Source: a virus
DNA: 42,887 bases
IMG/VR virus record: IMGVR_UViG_3300044691_000246
Span: 1-42,887 of that record
Strand: one strand, 5' to 3'
The translations under genes were made by a program, and so were the position numbers. The notes beneath the pieces were generated by a model. That model ran no database searches, had not been told where the DNA came from, and was given only the letters and a program-made list of their open reading frames with translations. Shown here one piece after another: positions 1-42,887 of this stretch (its first letter is position 1; each line of letters starts with the position of its first letter).

Positions 1-127
1 ATGCGCTCCAGGACACAGCCGCTCTTAGTCGGAATTACCACGGCACCAAGCGCCGATGACACCACATCCATTTGCAACACCCTCTACAACTACTCAACCA
101 AAGTTCTCGAAGGGCTTATCCCGGACG
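1..127. repeat. Terminal direct repeat, copy 1 (assembly overlap)
   Basis: These 127 bases are identical to the last 127 bases of the window (42761-42887). The large terminase reading frame runs through the join without a break. A length of exactly 127 equals a common largest k-mer of de Bruijn assemblers, so this is best read as the overlap of a circular contig rather than a biological terminal repeat. The genome is therefore circular or circularly permuted, about 42,760 bp. Confidence 0.93.
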
Positions 128-1089
128 ACCGCTTCTTTAGTTGGATCACAGAGCTAGACGGAGAACTCCTCAACGCAGCCGGGGAAGTCATCCAAGATGC
201 GGACCGTTGGGACGATGAATCGACGTGGGTCAAAGCGTGCCCCAACCTCGGAGTGACCGTCAAGATTGAGGACATGCGGCAAGAGGCGTTGGAAGCGAGC
301 AACGACCCCGAGAGCCTCAACGCCTTCAAAAGATATTCACTTAACATCCGCGTGGACGCCCAAGAGCAAGTCATAGGCACAGCGGATTGGGACAGATGCG
401 CCCGGCCCGGAGACCCAATAGCGTTGCGGAAAGAGACCCTCTCCAGGATGGCCGGGCGTATCTGCTTTAGTGCTTTGGATCTTGCGTTGACCGACGATAC
501 AAGTTCCCTTGGCTTGGTGTTCCCGCCGATGACCGAGGGCGAACTATGGGAGTTCGTCAACTTCTACTGGATTCCAGAAGACAACATCAAGGACCGGGTT
601 AACAAGCACCAAGTCCCGTACGACGTTTGGCGGGACCAAGGCTTCTTGATTACGACGCCCGGCAAGGTCACGGACTACGACTTTATCAGCGGCCATATCA
701 CGGAGCTGCGGAAAACATTTGACCTCCGTGAGTTGGCGTATGACCCGGCTTTGGCAAGTGGACTTATAAAAAAGGTGTTGCAAAGTGGATTCAAAACTGA
801 TAGGGTTGTGAAGTTCGCGCAAACGGCCATGAATTACGCCGCGCCGTGTGGGGACTTTGTGCGAGCCATTGCCCGGCGTGAAATCCAGCACGACGCGGAC
901 CCGGTCACGCGGTGGCAAATAACCAACCTCCGTTGGAAAAAGAATCACACGGGCCTCATTATGCCCGACAAAGAAAAAAGCATAGAGAAGATTGACGGCG
1001 TTGTTGCGGCAATCATGGCATACGGACGCGGGACTCACCCGGATAACGCAAAACTCTTAAAAGCAAAGCCAAAGGTCACGGTGCTATGA
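1..1089 (+). CDS. terL: Large terminase subunit, C-terminal 362 residues (continues from 42092)
   Basis: This is the downstream part of TerL; codon 1 here is residue 224 of a 585-residue protein that starts with GTG at 42092. It holds the end of the ATPase domain (LLVGITTAP, the coupling-motif region) and the RNase H-like nuclease domain that cuts concatemeric DNA into the prohead. The acidic motif FSALDLALTDD, with Asp at about residue 383 of the full protein, fits the first metal-binding residue of the nuclease. The length is usual for P27/HK97-type large terminases. The stop overlaps the portal start by 4 bases (ATGA). The gene is intact only if the circle is closed. Confidence 0.95.
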   Translation: MRSRTQPLLVGITTAPSADDTTSICNTLYNYSTKVLEGLIPDDRFFSWITELDGELLNAAGEVIQDADRWDDESTWVKACPNLGVTVKIEDMRQEALEASNDPESLNAFKRYSLNIRVDAQEQVIGTADWDRCARPGDPIALRKETLSRMAGRICFSALDLALTDDTSSLGLVFPPMTEGELWEFVNFYWIPEDNIKDRVNKHQVPYDVWRDQGFLITTPGKVTDYDFISGHITELRKTFDLRELAYDPALASGLIKKVLQSGFKTDRVVKFAQTAMNYAAPCGDFVRAIARREIQHDADPVTRWQITNLRWKKNHTGLIMPDKEKSIEKIDGVVAAIMAYGRGTHPDNAKLLKAKPKVTVL

Positions 1090-2606
1090 AGCTACTTTCC
1101 TTGAATCTAGAACAGCCCACGATGCGAGCGGATTACGAGTCGGGCGCAACAACCGGAGCGTCCCTCAAAGACATCGCGTCAATGGAGCAATTCCTCTTGG
1201 GCGTGCGGACGCACTCCGGGCAAACCGTGACGCCCGAGAAGGCGCGCCGTTGCTCCGCTGTTCTCGCGTGTATGCGCGGCATCAGTGAAGATGTATCGGC
1301 GTTGCCGCTCAAGCTATACAAGCGCGGCCCGAACGGGGACGCGGAAGCATTCGACCACAATCTATACAACATCTTGAACATGGCTCCCAACGACCTAATG
1401 ACGAGTATCGAGCTGCGAGAGCACATGATTTTTGACATGATGCTTTACGGCAACTTTTACAACCTCGTCAACGAGGACCCTGATAGCCCCGGCGACATCG
1501 GGTCCGTTTGGCCGCTCCAGGCCGGGTATGTTGTACGCAGATGGCAAGAGGCTATCTGGACATACACGGACCCATTGACGGGCGTCTCCGGGAGCTTCAC
1601 ACCGGATACCGTTTGGCGCGGGACCGTCATGTCCGCCAACGGCCTGGACGGAACGGCGTTGACGTTGCTCGCTCGCGAAGCTATCGGGTTACTCATCGCG
1701 GCGGAGGAACAGGGCGCGCGGTTGTTCTCCCAAGGTGTCCAGACAGACTTAACGTTGTCCAGCGACGAAACAGTGGACGAGGACCAAAAGACACAGCTCC
1801 GTCAAGCGTTCATGGCGCGGCACGCGGGTAGCAGTAACGCATGGATGCCTATGCTCTTGGAAGGCGGACTCAAAGCGGCCCGGCTCGGGTTGACTGCGCA
1901 AGAATCGCAGTACATCGAGGCGCGCGCCTTCCAAATCGGGGACGTTGCCCGCGTCTTTCGCTACCCGGACGTTTTGCTCGGGAGTCTCGGCAAGGGTAGC
2001 AAGGCGAGCACATACGCGAGCGCTGAACAGTTTTTTCAGAGCTACACCAAACACACCTTAGCACCGTGGACCGTACGAATAGAGCAGACATGCCACCGGG
2101 ACCTGCTAAACGCCAAAGAGAAATCGAAGTATTTCATCAAACACGACTTTGAGAGCCTCCTCCGGGGCGATACGGCGGCCCGGTATGCTTCGTACACCAC
2201 AGGCATAGCGTCCGGGTTCATGAGTCCAGCGGACGCCCGGCGCAAAGAAAACATGCCATATGTCGAAGGGTTGGATTATTACACCCGGCCACTCAACACG
2301 GCGGCGACGGCGGGCGGGGACGCGGCGGCGGTAAAACCAACCGACGTATCAGGCGAAGACGAATTGCCGCGCCGCGTAGCCAACCTCATCTTCAAGAAAG
2401 AGCGGAAGGCGCTCGTTCTAGGCAAGGGTGACGCGGAGTATTTTTACGGACACTTTAGCGGCTTCCTGGAGGACACCACAGGCGCGGACGCCACGAGCGT
2501 ACACGATTACCTGGAGATGCGCCGCACCAACCCGGACAGATTTTCAACCGAAGCACAGGACGCGGCAATCGCGGCTCTCATATCCCTCTGCAAAAAGGAC
2601 AACTAA
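1086..2606 (+). CDS. Portal protein, HK97 family
   Basis: The 506-residue product fits the HK97 portal family, which forms the dodecameric ring at the capsid vertex through which TerL pumps DNA. Typical landmarks are CSAVLACMRGISEDVSALP near residues 57-75, the NLYNILNMAPND block, the stretch MTSIELREHMIFDMMLYGN, and the late YTRPLN segment. It starts with ATG overlapping the TerL stop and its own stop overlaps the next start (TAATG), so it is translationally coupled on both sides in the order TerL-portal-protease-capsid, standard for this head type. A variable, polar C-terminal tail follows residue 400. Confidence 0.93.
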   Translation: MKLLSLNLEQPTMRADYESGATTGASLKDIASMEQFLLGVRTHSGQTVTPEKARRCSAVLACMRGISEDVSALPLKLYKRGPNGDAEAFDHNLYNILNMAPNDLMTSIELREHMIFDMMLYGNFYNLVNEDPDSPGDIGSVWPLQAGYVVRRWQEAIWTYTDPLTGVSGSFTPDTVWRGTVMSANGLDGTALTLLAREAIGLLIAAEEQGARLFSQGVQTDLTLSSDETVDEDQKTQLRQAFMARHAGSSNAWMPMLLEGGLKAARLGLTAQESQYIEARAFQIGDVARVFRYPDVLLGSLGKGSKASTYASAEQFFQSYTKHTLAPWTVRIEQTCHRDLLNAKEKSKYFIKHDFESLLRGDTAARYASYTTGIASGFMSPADARRKENMPYVEGLDYYTRPLNTAATAGGDAAAVKPTDVSGEDELPRRVANLIFKKERKALVLGKGDAEYFYGHFSGFLEDTTGADATSVHDYLEMRRTNPDRFSTEAQDAAIAALISLCKKDN

Positions 2607-3475
2607 TGGACACCCGGAACCTCTATCTATTAACTCGCTCGCCACTATGGGCCATCAAGTCCGAAGCGGTCCTTGAGGCAATCTCCCGCATATCATCCGT
2701 CCGCGCCGTTGGGGAGTGGAACGCAGCGAAGCCCTCGTTGCAGGGCAAAGGGACCAACAAAATCGCCATCATCCCAATACAAGGTGTCCTCACCAAAGAC
2801 GGCCCGAGCTACTACGGGGCGAATTACGACACGATAACGAGCGCCCTGGAGAGCGCCGGAGCGGATTCATCAGTAAAGCGCGTCGTCCTCGCGGTGGACT
2901 CACCGGGCGGTGAGGTGACGGGCTTGCCGGAGACAGCCGGGGTCCTCGCAGCGGTCGCGAAGATTAAGCCCGTGTCCGCGATTGTCGAAGGGACATCGGC
3001 GTCCGCCGCGTATTGGTTGACGAGCCAAGCGCACGACATCACATTGACCCCGAGCGGCGAAGTAGGCTCTGTGGGCGTCCGCATGATGCACGTTGACGTA
3101 TCCAAGATGCTTGAAGACATGGGCTACAAAATCACGGAGCTGCACTCGGGCGAATTCAAGACCGAGTGGTCCCCGTACAAGCCTCTGACAGAGGGTGCCC
3201 AAGCCGATATGCAAACCCGCTTGGATTCGACGCACCAAGACTTTATCGGGTCCGTTGCCGGTGGCCGGGGAGCACGTGCAAGCGCGGAAATCACACAGGC
3301 GCGCTTTGGCGAGGGCCGCATGTTCGGAAGTGCTGCGGCCATGACGCACGGACTTGTGGACAAGATCCAATCCGCCCGCGAATTCTACCGCGCCATCATG
3401 CCGCCGCAAGAAGAAACCCCGGCAGCAGGTTTCCCGATGCGCTCGCGCCTCAACCTTGAAAGGGGCCGGTACTAA
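2606..3475 (+). CDS. Head maturation protease, S49 (SppA-like) family
   Basis: The 289-residue protein has the S49 peptidase fold: AVDSPGGEVTG at 96-106 (oxyanion region), the serine nucleophile in SASAAYW (Ser133), SGEVGSVGV at 150-158, and GEFKTEWSPYKPLT with the probable catalytic Lys185. In phages with this gene order the enzyme processes the capsid and scaffold domain during prohead maturation. It sits between portal and capsid with a TAATG coupling to the portal. No signal peptide is present, as expected for a cytoplasmic phage protease rather than a host SppA. A second, unrelated prohead-protease-like protein lies at 35637. Confidence 0.9.
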   Translation: MDTRNLYLLTRSPLWAIKSEAVLEAISRISSVRAVGEWNAAKPSLQGKGTNKIAIIPIQGVLTKDGPSYYGANYDTITSALESAGADSSVKRVVLAVDSPGGEVTGLPETAGVLAAVAKIKPVSAIVEGTSASAAYWLTSQAHDITLTPSGEVGSVGVRMMHVDVSKMLEDMGYKITELHSGEFKTEWSPYKPLTEGAQADMQTRLDSTHQDFIGSVAGGRGARASAEITQARFGEGRMFGSAAAMTHGLVDKIQSAREFYRAIMPPQEETPAAGFPMRSRLNLERGRY

Positions 3476-3584
3476 AAGTTTAAAGGGCTGCCCAGCTAAA
3501 AAGGGCCGGGTCACTATCGCTAGCTCCCTCTAATACGGGGATGGAGGCGAAGCACCAAAAATTCGTAACACAAAGGGACACACA

Positions 3585-4844
3585 ATGAAGCTTTTCGACA
3601 TGAAACAACAGCGCGAAGCGGCACTCGCTAAAGCTGACCACCTTGTAACCGCAGCAGAGACAGCCGGACGCCCTTTGTCCGATAACGAAAACACCGACGT
3701 TGACGCGGCTATGGCCGAAGTCCACGCACTTAACCCACAGATCGACCGCGTTGAGAAGCTGAATACGCTTCGCTCGCAGTTCCCCACGGGCCGCGTGATT
3801 GCGGAACCCACCAACGCAACACAGCCGGGCCGTCGTGGTGCGTTCTCTTCCGAGTACGCGGCAGACTTCGCAGCCTATTGCGCATCTCGCGGAACGAACG
3901 TCGGTGCGGCTCTCGCAGCTCACCGGGACGAGATGGGCGGGTTTGCTTTCCCCGGAACCCGCGCGAACGCCGCAAGCTACGAAGGCAGCAACGCAGCGGG
4001 CGGTTACGCGGTCCCGTCGCAGGTTGAGGGAGTGTTCGTGCCCTTGGCTCCCCCGGAGTTCGGCGTCCAGAAGCTTGCGACCGTCGTTCCTACCACGATG
4101 GACACCCGGTATCCCCGGAAGGCAGCGCACGGCACCGCAGCAGCCAAGGCAGAGTCCGGTGGAGCTAGCAACAGCTTCGGCGGCACGGATGCTGCAATCG
4201 AGCAGTTCACTTTGTCCGCGTACATGGTTGGTCATGCCGAGGACGCATCGTGGGAACTCCTCCAGGATGTAAACCAGTTCCAGGGTTTCATGTCGGATGA
4301 CGTGCTTCTTTCCATCGCCATTCTCAAGGAATCGTGGTTTGTCAGTGGGTCCGGTGCCGGACAGGCGCAAGGGCTTATCGGCAACACAGGGACCGGCGTA
4401 ACGGCGGCGGTTGCTGATGCCAAGGGTAACCTCTTGAGCATTGACGCGACCTTCGATGTCATGGGCACCTTGAACGCTGTTTATCATCCGCGCGCGTCGT
4501 GGCTGATGAATCGCGCCTCGTCCATTGAGCTGCGAAAGGCACAGGCACAGACGAACCTGTTTGAGCCGGTCTTCAATCGCACGAATGGACAGGACTACCT
4601 CCACGGCTACCCGGTTGAGTACTCAACCGCGATGCCTTCGATTGCTGCAACCGCTACTCCCGTTCTCTTCGGGGACTTCAAGAGCGGTTACATCATCGGC
4701 GAACGTGGCGGCGCGGGCGTCAATGTCAAGATCCTGGACCAGCCGAAGGCGTTGCAGGGGCTTTTGACCATCCTCGGTTACCAGCGTGTTGACGGACGTA
4801 TCCGCCGTTCGGAGGCAATCCAGGCAATCACTCTCCACGCATAA
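3585..4844 (+). CDS. Major capsid protein, HK97 gp5 family
   Basis: The 419-residue protein begins with a charged, helical N-terminal region of about 100 residues (QQREAALAKADHL..., VHALNPQIDRVEKLNTL), which resembles the delta or scaffolding domain of HK97-type capsids. The body starts near SNAAGGYAVPSQVEG and includes ELLQDVNQFQGFMSDDVLLSIA (spine-helix region) and WLMNRASSIELRKAQ. The delta domain is probably removed by the upstream S49 protease. The start ATG has an AAGGGA ribosome site. It is separated from the protease by 109 bases without a gene and followed by a strong terminator hairpin, which fits a highly expressed single-gene unit. Confidence 0.93.
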   Translation: MKLFDMKQQREAALAKADHLVTAAETAGRPLSDNENTDVDAAMAEVHALNPQIDRVEKLNTLRSQFPTGRVIAEPTNATQPGRRGAFSSEYAADFAAYCASRGTNVGAALAAHRDEMGGFAFPGTRANAASYEGSNAAGGYAVPSQVEGVFVPLAPPEFGVQKLATVVPTTMDTRYPRKAAHGTAAAKAESGGASNSFGGTDAAIEQFTLSAYMVGHAEDASWELLQDVNQFQGFMSDDVLLSIAILKESWFVSGSGAGQAQGLIGNTGTGVTAAVADAKGNLLSIDATFDVMGTLNAVYHPRASWLMNRASSIELRKAQAQTNLFEPVFNRTNGQDYLHGYPVEYSTAMPSIAATATPVLFGDFKSGYIIGERGGAGVNVKILDQPKALQGLLTILGYQRVDGRIRRSEAIQAITLHA

Positions 4845-4873
4845 GACCGCGTGACACGACGTAACAGCGAAGA

Positions 4874-4917
4874 GCGGTTGGGGAGAGTCTTCCCCGGCGA
4901 ACCCCAACCGCGCTTTT
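4874..4917 (+). terminator. Intrinsic terminator after the capsid gene
   Basis: A perfect 10-bp stem (GCGGTTGGGG at 4874-4883 with CCCCAACCGC at 4902-4911) is followed by GCTTTTG. It lies 30 bases after the capsid stop and 24 before the next gene. It probably attenuates the head operon so that the capsid mRNA is more abundant than the tail mRNA. Confidence 0.75.
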
Positions 4918-4940
4918 GTCACATTTGAAAAAGGACAAAT

Positions 4941-5513
4941 ATGTCTCTGCAAATCACAGCGCCGCCCACGGTTGAGCCAGTCACCTTAGATGAGGTGAAA
5001 AAGCGGCTTCGCCTTAGCACCGCCGCAGACGACGGGGACATCTTGGGGCATATCGTAGCGGCCCGTGAGTTTGCCGAGAAAGTTTCGCGGCGGAGTTTGA
5101 CCGTCAAGTCCTATGCGTTTTGCATGGATAGGTTTCCGCACCCATACGAGCCTATTAGCCTTCCGGCCCCGCCGCTCGTCTCGGTCACGGCAGTTAAGTA
5201 TTTCGATGAGTCGCTTACACAACAGACTTGGCTCGCCACCGAGTATTTTGTCGCATCGAACAACGTCCCGGCGCTCATTGTCCCTAAGCCTGGACTCATC
5301 TACCCATCAACCGGGCGCGTCCCCGGCGCGGTCGAAGTGGACTTCATCGCGGGATTTCTTCCGGCAGCGTGTCCCGAGCATTTGAAAGAGGGTATCCGGC
5401 AGCTCGCGGTACACATTTACGACCACCCGGAAGCGGTCACTTCGGAGGGCTTGAAAGAGGCACCTCTCGCTTTGATGTCATTCCTCACAGCCAACAAAGT
5501 TTACGTGTTCTAA
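4941..5513 (+). CDS. Head-tail connector (gp6-like / phiE125 gp8 family)
   Basis: This 190-residue protein has the typical opening of head-tail connector (adaptor) proteins: PPTVEPVTLDEVKKRLRL followed by helices with EFAEKVSRRSLTVKSYAF. It then has a beta-rich centre (LPAPPLVSVTAVKYFDESL..., YFVASNNVPALIVP) and a helical end (LKEGIRQLAVHIYDHPEAV). Such proteins form the ring below the portal that seals the head and accepts the tail. It starts with ATG behind AAAAAGGA and is first in the connector cluster after the capsid terminator. The position, length and N-terminal motif agree; no single catalytic motif is expected. Confidence 0.85.
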   Translation: MSLQITAPPTVEPVTLDEVKKRLRLSTAADDGDILGHIVAAREFAEKVSRRSLTVKSYAFCMDRFPHPYEPISLPAPPLVSVTAVKYFDESLTQQTWLATEYFVASNNVPALIVPKPGLIYPSTGRVPGAVEVDFIAGFLPAACPEHLKEGIRQLAVHIYDHPEAVTSEGLKEAPLALMSFLTANKVYVF

Positions 5514-5520
5514 GGACGAT

Positions 5521-5835
5521 ATGCGGACGCACACAGCTAGCGAATTACGGTTTATCGGAGACATCCTCGGCCCGGATAGCGTGGTCCGCGCGCAAAAAGT
5601 CCGCTGTGGCGTTGACAATCTATCGGGCCGCCGCCTGGAACAAGCACAGCTCACAAACTCCGAAGTTTCCGCGATGATTGTGTTTCGTAAGGGTGACGCC
5701 GCGCTCTTGGATAAGAGCTGCTATGTCGTGGTTGACGGTGTGACGCACGTTGTTGATTACCTGATGGACTCAAACGAACCGCGTCCGGGGATGTGGCTTG
5801 AGGTCTATTGCCACATAGAGGGAGACGGAAAATGA
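5521..5835 (+). CDS. Head closure protein (SPP1 gp16-like)
   Basis: The product is 104 residues, beta-rich, with DNLSGRRLEQAQLTNSEVSAMIVFRKGDAALLDKSCYVVVDG and VDYLMDSNEPRPGMWLEVYCH. This fits the small head-tail adaptor or stopper family, which keeps packaged DNA in the head. It begins 8 bases after the connector gene with an AAGGA ribosome site and its stop overlaps the next start (ATGA). The family call rests on size, beta-strand pattern and position between the gp6-like connector and the DUF3168 protein; sequence similarity in this family is weak. Confidence 0.7.
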   Translation: MRTHTASELRFIGDILGPDSVVRAQKVRCGVDNLSGRRLEQAQLTNSEVSAMIVFRKGDAALLDKSCYVVVDGVTHVVDYLMDSNEPRPGMWLEVYCHIEGDGK

Positions 5836-6221
5836 TGCTTGACGGGTTTATCTCGCTCATCACGGCGCACGGCTCGGTAGGTTCGCGTGTCTATAAGAGT
5901 GTCCTGCCACGCGGCTACGTATTACCCGCTATCGCTATACATCGTTACGGCGGCGCACAGGATTACGACTACGCGGGGCCTGTGGATGTCCGGGAAGACC
6001 AAATCCAAATAGATGTGTATGTCGATGCGGCGGACGATACGGTCCTGGAGGCTATCCGCGCACTCATATCCGGTTACGTTGGGACGTTGCCGGACGGGAC
6101 GGTCGTCCAGGCGTGTTATTTAGAGCGCGAAATGGACATGCCGTTTCTTCCGAACGCGGACACCAAAGGTATCGCTAACCGATCAACGCTCGGTTTCCGA
6201 GTGGTTAGCAAACGAAGTTAG
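5832..6221 (+). CDS. Tail completion protein, DUF3168 (gp17-like)
   Basis: Starting at ATG 5832 (overlapping the upstream stop), the product has 129 residues. It has the DUF3168 signature: an N-terminal LITAHGSVGSRVYKSVLPRGYVLPAIAIHRYG, a central VREDQIQIDVYVDAADDTVLEAIRALI, and the end FRVVSKRS. DUF3168 proteins cap the tail tube at the head-proximal end (SPP1 gp17, lambda gpU-like role) and join the tail to the head stopper. A longer in-frame start at 5808 lies inside the previous gene and has no ribosome site. The gene lies just upstream of the tail tube gene, as expected. Confidence 0.83.
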   Translation: MMLDGFISLITAHGSVGSRVYKSVLPRGYVLPAIAIHRYGGAQDYDYAGPVDVREDQIQIDVYVDAADDTVLEAIRALISGYVGTLPDGTVVQACYLEREMDMPFLPNADTKGIANRSTLGFRVVSKRS

Positions 6222-6272
6222 TCAAACAGCGGCGCGGCGCTATCCGCGAAGGGAACGAATAGGAGTAATAAA

Positions 6273-6689
6273 ATGTCACAGGTTATCGGTCACGGCTCAC
6301 AACTTGAACTCGGAAACGGCGCGTCCGGCACCGAGATATTTCTACCCATCTCGGGCGTCTTGAGCATCGATCTTGGGTCCAACAAGGTCGATACGCACGA
6401 CAAAACCGACATGGGCACACCCACCAACAAGCGCGTCTTCATCGGCGGCCTGGAGAACTCGGGAGACATCAGCGTCAAGCTGAACGTCAAACCGGGCGAT
6501 GCTTCGCAATTGGCGTTGGCAACGGCAAAGGACGGGTTGGAGCACAACTTCAAGGCCATCTATCCCGGCGCAATTCGGACCATCTTTTTCGCGGGCATCA
6601 TCACGTCCATCGATGAGTCCATCCCGGACGACAAGCTCCCAACGTATTCGGTAAAGATCCAAATCAGCGGGGACAAGACCGTCTCCTAA
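6273..6689 (+). CDS. Major tail tube protein
   Basis: This 138-residue protein has the features of siphovirus tail tube proteins: an N-terminal GHGSQLELGNG, then FLPISGVLSIDLGSNKVDTHDKTDMG, then a series of beta strands (GDISVKLNVKPGD, TIFFAGIITSIDESIPDDKLPTYSVKIQISG). Tube proteins stack as hexameric rings around the tape measure protein. A strong ribosome site (AGGAG) precedes the ATG. It is followed by a very stable hairpin and then the tail assembly chaperones, the conserved order of long-tailed phages. No C-terminal Ig-like decoration domain is present. Confidence 0.87.
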   Translation: MSQVIGHGSQLELGNGASGTEIFLPISGVLSIDLGSNKVDTHDKTDMGTPTNKRVFIGGLENSGDISVKLNVKPGDASQLALATAKDGLEHNFKAIYPGAIRTIFFAGIITSIDESIPDDKLPTYSVKIQISGDKTVS

Positions 6690-6705
6690 CCAGCGGCCTA
6701 TTCGG

Positions 6706-6725
6706 GGCGGGCCGAGAGGCCCGCC
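6706..6725 (+). terminator. Stable hairpin after the tail tube gene
   Basis: GGCGGGCC-GAGA-GGCCCGCC is a perfect 8-bp stem with a GNRA-type tetraloop, 17 bases after the tail tube stop. There is no T-run, so it may stabilise the 3' end of the tail tube message or cause partial or factor-dependent termination rather than act as a classic intrinsic terminator. Confidence 0.5.
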
Positions 6726-6753
6726 TCCCTAACTCACCAAACGAAAGGACCAC

Positions 6754-7143
6754 ATGAGCAACACGAACCTAGTTGAATTGGTGGTAAAACAGCCGCTCAT
6801 TCTGAAGACGGCGGAGAGGGAATACGTTATCGAGTTCCCGCTCTCTGCTGTCATCAAGGCCGAGGAGAAACTAGGCCGGTCCCTAAAGGCTCCCGCCGAT
6901 TGGTTCGGCGCGCCCGCGAAGGATATCCCGGCTCTGTTGGAGGCCGGACTCAGCAAGCACCACCCGGACGTTACGCCGGAAGAGATCCAAGCTATATGCG
7001 ACGGCATTAGCCCGGAGGCGTACACAGAGTTCACAGAGGCTATAGGTGCCGTGGCGTTCCCTCGGTGGTTGGCAAGGTTCAAAGAGAACTTGGAAAAGCT
7101 CAAGGGTACAAGCCCAAAAGCTCCGAGCGTGGACGCCCTTTAG
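6754..7143 (+). CDS. Tail assembly chaperone, short form (gpG-like)
   Basis: The 129-residue protein (LVELVVKQPLILKTAEREYVIEFPLSAVIKAEEKLGRSL...) fits the tail assembly chaperones that coat the tape measure protein before tube polymerisation. It lies between tail tube and tape measure, where lambda has G and GT. In its last codons it carries a slippery heptamer (7113-7119), and a second open frame overlaps its end in the -1 frame. Most ribosomes would end at the TAG at 7141-7143 to give this short form. The start ATG has an AAAGGA ribosome site. Confidence 0.85.
   Translation: MSNTNLVELVVKQPLILKTAEREYVIEFPLSAVIKAEEKLGRSLKAPADWFGAPAKDIPALLEAGLSKHHPDVTPEEIQAICDGISPEAYTEFTEAIGAVAFPRWLARFKENLEKLKGTSPKAPSVDAL
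7113..7119 (+). promoter_or_regulatory. Programmed -1 ribosomal frameshift site
   Basis: In the frame of the short chaperone the sequence reads AGC CCA AAA GCT, so the heptamer C CCA AAA matches the X XXY YYZ slippery pattern. After tandem slippage the next codon is AGC at 7119, in the frame that stays open to 7574. The site is 22 bases before the zero-frame stop. The placement between tail tube and tape measure is the same as lambda G/GT. Confidence 0.83.
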
Positions 7144-7574
7144 AAGACGCTCCACGCACCTGGACGGATATATGGGCGATGTGCCGCCGCGACCACGGTC
7201 TTTCATGGGCCGAGTTTTTGGATATCACGTTGGCACAGCTCGAAGCATTGGAGGAACGGAGGGCCATCTCGATACGACACGAACGATTCAACGCGGCGTT
7301 GATAACGTCCGCATTGATAAACGCCAACCGTTCGGCGGACTCGCAGTCTGTTTCGCCCTTTGACTTCCTACCGGGGTTCGACCGACCGGAAGAGGACGAG
7401 AAAGAAAAAATCCGGCGCTCTGTGAAGCACGCTATAGCCATAGCGTTTACACAGATGAAAGGTAAAACCCGCGAAGAAATCTTGGAGGAGAAAACCAAGA
7501 TGGTGTCGCGAATGAAAGCTAACGGAATAGAGGACCCGGAAGGACTAATCCGGGAGGTGTTCCCGGAGTTGTAA
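7119..7574 (+). CDS. Frameshift extension of the tail assembly chaperone (GT-like)
   Basis: This frame encodes about 151 residues (SSERGRPLEDAPRTWTDIW..., ISIRHERFNAALITSALINANR..., ending GLIREVFPEL). It is read as the C-terminal part of a fusion: residues 1-122 of the chaperone (6754-7119) plus this extension, about 273 residues in all. The T-like part is thought to contact the tail tube protein during assembly. No good independent start or ribosome site is visible; a GTG or TTG inside the upstream gene could open the frame but would not fit the conserved G/GT arrangement. It is acidic and helical with EEDEKEKIRRSVKHAIAIAF. Confidence 0.8.
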   Translation, partial: SSERGRPLEDAPRTWTDIWAMCRRDHGLSWAEFLDITLAQLEALEERRAISIRHERFNAALITSALINANRSADSQSVSPFDFLPGFDRPEEDEKEKIRRSVKHAIAIAFTQMKGKTREEILEEKTKMVSRMKANGIEDPEGLIREVFPEL

Positions 7575-7841
7575 ATGGCAAGCTGCCCTGATTTGAAGGT
7601 AACCATAACCGTGGATGTTGTAGAGCGCGGACAAGCCACGTTTGTAGGGAAGTGGGCCGAGCAATTCGAGTGCGCTGCGTGCGGGCATATCGATTGTATG
7701 GCGGGCGGCTGGCGGTACGTGTGCCGGGAGTGCGGAAACCGTGGTGCGCTAAACCCTGTGGTTGCCCGTTGGGTCATTCGCAGGACAGGCTTTTGGCCTT
7801 GGCAGACAATCGGACGCTTCGAGAAAAAGGCGGCGCTATGA
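7575..7841 (+). CDS. Small zinc-ribbon protein, unknown function
   Basis: The product has 88 residues. Two cysteine pairs, CAAC at about 34-37 and CREC at about 53-56, with GHIDCMAGGWRYV between them, look like a zinc ribbon. The start ATG follows the previous stop by one base, so it is translated as part of the tail operon. I do not recognise a named family. It lies between the tail chaperones and the tail completion protein, where small accessory genes are common. The C-terminal half (WVIRRTGFWPWQTIGRFEKK) is basic and aromatic, which would suit nucleic acid or protein binding, but this is inference. Confidence 0.75.
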   Translation: MASCPDLKVTITVDVVERGQATFVGKWAEQFECAACGHIDCMAGGWRYVCRECGNRGALNPVVARWVIRRTGFWPWQTIGRFEKKAAL

Positions 7842-7993
7842 ACGCGATGCACGACCGCTTGATGGAGCCGCACGAGTTGGCGAACCTGCTAGGCGAGGAC
7901 TTTTGCGCGGAGTTGCGGGCCGAGGCGCTCCGACAGCGGGACAACCCGCCCGCACGCAACGGAAACGGATGCACGAAAAGGAACGGTGCGTGA
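7838..7993 (+). CDS. Small hypothetical protein (51 aa)
   Basis: ATG at 7838 overlaps the stop of the zinc-ribbon gene (ATGA), and its own stop overlaps the next start (TGATG). The product is short and charged (MEPHELANLLGEDFCAELRAEALRQRD). The double overlap in the same style as the neighbouring genes is the main support. It occupies the otherwise empty 150 bases between two real genes. Function unknown. Confidence 0.6.
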   Translation: MNAMHDRLMEPHELANLLGEDFCAELRAEALRQRDNPPARNGNGCTKRNGA

Positions 7994-8397
7994 TGGCAGA
8001 CATTGACATACAGATAGTCACGAACATAGAGGGCCTGGACGAGTTGGAAGAGGCGTTTACCCACGGGAGTAGACGCGCCGTCAAGAAGTTTCTCCGTAAG
8101 GTCGAAATGAACGCGGCCAAGGTTTTGGTTGAGAGTGCCGAGCAGTTCGCGCCGTACGACACGGGCCGCCTCGAAGGTGATATCCACCGGATGTCAGTTG
8201 TAAGTGAAGACGCATTGACGGTCCGCGTCGGTCCGGGACAAGAAGCATGGTACGGGATGATGCAAGAGTTCGGCGCGCCGGAAGCGAACGTCACCGCTTT
8301 GCATTGGTTGGAGAACTCGGCCCGCGAAGTCCAGGACAAAGTTTTGGAAGAGTATTACGACGGCCTCCGCGAAGGTCTTGAGGACATGAAGAAATGA
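7993..8397 (+). CDS. HK97 gp10-like tail completion protein
   Basis: From ATG 7993 the product has 134 residues. IEGLDELEEAFTHGSRRAVKKFLRKVEMNAAKVLVESAEQFAPYDTGRLEGDIH is the classic HK97 gp10 pattern, especially AP-x-DTGRL, and it ends with the usual WYGMMQEFGAPEANVTALHWLENSA segment. The family acts at the head-tail joint. Here it lies after the tail chaperones, whereas in most phages it precedes the tail tube gene, so it has been moved relative to the usual order. Longer in-frame starts upstream would run through the two preceding genes and are less likely. Confidence 0.85.
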   Translation: MADIDIQIVTNIEGLDELEEAFTHGSRRAVKKFLRKVEMNAAKVLVESAEQFAPYDTGRLEGDIHRMSVVSEDALTVRVGPGQEAWYGMMQEFGAPEANVTALHWLENSAREVQDKVLEEYYDGLREGLEDMKK

Positions 8398-8522
8398 AGG
8401 CGAGAGTTTGGAAAAACGAGTATGGGCTGTGGTGCGGTAGGCGCGGTCATTACTTTTCATACTTCGCGCGTTGGGACGATGCGGTCCGTTACGCGGTAAC
8501 CGGAAAGTTTTCGGGGGAATAA
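8394..8522 (+). CDS. Small hypothetical protein (42 aa)
   Basis: ATG at 8394 overlaps the upstream stop (ATGA) and the TAA at 8520-8522 directly precedes the tape measure start. The product is aromatic and basic (RVWKNEYGLWCGRRGHYFSYFARWDDAVRYAV). It fills the gap between two structural genes exactly, and its tight coupling supports translation. No family recognised. Confidence 0.55.
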   Translation: MKARVWKNEYGLWCGRRGHYFSYFARWDDAVRYAVTGKFSGE

Positions 8523-10943
8523 ATGGCACAGCCAGTATGGGTCTTATCAGTAGACTTGCAGACTAAAACGGCCACATTCCAGTCCGGCATGGCGGACGCG
8601 GCGAAATCGGCCCGTGGTGCGTTCACGGAGATTAAGAGCGGCGCGGGCAAAATGGGCGAAGAGACGGGCTATTCCATGATGGAGGCCCGCCACGGCGTGA
8701 TGCTCTTGGGTGAAGAGTTCGGCGTCAAGATGCCACGCGCCATTGCAGGATTTATTGCGAGCATCGGTCCGGTTGGCGCGGCGATGGAAGCCGCCTTCCC
8801 GTTCTTGGCTATCGCGGTTGGAGCGACCCTCATATTAGAGCACCTCGCGAAGATGCGCGAAGAGGGCGAAAAGCTCACCGAGGATCAAGTCAAGTTCGGG
8901 ACCGCCGCACAGAACGCTTTCAACACCCTGGACGGCAAACTCTTACAAGCACAGATCCATGCCGATGAGCTGCGCAACGACCATCTAGGCGCGTTGAGTA
9001 AGCAACTTGAGGTCATCGATAAGCAGAGCATGGCGGAACTAGTCCACGCCTTCGAGGAAGTTGCTAAGGCGGCGGATGTCGTCTTTGGTGACATCAAGAG
9101 CCATTGGTACACCTTTGGCATTGGTTCGGATGGTGCGAAGCACGCGCTATCCGGGTTCAAGACTGAATACGACAGTCTACTTTCGCAGGGTAAAGACTCG
9201 GAAGCCGGAGACCTTCTCAAAGGGACTCGCGAGAGTGCGGAGAAGGTCCTCGCACTACAGAAGCAAGCATCAAGCACTAAAACCCAAGGCGGACACGCCA
9301 CCGGGTCCGACCGAGGCGAACTCTTTAAGCACGAGGCCGCCCTCCAGGAATTAAAGAAGTCCGGTGTCGGGTTCACAGAAAAAGAAGTCCAGGCACAGCA
9401 AACCCTCGTGGACGCGCTCAAGGCGCAACAAGGAATTGAGGAGAGAGTTGCGACCCTCAAGAAGCTTGAAAGCGGCAACGCCACCAAGACGGTAGGGAAA
9501 GAGATAGGCAAAGAACAGTCCGAGGCGGCCAAGCAAGCGGCGGAGCACACGCTAAAGATGGGTGAACTCGGCATCGCGGCGGAGCGGGAAGCCGCTAACG
9601 TCCGGTTGACTTTGGCCCGTGCGACCGCACAAGAGCGGTTGGCAAGTGACTTGACCCTAGCCAACGAGGAATACCAGATCCAACTCCAGGCCAACCAACA
9701 GCGCATCTCAGCGTTGGACAAGGGCGGCAAGGACTACCAAAACCAATTGAAGGGACTCCACCAAAAGACGGAGGAGTTGACCGCAGAGCACACCAACCGG
9801 ATAGCACAACTCCAGGGTCACGCATCGGAGGAACAATACCGCAAAGACTTAACGGACCTTGAGCAAGCCGAGCGGGAAAAGATCAACGCGACACAGCAAG
9901 GCTCCGCCGAACGGCTCGCGGCTACCGATGCGGCCATCAAGGACGAACAAGCCCGGAACCTCCAGGACACTTCGTTTTATCGCGAGCTGCTGACACAGCG
10001 TGTTGAGCTGATACGCAAAGCTGCGGAGGACGAAGCCAAAACCAAGGCGGACGCGGGGAAAGAAGCTGCGGAAGACGGGCAAAAGATGGGAGAGTTAGCC
10101 CTCGCAGCCGAGCGCGAACAACAACAGCTCTTGGATAGTTCTCACCGCATGACCGATCAACAGCGGTTGGCCGAAGCTATCAAGGTCGCTAACGAGGACG
10201 CACAGATAAAGCAGACCGCATTGTCCCAAGAGATTTCAGCACTTGATAAGGGCGGCAAAGATTACGAGAACAAACTCCGGCAACTCCAGGACAAGCAAAA
10301 ACAGTTGACGCAAGCGCACGAGAACGAAATCACGGCCATCAAGGACAAAGCCGAGATTGAGCGGAACACCCGCGTACTCTCAGCCGAGACACGCTTTCAA
10401 GATACGTTGGCGAGTGGGCTAACCCAATCGCTTATGCGTCACCAAAGCTTTGCCGCTGTCTTCACAGGCATCGGCAACCAAGTTGTCTCGGGCATGATGC
10501 AAAACGCCATCAAGTCCGTTATGGCGAATGATTTCACCAAGGAATCGGACGCAGCCGCCGCCGCTCGAAAAGCGTACCTCGCGGGGATGCACTTTCCATT
10601 CCCTGCAAACATCGTCATGGGTCCCGCGCTCGGTGCGTTGGCGTTCGCTTCCGTGATGGCGTTTGCGGACGGTACGGACGGCGTACCCGGCAGTGGGAAG
10701 GGCGACAAGATCCCCGCAATGTTGGAGCCGGGCGAAGGCGTTGTCCCCGGTGGCGTGATGGACGGGCTACGGAATATGGCCCGCTCGGGCAACCTGAGCG
10801 GCGGGAGCACGTACCACGCACACGTTAGCCCGACGTACAACCTCCAAGCGCTGGACTCGGCAGGCATGGATAAAGTCCTCGATAAGCACCACGACGCCTT
10901 ACAAAAGCACGTTGAAAAAACCATAAGAAAGATGAACGGATAA
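8523..10943 (+). CDS. Tape measure protein
   Basis: The 806-residue protein is mostly helical and rich in Ala, Glu, Gln and Lys, as expected for the rod that sets tail length. A hydrophobic segment at about 75-105 (GPVGAAMEAAFPFLAIAVGATLILEHL) could cross the host membrane at DNA ejection. Two related coiled-coil units are visible, from about residue 346 and about 522. Each starts with MGEL-x-x-AAERE, has a long heptad region, then ISALDKGGKDY and a Gln/Lys-rich end, which suggests an internal duplication of about 85 residues. The C-terminal part has Gly- and Pro-rich segments (ADGTDGVPGSGKGDKIPAMLEPGEGVVPGG), a common tape measure ending. At about 0.15 nm per residue the tail would be roughly 120 nm. 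Confidence 0.92.
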   Translation: MAQPVWVLSVDLQTKTATFQSGMADAAKSARGAFTEIKSGAGKMGEETGYSMMEARHGVMLLGEEFGVKMPRAIAGFIASIGPVGAAMEAAFPFLAIAVGATLILEHLAKMREEGEKLTEDQVKFGTAAQNAFNTLDGKLLQAQIHADELRNDHLGALSKQLEVIDKQSMAELVHAFEEVAKAADVVFGDIKSHWYTFGIGSDGAKHALSGFKTEYDSLLSQGKDSEAGDLLKGTRESAEKVLALQKQASSTKTQGGHATGSDRGELFKHEAALQELKKSGVGFTEKEVQAQQTLVDALKAQQGIEERVATLKKLESGNATKTVGKEIGKEQSEAAKQAAEHTLKMGELGIAAEREAANVRLTLARATAQERLASDLTLANEEYQIQLQANQQRISALDKGGKDYQNQLKGLHQKTEELTAEHTNRIAQLQGHASEEQYRKDLTDLEQAEREKINATQQGSAERLAATDAAIKDEQARNLQDTSFYRELLTQRVELIRKAAEDEAKTKADAGKEAAEDGQKMGELALAAEREQQQLLDSSHRMTDQQRLAEAIKVANEDAQIKQTALSQEISALDKGGKDYENKLRQLQDKQKQLTQAHENEITAIKDKAEIERNTRVLSAETRFQDTLASGLTQSLMRHQSFAAVFTGIGNQVVSGMMQNAIKSVMANDFTKESDAAAAARKAYLAGMHFPFPANIVMGPALGALAFASVMAFADGTDGVPGSGKGDKIPAMLEPGEGVVPGGVMDGLRNMARSGNLSGGSTYHAHVSPTYNLQALDSAGMDKVLDKHHDALQKHVEKTIRKMNG

Positions 10944-10945
10944 CC

Positions 10946-11596
10946 ATGTACCCAACGATGAGTACGGACGTTCCCTGGAGCCTAGTCAAGAGCGGATTCA
11001 AGAAGTCTCCGCACTTCAATACGCAGACACAGAAGCCAGCGGCGGGCCGGGGCCGGAGTTCAATTAGCCTCATGCCGTACGCGACGTGGGACTTTGAGCT
11101 AGACCTTAGCTACGTCTCCGGTGGTGAATCGGTCGCGTACTCCGTGTTGCAGAGCTTTTTAGGGTGTTACATGGCGTGTTGCGGTGCCGGAAGTTTCTTC
11201 CTATTCACGGACCCGAACGACAACGCGATAGAAGACAACGGCGTCCTTTTGAACGTTACGCCGGGCGCGGCACCGATGAGCCAAGCCGGGGACGGGACAT
11301 CTACACAATTCCAGCTAGCCCGGACAATCGGACAGGCCGTTGACATCCTCCAGAACGTTACCGGCGCGGTCTTCTTTGTGAACGGAGCCGCCGTATCGGG
11401 AACGTTGAGCACGACCGGGCTTGTCACATTCGACGCCGCGCCGCCCATTGGCGCTGTGCTCGCCTGGAAAGGAACCTTTCAGTATCTCTGTCAGTTTGCG
11501 GACGACACCCTAAAGGATCTTGCAAGGGTCACCAAGAACAGCGGCGGATTCCTTTGGAGTTGTTCGTCCATCGCATTTGAAAGCGTGTTCGTATGA
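10946..11596 (+). CDS. Distal tail protein, DUF2460 (GTA gp12-like)
   Basis: The 216-residue product has an N-terminal FNTQTQKPAAGRGRSSISLMPYATWDFELDLSYV block, then LGCYMACCGAGSFFLFTDPNDN, and ends FLWSCSSIAFESVFV. This fits the DUF2460 family, whose Rhodobacter gene-transfer-agent member is the distal tail protein below the tube. It follows the tape measure by two bases and is followed by the DUF2163 and NlpC/P60 genes, the same order as in gene transfer agents and many siphoviruses. The middle (about 110-170) is an inserted beta-rich part that may be a separate domain. Confidence 0.82.
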   Translation: MYPTMSTDVPWSLVKSGFKKSPHFNTQTQKPAAGRGRSSISLMPYATWDFELDLSYVSGGESVAYSVLQSFLGCYMACCGAGSFFLFTDPNDNAIEDNGVLLNVTPGAAPMSQAGDGTSTQFQLARTIGQAVDILQNVTGAVFFVNGAAVSGTLSTTGLVTFDAAPPIGAVLAWKGTFQYLCQFADDTLKDLARVTKNSGGFLWSCSSIAFESVFV

Positions 11597-11805
11597 GGTA
11601 CGAGCTTGGGTTTACGCACTCGGATATGGTTTTCATGCGAGCTGTAGAGCTTGGGTGTAACCCCATCCCCGGCAGCTCACAGATTATACCGCTGTGGCGT
11701 TGTACGTGCCGCGACTGGTTACACGCCGCCCACGAAACAACAATCATTACGCGGGAGTCCCTCGACTTGTTGCAAGACGTTATGCGGAAGCGGGCGGCCA
11801 AATGA
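11593..11805 (+). CDS. Small hypothetical protein in the tail tip operon (70 aa)
   Basis: ATG at 11593 overlaps the DUF2460 stop (ATGA) and the stop overlaps the DUF2163 start in the same way. The protein (RYELGFTHSDMVFMRAVELG..., IIPLWRCTCRDWLHAAHETTIITRESLDLLQDVM) has a C-x-C and no clear family. The double coupling makes it very likely translated. An insertion between DUF2460 and DUF2163 is not part of the canonical GTA-like set. Confidence 0.65.
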   Translation: MRYELGFTHSDMVFMRAVELGCNPIPGSSQIIPLWRCTCRDWLHAAHETTIITRESLDLLQDVMRKRAAK

Positions 11806-12737
11806 AACGACTAATGCCCGAGACGCTCATAACGTTCCTTCAAACCAACCCCAACGTCGGCAAGGCGGATTGCTTTGTTATCCAGCTTCCCACGGGCGCG
11901 GTCCTGTGTGCGACGGAGGGCCAATGGGATGTTACCTTCTTGACGACTACGCCCGGATGGTCCGGCGCGCAAACAACCTTCAAGGCCGCCCAATACGGTG
12001 TGTGGAGCCGGGGCAAGATAACATCCGAAGCCGGGACGAAATGCGGCGCGAACACGATGGATCTAACGTGCATCCCGAAGGCCGGGACGACGTATCCGGG
12101 GTTGGGGTTGGGCATATTGAACGCCGCGCTTAACCATTTGTTTGACGGCGCTACCGTGTGGGTCTACACGGCGTACATGGCTATTGGCGGCTACGGCGAC
12201 GTATCGGCGGGCGTTGAAACGAAGTTCCAAGGGACCATCTCCAAGGTTCCCGTGTTATCCCGTGCGAAAGTCCAATTTGAGTGTGCGGACCCAATGTATC
12301 TCTTGAACATGAAAGTCCCTTCCCGGCTGATGCAAAGCAACTGTCCGTGGTCTTTCTGCGATGCCAACTGCACGTTATCCGCGCCGGACTACACGGTCAA
12401 TTTCACGGTCATCGGCGGCGGGACGCAAACCCGCATAGGCTCCGTCGAAGGGTTTTCCCAATTGGATGGGTACTTTACGCAGGGCGTAATCAAGTGCCTC
12501 ACGGGTGCCAACGCCGGGTTGAGCCAAACCGTAAAAGACTTTTCTGGCGGGGTCGTAACAACAATGGTCCCGTGGCTTCTCCCCGTCCACGCGGGCGATA
12601 CCTTCGCGGTCATCAAGGGCTGTGACAAGACTTTGACGATGTGCAAATCCACAATCAAAACCAATGGAGCGGGCGTTGACAACTCGGAGAACAACGGAAG
12701 CACGCCGTTTGTTCCCGCGCCGTCTTCATCCGTATAG
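11802..12737 (+). CDS. Tail hub protein, DUF2163 / BR0599 family (GTA gp13-like)
   Basis: From ATG 11802 the protein has 311 residues. The N-terminal half (MPETLITFLQTN..., ADCFVIQLPTGAVLCATEG) matches DUF2163. The C-terminal part has the conserved cysteines of hub proteins: Cys181 and Cys190 (C-x8-C, with Cys186 between) and Cys274 and Cys281 in GCDKTLTMC (C-x6-C). The same spacing binds a 4Fe-4S cluster in lambda gpL, so an iron-sulfur cluster is likely here (inference). The hub joins the distal tail ring to the tip. Longer in-frame starts upstream overlap the small gene and lack ribosome sites. Confidence 0.85.
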   Translation: MKRLMPETLITFLQTNPNVGKADCFVIQLPTGAVLCATEGQWDVTFLTTTPGWSGAQTTFKAAQYGVWSRGKITSEAGTKCGANTMDLTCIPKAGTTYPGLGLGILNAALNHLFDGATVWVYTAYMAIGGYGDVSAGVETKFQGTISKVPVLSRAKVQFECADPMYLLNMKVPSRLMQSNCPWSFCDANCTLSAPDYTVNFTVIGGGTQTRIGSVEGFSQLDGYFTQGVIKCLTGANAGLSQTVKDFSGGVVTTMVPWLLPVHAGDTFAVIKGCDKTLTMCKSTIKTNGAGVDNSENNGSTPFVPAPSSSV

Positions 12738-12743
12738 GGACAT

Positions 12744-13190
12744 ATGCTAACGAATAGACAACGCGAAGAAATTGTCCACGAGACGCAATCATGGGTCAAC
12801 ACGCGGTACCGTGGATGGTCGTGCGTAAAGGGCGCGGGCGTCGATTGCGGACAGCTCATTTACGGCGTGTTCCGCGCTTGCGGGCTTGTCCCGGTTATCG
12901 AGCTGCCGAAGGATTACTCTCTCCAGGTCGCACAGCACCGGGCGTCTACGGAATACGTGGACACCGTGGCGGCGTACTTCTCAGAAATCGAGGAGTCAGA
13001 AGTCCTGCCGGGGGACATCGTGGTTTACAAGCTCGGCCTCGCGTACGCACACGCCGCAATCGTTATCGAGTGGCCCCATTATGTAATCCAGGCCGAGGCG
13101 CGGCACGGCGTCTCCGGGGCACACGGAACAAAGACGCCGTTGTTTCGCATGGCCGCACGGCGCTTTTTCACGCTGAAAGAGAGCCTATAA
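12744..13190 (+). CDS. Tail tip peptidoglycan hydrolase, NlpC/P60 family (GTA gp14-like)
   Basis: The 148-residue protein has the NlpC/P60 signature: WVNTRYRGWSCVKGAGVDCGQLI with catalytic Cys35, and LAYAHAAIVIEW with His103. The expected third polar residue follows near His112. It is of single-domain size. In siphovirus tails this cysteine peptidase sits at the tip and opens the murein during ejection, as lambda gpK and GTA gp14 do. It lies between hub and host-specificity genes, starts with ATG behind AGGGA, and ends immediately before the next start. Confidence 0.9.
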   Translation: MLTNRQREEIVHETQSWVNTRYRGWSCVKGAGVDCGQLIYGVFRACGLVPVIELPKDYSLQVAQHRASTEYVDTVAAYFSEIEESEVLPGDIVVYKLGLAYAHAAIVIEWPHYVIQAEARHGVSGAHGTKTPLFRMAARRFFTLKESL

Positions 13191-16100
13191 ATGTCTGCCA
13201 TATTCGGACCACAAACGGCGGGACCCACTCGCATCAACCAAGTCCAGATCAACCAAAGCGTCCTTGGATACGCTGTCCCGGTCGTCATGGGCAAAGGCAA
13301 AATCCAACAGTCTATATTGTGGACGGACGGCTTTTCGAGCAAGCAAACGCAGGGCGGCACGGGCGGCGGCAAAGGATTGGGCGGCGGCAAAGGGACCCAA
13401 TATACGTACAGCGCGGATGTCATCGCGGCGTTGTGTGCCGGACCCATCGTAGGCATCGCGGATATATGGTCCGGGCAAAGCTGGCTAAGTAACCAAAACG
13501 GCGCGGAGACGTACCTAATTACGGGCGGGACCCCGATATATACCCCGCTCAACGCGACGAGCATGTCCGCTAATCAGGGCGTTGGCATCCTACAGGCGTA
13601 CGCCGGGACGTTCGCGGACCTCGGCTCGGGCGGAACGAATTTGAGCGGGAGCCACGTTGTCCCGCTCGTTCAAGTAGCCTTCGGAGCGACTCTCGGGCCG
13701 GGTGAATACTCGATTGACCCGACCAATGCATATCATTTCTCCCCGGCTGATGTGGGCCAAACGGTCACGATCAACTACAGCTATGCACTAAACATCATCA
13801 AGCAACAACAGAAGGATTTAATCCCGTCTACGTTATCCATACAAGTGGGCGGAACCCTTCCGTTCTCGGCAGACGGCGGCGTCTCGTTCTATACCGGGCT
13901 GAACGACGGGCACGCATTTACGAGAGTCTCCGGGACGCCCACAGCATCCGGGACGTACTCCGTTTCCGGGAGTGCTCCCGCTACGTATCACTTCGCGGCG
14001 GCGGACATCGCCAAAGAGATTTTGATTACGTTCAAACTGGACAACACTTCGACACTCCCGAACGGGACAGCTTGGAGCGTCATCTTTACGCTGTTTACCG
14101 GGGAACACGGCCAAGCCGCTTGGTCCCTTCTTGAGAGCAACTTCCCCGGCGCGGCGCTCGGATACACGGGCATCGCATACGCCGCGTACGGCCCGATGGA
14201 TCTAGGGTACGGGGCACAGATCCAACAGAACATTTACGAGGTCCTAACGGCGGACGCTTGGGGCGGCGGCATTACGGATTGCAACCCCGTGCAATGCATT
14301 TTGCGCGTTCTCACGGACAAGGTTTGGGGGCTAGGCAAAGGGACTGTCCCGTTTCCGGTTAGCGCAATCGACATTGCATCGTTCGGCGCGCCCAAAGCGA
14401 CCGGCGCGGCCATACAGGACAGCACCGCATCAAGTTGGTTCGCGGCGAATGGGTTCTTTATCAGTCCCGTGATTGACAAGCAAGACACAGCGGCTTCGCT
14501 CATGAGCCGTTGGTTAGAGGCTGGGCAGTGTGCCGCATTCATGTCTGAGGGTCTTTTGAAGTTGGTTTCATACGGGGACACGTCAACAGCGGGCAACGGT
14601 GCGATATGGGTTGCTCCATCGAGCTTCGCCGTGGCGTTGGACGATACTTGTTTCCTTCCGAAGGGTGCCGGGGAAGACCCGGTTAAAATATCCACACCCA
14701 CCGACTACATGAGCGCCTGGAACACCGTGCAAGTCTCTTGGAATAACCGGGCCAACCAATACGCGCCCGAGATTACACCGGAGTCTGACCCAGCATCTAT
14801 AAACCGCTATGGCGAGCGTATCGAAGACCCACAGACGTGGGACTTCATCACGACGTTGCCCTCCGCAGTATTCGCCGCGAGTATGCGAGTCAAGCGGAAT
14901 GCATACGCCCGAAATCAGTACGAGTTTAGTTTGCCGTATCGGTACTCGTACCTGGAGCCAATGGACGTTGTGCCGATTACCACGAGTTCCGTTTGGGCGG
15001 CGGAGACGAACAACCAAAATCTAGCCGTCGTCAATCTCCCGGTGCGCATAACCAGGGTTGTGGACAACCCGGACGGGACCCTTGAAATAACAGCGGAGGA
15101 TTACCCCTTCGGCGTCCACCAACCCACCGTGTACAACAAAGCTCTCGCGGCGGCGGTCGCACAGCCGAACAAGTACGCAGACCCCGGCAACTCAGAGGTT
15201 GTCCTGTTTGAGGCGACAAGCCGCCTCACCGGGTTCGCGGGCAACCAAATATGGATAGGCGCTCTTGGTGCAAACTCAGATTGGGGAAGCTGCAACGTCT
15301 ACGCTTCGATGGACGGGGACAAGTATCTTCAGATAGGGACAATCGAGAGCGCCGCCCGGCTCGGCGTGCTCGGCGCGGCCTTCGCGTCCGGGGCCGCCAC
15401 GGACACCACAAACACCCTCATCGTTGACCTCGTACAGAACAGCGGCGCGTTAGACTCGGGGACCACGGCGGACGCGGACGCGGACAATACGCTTTGCTTC
15501 GTTGACGGGGAGTTGATTTCGTACTCGGCTTGTGCGGTCACCGGCGTTGACCGATGCACAGCCGGGACGTATATCCGGCGCGGGCGTATGGGTTCGGCCA
15601 TCGCGGGGCACGCTGCCGGAACGCTCTTTATGCGGTTGGACAACACGGTCTTCAAGTTTACGTATGACCCTTCGTGGGCTGGGAAGACCATCCATCTAAA
15701 GTTTCAGTCGGTCAACGTCTACGGGAACTCCGCACAGGATCTAAGCACCCTCACGGCGGTTAGCTTCACAATCCCCGGATTGAACCCCGGCACCGTTGAC
15801 GCCGCGAGCGGGCTTGTTACTTCGGGGTACATGCCGCCCAACGTAACAACCAACGTTGCTCTTAACGCTGTGGTGACGAGTGCGTACGACTCGGTTAGCG
15901 GGACATCATCCATATCGGTCTACGGGCCGGGCGGAGTCGGAACGGGCTGGACATATACCGTTGGCAGCAAGACACGGACGTACGCGGCGGGGACGATAAC
16001 CGGAGTCGCTCCAGGCAGCCGAGCGTACGTCGTATACGACACCCAAACCAACGCTTATGTTTTGGTTCCCGCCACGAACTACGGGAGTCTTCTAAACGAT

Positions 16101-16616
16101 TTTTACATCGTGCTTGGTGGCATCACGGCAGCCGGAACCACGGGCGGGGGGACAACCGGAGGATACACGGGCGGCACGGGCGGCGGAGGCGGTACAGCGG
16201 CTTGCACGGTCGAAGGGACGCCACTCGACACGCCGGACGGTCCGGTCGATAACCGCACACTCAAGGCGCGCTTTGACGTTGGTGCTCCGGTGTACTTATC
16301 GGGACGGTTTGGCCCCGAGCGGATTCTATCGGCTGAGTGGGTCTATGCGGATGATGTATACCACGTAGCCGTTGGCAACCGGGCCGCGTTTAGGTGCTCG
16401 GGGACACACATGCTCCGCGTACAGGGCCACTACCAATGGACGAGAGAGATAGCCGAGCGCGCCCGCATTGAAACACGGGACGGGTACGAGCACGCACGTA
16501 TCACGCCGGTGCCGGAGGCTGTCCGGGTCCTCAAGATCCACCTTGAAGGGCCGAGCCATGAGTATTCATCGCACGGCGTAATGACCCACAACATAAAGGC
16601 CGAGCCACTTTTTTAG
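13191..16616 (+). CDS. Tail tip / host specificity protein with a C-terminal Hint domain
   Basis: The 1141-residue protein is the central tip or fibre protein, replacing lambda gpJ or GTA gp15. The N-terminal region (VLGYAVPVVMGKGKIQQSILWTDGF..., GADIW-like ADIWSGQSW) and the middle (GVDRCTAGTYIRRGRMGSAIAGHAAGTLFMRLD) are typical of large tip proteins. After a Gly/Thr-rich linker (about 980-1003) there is a compact domain from Cys1005 to Asn1134 that looks like a Hint (hedgehog/intein) fold: C-x4-GTPLDTPDGPV at its start, FRCSGTHMLRV at 1067-1077 (block B, with the S-x-x-H step ending at His1073), and SSHGVMTHN at the end (block G, His1133-Asn1134), followed by seven residues. Such a domain could cleave itself off or join the chain to another molecule. 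There is no homing endonuclease insert. The tip function is well supported; Hint activity is inferred. Confidence 0.85.
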   Translation: MSAIFGPQTAGPTRINQVQINQSVLGYAVPVVMGKGKIQQSILWTDGFSSKQTQGGTGGGKGLGGGKGTQYTYSADVIAALCAGPIVGIADIWSGQSWLSNQNGAETYLITGGTPIYTPLNATSMSANQGVGILQAYAGTFADLGSGGTNLSGSHVVPLVQVAFGATLGPGEYSIDPTNAYHFSPADVGQTVTINYSYALNIIKQQQKDLIPSTLSIQVGGTLPFSADGGVSFYTGLNDGHAFTRVSGTPTASGTYSVSGSAPATYHFAAADIAKEILITFKLDNTSTLPNGTAWSVIFTLFTGEHGQAAWSLLESNFPGAALGYTGIAYAAYGPMDLGYGAQIQQNIYEVLTADAWGGGITDCNPVQCILRVLTDKVWGLGKGTVPFPVSAIDIASFGAPKATGAAIQDSTASSWFAANGFFISPVIDKQDTAASLMSRWLEAGQCAAFMSEGLLKLVSYGDTSTAGNGAIWVAPSSFAVALDDTCFLPKGAGEDPVKISTPTDYMSAWNTVQVSWNNRANQYAPEITPESDPASINRYGERIEDPQTWDFITTLPSAVFAASMRVKRNAYARNQYEFSLPYRYSYLEPMDVVPITTSSVWAAETNNQNLAVVNLPVRITRVVDNPDGTLEITAEDYPFGVHQPTVYNKALAAAVAQPNKYADPGNSEVVLFEATSRLTGFAGNQIWIGALGANSDWGSCNVYASMDGDKYLQIGTIESAARLGVLGAAFASGAATDTTNTLIVDLVQNSGALDSGTTADADADNTLCFVDGELISYSACAVTGVDRCTAGTYIRRGRMGSAIAGHAAGTLFMRLDNTVFKFTYDPSWAGKTIHLKFQSVNVYGNSAQDLSTLTAVSFTIPGLNPGTVDAASGLVTSGYMPPNVTTNVALNAVVTSAYDSVSGTSSISVYGPGGVGTGWTYTVGSKTRTYAAGTITGVAPGSRAYVVYDTQTNAYVLVPATNYGSLLNDFYIVLGGITAAGTTGGGTTGGYTGGTGGGGGTAACTVEGTPLDTPDGPVDNRTLKARFDVGAPVYLSGRFGPERILSAEWVYADDVYHVAVGNRAAFRCSGTHMLRVQGHYQWTREIAERARIETRDGYEHARITPVPEAVRVLKIHLEGPSHEYSSHGVMTHNIKAEPLF

Positions 16617-16624
16617 GAGAAATT

Positions 16625-16891
16625 ATGCCCGCTGAAACGATACTAACCCGCTTGATGCCCGCCGAAGCGCAAGAGGCCATCCTCATTATGGACGACTACG
16701 GGACCGAGTTCAATCTCAGCATCCCCATAAGCGACTCAGCCAACCGGCAGACGCGCATAGACGCCGCCATCGCCCAACAGTCCGCGAACCAAGCGGCGTT
16801 GGAAGCGTACGCGGTAGCACACGGCATCGACTTATCCGCACAGAAGGCGGCGGGCATCGCCAAAAAGAACAACATGAAAGGTCCCCAATGA
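16625..16891 (+). CDS. Small hypothetical protein (88 aa)
   Basis: ATG behind a strong TAGGAGAAATT ribosome site, 8 bases after the tip gene; the stop overlaps the spike start (ATGA). The protein (LTRLMPAEAQEAILIMDDYGTEFNLSIPISDSANRQTRIDAAIAQQSANQAALEAYAVAHGIDL) is mostly helical with no signal peptide. Position between tip and spike suggests a connector or an assembly factor for the spike, but nothing in the sequence proves it. Confidence 0.75.
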   Translation: MPAETILTRLMPAEAQEAILIMDDYGTEFNLSIPISDSANRQTRIDAAIAQQSANQAALEAYAVAHGIDLSAQKAAGIAKKNNMKGPQ

Positions 16892-18891
16892 AGAAACTTA
16901 TTCTCCTATTCGCCTTGGCACGATTCGCACAGGCCCAATTGCCAGTCACGGCGACACACATCAAAGACTCGTTTGAGCGGCCTATCGCCACGGCCAAGCT
17001 ATGCTTTGTCCCGGTTGACGCCGCGATGCACCCAACAGGGTTCCGTGTTGGGACAACTCAGGTCGTCCCCAACGAGGTTTGCGGCAACGTCACTGCCGGT
17101 GTTTTGCAGACCGGCCTTTCCGTGGCACCGACGCCTACCGGTGTCTTCTACCACATCTATCTGAAACAGTCCTTCGCAAACACCGTCCTCCGCGATTACG
17201 GGATGACGGCGATTACCTCGGATTGGACCCTCGATACGCTAGATCCTAACTTGGCCGTGCTGCCGGTATCGGCGGTTACGTTGGGCACGGTGACGACGCT
17301 CGCTCCAGGCTCCCCAGCGACGTGCGATATCTCGGGTGCAAGCCCGTACGTCCTGTTGAATTGTGGCATCCCATCCGGCTTTACCGGCGCGCAAGGACCG
17401 ATAGGCGGGCCAACGAGCGGCGTCAATTTGACACCTCCGGCGACACAGACCGTCCAGCAAGGGTTAGTCTCGGGTAAAAGCACGGACCTAAGCATCAGCA
17501 GTACAAACGGCGTTTTGAACGCTCTCATGTTTACGGGAGCGTCCCCTAACGACATCGGCGCAAAGGTCAACGCGGCTATTGCGGCGCTCCCTTCCGGTTG
17601 CGGAACGGTGTACATTCCGGTTGGCAATGCGTACACCTGGAGCACAACGATTGTCCTCCCCCGTTGCGTAAACCTCATCGGCGGCGGAGCTGTAGGAACT
17701 ACGCTCAACTGGACACCAATTTCCGGGACGGCGTTAGTCGCTGCGAGCGCCGTTGGCTCGGACGGCGAAGGCGGCGTCCACGGATACCCGATGGGACACA
17801 TCTCGGACCTCACGTTTATCGGCCCCGGCAACGCAACGACTACAACCGCCGTTCTAATAGGTGCGGACCCAACCGGCGTGTTGACACCTAACGATTGGCG
17901 CGGCGATCACGAAAACCTCAACCGGGTTCGTATTCGCTACTTCGGAACAGGGATGACGTGGGGGAATTACGCCTGGAGCACAACCATTCACGAGAGCATT
18001 ATCAGTGACAACGGCACCGGGATTTACTTCCCATCGGGGCTAATCGATTCCGGTGAGAGCATAAGTTTGATAGGGTCCCGCGTGGCTAATAGCTCTGTCC
18101 AGGGTTTGAACCTCGTTGGGTTCGCGGACTTCTACTTCTACGGCTTCAGTTGCGATTACAACTTGACTTGCGGGACGGTCAACGTAGCGCACTTCTACGG
18201 GACACACTTCGAGCAAGGCTCGGGCCGCATGTTGACCGTTGCCGGTGCCGCGTTGCCCGCCGTTGAGGTCTTTGGTGGTGAGGTTATTTATACCTTCCCA
18301 ACAGGGACAAACTCCAACGACATCTTCTATGTCAACTCAGCGAACAACCCTATGTTTAAGATATCCGGGACGTACATCGATATAGCGCCGGGTCACCATT
18401 TGTCCTTCCTAGTGAACTGGAACGGGACAGGTGCTTTCGCACAGCTCGATATTGAGGACATTCCGTACCCTGGAGGACAACTCCTCGACATGACTAACAC
18501 CACCTGCAAGTTTATCGGCTGTTACATCCATGACGGGAGCCTAGGAATCTTTGCCACCAATTTCAACGGCGGCCACGTGGACACGGGCGGAAACGCATCC
18601 TTCGCCACCGTGAACGCCGGTGGTGCCGGGACCGGCATTACTTTGAACGGAGCTGTAACGGGTTTTGCCGAGATGCAGGGCAACCCTCAAGGCGTGCGAA
18701 TTGATCCATTTAGCACGGACATTTTGCACCCTGTTCTCATCACGGACAACGTGGTAAACGCCATCAACCAAACCATTATCGGCGGGTTGTTCCAGGTAGG
18801 TACCAACATCGGATACACCGGAACGATTCTAGCGGGCGCTTGCACCATCCATTTCGTTGGCGGCATTGTCACCGGGGTTACGGGTTGCTAA
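16888..18891 (+). CDS. Beta-helix tail spike-like protein with a signal peptide
   Basis: The 667-residue protein starts with a clear Sec signal: MKKLILLFALARFAQA, cleavage likely before QLP. Residues 17-150 form a head domain (VTATHIKDSFERPIATAKLCFVPVD...) related to that of the protein at 32840. A short GFTGAQGPIGGP collagen-like stretch follows near 170. From about 210 the pattern ALMFTGASPNDIGAKVNAAIAALPSGCGTVYIPVG, then TTIVLPRCVNLIGGG, is the usual start of a pectate-lyase-like right-handed beta helix, which then runs through glycine- and asparagine-rich repeats. It may bind or degrade surface polysaccharide. It is last in the tail operon. A signal peptide on a tail spike is odd, because virion proteins are assembled in the cytoplasm. 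Confidence 0.82.
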   Translation: MKKLILLFALARFAQAQLPVTATHIKDSFERPIATAKLCFVPVDAAMHPTGFRVGTTQVVPNEVCGNVTAGVLQTGLSVAPTPTGVFYHIYLKQSFANTVLRDYGMTAITSDWTLDTLDPNLAVLPVSAVTLGTVTTLAPGSPATCDISGASPYVLLNCGIPSGFTGAQGPIGGPTSGVNLTPPATQTVQQGLVSGKSTDLSISSTNGVLNALMFTGASPNDIGAKVNAAIAALPSGCGTVYIPVGNAYTWSTTIVLPRCVNLIGGGAVGTTLNWTPISGTALVAASAVGSDGEGGVHGYPMGHISDLTFIGPGNATTTTAVLIGADPTGVLTPNDWRGDHENLNRVRIRYFGTGMTWGNYAWSTTIHESIISDNGTGIYFPSGLIDSGESISLIGSRVANSSVQGLNLVGFADFYFYGFSCDYNLTCGTVNVAHFYGTHFEQGSGRMLTVAGAALPAVEVFGGEVIYTFPTGTNSNDIFYVNSANNPMFKISGTYIDIAPGHHLSFLVNWNGTGAFAQLDIEDIPYPGGQLLDMTNTTCKFIGCYIHDGSLGIFATNFNGGHVDTGGNASFATVNAGGAGTGITLNGAVTGFAEMQGNPQGVRIDPFSTDILHPVLITDNVVNAINQTIIGGLFQVGTNIGYTGTILAGACTIHFVGGIVTGVTGC

Positions 18892-19177
18892 CGCGGACAA
18901 CGATTATGTCCATGTCGTCCCGTCGGAAGCTCTTTACGGCGTGCGACAGATCGTTGTCCACGAGGTACTTCTTTACGAATCGAGCGATGGTCCGTCGGTT
19001 GGATATGCGGTACTTCAGTTTGTCCGCATCGGTGAGAGACACCTGGAGGGCTTCCTTGGGCTTTAGCCCTCGGTCAATATCGGCTTTCATAGCGAGCCAC
19101 TCGGGTGTCTTTTCAAAACGGCTTTCCGACTTGCGTTCTCTTTTGGGGATTTCATTCGCCTTTATCTTTTTGTACAT
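18878..19177 (-). CDS. Small basic protein, possible regulator (99 aa)
   Basis: ATG at 19177 has an excellent GGGAGGT ribosome site 3 bases upstream and a promoter at 19232-19261. The protein is highly basic (YKKIKANEIPKRERKSESRF...) with a helical middle, LTDADKLKYRISNRRTIARFVKKYLVDNDL, that could be a DNA-binding helix pair, and a short beta-like end DDMDIIVVRVSN. It is transcribed against the tail operon and its last 14 bases overlap the spike gene. Placed next to a divergent control region and ahead of the integrase, it is a candidate for the lysogeny regulator, but I do not recognise a family. Confidence 0.75.
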   Translation of the reverse strand: MYKKIKANEIPKRERKSESRFEKTPEWLAMKADIDRGLKPKEALQVSLTDADKLKYRISNRRTIARFVKKYLVDNDLSHAVKSFRRDDMDIIVVRVSNP

Positions 19178-19231
19178 GGTACCTCCCTATGTGGTTGTTG
19201 TTCTTGGTATGAGTAAAGGGGCCTGAATAAA

Positions 19232-19261
19232 GTTGTACCGCCTATTTGTACTCCGTGTCAA
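19232..19261 (-). promoter_or_regulatory. Sigma-70-like promoter for the 99-aa gene
   Basis: On the minus strand TTGACA (19261-19256) is followed after 18 bases by TACAAC (19237-19232). The gene start is 55 bases further. A second TTGACA on the plus strand at 19272-19277 lies just behind it, but I see no good -10 for that one, so a divergent promoter pair is possible, not proven. Confidence 0.6.
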
Positions 19262-19324
19262 TATTTACCACTTGACAAACGTACGCAATAGTCTGCAATG
19301 TTGAAACGTACTTCATAGGTGGAT

Positions 19325-19498
19325 TTATGAAATGGATTTCTTTAGCACGGACTCCGCCGCTATACGGGCAAGACCTAAAAGGATTCCAGATTGGGTTAGG
19401 ACCGCTCCAGGCCAAAGGACATCAGCGGCGGTCTGAAATTTCTGTAAATCACTCGGGGTCAAACGCACCGAGATTAGCTCCGTTCGTTTCTCGTTCAC
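19325..19498 (-). CDS. Small ribbon-helix-helix-like protein (57 aa)
   Basis: Reading from GTG at 19498 to TAA at 19327-19325 gives NEKRTELISVRLTPSDLQKF followed by QTAADVLWPGAVLTQSGILLGLARIAAESV and a basic end. The opening strand (ELISVRLTPSD) and the two helices resemble ribbon-helix-helix repressors, antitoxins or mobilisation regulators. A stop codon two codons upstream of the GTG fixes the start. The ribosome site is weak, so the message may be leaderless. The protein pattern is much more convincing than the plus-strand frame over the same DNA. Its place behind the 99-aa gene suggests a role in phage gene control. Confidence 0.68.
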   Translation of the reverse strand: MNEKRTELISVRLTPSDLQKFQTAADVLWPGAVLTQSGILLGLARIAAESVLKKSIS

Positions 19499-19638
19499 CG
19501 TCTAATAGTGCCTATTGATTCTTTATGGGACAAGGAAACTGTTAGATGCTATTGTCATCATCTGCACACAACGTGTGATACCCGACTGTTAACCATTCGA
19601 GTACGCTATGTCAACTCCCCGGAAAGGGCCAAACACAA

Positions 19639-19816
19639 AATGCTGTACCTCCGTTTTACTTTGCTTTCACCTGCCTTGTACGCCGTCCACAACGCCGCAC
19701 AAACCAAGATTGCCCAAGTACAGATACACCCGGACCCTATGCGGCCACACACTGTCTATTCAACGCGCCCGTTGAGCCTCGCAGAAGGGCAGAGCATCGC
19801 AGCATTCCAGCCATAA
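19639..19816 (+). CDS. Possible small hypothetical protein
   Basis: The frame stays open from 19508 to 19816. The second half, from ATG 19639 (LYLRFTLLSPALYAVHNAAQTKIAQVQIHPDPMRPH...), has the GC-rich third positions of the phage's real genes; the first half does not. The only upstream purine tract is GGAAAGGG at 19620-19627, 11 bases before the ATG. An intrinsic terminator follows at 19841. The remaining DNA from 19499 to 19638 shows no convincing gene on either strand. Confidence 0.35.
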
Positions 19817-19820
19817 AAAT

Positions 19821-19840
19821 TGTGCTAATTTGTGCTACAG
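19821..19840. repeat. Tandem TGTGCTA repeat, first site
   Basis: TGTGCTAATT is followed directly by TGTGCTACAG, so two TGTGCTA units lie 10 bases apart, one helical turn. Nearly the same pair occurs at 19991-20011. Such spacing suits a DNA-binding protein (regulator operator or integrase arm-type site). The site ends at the base of the terminator hairpin. Confidence 0.55.
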
Positions 19841-19871
19841 GCCCGGATATCTTGGATATCTCGGGCTTTTT
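19841..19871 (+). terminator. Intrinsic terminator
   Basis: GCCCGGATATC and GATATCTCGGGC pair with one bulged base, with a TTG loop, followed by TTTTTAG. It closes the region before the integrase-side genes and separates it from the small-gene operon that starts at 20050. Confidence 0.72.
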
Positions 19872-19981
19872 AGTCTTTGTGTTATCTGTAAGTTACACAT
19901 AACAAAGATGCTGATTCGGTTTACATCCCACCCTTCGTACCGCCCGTAACCCCTACAACTTCAGACACATATAAATAATGC

Positions 19982-20012
19982 TTGACGGTTTGTGCTAATT
20001 CTGTGCTACAGT
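19982..20012 (+). promoter_or_regulatory. Probable promoter and operator of the integrase-side operon
   Basis: TTGACG at 19982-19987 lies 19 bases before TACAGT (20007-20012), which is preceded by TGTGC as in an extended -10; at 17 bases the hexamer is GCTACA. The spacer and -10 contain the second tandem TGTGCTA pair (19991-19997 and 20002-20008), so a protein bound there would block RNA polymerase. The first gene follows at 20050. Confidence 0.45.
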
Positions 20013-20024
20013 GTATCTAGTAAA

Positions 20025-20040
20025 TGGATGCACTAAGGAG
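20025..20040 (+). promoter_or_regulatory. TGGAYGCRCTAWGGAG leader module 1
   Basis: TGGATGCACTAAGGAG lies 10 bases upstream of the gene at 20050 and contains its AGGAG ribosome site. Almost identical modules precede the next two genes. See the entries at 20270 and 20671. Confidence 0.6.
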
Positions 20041-20049
20041 ACATACAAA

Positions 20050-20268
20050 ATGGCACTTTCTCAAGACATCATCAAACACCTAGACGAGTTGGCACAGACC
20101 GTGCCGCTGTCACAAGAGGCGAAGCAAGCCGCATTCCTGTAATGGGCGGGCCTCACGATTGACGAAGCGCGGATGGGTGACAAGGACATAATGCAGATTG
20201 CGTACAACCGTTTTTGCGCGGCGGGCCGGACCGACTGGACAAAGAAGATGATTAACAAAACGTACTAA
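20050..20268 (+). pseudogene. Small gene interrupted by an in-frame TAA
   Basis: ATG at 20050 has an AGGAG ribosome site. The frame reads MALSQDIIKHLDELAQTVPL... to FL, meets TAA at 20140-20142 (codon 31), and goes on with WAGLTIDEARMGDKDIMQIAY... to a second TAA at 20266-20268. Both halves have phage-like codon use and together make a plausible 72-residue helical protein. One change, CAA to TAA, would explain the stop. The ATG in TAATG at 20141 opens only six codons in another frame, so there is no obvious restart. It is either a recent nonsense mutation, a truncated 30-residue product, or a sequencing error. Confidence 0.6.
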
Positions 20269-20269
20269 A

Positions 20270-20285
20270 TGGATGCGCTAAGGAG
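20270..20285 (+). promoter_or_regulatory. TGGAYGCRCTAWGGAG leader module 2
   Basis: TGGATGCGCTAAGGAG lies just after the stop of the interrupted gene and 7 bases before ATG 20293. It supplies the ribosome site for the next gene. If its TAAGGA were a -10 element the transcript would start almost at the ATG. Confidence 0.6.
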
Positions 20286-20292
20286 ACACAAA

Positions 20293-20667
20293 ATGTCGAG
20301 AGCCTGGACTTGGTTAGATGATGTGGAAATAGACGAAGCGGATATGGACAAACGGACGCCGTTGTTGGATGCGTTGGCACGGCAGTGGAGCACCCTACAC
20401 GATGCGGAAGAGCTGCGCGGCTTCGCCCGTCAATCCGACATGGAAGACGGACGGGACGAAGTGCCAGATTACGACACGGCGGAGGAAGCAGAATCCGCGC
20501 AACTCATGGAACGCGAGATGTCCAGCCTCCGGGCACGACAGCACGACGCACAACTCTCCGCCATCACGGACAAGATGCACGAGTACTGCGCGCGTATGAT
20601 GCGCCCGTACGAGCATTGGAACGAGGACGAGCGGTACATGCAGTACATGGAATCCGACAGATACTAA
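20293..20667 (+). CDS. Acidic hypothetical protein (124 aa)
   Basis: ATG 20293 is chosen because it follows the AGGAG of the leader module at the usual distance; the longer start at 20269 would lie in the module itself. The protein is acidic and rich in Asp, Glu, Arg and Met (WLDDVEIDEADMDKRTPLLDALARQW..., EVPDYDTAEEAESAQLMEREMSSLRARQHDAQ), probably helical. No signal or known motif. Small acidic proteins in such early operons often bind host proteins or mimic DNA, but this is only a possibility. Confidence 0.7.
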   Translation: MSRAWTWLDDVEIDEADMDKRTPLLDALARQWSTLHDAEELRGFARQSDMEDGRDEVPDYDTAEEAESAQLMEREMSSLRARQHDAQLSAITDKMHEYCARMMRPYEHWNEDERYMQYMESDRY

Positions 20668-20670
20668 GAA

Positions 20671-20686
20671 TGGACGCGCTATGGAG
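20671..20686 (+). promoter_or_regulatory. TGGAYGCRCTAWGGAG leader module 3
   Basis: TGGACGCGCTATGGAG precedes ATG 20696 by 9 bases. As in module 1 the following bases are ACAAAATGGCACT, so the identity extends into the first codons (Met-Ala-Leu) of the genes at 20050 and 20696. Confidence 0.6.
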
Positions 20687-20695
20687 GCGCACAAA

Positions 20696-21256
20696 ATGGC
20701 ACTCAACAAAAACAAGCTGCAAGACGTATCGTATGCGGGTTTCAACGTGGAGAATATAGAGGTCCTAGAAAGGCAGTTGCGGGAGGTATTGAACGCGCTG
20801 CACAAAAAAGATTGGAGCACGGCGCTCGCTACCGCGCAAACTATGGGGTCACGGTGCGAGGGCCTAACCGTTCAGATTTATCGGCGGCACGTGGGCGCGG
20901 GTTTGGGGTTTCCAGCTCTCGTCTTGCTCGTCTTCCTCGCGCTTACCGGCGCGGCCTCCGCCCAAACGACATGCACAACCCTCCGCTTCGGACACACCAC
21001 ACTTTGTACGTTCCCGGACGGGAGCGGCACGGAGAGCGCGTACATAAACGGGACGTGGACGGACACCGAGTACGCCCCGGCAGCCTGGACAGCGCGGTAC
21101 CTAAAGCTCATCAACCTAGACACGGAGTTCCTCCAGGATGTAACAGCCATCCACGCGAAGTACCGGGCATCGGGAGCCATCCACGCAAAGAAGCCGTGCG
21201 TGGCGGCGGGGTTTGTTTGGGACCACGGCATTTGCACAGTAAAGGATGCGAAATGA
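20696..21256 (+). CDS. Membrane-anchored or exported protein with a Cys-containing outer domain (186 aa)
   Basis: The protein has three parts: a cytoplasmic helical region (about 1-60, ENIEVLERQLREVLNALHKKDWSTALATAQ), a hydrophobic segment GFPALVLLVFLALTGAASAQ (about 77-96) that reads as a transmembrane helix or internal signal ending in A-S-A-Q, and an outer part with Cys residues and Trp/Tyr (TTCTTLRFGHTTLCTFPDG...). The N-terminal part is too long for a normal signal peptide, so an in-out anchor or a fusion of two small genes is possible. It may change the lysogen surface. The start follows leader module 3; the stop overlaps the next start (ATGA). Confidence 0.7.
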   Translation: MALNKNKLQDVSYAGFNVENIEVLERQLREVLNALHKKDWSTALATAQTMGSRCEGLTVQIYRRHVGAGLGFPALVLLVFLALTGAASAQTTCTTLRFGHTTLCTFPDGSGTESAYINGTWTDTEYAPAAWTARYLKLINLDTEFLQDVTAIHAKYRASGAIHAKKPCVAAGFVWDHGICTVKDAK

Positions 21257-21432
21257 CCGCCGTGTTTGTGGTGAGCGGACGATGGGGTTTTGAAAACCTA
21301 TACGGCATCTTCTCCACACGCGAGAAAGCCGAGGCGTATGTTTTGCGAAACCCGTTGGTTGTCGGGACTGGCGCGGACTTCCAAGACGTAATCTCCGAGT
21401 TTGAATTAGACGCTCCGTTGGAGGGTGAATGA
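21253..21432 (+). CDS. Small hypothetical protein (59 aa)
   Basis: ATG at 21253 overlaps the upstream stop, and the stop overlaps the integrase start (ATGA). TAVFVVSGRWGFENLYGIFSTREKAEAYVL, then FELDAPLEGE, is a compact alpha/beta pattern common in small phage proteins, with the FSTREKAEAYV turn as the most typical part. Function unknown. Confidence 0.7.
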   Translation: MTAVFVVSGRWGFENLYGIFSTREKAEAYVLRNPLVVGTGADFQDVISEFELDAPLEGE

Positions 21433-22547
21433 CTGCACCACTCATAACGATATTTGTCCGGCACACGGACGACTGCAAATACAAAGGCGATGAGTTCGCG
21501 AAGCGTTGCGATTGTCGGAAGCATCTCCGGTGGACGGCCAACGGGGAACAGACGCGGCGGAAAGCCGGGACGCGGAGTTGGGCCGAGGCCGAGACGGTAA
21601 AGCGGGACCTTGAGGACCAACTCTCGGGCCGCGTCCGCCTGAAGGCGGAAGGCGGACAGGACCTCCAGGAAAGCATCCGGGTATTCATCCAAGATAAAAA
21701 CATCCACGGCGTCTCCGTCGGCGTCATCGGAAAGTACACCCGAGAGCTTGAACGGCTCCGCGTCTTTGCGGAACGGGCTAACGTTTATACAGTCCAGGGC
21801 ATCTCCCGCGAACTCTTGACGGGTTTTTGCGGGACGTGGACGGCGCTATATCCGAGCGGCCTAACCCGGTCACGCTGCCGGGAACGGCTCCGAAGTTTCC
21901 TCCGGTACTGCTACGAGGCCGAGTGGCTCCCACGAATCCCCGTAGTCCCTAAGTTCAAGGCGACAGACCCCGAGACACAGCCGTTGACACATGCTGAATA
22001 CACCCGGCTGTTAGCCGCCGCCGATTCCCGAAAGGTCCATGCGTTCCTCCAATGCATGAGATGGACAGGGCTTGCCATCCGGGACACGATGACCCTTCCG
22101 AGGGCAGCTCTCCAATTCGACGAAGGCCGCGCCGTCTATCGTGTCACAGCCAAGCGCGCAAAGACCGGGACATCCGTCTCCGTTCCGATTCCGCCCGATG
22201 TCGCGGAGGAGTTGCTCGGTGTCTCCGAGGGTGTGTACTTCTTTTGGTCCGGGACAGGCAGCGCGTTGAGTGCTACGAATACCTGGAGTGCCCGCCGCAT
22301 CAAGCCGGTGTTTGACGCCGCGAAGATCCCGAGTGCGGGTTTCATGGTCTCTCATAGGCTCCGGGACACGTTCGCCGTTGACCTCTTAGAGAAGGGCGTA
22401 CCAATGGAAGAGGTATCGAAGTTGTTAGGCCATACGAGCATCCGAACCACAGAAAAGAGCTATGCTAAGTGGTCAACGGGGCGGCAAGACAGAACGGACT
22501 CGTTGGTAATCGGGACGTGGACAAAGAAACGGAAACAGGCGGCGTAA
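21429..22547 (+). CDS. int: Tyrosine recombinase (phage integrase)
   Basis: The 372-residue protein has all catalytic residues of the family: Arg218 (TGLAIRD), Lys in AKRAKTG (242-245), His309-x-x-Arg312 (SHRLRD), His335 (LLGHTSIRTTE) and the nucleophile Tyr345 (KSYAKW). The N-terminal domain starts with a Cys-rich element (HTDDCKYKGDEFAKRCDC) and a basic RTRRK-like segment, then a SAM-like core-binding domain (about 75-180). The Cys-rich start is, to my knowledge, usual in integrases of Acidobacteriota, which is my best clue to the host. It ends the operon starting at 20050. The attachment site is not identified; the tandem repeats near 19821 and 19991 are candidates for arm sites. Confidence 0.93.
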   Translation: MTAPLITIFVRHTDDCKYKGDEFAKRCDCRKHLRWTANGEQTRRKAGTRSWAEAETVKRDLEDQLSGRVRLKAEGGQDLQESIRVFIQDKNIHGVSVGVIGKYTRELERLRVFAERANVYTVQGISRELLTGFCGTWTALYPSGLTRSRCRERLRSFLRYCYEAEWLPRIPVVPKFKATDPETQPLTHAEYTRLLAAADSRKVHAFLQCMRWTGLAIRDTMTLPRAALQFDEGRAVYRVTAKRAKTGTSVSVPIPPDVAEELLGVSEGVYFFWSGTGSALSATNTWSARRIKPVFDAAKIPSAGFMVSHRLRDTFAVDLLEKGVPMEEVSKLLGHTSIRTTEKSYAKWSTGRQDRTDSLVIGTWTKKRKQAA

Positions 22548-22562
22548 TGTGTACTTTTTATC

Positions 22563-22591
22563 TTGACAAGTATTATGTAACCCACTAAAGT
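22563..22591 (+). promoter_or_regulatory. Sigma-70 promoter giving a leaderless message
   Basis: TTGACA (22563-22568), 17 bases, TAAAGT (22586-22591). The ATG of the next gene is at 22599, seven bases after the -10, where transcription should start, and there is no ribosome site. Upstream lies GTGTACTTTTTAT, which is also found at the same distance before the promoter at 40774. Confidence 0.75.
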
Positions 22592-22598
22592 GTCTTTT

Positions 22599-23258
22599 AT
22601 GCCATACGGACATAACAAGCCCGCGAAAGGTTCGAGCATATCCTCCGGTGTGCGGTTCGGGCGCTTGCTCGTTACCATCCGCGACGTTTCGGCCCTTGGC
22701 GGCCACAATAAATACGCCAAGTGGGTTTGTGTTTGCGATTGCGGCACAACCATATCGACACCGTCCCTCGAATTGCGGCGCGGCAAACAATCGTGCGGAT
22801 GCTTACTGCGCGAAAGTTGCCGGGAAAAACAAGCACGGTACGCCGCAACGAAGCGAGCCGGGCGCACAGATGCCGAGGTGCTGTCGGACCGCAAGCGCGC
22901 GCTTGTCGCGTGGAAACGGCGTGATTACGCCAAACGCCCCGGTCACTACGCGCAACAACATGCGCGCATCTACCGGGCGCGCAAAACACCTTGCCTTTTT
23001 TGTACGGAGCTTTCAACCGGTGAGTATTGCCTAACTTGCTGTCACTTTGCGGAGTGGGTATTAGGCTCGCGCGGCCTTCCATCCCGAGAGGAAACCAACG
23101 CGCTTCTAAGCGCACTAACCCTGAAAGACCGAGGAAAATACTTATGTCTCAAGACAGAAAAACAAGCACAGCTCTTGCGAAAACGGCTATCGCGGACACT
23201 GCAATCTCAGATTTCCGACGGGATACCCGTTCTTTCCCAGTCCTCGCGAGAGGAGTAG
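22599..23258 (+). CDS. Zinc-ribbon DNA-binding-like phage protein
   Basis: The 219-residue protein starts with a domain common in phages near HNH or AP2-type proteins: SGVRFGRLLVTI, WVCVCDCGTTISTPSLELRRGKQSCGCL, with four Cys in C-x-C and C-x-C pairs that probably bind zinc. A basic helical middle (SDRKRALVAWKRRDYAKRPGHYAQQHARIYRARK) is followed by a second Cys set (CLFC, YCLTCC). The ATG at 22599 lies at the expected transcription start of its own promoter; an ATG at 22590 is inside the -10. It is probably a DNA-binding accessory protein. The nuclease half often found with this ribbon is not visible. Confidence 0.7.
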   Translation: MPYGHNKPAKGSSISSGVRFGRLLVTIRDVSALGGHNKYAKWVCVCDCGTTISTPSLELRRGKQSCGCLLRESCREKQARYAATKRAGRTDAEVLSDRKRALVAWKRRDYAKRPGHYAQQHARIYRARKTPCLFCTELSTGEYCLTCCHFAEWVLGSRGLPSREETNALLSALTLKDRGKYLCLKTEKQAQLLRKRLSRTLQSQISDGIPVLSQSSREE

Positions 23259-23260
23259 GC

Positions 23261-23476
23261 GTGGCTGATACGGAGGAAATATGCTCCGCAGTTATGTTCG
23301 ACTTGTTCGTGGGTAAAATAGACTTGAGCAACGCGGCGGCGATGTTTAAGGGTGTGGACACTATGTTAAAGCGCGAGGACCAGCATATTGCTCGCGAGGA
23401 GATGGCGCTACAAGCGAACTTGCGCGGGCACCGGGCGAAAGTCCAGCGCGCCCGGCACAAGTCGATAGAACGCTAA
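23261..23476 (+). CDS. Small hypothetical protein (71 aa)
   Basis: GTG at 23261 follows an AGGAG site that overlaps the stop region of the zinc-ribbon gene, with five bases of spacing. The product is helical and basic at its end (ADTEEICSAVMFDLFVGKIDLSNAAAMFKGVDTMLKREDQHIAREEM...). An in-frame ATG at 23144 with GAGGA would add 39 residues and overlap the upstream gene by 115 bases; it is the alternative start. It ends just before the bidirectional hairpin at 23480. Function unknown. Confidence 0.65.
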   Translation: MADTEEICSAVMFDLFVGKIDLSNAAAMFKGVDTMLKREDQHIAREEMALQANLRGHRAKVQRARHKSIER

Positions 23477-23506
23477 AAAGAGGGCTAAGCACGCGGCATA
23501 GCCCTC
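23475..23506 (-). terminator. Terminator of the replication block
   Basis: GAGGGCTA at 23480-23487 and TAGCCCTC at 23499-23506 form a perfect 8-bp stem. On the minus strand it is followed by TTTTT, a textbook intrinsic terminator five bases after the last minus-strand gene. On the plus strand there is no good T-run, but the hairpin may still stop the converging transcript. Confidence 0.85.
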
Positions 23507-23510
23507 CAGG

Positions 23511-23852
23511 TTATTTCCTTCGGACCTTGCGATTAGCCTTCGCTTGGTCCGTTGCTTTTTGTTCTTTACGTTCTTTGACTTCCTCAACGAGTCGCATCCC
23601 GTGATAAACGGTATCTCCAACCTCGTTGACAACGTTGGAATGGACCCAAGCGCGGGCGAACGGCTTCAATGTCCAACGCTTCCCAACGAGGCTAAAACTG
23701 TACGCCCGGACAGGGATTTCTATCTGGACCCAATTTTTATGCTGTCCCCTAATCGGGATGGCCCGGATTATCCCGTACCGCCAACCGACAATCCACCGCC
23801 GTTCACCGCGCCCGCCCTCGTGGTAGAAAGAGCACGCGTCTCCGATCCTCAA
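23511..23852 (-). CDS. Hypothetical protein, last gene of the replication block (113 aa)
   Basis: TTG at 23852 overlaps the upstream stop and has a GGAAGG site seven bases before it. The protein begins RIGDACSFYHEGGRGERRWIVGWRYGIIRAIPIRG, a beta-rich SH3-like pattern, and ends with a strongly basic helix (ERKEQKATDQAKANRKVRRK). A beta barrel with a basic tail would suit nucleic acid binding. No family recognised. The last codons run up to the terminator. Confidence 0.68.
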   Translation of the reverse strand: MRIGDACSFYHEGGRGERRWIVGWRYGIIRAIPIRGQHKNWVQIEIPVRAYSFSLVGKRWTLKPFARAWVHSNVVNEVGDTVYHGMRLVEEVKERKEQKATDQAKANRKVRRK

Positions 23853-24064
23853 TTGGTGACCTTCCTAACTACACGTTCATATACAACGCGCGGTATCCGA
23901 ATGCTCCGGTAGCTCCGTTTGTTCCCGAGAGACCGGGAGCGCCCCACAACGAGGACGCCGGTTTCCCGCTCAAACATCCGCGTGATGGTTTGGCGGGACA
24001 ACCCGGTCAACTCCGCGACATCCGCCACGGTCAACGCGGGCTTATCTGTGAGAGGCGACGGCAT
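23849..24064 (-). CDS. Excisionase/MerR-like helix-turn-helix protein
   Basis: ATG at 24064 (GGAG site nine bases upstream) gives 71 residues: PALTVADVAELTGLSRQTITRMFERETGVLVVG is a winged helix-turn-helix of the excisionase or HTH_17 type, and the basic end RSYRSIRIPRVVYERVV is the usual wing and tail. It could direct excision with the integrase or regulate transcription. It is not next to int but 1.5 kb away on the other strand. A TTG start at 24091 would add nine residues. Confidence 0.78.
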   Translation of the reverse strand: MPSPLTDKPALTVADVAELTGLSRQTITRMFERETGVLVVGRSRSLGNKRSYRSIRIPRVVYERVVRKVTN

Positions 24065-24599
24065 ATCCGACAGCTCCAATCCCCGCGCCAATCCCCAACG
24101 TGATGGACGTTTCTTTTACGCGGTGCCAAAAGCCGGGCTTCTTTTTCAACGCGGTAATCTCGGTGTCTTTCTCCGCGTCGATTTCGACTTGAAGGTTAAG
24201 CTTCTTTGTGGTGGCGTCCAGGTTGACCGTGCATTGTTTGCACGAGTTCAAATCCTGATAGAGCGGAACGGCTAAGACGCTCGTACGGTCCGGCGCGTCC
24301 GGGATAGCCTCGGCTTCAATCGGCACGACGGCGACGGACGGCAACGCGGCGATAGCTTCCGGCGCGGTCTTCACTTCCGCCGCCGCCTTCTGCAATACCG
24401 TGACTTCGACCTTAGCCGCCTCGGTCAATGCGGACTGTTGGCTTTTCAATGTGTCAATCGTGGCCTGTGCGGCTTTGACTTGGCCGTCCGCAACGAGGCG
24501 CGCGTCGTGCTCACCCAACCAACTGTGAAACACGATAACCGCAACGACCAAAAGCAGAAAGCCGAGGATGTGTCCAGCATTCGTTTTAATGAAGTTCAT
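24042..24599 (-). CDS. Membrane-anchored coiled-coil protein (possible i-spanin)
   Basis: From ATG 24599 the 185-residue protein has an N-terminal signal anchor (AGHILGFLLLVVAVIVFHSWLG, about 8-29) followed by a long Ala/Gln/Lys coiled coil (DGQVKAAQATIDTLKSQQSALTEAAKVEVTVLQKAAAEVK), a C-x-x-C (CKQC) and a glycine-rich hydrophobic end (ITLGIGAGIGAVGYAVAS). One anchor plus outer coiled coil is the shape of Rz-type inner membrane spanins, but the location at the end of the replication block is unusual for lysis genes and the C-terminal hydrophobic segment is not typical. It overlaps its upstream neighbour by ATGA. Confidence 0.62.
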   Translation of the reverse strand: MNFIKTNAGHILGFLLLVVAVIVFHSWLGEHDARLVADGQVKAAQATIDTLKSQQSALTEAAKVEVTVLQKAAAEVKTAPEAIAALPSVAVVPIEAEAIPDAPDRTSVLAVPLYQDLNSCKQCTVNLDATTKKLNLQVEIDAEKDTEITALKKKPGFWHRVKETSITLGIGAGIGAVGYAVASHR

Positions 24600-24826
24600 C
24601 GATTCCCCAAGCTCGCGATGTACGCCGGGTTTGCATAGCGGACCGCGAAATGTATAAACAGCCAAGTTAGAAACGGCATCGTCACAAACCACGGGACGTA
24701 CCGCACGGTAATCTGGGTTAACATCGGCGTCTCTTTGCCGGTCCCGTAACCAGACCAAAACTCATAGAACGCCAACCCTGCGAGAATCAAAACCCAACCG
24801 ACAATCCACGCTTTATTCCAGGTCAC
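24596..24826 (-). CDS. Small membrane protein with two transmembrane segments (76 aa)
   Basis: GTG at 24826 has a strong GGGGGAG site. Two hydrophobic helices are visible: AWIVGWVLILAGLAFYEFW (about 6-24) and VPWFVTMPFLTWLFIHFAV (about 43-61). It is coupled to the coiled-coil membrane protein downstream. A holin-spanin pair is possible; so is a superinfection-exclusion or host membrane function. Start and existence are well supported by the ribosome site and the ATGA coupling. Confidence 0.68.
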   Translation of the reverse strand: MTWNKAWIVGWVLILAGLAFYEFWSGYGTGKETPMLTQITVRYVPWFVTMPFLTWLFIHFAVRYANPAYIASLGNR

Positions 24827-25086
24827 TGTTTCTCCCCCAATTTAAAAACAATCGCTGTGGCGGCGATTGCCTTGGTTTGGTCAACCCGCGCGAAGTACTC
24901 CTCCGCTCTGTCCCAACCGGCGTCATCGTCCGTGTACAGCGCCGCAACCGAGCACACGCCCAAGCCTTCCGGCGCGGCGTAGAAACGCACCTCCGGCGCG
25001 CCCTCGTTGTTGCCGTCCAACTTAACGAGAATTTGCCCGTGTTTCTCCGTCTCAAACAACTTGCAAAAAGTGCTAACCTTTGACAT
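24823..25086 (-). CDS. Hypothetical protein downstream of DNA polymerase (87 aa)
   Basis: ATG 25086 overlaps the polymerase stop by 14 bases and has GAGGG upstream. STFCKLFETEKHGQILVKLDGNNEGAPEVRFYAAPEGLGVCSVAALYTDDDAGWDRAEEYFARV is a beta-alpha pattern with a well formed end. No signal peptide and no recognised motif. It is translated as part of the replication operon; a role near DNA synthesis is only suggested by position. Confidence 0.7.
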   Translation of the reverse strand: MSKVSTFCKLFETEKHGQILVKLDGNNEGAPEVRFYAAPEGLGVCSVAALYTDDDAGWDRAEEYFARVDQTKAIAATAIVFKLGEKQ

Positions 25087-26368
25087 ATCGTTTTCCCTCA
25101 TATCCATCCGCCGCCATTGGCAGCCCTTCTGCCCAAGGCTCGGTCGTTGTCATGTACCCGATGAGTCTTTGGAGCGCGTCTTTGTCGTTCTCGTCCGCCT
25201 CGCAGATAAGCTCATCGTGTGTGTGTCCCACAATCGCCATACTTCCCGCGTGTTCCTTGCCCGTGTCCGTGTCGAACCCTCGCAGCATCGCATCCACGAG
25301 CAAATCAACGGCGATAGCTTGCGTGATGTTTTCGCAAAGACGCCCGCCGTACGTGTTGTGAACTCCCCAACTGCTACCACGGCTCGCCTCATAGCCGAGC
25401 GTTAGTTTCTTTCCGCCGAATTGGTTCCGCTCCGTGCGGACGTACGCATTGGGGTAAACGAGTTCCCGCCCGCTCGGAAGTACAATCCGCAACGCCGGGT
25501 CCCGCCACGCGAACGTCAACTTACTGCCGAGGGTGCTGTTGATATATTGGTTCCGCCGCTTCGATACACACGCCGCGTACGCCTCTTCGAGGTAATACCA
25601 AAAAGAAGCGACCTCCATAAACGTGTCCCGGAACGCTTCGACTTGCGCCGTGGCTTGCCCCTGTGACAGATCAATCCCCATCATTTCGGCGTACCGCCAA
25701 AGTCCGGTCTTGACGACTAGCCCGGCCTTCGCTTCGAGGCCGCACACGGGGCAACTCCCAAAATCAAACTCCGGCTTGACGTTCCATACGTGCTTCGGAT
25801 GTCCAGCGGAGCACGTACACTTTCGTACGAGTTGCCCGCCGCCCAAGCCGAAGCCGCTTCCGAGGACGGCGGGCTTTGCTTGCTGCCGGAGTTCCGCCGT
25901 GACCTCGGAATAATCGATGTCTTCCATGCGGGCCGCAAAGTCTATATAGGGGTCCTTCCCGGCCTTATAGACGTTCATCATCGCTTCGCAACCGGACTCC
26001 CACGCGAGGACCCTGTTTTCCACGGATGAGAAGTCCGCAAGGACAATCTTCTTTCCCTTGGGTGCCGTCATCAGTGGACGGAGTGCCAAGGACAGCGCGT
26101 CCAACGTCGGAACCTCGTCGCCGTCCTCCAGTAGCTTGATGACTAAAGCGACTTGGAGTTTTTCTTCTTTGGTGCGGGCGGCCTTCAAGTTCTGAAGCTG
26201 GGCACCCTTCCCCGCCCACCGGCCCGTGTGCGCCTTATAGAAGCTGTATTGATTCCTTAGCCGGTCGTCCGGGCTAAGTTGCTCCAGGATCTTAGGCAAC
26301 TTCTTGATGGACGCCTTGGCCCCGGCAAGACGGAGTACGAGTGCCTGCCTCCCTTCAGTCGTTAACAT
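25073..26368 (-). CDS. DNA polymerase family A, polymerase domain (split gene, C-terminal part)
   Basis: The 431-residue protein contains the polymerase core. YKAHTGRWAGKGAQLQNL (about 44-61) is the thumb-palm signature. Motif A is ADFSSVENR with Asp112. Motif B is RQQAKPAVLGSGFG with Arg161, Lys165 and Leu169; Leu169 is equivalent to E. coli residue 762. Motif C is HDE at 384-386. Between motif B and the next helix there is an insertion with Cys184, Cys186, Cys206 and Cys209 that looks like a zinc site. The exonuclease domain is on the separate upstream gene; ATG at 26368 lies 14 bases inside that gene behind a GAGGG site, so the two are translationally coupled. The two parts presumably form one functional enzyme for phage replication. 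Confidence 0.9.
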   Translation of the reverse strand: MLTTEGRQALVLRLAGAKASIKKLPKILEQLSPDDRLRNQYSFYKAHTGRWAGKGAQLQNLKAARTKEEKLQVALVIKLLEDGDEVPTLDALSLALRPLMTAPKGKKIVLADFSSVENRVLAWESGCEAMMNVYKAGKDPYIDFAARMEDIDYSEVTAELRQQAKPAVLGSGFGLGGGQLVRKCTCSAGHPKHVWNVKPEFDFGSCPVCGLEAKAGLVVKTGLWRYAEMMGIDLSQGQATAQVEAFRDTFMEVASFWYYLEEAYAACVSKRRNQYINSTLGSKLTFAWRDPALRIVLPSGRELVYPNAYVRTERNQFGGKKLTLGYEASRGSSWGVHNTYGGRLCENITQAIAVDLLVDAMLRGFDTDTGKEHAGSMAIVGHTHDELICEADENDKDALQRLIGYMTTTEPWAEGLPMAADGYEGKRYVKG

Positions 26369-27152
26369 CCGTGCCCTCTTCCTTGAGTGCCTTGAGCACT
26401 AATTCTTTGCCGAGGCCGTTATATGGATAGCCGCGCTCTGTGACCCACTTCAAAAGCTGGGCGGGACTATTCGGGTTCTCCAAGCCGGTTAGCGTCTTGA
26501 GGTCTTCTGCGGACTCCGCCTGCAACCGCTGTGCCTCTTCCCAGGCGCGGAACGTCAACAGCCGGTCTACTGGCATACCGCGCTGGTTTATCTCTTGGTC
26601 GATAAGCCAAGACAAATAGACCCGCTCCGGGATGTCGAAGTGCTTATGGACCCACTGATAGATAAGCCGCGTGTCCGATACGTCGTCTTTGCAGTATTGG
26701 CAAAAGCTAGCCCAATCTTCGGGGTCTGTCTCGGGGCCGCGCCGCGTTCCGTCCTTTTGCGGTTTGCAAAACTTATTGATTAAGAGCGATTCTTTGCTCG
26801 TCACCGAGTCATGCGCGAAAAACGGAACACGGTTGCAGTCTTTCAATCCAGCGGGAAGCCCTGCATATAAAGCGTCAACCATCGCGTCCCGCCACTTCAG
26901 ACCGGAGAGCTTCCAAACCCGCGAAATCAACGTCCGCTCAAACCCCGTATTCCACGGGACAAGGGTGTTGTTCCGCATCTCCCGCTGTAGCTCGGAGAGG
27001 CCGGGGTCACCTTCTTGCCACAGCTCAACCGGGCCGGAGTCGAATGCGTACGCGCACATCAAGATGCGGGTGCTCGGGTGCGATGCGTACCTATCCAAAC
27101 TGACCTTCTTTATGTCCATGTCACTGTAGGTTTCGAGGTCAGGAAACAGCAC
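26355..27152 (-). CDS. DNA polymerase family A, 3'-5' exonuclease domain (split gene, N-terminal part)
   Basis: GTG 27152 follows GGAGG by six bases. The 265-residue protein has the DEDDy exonuclease motifs: FPDLETYS (Asp5, Glu7), VPWNTGFERT, and YCKDDVSDTR. After the exonuclease it continues into the start of the polymerase region (YLSWLIDQEINQRGMPVD, LTGLENPNSPAQLLKWVTERG, NGLGKELVLKAL) and stops just where other family A phage polymerases go on. The break falls in a linker, and the downstream gene restarts within 14 bases in another frame. I see no clear slippery sequence at the join, so two polypeptides are more likely than one frameshifted chain. Confidence 0.88.
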   Translation of the reverse strand: MLFPDLETYSDMDIKKVSLDRYASHPSTRILMCAYAFDSGPVELWQEGDPGLSELQREMRNNTLVPWNTGFERTLISRVWKLSGLKWRDAMVDALYAGLPAGLKDCNRVPFFAHDSVTSKESLLINKFCKPQKDGTRRGPETDPEDWASFCQYCKDDVSDTRLIYQWVHKHFDIPERVYLSWLIDQEINQRGMPVDRLLTFRAWEEAQRLQAESAEDLKTLTGLENPNSPAQLLKWVTERGYPYNGLGKELVLKALKEEGTDVND

Positions 27153-27282
27153 GTTCGTCCTCCAGGTCCTCCGGGATAGGCTCGCGGGCCTTGGTGAGTC
27201 TGTTGTGTATTTCTATGTCGATTCTTTCCTCTTGCTGTGCTCTTGATTCGGTTTGGTATCGGTGTTTTATCTTCGTTTTCAT
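27139..27282 (-). CDS. Small basic hypothetical protein (47 aa)
   Basis: ATG 27282 has GAGGT six bases upstream and overlaps the previous stop (ATGA). The product is very basic at its start and acidic at its end (KTKIKHRYQTESRAQQEERIDIEIHNRLTKAREPIPEDLEDE). It overlaps the exonuclease gene by 14 bases, the same overlap as at two other joins of this operon. Function unknown. Confidence 0.6.
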   Translation of the reverse strand: MKTKIKHRYQTESRAQQEERIDIEIHNRLTKAREPIPEDLEDERAVS

Positions 27283-27440
27283 ACGGCTACCTCGGGCAAA
27301 ACGTTGACCGTTATCTTTTCGTCCAGGCACCGCGCCGGGGTTCCGTTGAATCGGTCACGAGCGACCGACACGGCTTCGCCCCAACTCTCGGCCTCAACGA
27401 CAAACCGCGCTCCGGCGCTAACTTCTATTTCGTAACGCAT
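27279..27440 (-). CDS. Small hypothetical protein (53 aa)
   Basis: The frame from ATG 27440 to TGA 27281-27279 reads RYEIEVSAGARFVVEAESW, then GEAVSVARDRFNGTPARCLDE and a beta-like end. A beta-strand, helix and beta-strand pattern and GC-rich third positions support it. Start lies inside the end of the dNMP kinase gene, stop overlaps the next start. It resembles small phage ferredoxin-like proteins of unknown function. Confidence 0.65.
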   Translation of the reverse strand: MRYEIEVSAGARFVVEAESWGEAVSVARDRFNGTPARCLDEKITVNVLPEVAV

Positions 27441-28005
27441 CACGCCTCACAATCTCTCGATAAATCTCCGCCGCCTTGTGGCGGCACTCGGCAACGGTCC
27501 GGGCTTCTATGCGGAAATCCCAATCCCGGTAGCCGTCTAATGCGTGTTCGCTCGGATGGTCGTTGACCGAAACGTCCGGCTCTCCGGTGTTGACGACCTC
27601 AACGACGTAGCCGCCGCGCGCGTGGATTTCGTCCGCCTCATTCGGGTAACGGACATCCGCAATTGGCGCTACGTCCGGCTTGTGGTCGTCTATCGTCCGC
27701 CACAACCGCTTTATCCAATAGCGAGGGTCTTGCTGCCGTTTCCACGTCCCCCACCACTGCAAAACGGGCCGAGGCTTCGGATACTCCGCCACAACTTCGG
27801 GCGGCATCAACCCCGCTGCTTTGAACGATTCGATAAGCGCCTCTTGGCCGCCCATCTGAGCAGACGCCTTGCGGACCTCCATTTTCAGAGCGTCCGCAAA
27901 TGCGTACACATGGACCTGACAATCCAAGGGGCACGCCTCCAAGACCGCGAGTGCCGCCGTGTTCTTGCCTTGCCGCGCGCGGTATCCAAACCCGATAAGG
28001 ATCAT
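27418..28005 (-). CDS. Deoxynucleoside monophosphate kinase-like protein
   Basis: The 195-residue protein opens with a P-loop, GFGYRARQGKNT (residues 5-16), and carries PIADVRYPNEADEIHARGGYVVEVVN, the most typical block of T4 gp1-like dNMP kinases and related phage adenylate-kinase-like proteins. Other parts that fit are VYAFADALKMEVRK after the P-loop and the lid-like LQWWGTWKRQQDPRYWIKRL. It would phosphorylate dNMPs released from DNA to feed replication. It lies between the polymerase and the primase-like gene. ATG 28005 overlaps the previous stop. Confidence 0.82.
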   Translation of the reverse strand: MILIGFGYRARQGKNTAALAVLEACPLDCQVHVYAFADALKMEVRKASAQMGGQEALIESFKAAGLMPPEVVAEYPKPRPVLQWWGTWKRQQDPRYWIKRLWRTIDDHKPDVAPIADVRYPNEADEIHARGGYVVEVVNTGEPDVSVNDHPSEHALDGYRDWDFRIEARTVAECRHKAAEIYREIVRRDALRNRS

Positions 28006-28439
28006 TTCTTCCTTTCGAAAAGAAGTACCGGGTTAGCCGCGCCGCGATGGACGTTTATGAGCGAGATGCCTTCGCGGAGTCCGTCCGAGCCGAAGACGGC
28101 TTGCCACGCGATACGCTCAACAATCGGCATCGGCTCGGGGAGCGGAATGTGTACGTGGACGTTCCCACTCCGCGATGCGGACGCCCGATACACCGGGAGT
28201 TCCTTTGCGCCGATGCGTTGACGCAACAAGTTCAAAGCGACACTAAACACGGCGGGTAGTCTCGGGCTGTCATAGTCAATCTGAATGTCGGAATCAGTGG
28301 CTATGACGACTTCGTATGCATCGGCCAAGCCAACCTTTGCGAGCTTTTGCCGTCCGCGCTCCGCGTTGTCCTGGATAGATACGGAGCTGCCGGAATCGTT
28401 ACTACCCCATTTCTGTTTCGCTACGAAATATTCCCGCAC
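28002..28439 (-). CDS. Small primase-like protein (AEP-type motifs), 145 aa
   Basis: GTG 28439 follows GGGAGG by five bases. The protein has VVIATDSDIQIDYDSP, with acidic residues Asp49, Asp51, Asp55 and Asp57, and YRASASRSGNVHVHIPL with a S-x-N-x-H type step (His95, His97). A D-x-D pair plus S-x-H is the pattern of archaeo-eukaryotic primase folds. The end (ERIAWQAVFGSDGLREGISL..., GAANPVLLFERK) is common in a phage family I have seen without a firm function. It is much shorter than a full primase, and the phage has a separate primase-helicase at 36113. Nucleotide chemistry is an inference. Confidence 0.6.
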   Translation of the reverse strand: MREYFVAKQKWGSNDSGSSVSIQDNAERGRQKLAKVGLADAYEVVIATDSDIQIDYDSPRLPAVFSVALNLLRQRIGAKELPVYRASASRSGNVHVHIPLPEPMPIVERIAWQAVFGSDGLREGISLINVHRGAANPVLLFERKK

Positions 28440-29197
28440 TATTGCCTCCCGTAAAGTTTGCCGCCGTATGCAAATTGGCCGTTGAAGACCGTTACCGGGA
28501 AGTGGCTAAACCGTCCGCTCGTCCCGTAAAACTCCGTGATGTTGAAACCGTTTAACCAGCCGGTTGGCCGATTCTTCAAATACGAAGCGTCCAGCTTGCC
28601 AACGCAGCCCGTGGCCCATGCTTGCCACTTGTACTTCGCGGAGTGCGGAAGGATCTTGGTTGCCGAAGAGAACGCATGAAAATGACCGAACACAACGCTC
28701 TCGACGTATGTGTCCAAGGCTTTTCTCGGTGCGTTCTGTCCGCCCGTTAGCACGTCCCCGTGGATGAACTTCAAATGACCTTGCTTGAAGTGGCCGCCTT
28801 GTGGCTTTACAATCCATCCGCGCTCAACGAGGTTCAGATATTTCGGGAAGTCCAACAGTCCCTCAAGCTCGGGTTGCTCTTCAATGAGCTGTGACGCCCA
28901 ATCCTCGTGATTGCCTGTAAGCCATACCTTGATGGCATCTCTCGGGAGGGTCTTTTCTACCGCGTCCAGTTGCGTCTTTTTGAACCCTTCAAGATCCTTG
29001 AGCATTTGCCCGCGTGGGCGGAATAGCGGCTTGCTCTTGGTGTGGTGGCTGATGCTTCCGCAATCGAGGTTGTCCCCGCCGAACACGAAAAGACCAACAC
29101 GGTTACGCCGGTTGTAATCCAAAATCGCGTTCCACGTTCCCTTGTCTAAATGCGGGTAGTGCGAATCGAACGCGCTAACCGCCGTCAAAACACTCAT
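28439..29197 (-). CDS. Metallophosphoesterase (calcineurin-like)
   Basis: From ATG 29197 (GGAGGT upstream, ATGA overlap) the 252-residue protein has the full metal motif series: FDSHYPH (Asp11, His13), FGGDNLDCG (Asp42), TGNHED (Asn96, His97), FIHGDV and VFGHFHAF. Such phage enzymes act on nucleic acid or nucleotides; the nearest named roles are Mre11/SbcD-like nucleases and phosphodiesterases. With the Cas4/RecB-like nuclease next to it, a role in DNA end processing or recombination is reasonable. A longer frame to 29254 lacks a ribosome site. Confidence 0.87.
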   Translation of the reverse strand: MSVLTAVSAFDSHYPHLDKGTWNAILDYNRRNRVGLFVFGGDNLDCGSISHHTKSKPLFRPRGQMLKDLEGFKKTQLDAVEKTLPRDAIKVWLTGNHEDWASQLIEEQPELEGLLDFPKYLNLVERGWIVKPQGGHFKQGHLKFIHGDVLTGGQNAPRKALDTYVESVVFGHFHAFSSATKILPHSAKYKWQAWATGCVGKLDASYLKNRPTGWLNGFNITEFYGTSGRFSHFPVTVFNGQFAYGGKLYGRQ

Positions 29198-30006
29198 GCA
29201 ACCTCCACTTGAATCAACTCTTTGTAACGCTGTGTGAATCCCGGAGGCGTGCATCCTTGGGGAATCGTTCGTCCGCAGATGTTTTGATATCCGCAGAAAA
29301 ATTTATCTCCCGTGCAGGGCCAATGATTCGAGTGCGGCCACGGACGTTCAATGCCGTACTCGTTCGTCAGGTATTCAATCGTTTCGCACGCCGCGTAAAC
29401 CTCGGCCATCGTCCGGGCGACTTCGGCGGTCCCGATATGCAGATCAATCGGGATGTACCGGGGTTTACTCTTTTTGTCCTTCGCGTCCAAAACGACGTGA
29501 TAAGTAAAAAGGTCTGTTTCGTGTCCCAACGTCGAAGCCGCTTTCAGGTAAAAGTGCGATTGGGTACTCGTTTCGAGCTGCCCAAAATACTCTTGAAGCT
29601 CTTTCTTCGTCCGGGTTCCCTTTGTCGTTTTGAAGTCTCCCAACCGCTCCGCGCCGTCAGCGGTAAAGCCGTGGTCAATGCGGCCCATAATCGAGTGCTT
29701 CCCGTCCAGGATAGGGACTTCAAAAGACTTCTCAACCAAGAAGAGCGGCCCAAGATCCGGGACGGCTTCCAACATCGGGATACACCGAGCGACAATATCC
29801 GCGCCGTACTTCTCAGCGGCGGCAACTGCGAAGTGTATGTCCTCTTTGTGCTCGTACATCTCGTGAAAGCAACTCCCGCGACGGCGGCCCATATTCATGC
29901 GCGTTGGGGTTTCGTCCGTTTCCGGCGTCAACCCGAGCGCGTAGTACAACCGGAACTTTTCCGGGTTTTGCAGAAACGCTGTGTACTTGCTATACGAAAT
30001 TCTCAA
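29194..30006 (-). CDS. PD-(D/E)XK nuclease, Cas4/RecB-like
   Basis: TTG 30006 is preferred because GGAAAGG lies six bases upstream and the domain begins there (RISYSKYTAFLQNPEKFRLYY, the usual start of RecB-like nucleases). The 270-residue protein has GRRRGSCFHEMYE (His48), GRIDHGF (Asp111) and LGDFKTTKG (Asp124-x-Lys126), the catalytic set, with Gln or Glu further on. A C-terminal cluster of Cys (WPCTGDKFFCGYQNICG..., QGC) together with Cys46 may hold an iron-sulfur cluster as in Cas4 and AddB. It would trim or process DNA ends. An ATG at 30030 would overlap the methyltransferase by 41 bases and has no ribosome site. Confidence 0.85.
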   Translation of the reverse strand: MRISYSKYTAFLQNPEKFRLYYALGLTPETDETPTRMNMGRRRGSCFHEMYEHKEDIHFAVAAAEKYGADIVARCIPMLEAVPDLGPLFLVEKSFEVPILDGKHSIMGRIDHGFTADGAERLGDFKTTKGTRTKKELQEYFGQLETSTQSHFYLKAASTLGHETDLFTYHVVLDAKDKKSKPRYIPIDLHIGTAEVARTMAEVYAACETIEYLTNEYGIERPWPHSNHWPCTGDKFFCGYQNICGRTIPQGCTPPGFTQRYKELIQVEVA

Positions 30007-30766
30007 CAGAGACCTTTCCAATACGCTCATTTGCGAGCGCGACGTACTCCGGTGAAATGTCGATTCCAATAAAATGCCGCCCATTGAGGACGGCCATCTT
30101 TCCCGTTGTCCCGGACCCTAAGAACGGGTCCAACACGGTATCGCCTGGATTACTCCAACTAAGGATGTGGTCCCGCGCAATTGCTTCGGGGAACACGGCG
30201 GGGTGTCCCGTCTTGTTCTTCTTTTCGCAAGGGATGTGCCACACGTTATAACGGACGCCAAACTCTGGATAAACACCCTCGTTGTGGTTCTTGGGGCGGA
30301 TGGTCCCGTCTTTTTGCCGGTCTGTCCCGTGGCGCTTTGTACCGGCCCACTTGTTCGGACGGTCCGCAATAAGGTTCACGCCCACCGACTTGAGCGGTCC
30401 TTTTGAGAACACAAACATGTACTCAAACACATCCCGGTATCTATTCGTATCCGGGAATTGGAAGCCGTCCTTTTCCCAAATCATCGTGTCATGTAAGCAA
30501 AAACCGGCTTCCTGAAAGCCGAGGGCTTGCCGTAATGACGTACCGGATTCGTTGCCCTTTACGGTTTGGTCCTTAACCACCCACACAACGACTCCGCCCG
30601 GCTTGGTCACGCGGAGCAATTCCCGTGTGAGCGCCTGGAAATCCCACTCGAAGCCGTTGTACGTGCGGATGGCATCGTATGGCGGAGACGTAACCGTGAG
30701 TTGGACGGTGTTGTCCTGGACATCACAGCGCAATACGTCCACGTTGTTTCCTGTAAAAAGTCGCAA
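29990..30766 (-). CDS. DNA methyltransferase, beta class (N4-cytosine or N6-adenine)
   Basis: TTG 30766 has a GGAGG site four bases upstream. The 258-residue protein has the catalytic motif TSPPY at 26-30 near the N-terminus and the AdoMet-binding motif DPFLGSGTT at 213-221 near the C-terminus, with FIGIDISPEYVALANERI after it. This order (IV before I) defines the beta class; SPPY is more frequent in N4-cytosine enzymes. No restriction endonuclease is adjacent, so it is an orphan methyltransferase that could protect phage DNA. It is preceded by a terminator-like hairpin, so its expression may be set apart from the genes upstream. Confidence 0.9.
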   Translation of the reverse strand: MRLFTGNNVDVLRCDVQDNTVQLTVTSPPYDAIRTYNGFEWDFQALTRELLRVTKPGGVVVWVVKDQTVKGNESGTSLRQALGFQEAGFCLHDTMIWEKDGFQFPDTNRYRDVFEYMFVFSKGPLKSVGVNLIADRPNKWAGTKRHGTDRQKDGTIRPKNHNEGVYPEFGVRYNVWHIPCEKKNKTGHPAVFPEAIARDHILSWSNPGDTVLDPFLGSGTTGKMAVLNGRHFIGIDISPEYVALANERIGKVSVENFV

Positions 30767-30776
30767 AGAGCCTCCA

Positions 30777-30803
30777 AAAGAAAAGCGGCCCCGGAGGACC
30801 GCC
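30777..30803 (-). terminator. Terminator-like hairpin inside the replication block
   Basis: On the minus strand GCGGTCC and GGGCCGC pair (seven pairs, one G-T) around a short loop, followed by TTTTCTTTT. It lies between the small membrane gene and the methyltransferase, about 17 bases after the former. Because genes continue in the same direction, it may act as an attenuator, or a promoter for the methyltransferase set may lie downstream. Confidence 0.65.
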
Positions 30804-30819
30804 TCGGAAAAAAGCAGAG

Positions 30820-30999
30820 TTAGAGGTACTTCTTAACGCGGGCCAATGCAGCGACTTCGACACCCTTCAAATCTGCGAGGGCGTTGCTGTACAGCTTCAA
30901 CGCGGCGGCGACGGTCCGCGCTTCAAGCTCTTCGCCGTACTTCCGGCCAAGAAAGAAAGACACAGCGTTCGCGACGATAAACAAAACGGCGTAATACAT
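30820..30999 (-). CDS. Small membrane protein (59 aa)
   Basis: ATG 30999 overlaps the stop of the endonuclease VII gene (TAATG). The product starts with a transmembrane helix (YYAVLFIVANAVSFFLGRKYG) and goes on as an Ala/Leu-rich helix (EELEARTVAAALKLYSNALADLKGVEVAALARVKKYL). The ending is fixed by TAA at 30822-30820, before the terminator. Function unknown; the N-in or N-out topology is not clear. Confidence 0.7.
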   Translation of the reverse strand: MYYAVLFIVANAVSFFLGRKYGEELEARTVAAALKLYSNALADLKGVEVAALARVKKYL

Positions 31000-31370
31000 T
31001 ATTTTTTTCTCCGTACAACGACAGCGACGGGAGGTCCGTAGACCTTAATCTTTTTGCTCGCCTTGGCCGTCCCGATGAGGCCGAAGGTTTCTTTCCCGAG
31101 AGCTAAAGGCGCTGTTGGGTTTGCGAGGTACGCGCCTAGATTGGTGGCGGTCGCGGGACGGTCCCGGATGATGCCGATTGCGCGATTGCAGAGCCAACAC
31201 AAAAGGCCACGGATGCGGCCCGTTTTATGACAGTGGTCAACTGCGAGGCGTATTCCATACGGCGGACGACCACAGCCCGCACAGACGCCTTTTTGAAACT
31301 GAAAAACCGTTTCGTACTCTTCCTCGGTTAAGCGGTATAGCACCCATAGAAGCCGTCCACGTGCGCTCAA
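30999..31370 (-). CDS. Recombination endonuclease VII-like HNH protein
   Basis: TTG 31370 has GGAG five bases upstream and overlaps the previous stop. The 123-residue protein has the endonuclease VII signature: CAGCGRPPYGIRLAVDHCHKTGRIRGLLCWLCNRAIG, where two C-x-x-C pairs bind zinc and DHCH-x-TG-x-IRG carries the catalytic His. T4 endonuclease VII resolves branched DNA before packaging. The C-terminal third is basic (KASKKIKVYGPPVAVVVRRKK). An in-frame GTG nine codons in could be used instead. Confidence 0.88.
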   Translation of the reverse strand: MSARGRLLWVLYRLTEEEYETVFQFQKGVCAGCGRPPYGIRLAVDHCHKTGRIRGLLCWLCNRAIGIIRDRPATATNLGAYLANPTAPLALGKETFGLIGTAKASKKIKVYGPPVAVVVRRKK

Positions 31371-31513
31371 CTAAACTCCACGTCTGTCTCTTCGTACGGG
31401 CCGCCAACCTTAACGTCCAGATACTCACCGCCCGTATTCAGCGTGGCGGCGTCGGGCGGTAGCGTTTGCAGAAACGCAATAAGCTCCGAAACGTTCTCGA
31501 ATGTTTTTTCCAT
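31367..31513 (-). CDS. Small acidic hypothetical protein (48 aa)
   Basis: ATG 31513 is preceded by GAAAGGACAAC, a good ribosome site. EKTFENVSELIAFLQTLPPD, then AATLNTGGEYLDVKVGG and an acidic end, has clear phage codon use. The stop overlaps the endonuclease VII start. It is the first gene after the structured region at 31535-31749, so that RNA would be its leader. Confidence 0.65.
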   Translation of the reverse strand: MEKTFENVSELIAFLQTLPPDAATLNTGGEYLDVKVGGPYEETDVEFS

Positions 31514-31534
31514 GTTGTCCTTTCAAAAGAAGCC

Positions 31535-31749
31535 GCTGTGGTCCCTTAACTGATGGCCCTTCTCCGTCGTCAAGAGCAAGCGGGAGAAAGGGCTAAAACC
31601 CCGCTCCCACAGCGTCCGTTTATCCAAGGAACCTCAAGGCCGGAGTCCGGGTGAGGTTCCGGGGGATCTAATCAGCGCCCGTTAGGTGCGGGCTTGTGCG
31701 CTTAGCCGCACGGTCTAAAGCGCAATACTGTGACCGGGCTACGGGCGCT
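31535..31749 (-). ncRNA. Putative structured RNA, three consecutive stem-closed domains
   Basis: The 244 bases between the SSB-like gene and the gene at 31513 hold no reading frame but three nested structures. Domain A (31674-31749) is closed by a perfect 9-bp stem AGCGCCCGT/ACGGGCGCT and contains two inner hairpins (GGTC/GACC and GTGCG/CGCAC in the minus direction). Domain B (31628-31660) is closed by GGAACCTCA/TGAGGTTCC with an inner CCGG/CCGG hairpin. Domain C (31535-31613) is closed by GCTGTGG/CCACAGC and has two mutually exclusive inner hairpins. The minus strand is favoured because both flanking genes run that way. There is no tRNA T-arm and no T-run. It could be a regulatory leader or a free RNA. 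Confidence 0.62.
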
Positions 31750-31757
31750 GAAAAGGC

Positions 31758-32219
31758 TTATTTGTCCGTTTGATCCTGCTTGCGAACGAAGTCAGACGGA
31801 ATATCAATTCCCGCTTGGCCCTTCTTGAGCGCCATTGTTGCGGTTATTTTGATGAACGTCTTTCCGTTGTCCCCGTCTTCCGCAGCCAAAACGAGCATCC
31901 GCTTGGTGCCGATCAAACTATCCAGGTCGAACGGAGTTCCCGGCTCGAAGTCCTTAAAGCCGAGTTCCTTCAGACGGCTCCGCAGCCGGGCCTTCTCATG
32001 CAAGCTCACTGTGAAGCTCTCAAAGACGCGCTTGTTTCTTCCGTCCTCGTCTTCCTCTTGGACCAGCCAAACAAAATACGCCTTGTGCTGCGTGGTCCCC
32101 GGCTTGAACTTGTTCGGGACCTGACCCTTGTCCACGATGTCCGCGAGCACGCCGGGTTGAATCATTTCCGTTACCGGCTCGAAGTCTTTTCCGCTTTCAA
32201 TCGAAACGTTTAATCCCAC
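31758..32219 (-). CDS. Single-stranded DNA-binding-like replication protein
   Basis: GTG 32219 follows GGAGG by nine bases. The 153-residue protein (GLNVSIESGKDFEPVTEMIQPGVLADIVDKGQVPNKF..., KAYFVWLVQEEDEDGRNKRVFESFTVSLHEKARLRSRLKELGF, LIGTKRMLVLAAEDGDNGKTFIKI) is of the phage SSB-like family found next to RecT/Erf or polymerase genes, with an OB-fold-like strand order and the typical SLHEK-x-x-LR step. It ends in an acidic-basic tail (DFVRKQDQTDK). It is the first gene of the replication block. Longer starts to 32315 run into the control region. Confidence 0.72.
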   Translation of the reverse strand: MGLNVSIESGKDFEPVTEMIQPGVLADIVDKGQVPNKFKPGTTQHKAYFVWLVQEEDEDGRNKRVFESFTVSLHEKARLRSRLKELGFKDFEPGTPFDLDSLIGTKRMLVLAAEDGDNGKTFIKITATMALKKGQAGIDIPSDFVRKQDQTDK

Positions 32220-32262
32220 TTGACATTTCCTCCAGATTTGTGCATCCGTCCTACACACTATG

Positions 32263-32291
32263 GGATAAACGCTAGAACTTGTTGATAACAA
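32263..32291 (-). promoter_or_regulatory. Possible promoter of the replication block
   Basis: TTGTTA (32291-32286), 17 bases, TTATCC (32268-32263) on the minus strand is the best pair I see upstream of the SSB-like gene, but both boxes are weak. The 19-base element at 32301-32319 lies just upstream and recurs before the gene at 38094. The area 32220-32398 is AT-rich and has no gene. Confidence 0.35.
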
Positions 32292-32300
32292 ACGACCGCA

Positions 32301-32319
32301 ACGAAGAATCAACAACTTA
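32301..32319 (-). repeat. 19-bp repeated element, copy 1
   Basis: Reading on the minus strand this is TAAGTTGTTGATTCTTCGT, identical to the plus strand at 38023-38041. Both copies lie upstream of the first gene of a transcription unit and point in the direction of transcription. Confidence 0.85.
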
Positions 32320-32341
32320 CAAAATATCTGGATTATTTATG

Positions 32342-32370
32342 TTGTACTTTTTAAGTGGACGCGCTATTGT
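32342..32370 (+). promoter_or_regulatory. Sigma-70 promoter for the 32399 operon
   Basis: TTGTAC (32342-32347), 17 bases, TATTGT (32365-32370). The spacer ends with TGGACGCGC directly before the -10, a motif that recurs in this phage (TGGAY-N4-TAW). The transcript would have about 22 bases before the ATG. Confidence 0.7.
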
Positions 32371-32398
32371 GTCTTAGTACGAGGACGATATAAAAGAC

Positions 32399-32608
32399 AT
32401 GACAGTGCTTATGCAACGCATGGAACGCCGCAAGACACCGAGAACTTTTCACGACGTTCCAGCCTGGACAGCAGAGCGCCGGGACCGCGCTATCTGGCTT
32501 CTGTTCCTTGAGGCGCGGATGTATCAGCAGACGGACCCTATCGAAGCCGAGCGGCTCATGGACATCGCGGCGAACGCCCAACGCGAGCTTGACGAGGTCT
32601 ACGTATGA
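32399..32608 (+). CDS. Small hypothetical protein (69 aa)
   Basis: ATG 32399 is the first start after the promoter at 32342. The upstream GAGGACG is 13 bases away, so the later in-frame ATG at 32411 or 32420 may be used. RRKTPRTFHDVPAWTAERRDRAIWLLFLEARMYQQTDPIEAERLMDIAANAQRELDEVYV is helical, with a basic start and acidic end. The stop overlaps the next start (ATGA). Function unknown. Confidence 0.65.
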   Translation: MTVLMQRMERRKTPRTFHDVPAWTAERRDRAIWLLFLEARMYQQTDPIEAERLMDIAANAQRELDEVYV

Positions 32609-32826
32609 ACGTCCCAAGCGGCCTCATTGAAGATGTCCCCGAGTGCGTCCTTGAACGCCTTGACGGTGCCGAGCGAATCATTTTAGAGATGGCGTTGGAA
32701 TGCGCCTTTTTGCGCGGGCGGTTAAGCCTTAGCGCCGATGTCTTGGAAGAGCACCCGTCTGTGCGGATTCATGATGACTTTGGGCCGGTCCGCTATTTTG
32801 CGGCTCCGGCATATAGCGACAAATAG
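32605..32826 (+). CDS. Small acidic hypothetical protein (73 aa)
   Basis: ATG overlaps the upstream stop. LIEDVPECVLERLDGAERIILEMALECAFLRGRLSLSADVLEE is a helical, acidic protein; the end (GPVRYFAAPAYSDK) is short and irregular. The tight coupling and codon use support it. It lies directly before the second beta-helix protein. No family recognised. Confidence 0.65.
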   Translation: MNVPSGLIEDVPECVLERLDGAERIILEMALECAFLRGRLSLSADVLEEHPSVRIHDDFGPVRYFAAPAYSDK

Positions 32827-32839
32827 AAAGGATCACCCA

Positions 32840-35260
32840 TTGCACCCTCTTATCAGCGCCCTCGCATCCATGTTGCCTCAAGGACTCGTCCGAGTCCACG
32901 AGACACACCCGAACCATTCACCAACCGTAAAGATCCACTCGAAGCCTAATGGCGGCCACGCACGCAAAACCCTTAGACGCCGGGACGCTTCACAGCTTCA
33001 CCGGAGCAACCGGAGGAAACTCGCGGTGTTCGCCTTTGTGCTTGCACTCGCGGGCGTAGCGTCCGCACAGTTGACCACGATTACGGCGAGCCACATCAGT
33101 ATGGGCGGCGTGCCTATCGCAACCGGCAAAGTGTACTTTACGCCGGTCAACGCGGCGGGACAGCCTATCGCATTCGTCTCGGGCGGCGGCGGATTGAACT
33201 CTCCGCAAGCGTTCAGTTGCACCATTACAGCCGGGGCCATCACGGGGAGTTGTCAGATCCCGGACGCCGCGTTGACGACGCCAACGAATCTTTTGTACAT
33301 GATTGACGTTTCCGCGCCGTCCATTTCGCAGACGTTCCGGTTGCCGACTGTCCCGAACGTGACCGGGTCAACGTGGGCGCTTGATGCTTATGCTCCGTCG
33401 TCTGCCGGGAGCAACACCCAAACGGTCCAGATTACCTACGGTGCGAGCGCCGCGCCTTCGCCTTGTGCCACGCCTAGCTTCTACTATCAAACCGGCGTTG
33501 GTCTTTCGGTGTGCGTTGCCGGTGTGCCGGTTGCTGTTGGCTCCGGCTCAAGCGGCCCGGCTTCGGCTTGCCCTTTGAAGAATGCAACTAACATTTGCAT
33601 TACGGAAGCGCCGTACAACGCAGTGGGCAACGGGACGACGGATAACACTTCGGCGTTTCTCGCAGCAATCGCGGCGCTCAACACCCAGCCGGGTTGTGGG
33701 ACAATCTGGGCACCTAGAGGCGTCTTCGTTGTCAGCGGCCCGTTGCTTGACACGAGCGGAGCTAACGCAGTCCTCCCGATGCCCAAGATTCCAAACTATG
33801 ACCCGAACCTCTGCTTAATTTCTATTCGGGGTTATCAGCCCGCGACGGTGCCAACTGCCGGGTTTGTTCTAAAGTTCCCGCACACAGGCGGAGGTAGCCT
33901 TTTTGGCGGTTTCGATAGTGCTACGGGCGGAGGATTTCCTCCGTTTACAAATGTGTGGCTGGACCTACAGGACGTACTACTTCTGGCACCGGATAACCCC
34001 GATTTTACGATGGTAGACGCCACACACATAATTGACTTCACCCATAAAAACTTGGTCATAGAGACAGCGACCGGCGTTTTGGCGACGAATCCGGCTGGAT
34101 GGGGAATCAAATATCCGACACTCGCGAACGGGACGCATCTTGTGGGCGAAGGATTCAATGCAATCATCGGCTTCTATAACGGACTCCAGACCGGCGAACA
34201 CCTCAATCTCTCTACGATGGACATGTCGGGCTACGTAAACGGCGTGGTAGCTGACAACGGAACTAATATAAGTACCTACCGGGGGAATACCGCACACATC
34301 ACATACATATGGTTCGGGCCGGGCACAAATCAGATTGTCGCCGGTACGAATAAGTCAGCTCTGCACATTGACGTAGCCGATTTTGAAACGGGAACGGGAC
34401 TCGCAGTGAAAGACCCCGGCAGCCTGATTTACGGCTATGGAACTTACAACGTGCCAGATTTTAGCGGGGCTTACAGCTATTGCAGTATCCCCGTCAGCGG
34501 AGGCACTAATTTCTCATTGAAGTCTGTGTGGTGCCCGCCTTCTACAACGACCGCCTTTGTGCCCACCTTGAACTTAGTGGACGATTGGAAATCGCAAGAG
34601 AATACCGGAACTACGCTCAATAACACCGGCTCCGATTCGACCAACTCGGCAACAACCACGAGCGTTACATGGGCAGCCGCAACCGGATTTACAGGCAACG
34701 TAGCCACATACAACGGAACATCGTCTCTTGCTACGGCGGCGAGCGCAACGAGCACCAACTTTGACGGGTCTTCACCCTTCTCCGCGTGTGCGTGGATCAA
34801 TCCAAGCTCGTACGCATTCAATGCCGCTTTCATAGCCGACAATTTGAATGTGGCTGGAACAACGGGATGGGGTCTTGCCCTCTTCGGGACGGCGAGCGGA
34901 ACTGCCGGAAGACTCCTAGCCATGCTTACGAGTTCTTCGGGCAATGGTATTTCCGTACAGACCACGGCGGCGGTTATCCCCACCACAGGGACCCTAAACC
35001 ACGTTTGCATGACGTACGACGGGTCTAAAACCGCTGCCGGGACGCTTATCTATGTGAACGGAACTGTCGTATCTGCTGTGACGGTCGGTGGGGACACTCT
35101 CACTGGATCTACGGCTAGCGGGCTTCCCCTAATGCTGGGAGAGTCGCGTGTAGGCGGACAGTTCTTTCCCGGAGCTATTGGCCGCGTACCCATCTATAAC
35201 AAGTTGCTATCAGCGTCGGATGTGTCGCAGATGTTCGCGCTGGGGCCTAATGCTTTCTAG
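32840..35260 (+). CDS. Exported beta-helix protein with LamG-like lectin domain
   Basis: TTG 32840 follows AAAGGA at good distance and gives 806 residues. A long basic start (about 1-58) precedes a Sec signal core (KLAVFAFVLALAGVASAQ), so either the signal is of the extended type or translation starts later. After it comes the same head domain as in the spike at 16888 (TTITASHISMGGVPIATGKVYFTPVNAAGQPI). From about 230 follows CITEAPYNAVGNGTTDNTSAFLAAIAAL, the usual start of a pectate-lyase-like beta helix. The last 200 residues (AATGFTGNVATYNGTSSLATAAS..., FSACAWINPSSY..., HVCMTYDGSK..., LMLGESRVGGQFFPGAIGRVPIYNKLLSASDV) are a LamG/concanavalin-like carbohydrate-binding domain. It is far from the tail genes and is probably secreted to bind or cut polysaccharide. 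Confidence 0.78.
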   Translation: MHPLISALASMLPQGLVRVHETHPNHSPTVKIHSKPNGGHARKTLRRRDASQLHRSNRRKLAVFAFVLALAGVASAQLTTITASHISMGGVPIATGKVYFTPVNAAGQPIAFVSGGGGLNSPQAFSCTITAGAITGSCQIPDAALTTPTNLLYMIDVSAPSISQTFRLPTVPNVTGSTWALDAYAPSSAGSNTQTVQITYGASAAPSPCATPSFYYQTGVGLSVCVAGVPVAVGSGSSGPASACPLKNATNICITEAPYNAVGNGTTDNTSAFLAAIAALNTQPGCGTIWAPRGVFVVSGPLLDTSGANAVLPMPKIPNYDPNLCLISIRGYQPATVPTAGFVLKFPHTGGGSLFGGFDSATGGGFPPFTNVWLDLQDVLLLAPDNPDFTMVDATHIIDFTHKNLVIETATGVLATNPAGWGIKYPTLANGTHLVGEGFNAIIGFYNGLQTGEHLNLSTMDMSGYVNGVVADNGTNISTYRGNTAHITYIWFGPGTNQIVAGTNKSALHIDVADFETGTGLAVKDPGSLIYGYGTYNVPDFSGAYSYCSIPVSGGTNFSLKSVWCPPSTTTAFVPTLNLVDDWKSQENTGTTLNNTGSDSTNSATTTSVTWAAATGFTGNVATYNGTSSLATAASATSTNFDGSSPFSACAWINPSSYAFNAAFIADNLNVAGTTGWGLALFGTASGTAGRLLAMLTSSSGNGISVQTTAAVIPTTGTLNHVCMTYDGSKTAAGTLIYVNGTVVSAVTVGGDTLTGSTASGLPLMLGESRVGGQFFPGAIGRVPIYNKLLSASDVSQMFALGPNAF

Positions 35261-35489
35261 CACTCGCGGTCTGGATGTCCCCGCCTCCGCACGTGTTTCT
35301 AGCGAAGGCGAGGGCGTCCTTTTCTTCGATAAAAATAGCCGTCTCTAGGTTGTTGTAGACGTTCCACTCGCCTATTGACGGGTTCCACTTGACCATAGCG
35401 CAATCCTTGCCGTTCTTTGAGAACCATCGTTGATCCTTGTGGTGACATCCGCAGAGCAAGAGCAAGAGCACTAACGCTAAACGTTTCAT
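35247..35489 (-). CDS. Small lipoprotein (80 aa)
   Basis: From ATG 35489 the product begins MKRLALVLLLLLCGCHHKD, a lipoprotein signal with lipobox LCGC (cleavage before the second Cys). The mature part is about 66 residues (QRWFSKNGKDCAMVKWNPSIGEWNVYNNLETAIFIEEKDALAFAR), compact and globular. It lies alone on the minus strand and overlaps the end of the beta-helix gene by 14 bases. A single transcription unit on the opposite strand is typical of a prophage-expressed lysogenic conversion or superinfection-exclusion gene; an outer-membrane spanin is less likely because it lacks the Pro-rich short form. The ribosome site is weak. Confidence 0.65.
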   Translation of the reverse strand: MKRLALVLLLLLCGCHHKDQRWFSKNGKDCAMVKWNPSIGEWNVYNNLETAIFIEEKDALAFARNTCGGGDIQTASARKH

Positions 35490-35512
35490 CGCAACAGAAT
35501 AACAGGAGCAAC

Positions 35513-35647
35513 ATGACACGCAAGGCGATCTTCACAGCCATAGACAATCGGAGGCCGTTCTCGTGGGTCACGTACAACGAGGACGGGACTGTCCGGTCCG
35601 TAATTCCATTCAACCGCCTTGAGCTGCGGAGGCACCTTGCATCCTAA
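35513..35647 (+). CDS. Small hypothetical protein (44 aa)
   Basis: ATG 35513 follows AACAGGAGCAAC, a strong ribosome site. TRKAIFTAIDNRRPFSWVTY, then NEDGTVRSVIPFNRLELRRH, has a beta-hairpin look. It lies 23 bases from the divergent lipoprotein gene and its end overlaps the ribosome site of the next gene. Function unknown. Confidence 0.6.
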   Translation: MTRKAIFTAIDNRRPFSWVTYNEDGTVRSVIPFNRLELRRHLAS

Positions 35648-36131
35648 TCGCGTACCGTTCGTTGGCGTCCTCGCCATGTTGGATGTTAGAAGCGACACAG
35701 CGCCCGCCTTAGTACACAAACCCGGCCAACCGAGACACGAGGGACGGCCCGTGGTGCTCACTCGTGCCGCCGCTGAGAACGCCTTGCCTACCCTAATCGG
35801 CATGGCCGTCAACTGCAAGGCCGGATGGGACCATCACGACACTCAACGCAAAGTTGGCGTAATCGCGGAGGCGTCTATCATCGGCAACGCACTGCACGTC
35901 CGGGGGTACATATACGGATACCACTTCCCCGATGTGGTTAGAGATATGCAATCCCGCGATGATCTAGGCATGAGTTACGAGTTGGCTGATGCGCACGTAA
36001 TTGACATCAAGGCCCCGGTGTGGACGGTTACCCGTGTCACGTTCATAGGCGCGGCTATTTTGCTCCGTAAAAAGGCCGCGTACACGAACACGAGTTTTCG
36101 CTTGGAGACAGAATGTCTTTCCTTGAAATAG
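35637..36131 (+). CDS. Prohead-protease-like protein (164 aa)
   Basis: TTG 35637 is chosen because GGAGG lies four bases upstream. The protein has KAGWDHHDTQRKVGVIAEASIIGNALHVRGYIYGYHFPDVVRDMQSRDDLGMSYELADAHV..., WTVTRVTFIGAAILLRKKAAYTNTSF. The central H-x4-RK-x-G, the GMSYE-like step and FIGAAIL-x-RKKAAY recall a family of phage prohead-protease-like proteins. Here it is not in the head operon but next to the primase-helicase, and an S49 protease already serves the capsid. So it may have another role, for instance a fold reused in replication. The functional call is uncertain. Confidence 0.5.
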   Translation: MHPNRVPFVGVLAMLDVRSDTAPALVHKPGQPRHEGRPVVLTRAAAENALPTLIGMAVNCKAGWDHHDTQRKVGVIAEASIIGNALHVRGYIYGYHFPDVVRDMQSRDDLGMSYELADAHVIDIKAPVWTVTRVTFIGAAILLRKKAAYTNTSFRLETECLSLK

Positions 36132-37897
36132 CCCTTGATTACGCCGGTCGCGGTTGGTTCGTGTTCCCTTGTTGGCCGCGCACCAAGAAACCTATGACCG
36201 CGCACGGCTGGAAAGACGCAAGCACCGCCGAAGAGCAAATCCGCGCGTGGTGGACGAAAACGCCAAACGCGAATATCGCTATCGCGTGCAACCCTAGCAA
36301 CCTCGCAGTCCTGGATATCGACCACGGTATCGAGAGTCAAAAGGACGCCGTGGCCCTCTTAGGTGCGATGGACTTGGGCGATACATACATGGTGCGGACG
36401 GGGCGGCGGCCTGAGTACGGCCTCCAGGTCTACTTCACCGGAGCTATACCGGACGTGGGTCTTTGGAAGGCTGCCGGAGCCGAGGGACAAATCAAAAGCC
36501 TCGGCGGTTACGTAATGGCGGCGGGGTCTGTCCACCCGAGCGGTGAATCTTATGAGGTTGTAAACTCGGGGCCGCTCGCTCCGACGCCTAACACTGTCCG
36601 CGCGCTCAAGACGGTGAGTCTTCCTGTGACTAGCGGGCCGATGGGGAAGATACCAGACGGCGCGGGAAGACACGCTGCGATAACATCTGTGGCCGGGAAG
36701 CTCCGCGCGTCTGGGTTGGATGGGGACGCAATATACGAAGCGTTGGTCCCAATCAACCCGGCAATGTGTGAAGTTCCGCTATCGGATGAGGATCTTAAGT
36801 ACATCGCTCACGGCGTTGCTAAACGTTATGCTGTGCCCGAGCCGGAGCCGGAGATTTTGATAGGCGGGCGTGTCGCTACGCCGGACACTATCCCGGAGCC
36901 GGTGGATTGGCGGACGCACTATCACACCTTTGACGAGATGGAGTCCGCGCCGGAATTGACGTTCCTTATTGATGGCTTTATGCACGTTGAAAGCATCACG
37001 GGGTTAGCCGCGCCCGCTGGCCAAAGAAAAAGCCTCATCGCGTTAAACGTTGCTCATTCACTCTGTACGGGCGAACCCTTGTTCGGGCACTTCGCCGTAG
37101 CGCAAAAGCCCACTCGTGTTTTGTACCTTTGCCCTGAAATGGGGATGCGGTCTTTTCGGAAGCGCGCCCGGAGTATCGGCTTGATGCCGTACGTTGGGAA
37201 AACGTTCTTTTGCCGGACCATGAACATAGAGGACGCGGATAATCCGCTCGGGCTGAATGACCTTCTCCCGGATGAGCTGGACGGAGCCGTGGTCATCGTG
37301 GACACTGCAATCCGCTTCATCCAGGGCGACGAGAGCAAAAGCCAAGACATGCGGGAGTTTGCAAAGACGCTCTATAGGTTGATCCCGCACAACGGACAGC
37401 CTGGAGCCGCCGCCGTGTTGGTCCTGTACCACAGCGGTAAAGCCGTGGTGAAGGAGAGCGACGAATTAACCCTGGAAAACACACTTCGGGGTAGCAGTGA
37501 GTTAGGCGCGGCTTTGACGTGCTGTTGGGGAACGAAGCTCCAAGAACAAGAAGACCCCACGGCTTCAGTCTTCAAGGCGGTTAGCTATTTGAAGTGTGTC
37601 AAGCCGCGAGACTTCGAGGACGACCCCAAACCTTTCGAGACGACGTGTGACGAGACTTGCAAGATGACGTACATACCGAACGAAGGCGTACCCGTTTTGA
37701 AGATGCGGAACCCAAACCGGGGCAACAAGGACGGCAAGGACGAGGCCGCGCTCGCGTTCATCAAGGCCAACCTGGATTTATCGGGAGCTAAATTGGCTGT
37801 CCGCTTGGGTGAACACGACGTGGAGCGTAGCGCGGATTGGATCAACAAAAAGAAAGCGAAGCTAAAAGGGACAGGCGTCAACTTAACGTCCGCCTAA
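36113..37897 (+). CDS. Primase-helicase (prim-pol domain plus RepA-like ATPase)
   Basis: The 594-residue protein starts with a bifunctional primase-polymerase domain: LDYAGRGWFVFPCWPRTKKPMTAHGWKDAS, the acidic pair in AVLDIDHG (Asp68, Asp70), and GGYVMAAGSVHPSGESYE (131-148). The position that is normally His in the S-x-H motif reads GLQVYF with Gln105, so nucleotidyl transfer may be weakened. A linker with PEPEPE leads to a RecA/RepA-like ATPase: GLAAPAGQRKSLIAL (Walker A, Lys306-Ser307, RKS variant) and GAVVIVDTAIRF (Walker B, Asp397). It would unwind DNA and prime synthesis at the phage origin. The ATG has GGAG five bases upstream. Confidence 0.88.
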   Translation: MSFLEIALDYAGRGWFVFPCWPRTKKPMTAHGWKDASTAEEQIRAWWTKTPNANIAIACNPSNLAVLDIDHGIESQKDAVALLGAMDLGDTYMVRTGRRPEYGLQVYFTGAIPDVGLWKAAGAEGQIKSLGGYVMAAGSVHPSGESYEVVNSGPLAPTPNTVRALKTVSLPVTSGPMGKIPDGAGRHAAITSVAGKLRASGLDGDAIYEALVPINPAMCEVPLSDEDLKYIAHGVAKRYAVPEPEPEILIGGRVATPDTIPEPVDWRTHYHTFDEMESAPELTFLIDGFMHVESITGLAAPAGQRKSLIALNVAHSLCTGEPLFGHFAVAQKPTRVLYLCPEMGMRSFRKRARSIGLMPYVGKTFFCRTMNIEDADNPLGLNDLLPDELDGAVVIVDTAIRFIQGDESKSQDMREFAKTLYRLIPHNGQPGAAAVLVLYHSGKAVVKESDELTLENTLRGSSELGAALTCCWGTKLQEQEDPTASVFKAVSYLKCVKPRDFEDDPKPFETTCDETCKMTYIPNEGVPVLKMRNPNRGNKDGKDEAALAFIKANLDLSGAKLAVRLGEHDVERSADWINKKKAKLKGTGVNLTSA

Positions 37898-37968
37898 AAC
37901 CAATCTGCTACCTCCGAGAGAAGTTTCTTCTCGAAGGAGTTGTGGATAGGGTCAATGAGGGAATGAAT

Positions 37969-38008
37969 GACGACGATGAAGATTTACTTAAGGCGTCGTC
38001 GTCGTTTT
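37969..38008 (+). terminator. Terminator after the primase-helicase gene
   Basis: GACGACG (37969-37975) pairs with CGTCGTC (37997-38003), followed by GTTTTCG and later CTGTTTTTG. The loop is long and partly paired. It lies about 70 bases after the stop codon. The bases from 37898 to 38093 hold no convincing gene. Confidence 0.5.
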
Positions 38009-38022
38009 CGCCCTGTTTTTGC

Positions 38023-38041
38023 TAAGTTGTTGATTCTTCGT
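38023..38041 (+). repeat. 19-bp repeated element, copy 2
   Basis: TAAGTTGTTGATTCTTCGT, identical to the minus strand at 32301-32319. It is followed by TGGATGCAATAACTT (38052-38066), which contains the TGGAY-N4-TAW motif, and by the gene at 38094. Confidence 0.85.
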
Positions 38042-38093
38042 ACTTGCTGTTTGGATGCAATAACTTACAGAGTAAAGCACATAAGGTGTAGGG

Positions 38094-38294
38094 ATGAATA
38101 AACCGACAGCAAAAATGGTCGAATATTGGGAGGCGCAACTAAAACGGTACGGTTTGACGACAGATGCGGGATTCGTAAAGTGGATTGATTACGGGCACCG
38201 AGTAATGGACCTAGACTTTGACGGTCGAATTGCTTACAAGCCAAACAAAACCGCCGGGGAGATGGAGACAGAGTGGCCGCAGAGTATGTGTTAG
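38094..38294 (+). CDS. Small hypothetical protein (66 aa)
   Basis: ATG 38094 follows AAGGTGTAGGG. NKPTAKMVEYWEAQLKRYGLTTDAGFVKWIDYGHRVMDLDFDGRIAY is a helical, mixed-charge protein without signal peptide. It is the first gene of the plus-strand unit that leads to the membrane and packaging genes. The end overlaps the next gene by 22 bases. No family recognised. Confidence 0.65.
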   Translation: MNKPTAKMVEYWEAQLKRYGLTTDAGFVKWIDYGHRVMDLDFDGRIAYKPNKTAGEMETEWPQSMC

Positions 38295-38485
38295 GGCGCG
38301 AAGACGTGGGGAAACAGATCGAAATTGGGCATCCGCATTGCAATCTATGTGGTGCATGTTTGCAGTACAAAGGCCAGCGGCACGCATGTCCAGGCGAAAA
38401 GCCGGTTGACATGGAAGTCCTTGAGGTTATGAAGATGGACATGCGACCTCGGGACGGTCACTGGACATCGGCAAAACGAGTTTGA
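38273..38485 (+). CDS. Small Cys-rich hypothetical protein (70 aa)
   Basis: GTG 38273 has GGAG five bases upstream. CNLCGACLQYKGQRHACPG holds four Cys and a His that could bind zinc, within a charged protein (EYVLGREDVGKQIEIGHPH...). It overlaps the previous gene. A strong hairpin follows about 55 bases after the stop. Function unknown. Confidence 0.62.
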   Translation: MAAEYVLGREDVGKQIEIGHPHCNLCGACLQYKGQRHACPGEKPVDMEVLEVMKMDMRPRDGHWTSAKRV

Positions 38486-38540
38486 TGTTGCAGGCGAGTA
38501 TGACGCTAGAAACCGAGCGTACATCGGGGACTCGCCAAAG

Positions 38541-38579
38541 CGGGACACATTGCTAACCGGCTGTGTCCCGTTATTTCAT
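38541..38579 (+). terminator. Terminator-like hairpin
   Basis: CGGGACACA (38541-38549) and TGTGTCCCG (38562-38570) form a perfect 9-bp stem followed by TTATTTCATTT. It separates the small genes from the membrane-protein cluster that starts at 38594. Confidence 0.65.
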
Positions 38580-38593
38580 TTCTGGAGGTGAAA

Positions 38594-38782
38594 GTGTTTG
38601 AAAAGGTTGTTGACGGAGTTGGACGAGTTGCAGATAACGTTTGGGCGTTTCTGCTTTTTGTGCTTGCGAGCGTAATTGCTCTTGCTGGGCACGCTTCACA
38701 CGACAAGGATCTTTTGCAGTTTGCCGGGACTATCGCCATGACCGGAGCTGCATTGTTCCACGGGAAAGAACACAAAGACTAA
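38594..38782 (+). CDS. Holin-like membrane protein (62 aa)
   Basis: GTG 38594 has GGAGG five bases upstream (a GTG two codons earlier is too near). Two hydrophobic segments are visible: VWAFLLFVLASVIALAGHA (about 17-35) and LLQFAGTIAMTGAALF (about 40-55), with a basic end FHGKEHKD. Two segments with a charged tail is the shape of class II holins. The stop overlaps the next start (TAATG). Three further small membrane genes follow. The holin role is inferred from shape and place. Confidence 0.65.
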   Translation: MFEKVVDGVGRVADNVWAFLLFVLASVIALAGHASHDKDLLQFAGTIAMTGAALFHGKEHKD

Positions 38783-39009
38783 TGCTCCAAGATCAACATC
38801 CCGCGCCGCTCGGTTGGCTTCAGTCGATTCTATCGGCGTTGCAGTGGCCGGGAATCGTTGCTATTGCCTTTTGGCTTGGTCGATACGTTCGCGAGCTTGA
38901 ATTGCGCGTAACAAAAGCGGAAGAGAACGTCCAGGCACTAATAGAGCGTCATTTGCCCGCTGTGCATCGGGCGCTCGCAGAAATACGCGGTTTGCTGTCA
39001 CGGAGGTAA
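38782..39009 (+). CDS. Small membrane protein with coiled coil (75 aa)
   Basis: ATG 38782 overlaps the previous stop. One hydrophobic helix (LQWPGIVAIAFWLGRYV, about 20-36) is followed by a charged coiled coil (RELELRVTKAEENVQALIERHLPAVHRALAEIRGLL). This is the shape of small phage holin partners or Rz-like proteins, but the coiled coil is short. It is part of the cluster 38594-39259. Confidence 0.65.
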   Translation: MLQDQHPAPLGWLQSILSALQWPGIVAIAFWLGRYVRELELRVTKAEENVQALIERHLPAVHRALAEIRGLLSRR

Positions 39010-39012
39010 TTC

Positions 39013-39126
39013 ATGCTCGTTGTTATCGTGCTGTTGTTTTTCATGTATGCGCTATTTCACGCGGGTTATGTTGTGTTGTCGTTCGCGCTTGCTCTGTTGT
39101 GCCTGTATGCAGTAGCGCGGAGGTAG
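39013..39126 (+). CDS. Tiny transmembrane protein (37 aa)
   Basis: ATG 39013 has a strong GGAGGTAATTC site. LVVIVLLFFMYALFHAGYVVLSFALALLCLYAVARR is almost wholly hydrophobic, with one or two membrane helices and a basic end. The codons are normal and the ribosome site convincing. It may help lysis or alter the host membrane. Confidence 0.6.
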   Translation: MLVVIVLLFFMYALFHAGYVVLSFALALLCLYAVARR

Positions 39127-39127
39127 T

Positions 39128-39259
39128 GTGCGAACCATTACGGTGTGCTGTTGGTTGATCTTTGTGGTTGTCGTGTTTGCGCTCGTGTATGCAGGACGTA
39201 TTGTCGTGCCGTTTGTGCTCATACTGTGGGCGCTACACGGCGCGTACGTAAAGCGCTAG
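39128..39259 (+). CDS. Tiny transmembrane protein (43 aa)
   Basis: GTG 39128 has GGAGG four bases upstream, inside the previous gene's end. RTITVCCWLIFVVVVFALVYAGRIVVPFVLILWALHGAYVKR has two hydrophobic parts and a basic end. It resembles its neighbour at 39013 in size and layout, and duplication is possible. Function unknown. Confidence 0.58.
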   Translation: MRTITVCCWLIFVVVVFALVYAGRIVVPFVLILWALHGAYVKR

Positions 39260-39330
39260 TGGGGTATATGCGGACGTGCTATATGGACGCCGTATAGGGC
39301 GTGTATAGCGTCACTAAAGAGGGTGTCCTA

Positions 39331-39789
39331 ATGCGTATCTGTAGTGGTGCTGGCTGTCTCCGTGCTGTCCATGATGACATCCGCTTCTGTGATGAGTGCA
39401 AGCCTGTGTACGTGCCATCAACAGACGAGATACGAGAGCACACACTAACAGACAGAGAACGCTATGCAACCCTTTACAGTGGTTCACGTTGGCAGCGAGT
39501 CCGCATCCAGGTCATTAAGTGTTGTCCGTTGTGCTCCCGGTGCGAGCTGTCCATTAGCGAGATAGCAGACCACATTGTCCCTGCCGGTGTAGCCATTGCA
39601 CAGGCACGAGATAGCGGGCTGTATCCACACGATAGATATGCAGGCTTCTATCTCAGATCCAACCTGCACGGCCTGTGCCGTGGCTGTCATTACCTCAAGA
39701 CAATAGAGGACAAGGCTCACTGTGGTGGTTGGCCAGACATTATTTCGATAGAACAACTAAAGACGAAGAGAGCATGGACCTTCGGCTAG
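39331..39789 (+). CDS. HNH endonuclease of the packaging module
   Basis: ATG 39331 follows GAGGG by seven bases (a GTG at 39301 has none). The 152-residue protein has two zinc-type Cys pairs at the N-terminus, then LYSGSRWQRVRIQVIKCCPLCSRCELSISEIADHIVPAG, and NLHGLCRGCHYLKTIED, the full HNH motif with His in ADHIVP and the last Asn/His. HNH nucleases directly before TerS and TerL are part of the packaging machine in HK97-like phages and help cut at cos or pac sites. 168 bases without a gene follow, with a short TCCTAT/ATAGGA hairpin. Confidence 0.87.
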   Translation: MRICSGAGCLRAVHDDIRFCDECKPVYVPSTDEIREHTLTDRERYATLYSGSRWQRVRIQVIKCCPLCSRCELSISEIADHIVPAGVAIAQARDSGLYPHDRYAGFYLRSNLHGLCRGCHYLKTIEDKAHCGGWPDIISIEQLKTKRAWTFG

Positions 39790-39957
39790 TGTATGTAAGT
39801 CCTATGCAATCAATAGGATGGGGGTACCTCGAATCTTACCACCGATGCCTCCAAAGAGCGCCGCAATTGTTTTATTTACATCGACGAGAATAAATCTCAA
39901 TTTATACAGTTTTTCATAGCTTTATATGCTGTTTCATAGATTTTAGGAGAGTTTTCA

Positions 39958-40344
39958 ATGCCTCGTACAGTGAAGAAAGATAAGAACTTAGCGCCCGGCC
40001 AACCGGCAAAGCCCAACAATCTCTCAACGCGCGCCTCGCTCGAATGGGACCGCATCGTCGGAGAATTGGCGGCCTCTAACATCCGGGTCACGCCCGCTCA
40101 CCGGACGGCGCTTTCTATGGCCGCGACCATCTCCGCAGACATCGCGGACGCTTGGGCCGCCATAGAAGTAGACGGCGCGTACATCGCAACCAAAGCGGGA
40201 CTTGCTGCGCATCCCGCAACGAAGCGGTTGGACGCTCTCCGGCGCGATTACATCAAGGTCCTTTCAATGTTGGGACTACGGACCGCCGTTGCCGCGCCGA
40301 ACGATGAACACGAGGACACGCTGGACGAAATGTTGGGGTCGTGA
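39958..40344 (+). CDS. terS: Small terminase subunit, P27 family
   Basis: The 128-residue protein (PGQPAKPNNLSTRASLEWDRIVGELAASNIRVTPAHRTALSMAATISADIADAWAAIEVDGAYIATKAGLAAHPATKRLDALRRDYIKVLSMLGL) has the P27 family pattern: the L-x4-W-x-R-I start, the helical core and the HPA-x-K-x-LD-x-L-R step. It binds the packaging site and feeds TerL. The ATG has a GGAGAG site nine bases upstream. TerL is 1.7 kb further on, with small genes between, which is a wider gap than usual. Confidence 0.9.
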   Translation: MPRTVKKDKNLAPGQPAKPNNLSTRASLEWDRIVGELAASNIRVTPAHRTALSMAATISADIADAWAAIEVDGAYIATKAGLAAHPATKRLDALRRDYIKVLSMLGLRTAVAAPNDEHEDTLDEMLGS

Positions 40345-40751
40345 TGCGCGTTCGATACGTAAACCAGATTGAAGGGTCACCCGTCGTCCGATTCGTTGCT
40401 ACGGCGTGGTGCGCTCTCATGAAAGAGGGCCAATGGGACAGCAACTCTGTCTTGGTTAGCCCGGACCTTCAATGCGTCTTTGTGTTGGACGCCCGGCGCA
40501 TCGTCGGCTGTCTCACGTTCCATATCGAGGACGAGGGCGAAGAGGCGGTTATCAACATCGCATACGTTGTCCCGTCCTACCGGGGCAAGGGCGTCTATCG
40601 GATGCTCCACACGGAGTTCGTCTCTCAGGCGAAACAGCAGGGCGCAAAAACGGTCCTCAACATCTGCTACCCGAGCAACGACGGAATACAGATGACGTGC
40701 AAAAAGTTGGGCTACGTTCCGTACGTCGTCCATTGGAAGCTGAAAATATAG
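40344..40751 (+). CDS. GNAT-family acetyltransferase
   Basis: The 135-residue protein has the GNAT fold: VFVLDARRIVGCLTFHIEDEGEEAVINIAYVVPSYRGKGVYRMLHTEFV, with the acetyl-CoA loop R-G-K-G-V-Y in motif A, and LNICYPSNDGIQMTCKKLGYVPY near the end. Phage GNATs in this place may modify capsid, host or DNA-bound proteins; the substrate is not visible. The start (ATG 40344, or GTG 40341) overlaps the TerS stop. Confidence 0.8.
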   Translation: MRVRYVNQIEGSPVVRFVATAWCALMKEGQWDSNSVLVSPDLQCVFVLDARRIVGCLTFHIEDEGEEAVINIAYVVPSYRGKGVYRMLHTEFVSQAKQQGAKTVLNICYPSNDGIQMTCKKLGYVPYVVHWKLKI

Positions 40752-40773
40752 TGCGCTAAGTGTACTTTTTATA

Positions 40774-40802
40774 TTGACACGTTAAATGGACTTCGTTAAT
40801 AT
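40774..40802 (+). promoter_or_regulatory. Consensus sigma-70 promoter giving a leaderless message
   Basis: TTGACA (40774-40779), 17 bases, TAATAT (40797-40802). ATG 40809 is seven bases after the -10, so transcription should begin at the start codon. GTGTACTTTTTAT lies just upstream, as at the promoter at 22563. The spacer contains TGGACTTCG next to the -10. Confidence 0.82.
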
Positions 40803-40808
40803 CGTCTC

Positions 40809-40967
40809 ATGGTCAACGAAATGTTCGCTATTTTCTACAAGCACTACACGGGTGAATGGAAGATGTACGGCAAGCCAACACCCACGAGTCCGACCGCAAA
40901 GCAACTCGCGAAGGTGGTCAAGACGGTAGCACTCAACGGTCAGGCTATGGTGCAACGTGTCGCTTGA
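40809..40967 (+). CDS. Small hypothetical protein (52 aa)
   Basis: VNEMFAIFYKHYTGEWKMYG is followed by KPTPTSPTAKQLAKVVKTVA and a short end. It begins at the predicted transcription start of the promoter at 40774 without a ribosome site. Aromatic start, basic helix later. Its end overlaps the next gene by 11 bases. Function unknown. Confidence 0.68.
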   Translation: MVNEMFAIFYKHYTGEWKMYGKPTPTSPTAKQLAKVVKTVALNGQAMVQRVA

Positions 40968-41142
40968 TCCCAACACCTGCCGCGAGCACCACGGTGAGCA
41001 CCTTCAAGACTACGGTTTTGAATTGTTCTCGGGTGACGATAGGCACCACGGTAATTTACCGACCGTCTACGCCAAGAGTCCGACCGGGGAAGTGTGGGAG
41101 TTCGATGGGCCTTTCCATCTTTGGGTGCGTTCTCGGCAGTGA
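40957..41142 (+). CDS. Small hypothetical protein (61 aa)
   Basis: GTG 40957 lies within the end of the previous gene. SLDPNTCREHHGEHLQDYGFELFSGDDRHHGNLPTVYAKSPTGEVWEFDGPFHLWV is rich in His and aromatic residues. The ribosome site is weak, so translation may be coupled. It is followed by a perfect terminator hairpin. No family recognised. Confidence 0.6.
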   Translation: MSLDPNTCREHHGEHLQDYGFELFSGDDRHHGNLPTVYAKSPTGEVWEFDGPFHLWVRSRQ

Positions 41143-41161
41143 CCGCGCAACAAAGCCAATG

Positions 41162-41191
41162 CGCCCGGCCAAGCGCCGGGCGTTTCTGTTT
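41162..41191 (+). terminator. Intrinsic terminator
   Basis: CGCCCGGC (41162-41169) and GCCGGGCG (41175-41182) form a perfect 8-bp stem with a five-base loop, followed by TTTCTGTTT. It ends the short unit from the promoter at 40774. The next gene starts 11 bases later, so some read-through is expected. Confidence 0.78.
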
Positions 41192-41202
41192 ATGGAGGAT
41201 CA

Positions 41203-41577
41203 ATGTTTCGATTTATTCAGAAGACCGGCGAAGTCCTGCACAACGGCGGACACTTCGGTTGGGCGTACAGCGGGCACGGCAACGGCGTCAACAACCCGGA
41301 TTTGCAATACGAGCCGGAGATAGGGCCAATCCCCGTTGGCTCGTACACGATTGGGCGCGCGTTTGTTCACCCACACGCGGGGCCTGTGTGTATGCGGTTG
41401 ACGCCGAACACAGGCACAGATGACCACGGGCGCGCCGGGTTTATGTGGCACGGGGACAACGCAGCGAACAACCGCACCGCGAGCGAAGGATGCATCATCA
41501 GTCCGCACCTTGAGCGTTCTCTTGCGGCGGCCCTCGTATCGTGCGGAGACGACCAACTTGAGGTTGTTGCGCAATAA
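41203..41577 (+). CDS. DUF2778 (Tlde1-like) peptidoglycan-targeting protein, possible endolysin
   Basis: The 124-residue protein has the DUF2778 pattern: FGWAYSGHGNGVNNPDLQ, GPIPVGSYTIGRA, and GRAGFMWHGDNAANNRTASEGCIISP, with His83 in HGD and Cys97 in SEGC as the likely catalytic pair, as in L,D-transpeptidase-like enzymes. Members of this family include type VI secretion toxins (Tlde1) that act on the stem peptide. Without a signal peptide and with small membrane genes at 38594-39259, it could be the endolysin. No other lysin is visible apart from the tail NlpC/P60. ATG 41203 has a strong GGAGG site. Confidence 0.8.
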   Translation: MFRFIQKTGEVLHNGGHFGWAYSGHGNGVNNPDLQYEPEIGPIPVGSYTIGRAFVHPHAGPVCMRLTPNTGTDDHGRAGFMWHGDNAANNRTASEGCIISPHLERSLAAALVSCGDDQLEVVAQ

Positions 41578-41600
41578 TCTGCAATGTTGCAAATGAGTAG

Positions 41601-41629
41601 TTGACAAGTGGACGTACTAAATGTACTTT
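41601..41629 (+). promoter_or_regulatory. Sigma-70-like promoter before the terminase operon
   Basis: TTGACA (41601-41606), 17 bases, TACTTT (41624-41629). The spacer contains TGGACGTACTAA. The stretch TCTGCAATGTTG at 41578-41589 is also found at 19292-19303 in the control region. The next gene starts at 41731, with about 95 bases of leader. Confidence 0.6.
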
Positions 41630-41730
41630 CTATCCAGACGTGATTAGCGGACGCATAAAGCGACCACCTAAGCACTACGCCGGGCCGGGGACCTTCGCAG
41701 GAAACCGGCTCCGCCAAACCTGGAGAGTCA

Positions 41731-41823
41731 ATGCTCGTATTGTTCGCACCGGCTCTCACCGCACTACTAGTCATCCTCGCAGTTTCCCTCAACGACCACT
41801 TTCTTAAGGGAAACGGGCGCTAA
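41731..41823 (+). CDS. Tiny transmembrane protein (30 aa)
   Basis: ATG 41731 follows TGGAGAGTCA, a good ribosome site, and the stop overlaps the next ATG (TAATG). LVLFAPALTALLVILAVSLN, then DHFLKGNGR, is a single membrane helix with a short basic end. A longer frame over the same bases (41601-41807) has poor composition and no ribosome site. Confidence 0.6.
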   Translation: MLVLFAPALTALLVILAVSLNDHFLKGNGR

Positions 41824-42095
41824 TGACCAGCCAAAAAATCTCCCGCCCCGTGGCTATCAAAGCCGTGGACTACCCCACCACCCACAGCCCGGAGTCAGTT
41901 GCGGCTACGCATAGCGGCGACGGCTCCGGGCGGCCCGTCTCGTTCTCAAGAATCTTTGAAGCGCCGTACGGCGTGAATGTGGGCGCAATTTGCACCGGCA
42001 GACACGTACGCGGATTAACAGGCCCTTGCGCGCTTTGTGACTTAGAGTTCCCTTCGACCCGATACACAATCGAGTTTGCGCCGGTGGCTAAGTGA
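41823..42095 (+). CDS. Hypothetical protein before TerL (90 aa)
   Basis: ATG overlaps the previous stop; the stop overlaps the TerL GTG. TSQKISRPVAIKAVDYPTTHSPESVAATHSGDGSG..., then ICTGRHVRGLTGPCALCDLEFPSTRYTIEF with three Cys and His that could form a zinc knuckle (CTGRH, CALC). Unstructured N-terminal half. Possibly a small accessory to packaging; not recognised. Confidence 0.65.
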   Translation: MTSQKISRPVAIKAVDYPTTHSPESVAATHSGDGSGRPVSFSRIFEAPYGVNVGAICTGRHVRGLTGPCALCDLEFPSTRYTIEFAPVAK

Positions 42096-42887
42096 AGGAT
42101 TTCGCGGCCATCTCGGAGCTGTACATTAGCCGCGTCCTATCGGGCGAAGAGCTAGTGTGCCGCAAGGTCCGGCTCACGGTCGAACGGCACGTCCGCGACC
42201 TCGCAGCCTCCGAAGACCCAAATTACCCCTTTTACTTCGACGCCAAAGCCGCGTCCCGCGTGTGCCGGTTGTTCGAGATGGTTCAGCCAAGCAAATGGCC
42301 CGTGCCTATGGTCATGGGTCCGTGGATGGTCTCTTGCACGTTGATCCTGTACGGATGGAAACAACGCTCGGATAGGATGCGCCGTTTCCGGCAAGCGTTT
42401 TTGATGTGGCCTCGGAAGATGGGAAAGTCCGCATATCTCTCCGTGGGCGCGGTCAACGCGCTCCGGTACGATGGCGAGCGCGGCGCGGAGGTTTATTGCG
42501 CTGCCCTCGTCGAAGAGCAAGCCCGGCGCGTCTTCGATGAAGCCGTAGCCATGCGGGACGGGACGCCCGGCCTCCGCAAAGATATTCATAAAGTGGGTGA
42601 CAGCCCGTGTCGCCGCCTCCGCGTCCCCGAGACTAATTCCGAGATGCGCCCGCTCTCCAGGGATAAAGAGTCAATGGAAGGGCTAAACATCAGCTACGCC
42701 GCTTGTGATGAAATCCACAAGTGGAAAGGTCGCGGCGCGTGGGACGTTCTTCGCTATGGGATGCGCTCCAGGACACAGCCGCTCTTAGTCGGAATTACCA
42801 CGGCACCAAGCGCCGATGACACCACATCCATTTGCAACACCCTCTACAACTACTCAACCAAAGTTCTCGAAGGGCTTATCCCGGACG
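42092..42887 (+). CDS. terL: Large terminase subunit, N-terminal part (continues at position 1)
   Basis: GTG 42092 overlaps the previous stop and begins a 585-residue TerL whose first 223 codons lie before the repeat (42092-42760) and the rest at 1-1089. The ATPase domain has FLMWPRKMGKSAYLS (Walker A, Pro107 to Ser113, PRK-x-GKS form) and SYAACDEIHKW (Walker B, Asp206-Glu207). The N-terminal VKDFAAISELYISRVLSGEELVCRKVRL is usual for the family. It drives DNA into the prohead. The window ends inside the repeated 127 bases, so the gene looks cut at both ends only because of the chosen break. Confidence 0.94.
   Translation, partial: MKDFAAISELYISRVLSGEELVCRKVRLTVERHVRDLAASEDPNYPFYFDAKAASRVCRLFEMVQPSKWPVPMVMGPWMVSCTLILYGWKQRSDRMRRFRQAFLMWPRKMGKSAYLSVGAVNALRYDGERGAEVYCAALVEEQARRVFDEAVAMRDGTPGLRKDIHKVGDSPCRRLRVPETNSEMRPLSRDKESMEGLNISYAACDEIHKWKGRGAWDVLRYGMRSRTQPLLVGITTAPSADDTTSICNTLYNYSTKVLEGLIPD
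42761..42887. repeat. Terminal direct repeat, copy 2 (assembly overlap)
   Basis: Identical to 1-127. See copy 1: best explained as the k-mer overlap of a circular contig; counting both copies would duplicate part of terL. Confidence 0.93.

Follow-up and report, generated by a model that had tools for sequence, protein, structure and literature searches.

A phage intergenic RNA with a CyVA-1-related domain and predicted kissing loops

The gap upstream of an endonuclease VII gene pair in a phage genome (the window, the whole 42,887-nt stretch of DNA analysed here) holds a structured and evolutionarily constrained RNA on its minus strand, a conclusion that is strongly supported. The 3' part of this RNA, domain C (31534–31614, minus strand), is a three-way junction with kissing loops. 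Its homology to the CyVA-1 group of Rfam (RF02965) is well supported by sequence and covariance-model comparison, and its loop–loop pairing is demonstrated at the level of covariation. A hairpin (domain B) and a second three-way junction (domain A) precede it.

The gap comprises exactly 244 nt without a gene (31514–31757), as an earlier reading made from the sequence alone (the sequence-only reading) had stated, and is bounded by the stop codon of gene X (31758–31760) and the ATG at 31513. Its minus strand folds to −102.1 kcal/mol, compared with −84.7 ± 5.0 kcal/mol for dinucleotide shuffles (z = −3.46), and 0 of 200 shuffles were as good; the comparison with shuffled sequence that the sequence-only reading had proposed thus came out in favour of its impression of a structure beyond chance. 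The z value of the plus strand is similar (−3.38), and every homology model matches the minus strand. The individual z values of domain A, hairpin B, and domain C are −3.39, −2.72, and −2.39, respectively. A structure-blind scan of the 42.9-kb window for three-way junctions with a loop–loop pairing of at least 6 bp returned exactly two places, domains A and C, whereas chance alone would give about 0.17 per strand. No Rfam family was found in the gap at the curated gathering cut-off, and the JUMPstart and mir-145 matches from an E-value threshold search were weak and were ascribed to chance. A tRNA, a terminator or another Rfam family received no support from ARAGORN, a terminator pattern or Rfam, in agreement with the earlier statement that the gap is neither a terminator nor a tRNA. 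The three stem domains described at that time are all present, but their closing stems are of 11, 9, and 8 bp rather than 9, 9, and 7 bp, and the three-way junction suspected in domain A is also the architecture of domain C.

The genome is siphophage-like, with terminase, portal, head, tail and integrase families as well as a DNA polymerase and a primase, and the phage is probably temperate because an integrase is present. The DNA polymerase region (25073–27152, minus strand) consists of two adjacent ORFs (26355–27152 and 25073–26368) that match successive parts of phrog_17, so that the gene is split or frameshifted. The RNA lies in a leftward operon between gene X (31758–32219, minus strand; ~153 aa), which forms its 5' border, and a 48-aa ORF (31367–31513, minus strand), which follows it directly with a GAAAGGA ribosome site and an ATG. 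The relatives of gene X are at 96% (locus L072) and 53% (L073); no match to it was found in 399 Terriglobia genomes, so that an acidobacterial host of the window phage gains no support from this gene. The stop codon of the 48-aa ORF overlaps the TTG start of a 123-aa endonuclease VII-like protein (30999–31370, minus strand; phrog_307, E = 8.8e-29), and the two genes are apparently translationally coupled. A search of viral contigs with the 48-aa ORF gave no relatives, and its one weak match was in a Sphingomonas phage.

Domain C is built from an 8-bp closing stem (CGCUGUGG/CCACAGCG), hairpin 1 (AGCGGG/CCCGCU), and hairpin 2 (CUCUUGAC/GUUAAGGG), joined by junction strands of 1–2 nt (G, UG, and A). 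The pairing of GCCCUUUCUCC with GGAGAAGGGC is a loop–loop (pseudoknot) contact that is compatible with both hairpins and conflicts with the stem of hairpin 1 at its last 1–2 pairs only. Its core is the GCCCUU of loop 1 (31588–31593, minus strand) and the AAGGGC of loop 2 (31556–31561, minus strand). The sequence-only reading had described two competing inner hairpins at this place; that impression arose from the pseudoknot and is better replaced by a conserved kissing loop formed alongside the stems. In alignment A4 (18 single-domain sequences), 99.1% of the cells of the loop 1–loop 2 helix are paired and 3 of its 6 pairs have changed on both strands; the variants GCGAUU/AAUCGC, GCCAUU/AAUGGC, GCCCUU/AAGGGC, and GUCGUU/AACGGC occur. 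None of 500 shuffles and none of the slid controls scored as well as the whole structure in A4. A4 and alignment A5 (38 Terriglobia sequences) show 94% pairing with two-sided changes, and 0 of 500 shuffles were as good. Covariation in homologs, by which the sequence-only reading itself had proposed to judge the RNA, is therefore clear. In A5, which contains 26 invariant columns, the 6 bp of the kissing helix and their flanks UUUUCGCGAUUUC and GAGAAUCGC are invariant across the 38 sequences, while the other stems vary and covary. Because it never varies, the kissing helix in A5 is uninformative on pairing, yet this constancy beside covarying stems points to a recognition site.

The Rfam CyVA-1 model matches domain C at 31536–31612 over its full length (model positions 1–77 of 77) with 35.8 bits and E = 1.8e-6 in the E-value threshold search, a score below the gathering cut-off of 41.4 bits for this family. 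The closing stem and two hairpins of the CyVA-1 consensus are present in domain C, and all three stems covary. The loop-2 motif (C)GA-GGAGAA..UCAG may be shared in part: where CyVA-1 has GAAGGAGA-CGACGUCA, the window has GACGGAGAAGGGCCAUCA, in which GGAGA and UCA are kept and the centre has changed along with loop 1. A covariance model built from 38 acidobacterial sequences only, with no phage sequences (R3), matched domain C with 63.8 bits (E = 6.5e-14 over 488 kb) and the copy in Tunturiibacter phage Tunturi_4 with 77.9 bits (E = 1.3e-17). Since this acidobacteria-only model recognizes both phage RNAs, domain C is, with good support, a diverged homolog of the CyVA-1 group that scores below the Rfam cut-off. 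Two acidobacterial copies (L182 and L183) pass that cut-off and bridge the cyanobacterial group and the domain C group. The earlier opinion that no described class matches is thus partly wrong, given the full-length RF02965 match and the intermediates that link both groups, although it holds in so far as the score stays under the gathering cut-off.

A BLAST search of 50,697 phage records gave a single relative, Tunturi_4 (80.6% over 67 nt), which keeps all stems and the loop pairing through compensating changes; its kissing sequence is GCCAUU, compared with GCCCUU in the window. No further viral copy was found by pattern scans of viral contigs or by the search with the 48-aa ORF, and the pattern-scan matches lacked the stems and looked like chance. 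A model built from the cyanobacterial, acidobacterial, and phage copies (R1) revealed more acidobacterial copies, and model R2 detected the RNA in 48 of 250 Terriglobia genomes, mostly as one copy per genome, and on two Acidisarcina plasmids, both of which R3 matches too. Among 50 Terriglobia copies examined, 29 are followed directly by a DUF2383 gene in the same orientation, and other acidobacterial copies precede a PF16242 or DUF892 gene. About 40% of the acidobacterial copies and both plasmid copies have no single shared downstream gene, an arrangement that would suit a free RNA equally. The DUF2383, PF16242, and DUF892 families are linked to stress, and by this context the host version of the RNA may belong to a stress response. 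The acidobacterial form resembles domain C in its single domain, its internal 6-bp kissing loop with a bulged U, its leader position, and a hairpin that immediately precedes the CyVA-1-like domain, the last noted by eye. It differs in its nearly fixed GCGAUU/AAUCGC, compared with GCCCUU/AAGGGC in the window, in having DUF2383 rather than a phage ORF downstream, and in the absence of domain A. We regard this single-domain leader form of CyVA-1 as a new grouping, most of which falls below the Rfam cut-off and which is absent from the papers searched. At seven loci (L217, L218, L219, L221, L223, L226, and L229), a recurring CAAACC-N15/16-CATCTA sequence was seen by eye a short distance 5' of the hairpin ahead of the RNA; in one instance it immediately follows a hairpin that resembles a terminator. 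The sequence may be an acidobacterial promoter, in which case the RNA would be located at the 5' end of the mRNA.

The cyanobacterial CyVA-1 (D1) makes up only the 5' half of an RNA of ~200 nt; 10–70 nt further downstream comes a conserved second domain (D2), for example at L046:1489–1699, L055, L168, and L171 in alignment A2. D2 is outside the Rfam model except as a weak second CyVA-1 match. In 35 aligned cyanobacterial RNAs, D1 loop 1 and D2 loop 2 are paired in 93.3% and D1 loop 2 and D2 loop 1 in 98.6%, with two-sided changes at 9 of the 12 interdomain kissing pairs. Intradomain kissing performed worse (76.7% and 88.1% paired, with few two-sided changes) and was rejected for this group. 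In cyanobacteria the kissing loops thus connect two domains, whereas in Acidobacteria and phages the same loops pair inside a single domain. The Rfam consensus differs from the window RNA in that it describes one domain without loop–loop pairing; moreover, the cyanobacterial kissing partners lie in D2, 3' of CyVA-1, whereas the window has no 3' D2, carries its second domain on the 5' side along with hairpin B, and would form both kissing contacts intradomain. The cyanobacterial copies lie between genes that may be on either strand and share no single downstream gene, and the cyanobacterial RNA had no match in phage or plasmid records. Two complete D1+D2 units are arranged as a direct tandem, spaced by 208 nt, at L039:1483–1880 (Leptolyngbya sp. 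SIO4C1). A gene for a membrane-protein-like product of ~230 aa (start MTFF..SEP..R.KQ) is conserved upstream of the RNA in many cyanobacteria (L047, L057, L063, L158, L159, L165, L168–L170, and L172).

Domain A (31672–31751, minus strand) is the second three-way junction of the gap, with an 11-bp closing stem, two 5-bp hairpins, and a putative 7-bp kissing loop between UGCGCUU (31718–31724, minus strand) and AAGCGCA (31697–31703, minus strand), which was found by the architecture scan and is predicted from complementarity and the chance estimate. The possibility that domain A is a copy of CyVA-1 was rejected, as R1, R2, and R3 gave no match to it with filters off. No homolog of domain A was found, and no A-like kissing three-way domain was present near the Tunturi_4 or acidobacterial RNAs. 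Domain B (31628–31660, minus strand) is a single hairpin with a 9-bp stem (GGAACCUCA...UGAGGUUCC) and the inner sequence CACCCGGACUCCGGCCUUG. Nineteen nucleotides inside it (CACCCGGACTCCGGCCTTG; 31635–31653, minus strand) are identical to L072:6486–6504 in the same gap of a related phage, and the stem of the hairpin in L072/L074 differs yet stays paired. Domains A and C are absent from the phage relatives L072/L074, L075, and L076 and are hence gain-or-loss, cassette-like elements at this site.

The reading that we favour, with confidence evenly balanced, is that the RNA is a kissing-locked two-domain cis leader module whose CyVA-1-homologous 3' domain C derives from an acidobacterial host. 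Domain C is closest to the single-domain form of Terriglobia (Acidobacteriota) and was probably acquired from such a host. The RNA would constitute the 5' leader of the 48-aa ORF/endonuclease VII pair, act mainly in cis, and tune, through its closed kissing complex, how strongly the following gene is expressed; the complex would be a binding site or a stability clamp. A cis leader is the best supported role since a start codon follows the RNA closely in the window and in most copies, the downstream genes differ, and structure and loop sequence are conserved. The spacing to the start codon is ~20 nt both in the window and in Tunturi_4, where an RF-1-domain gene follows. The proposal that the RNA is a leader for the endonuclease VII genes thus survives as to position, in which most acidobacterial copies agree, but not as to specificity: the two phage copies precede different genes, the one in the window being the orphan 48-aa ORF with endonuclease VII and not DUF2383, and in the closest phage relatives the endonuclease is present but domains A and C are missing. 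An anti-Shine–Dalgarno switch formed by loop 1 was rejected, as its complementarity to the downstream ribosome-binding site is at shuffle level (mean 6.04 compared with 6.07 for shuffled sequences), and no terminator or alternative helix for a classical switch was found downstream in the window.

The main rival is a free phage RNA that acts in trans by means of its loops and is either cut out of the operon transcript or made from a transcript of its own; it might, for instance, bind an RNA-binding protein or mimic a CyVA-like RNA of the host. The lack of a fixed downstream gene in the cyanobacterial and plasmid copies and the filing of CyVA-1 as an sRNA in Rfam speak for this rival, which we nevertheless consider rather unlikely. 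The intergenic setting of the cyanobacterial copies between genes on either strand fits it, as does the recognition-site-like invariance of the kissing sequence and its flanks in the 38 Terriglobia despite stem variation. The start codon immediately after most acidobacterial copies and both phage copies argues against it, and in the window the RNA is flanked by neither a promoter nor a terminator. The changed kissing sequences of the phage copies also mean that these are no exact imitation of the common host site. Improbable in our judgement is a passive element, i.e. a spacer between cistrons or a stable structure at the 5' end that shields the endonuclease mRNA from nucleases or upstream translation without sensing; a compact, very stable structure in front of unrelated genes would suit this role, but the loop conservation, with the invariant columns of A5, goes far beyond the needs of stability. 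A DNA-level replication or recombination site with the repeats as cruciforms is very improbable: its position between replication genes and the about equal strength of the inverted repeats on both strands are outweighed by covariance models that match the minus strand only, homologs that precede unrelated chromosomal genes, G–U pairs that are common in the conserved helices of the RNA group, covariation already seen on one strand, and a site without a sharp GC-skew switch.

Compared with other known RNAs, the cis leader that we favour resembles the purine-type riboswitch aptamers, which have three helices, kissing hairpin loops, and a leader position. The likeness is one of architecture only: the junction strands of the window RNA are too short for the known ligand pocket, its conservation is in the loops and not in the junction, and it has no Rfam match to that family. 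GOLLD, ROOL, and OLE are large ornate RNAs, mostly of unknown function, for which multimerisation has been reported (PMC12286853). The window RNA is much smaller and has no Rfam match to them; multimerisation is conceivable here as well, as the intradomain kissing could swap between molecules.

Within the PMC papers under CC0, CC BY, and CC BY-SA licences, CyVA-1 is named in one paper only, as a detection in halite cyanobacteria, and the terms searched gave no mention of a non-coding RNA in the Tunturi paper (PMC11924767). The tertiary contacts, leader context, phage carriage, and extra domain are new here, although the original motif description may already mention pseudoknots or a second domain. 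The Rfam CyVA-1 model covers half of the cyanobacterial RNA and omits the tertiary contacts. What had been an orphan motif can now be tested as a system, given kissing loops that covary, a second domain, and, in Terriglobia, a leader position ahead of genes of the DUF2383, PNPOx-like, and DUF892 families. Expression and mutant tests are possible because the Tunturiibacter and Granulicella strains that Tunturi_4 infects can be cultured (PMC11924767). The structure is supported by the phage copies as well, which are natural double mutants in that the change in their kissing sequence is compensated. Tentatively, and with somewhat less than even confidence, CyVA-1 and the window RNA may belong to a wide superfamily of regulatory RNAs with paired hairpin loops, whose kissing partners can be rewired from a single domain to two domains or back; phages would have captured it, and the window phage would have added a second kissing domain of unrelated sequence. 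If this is true, phages use a captured kissing RNA to regulate or exploit their own operon.
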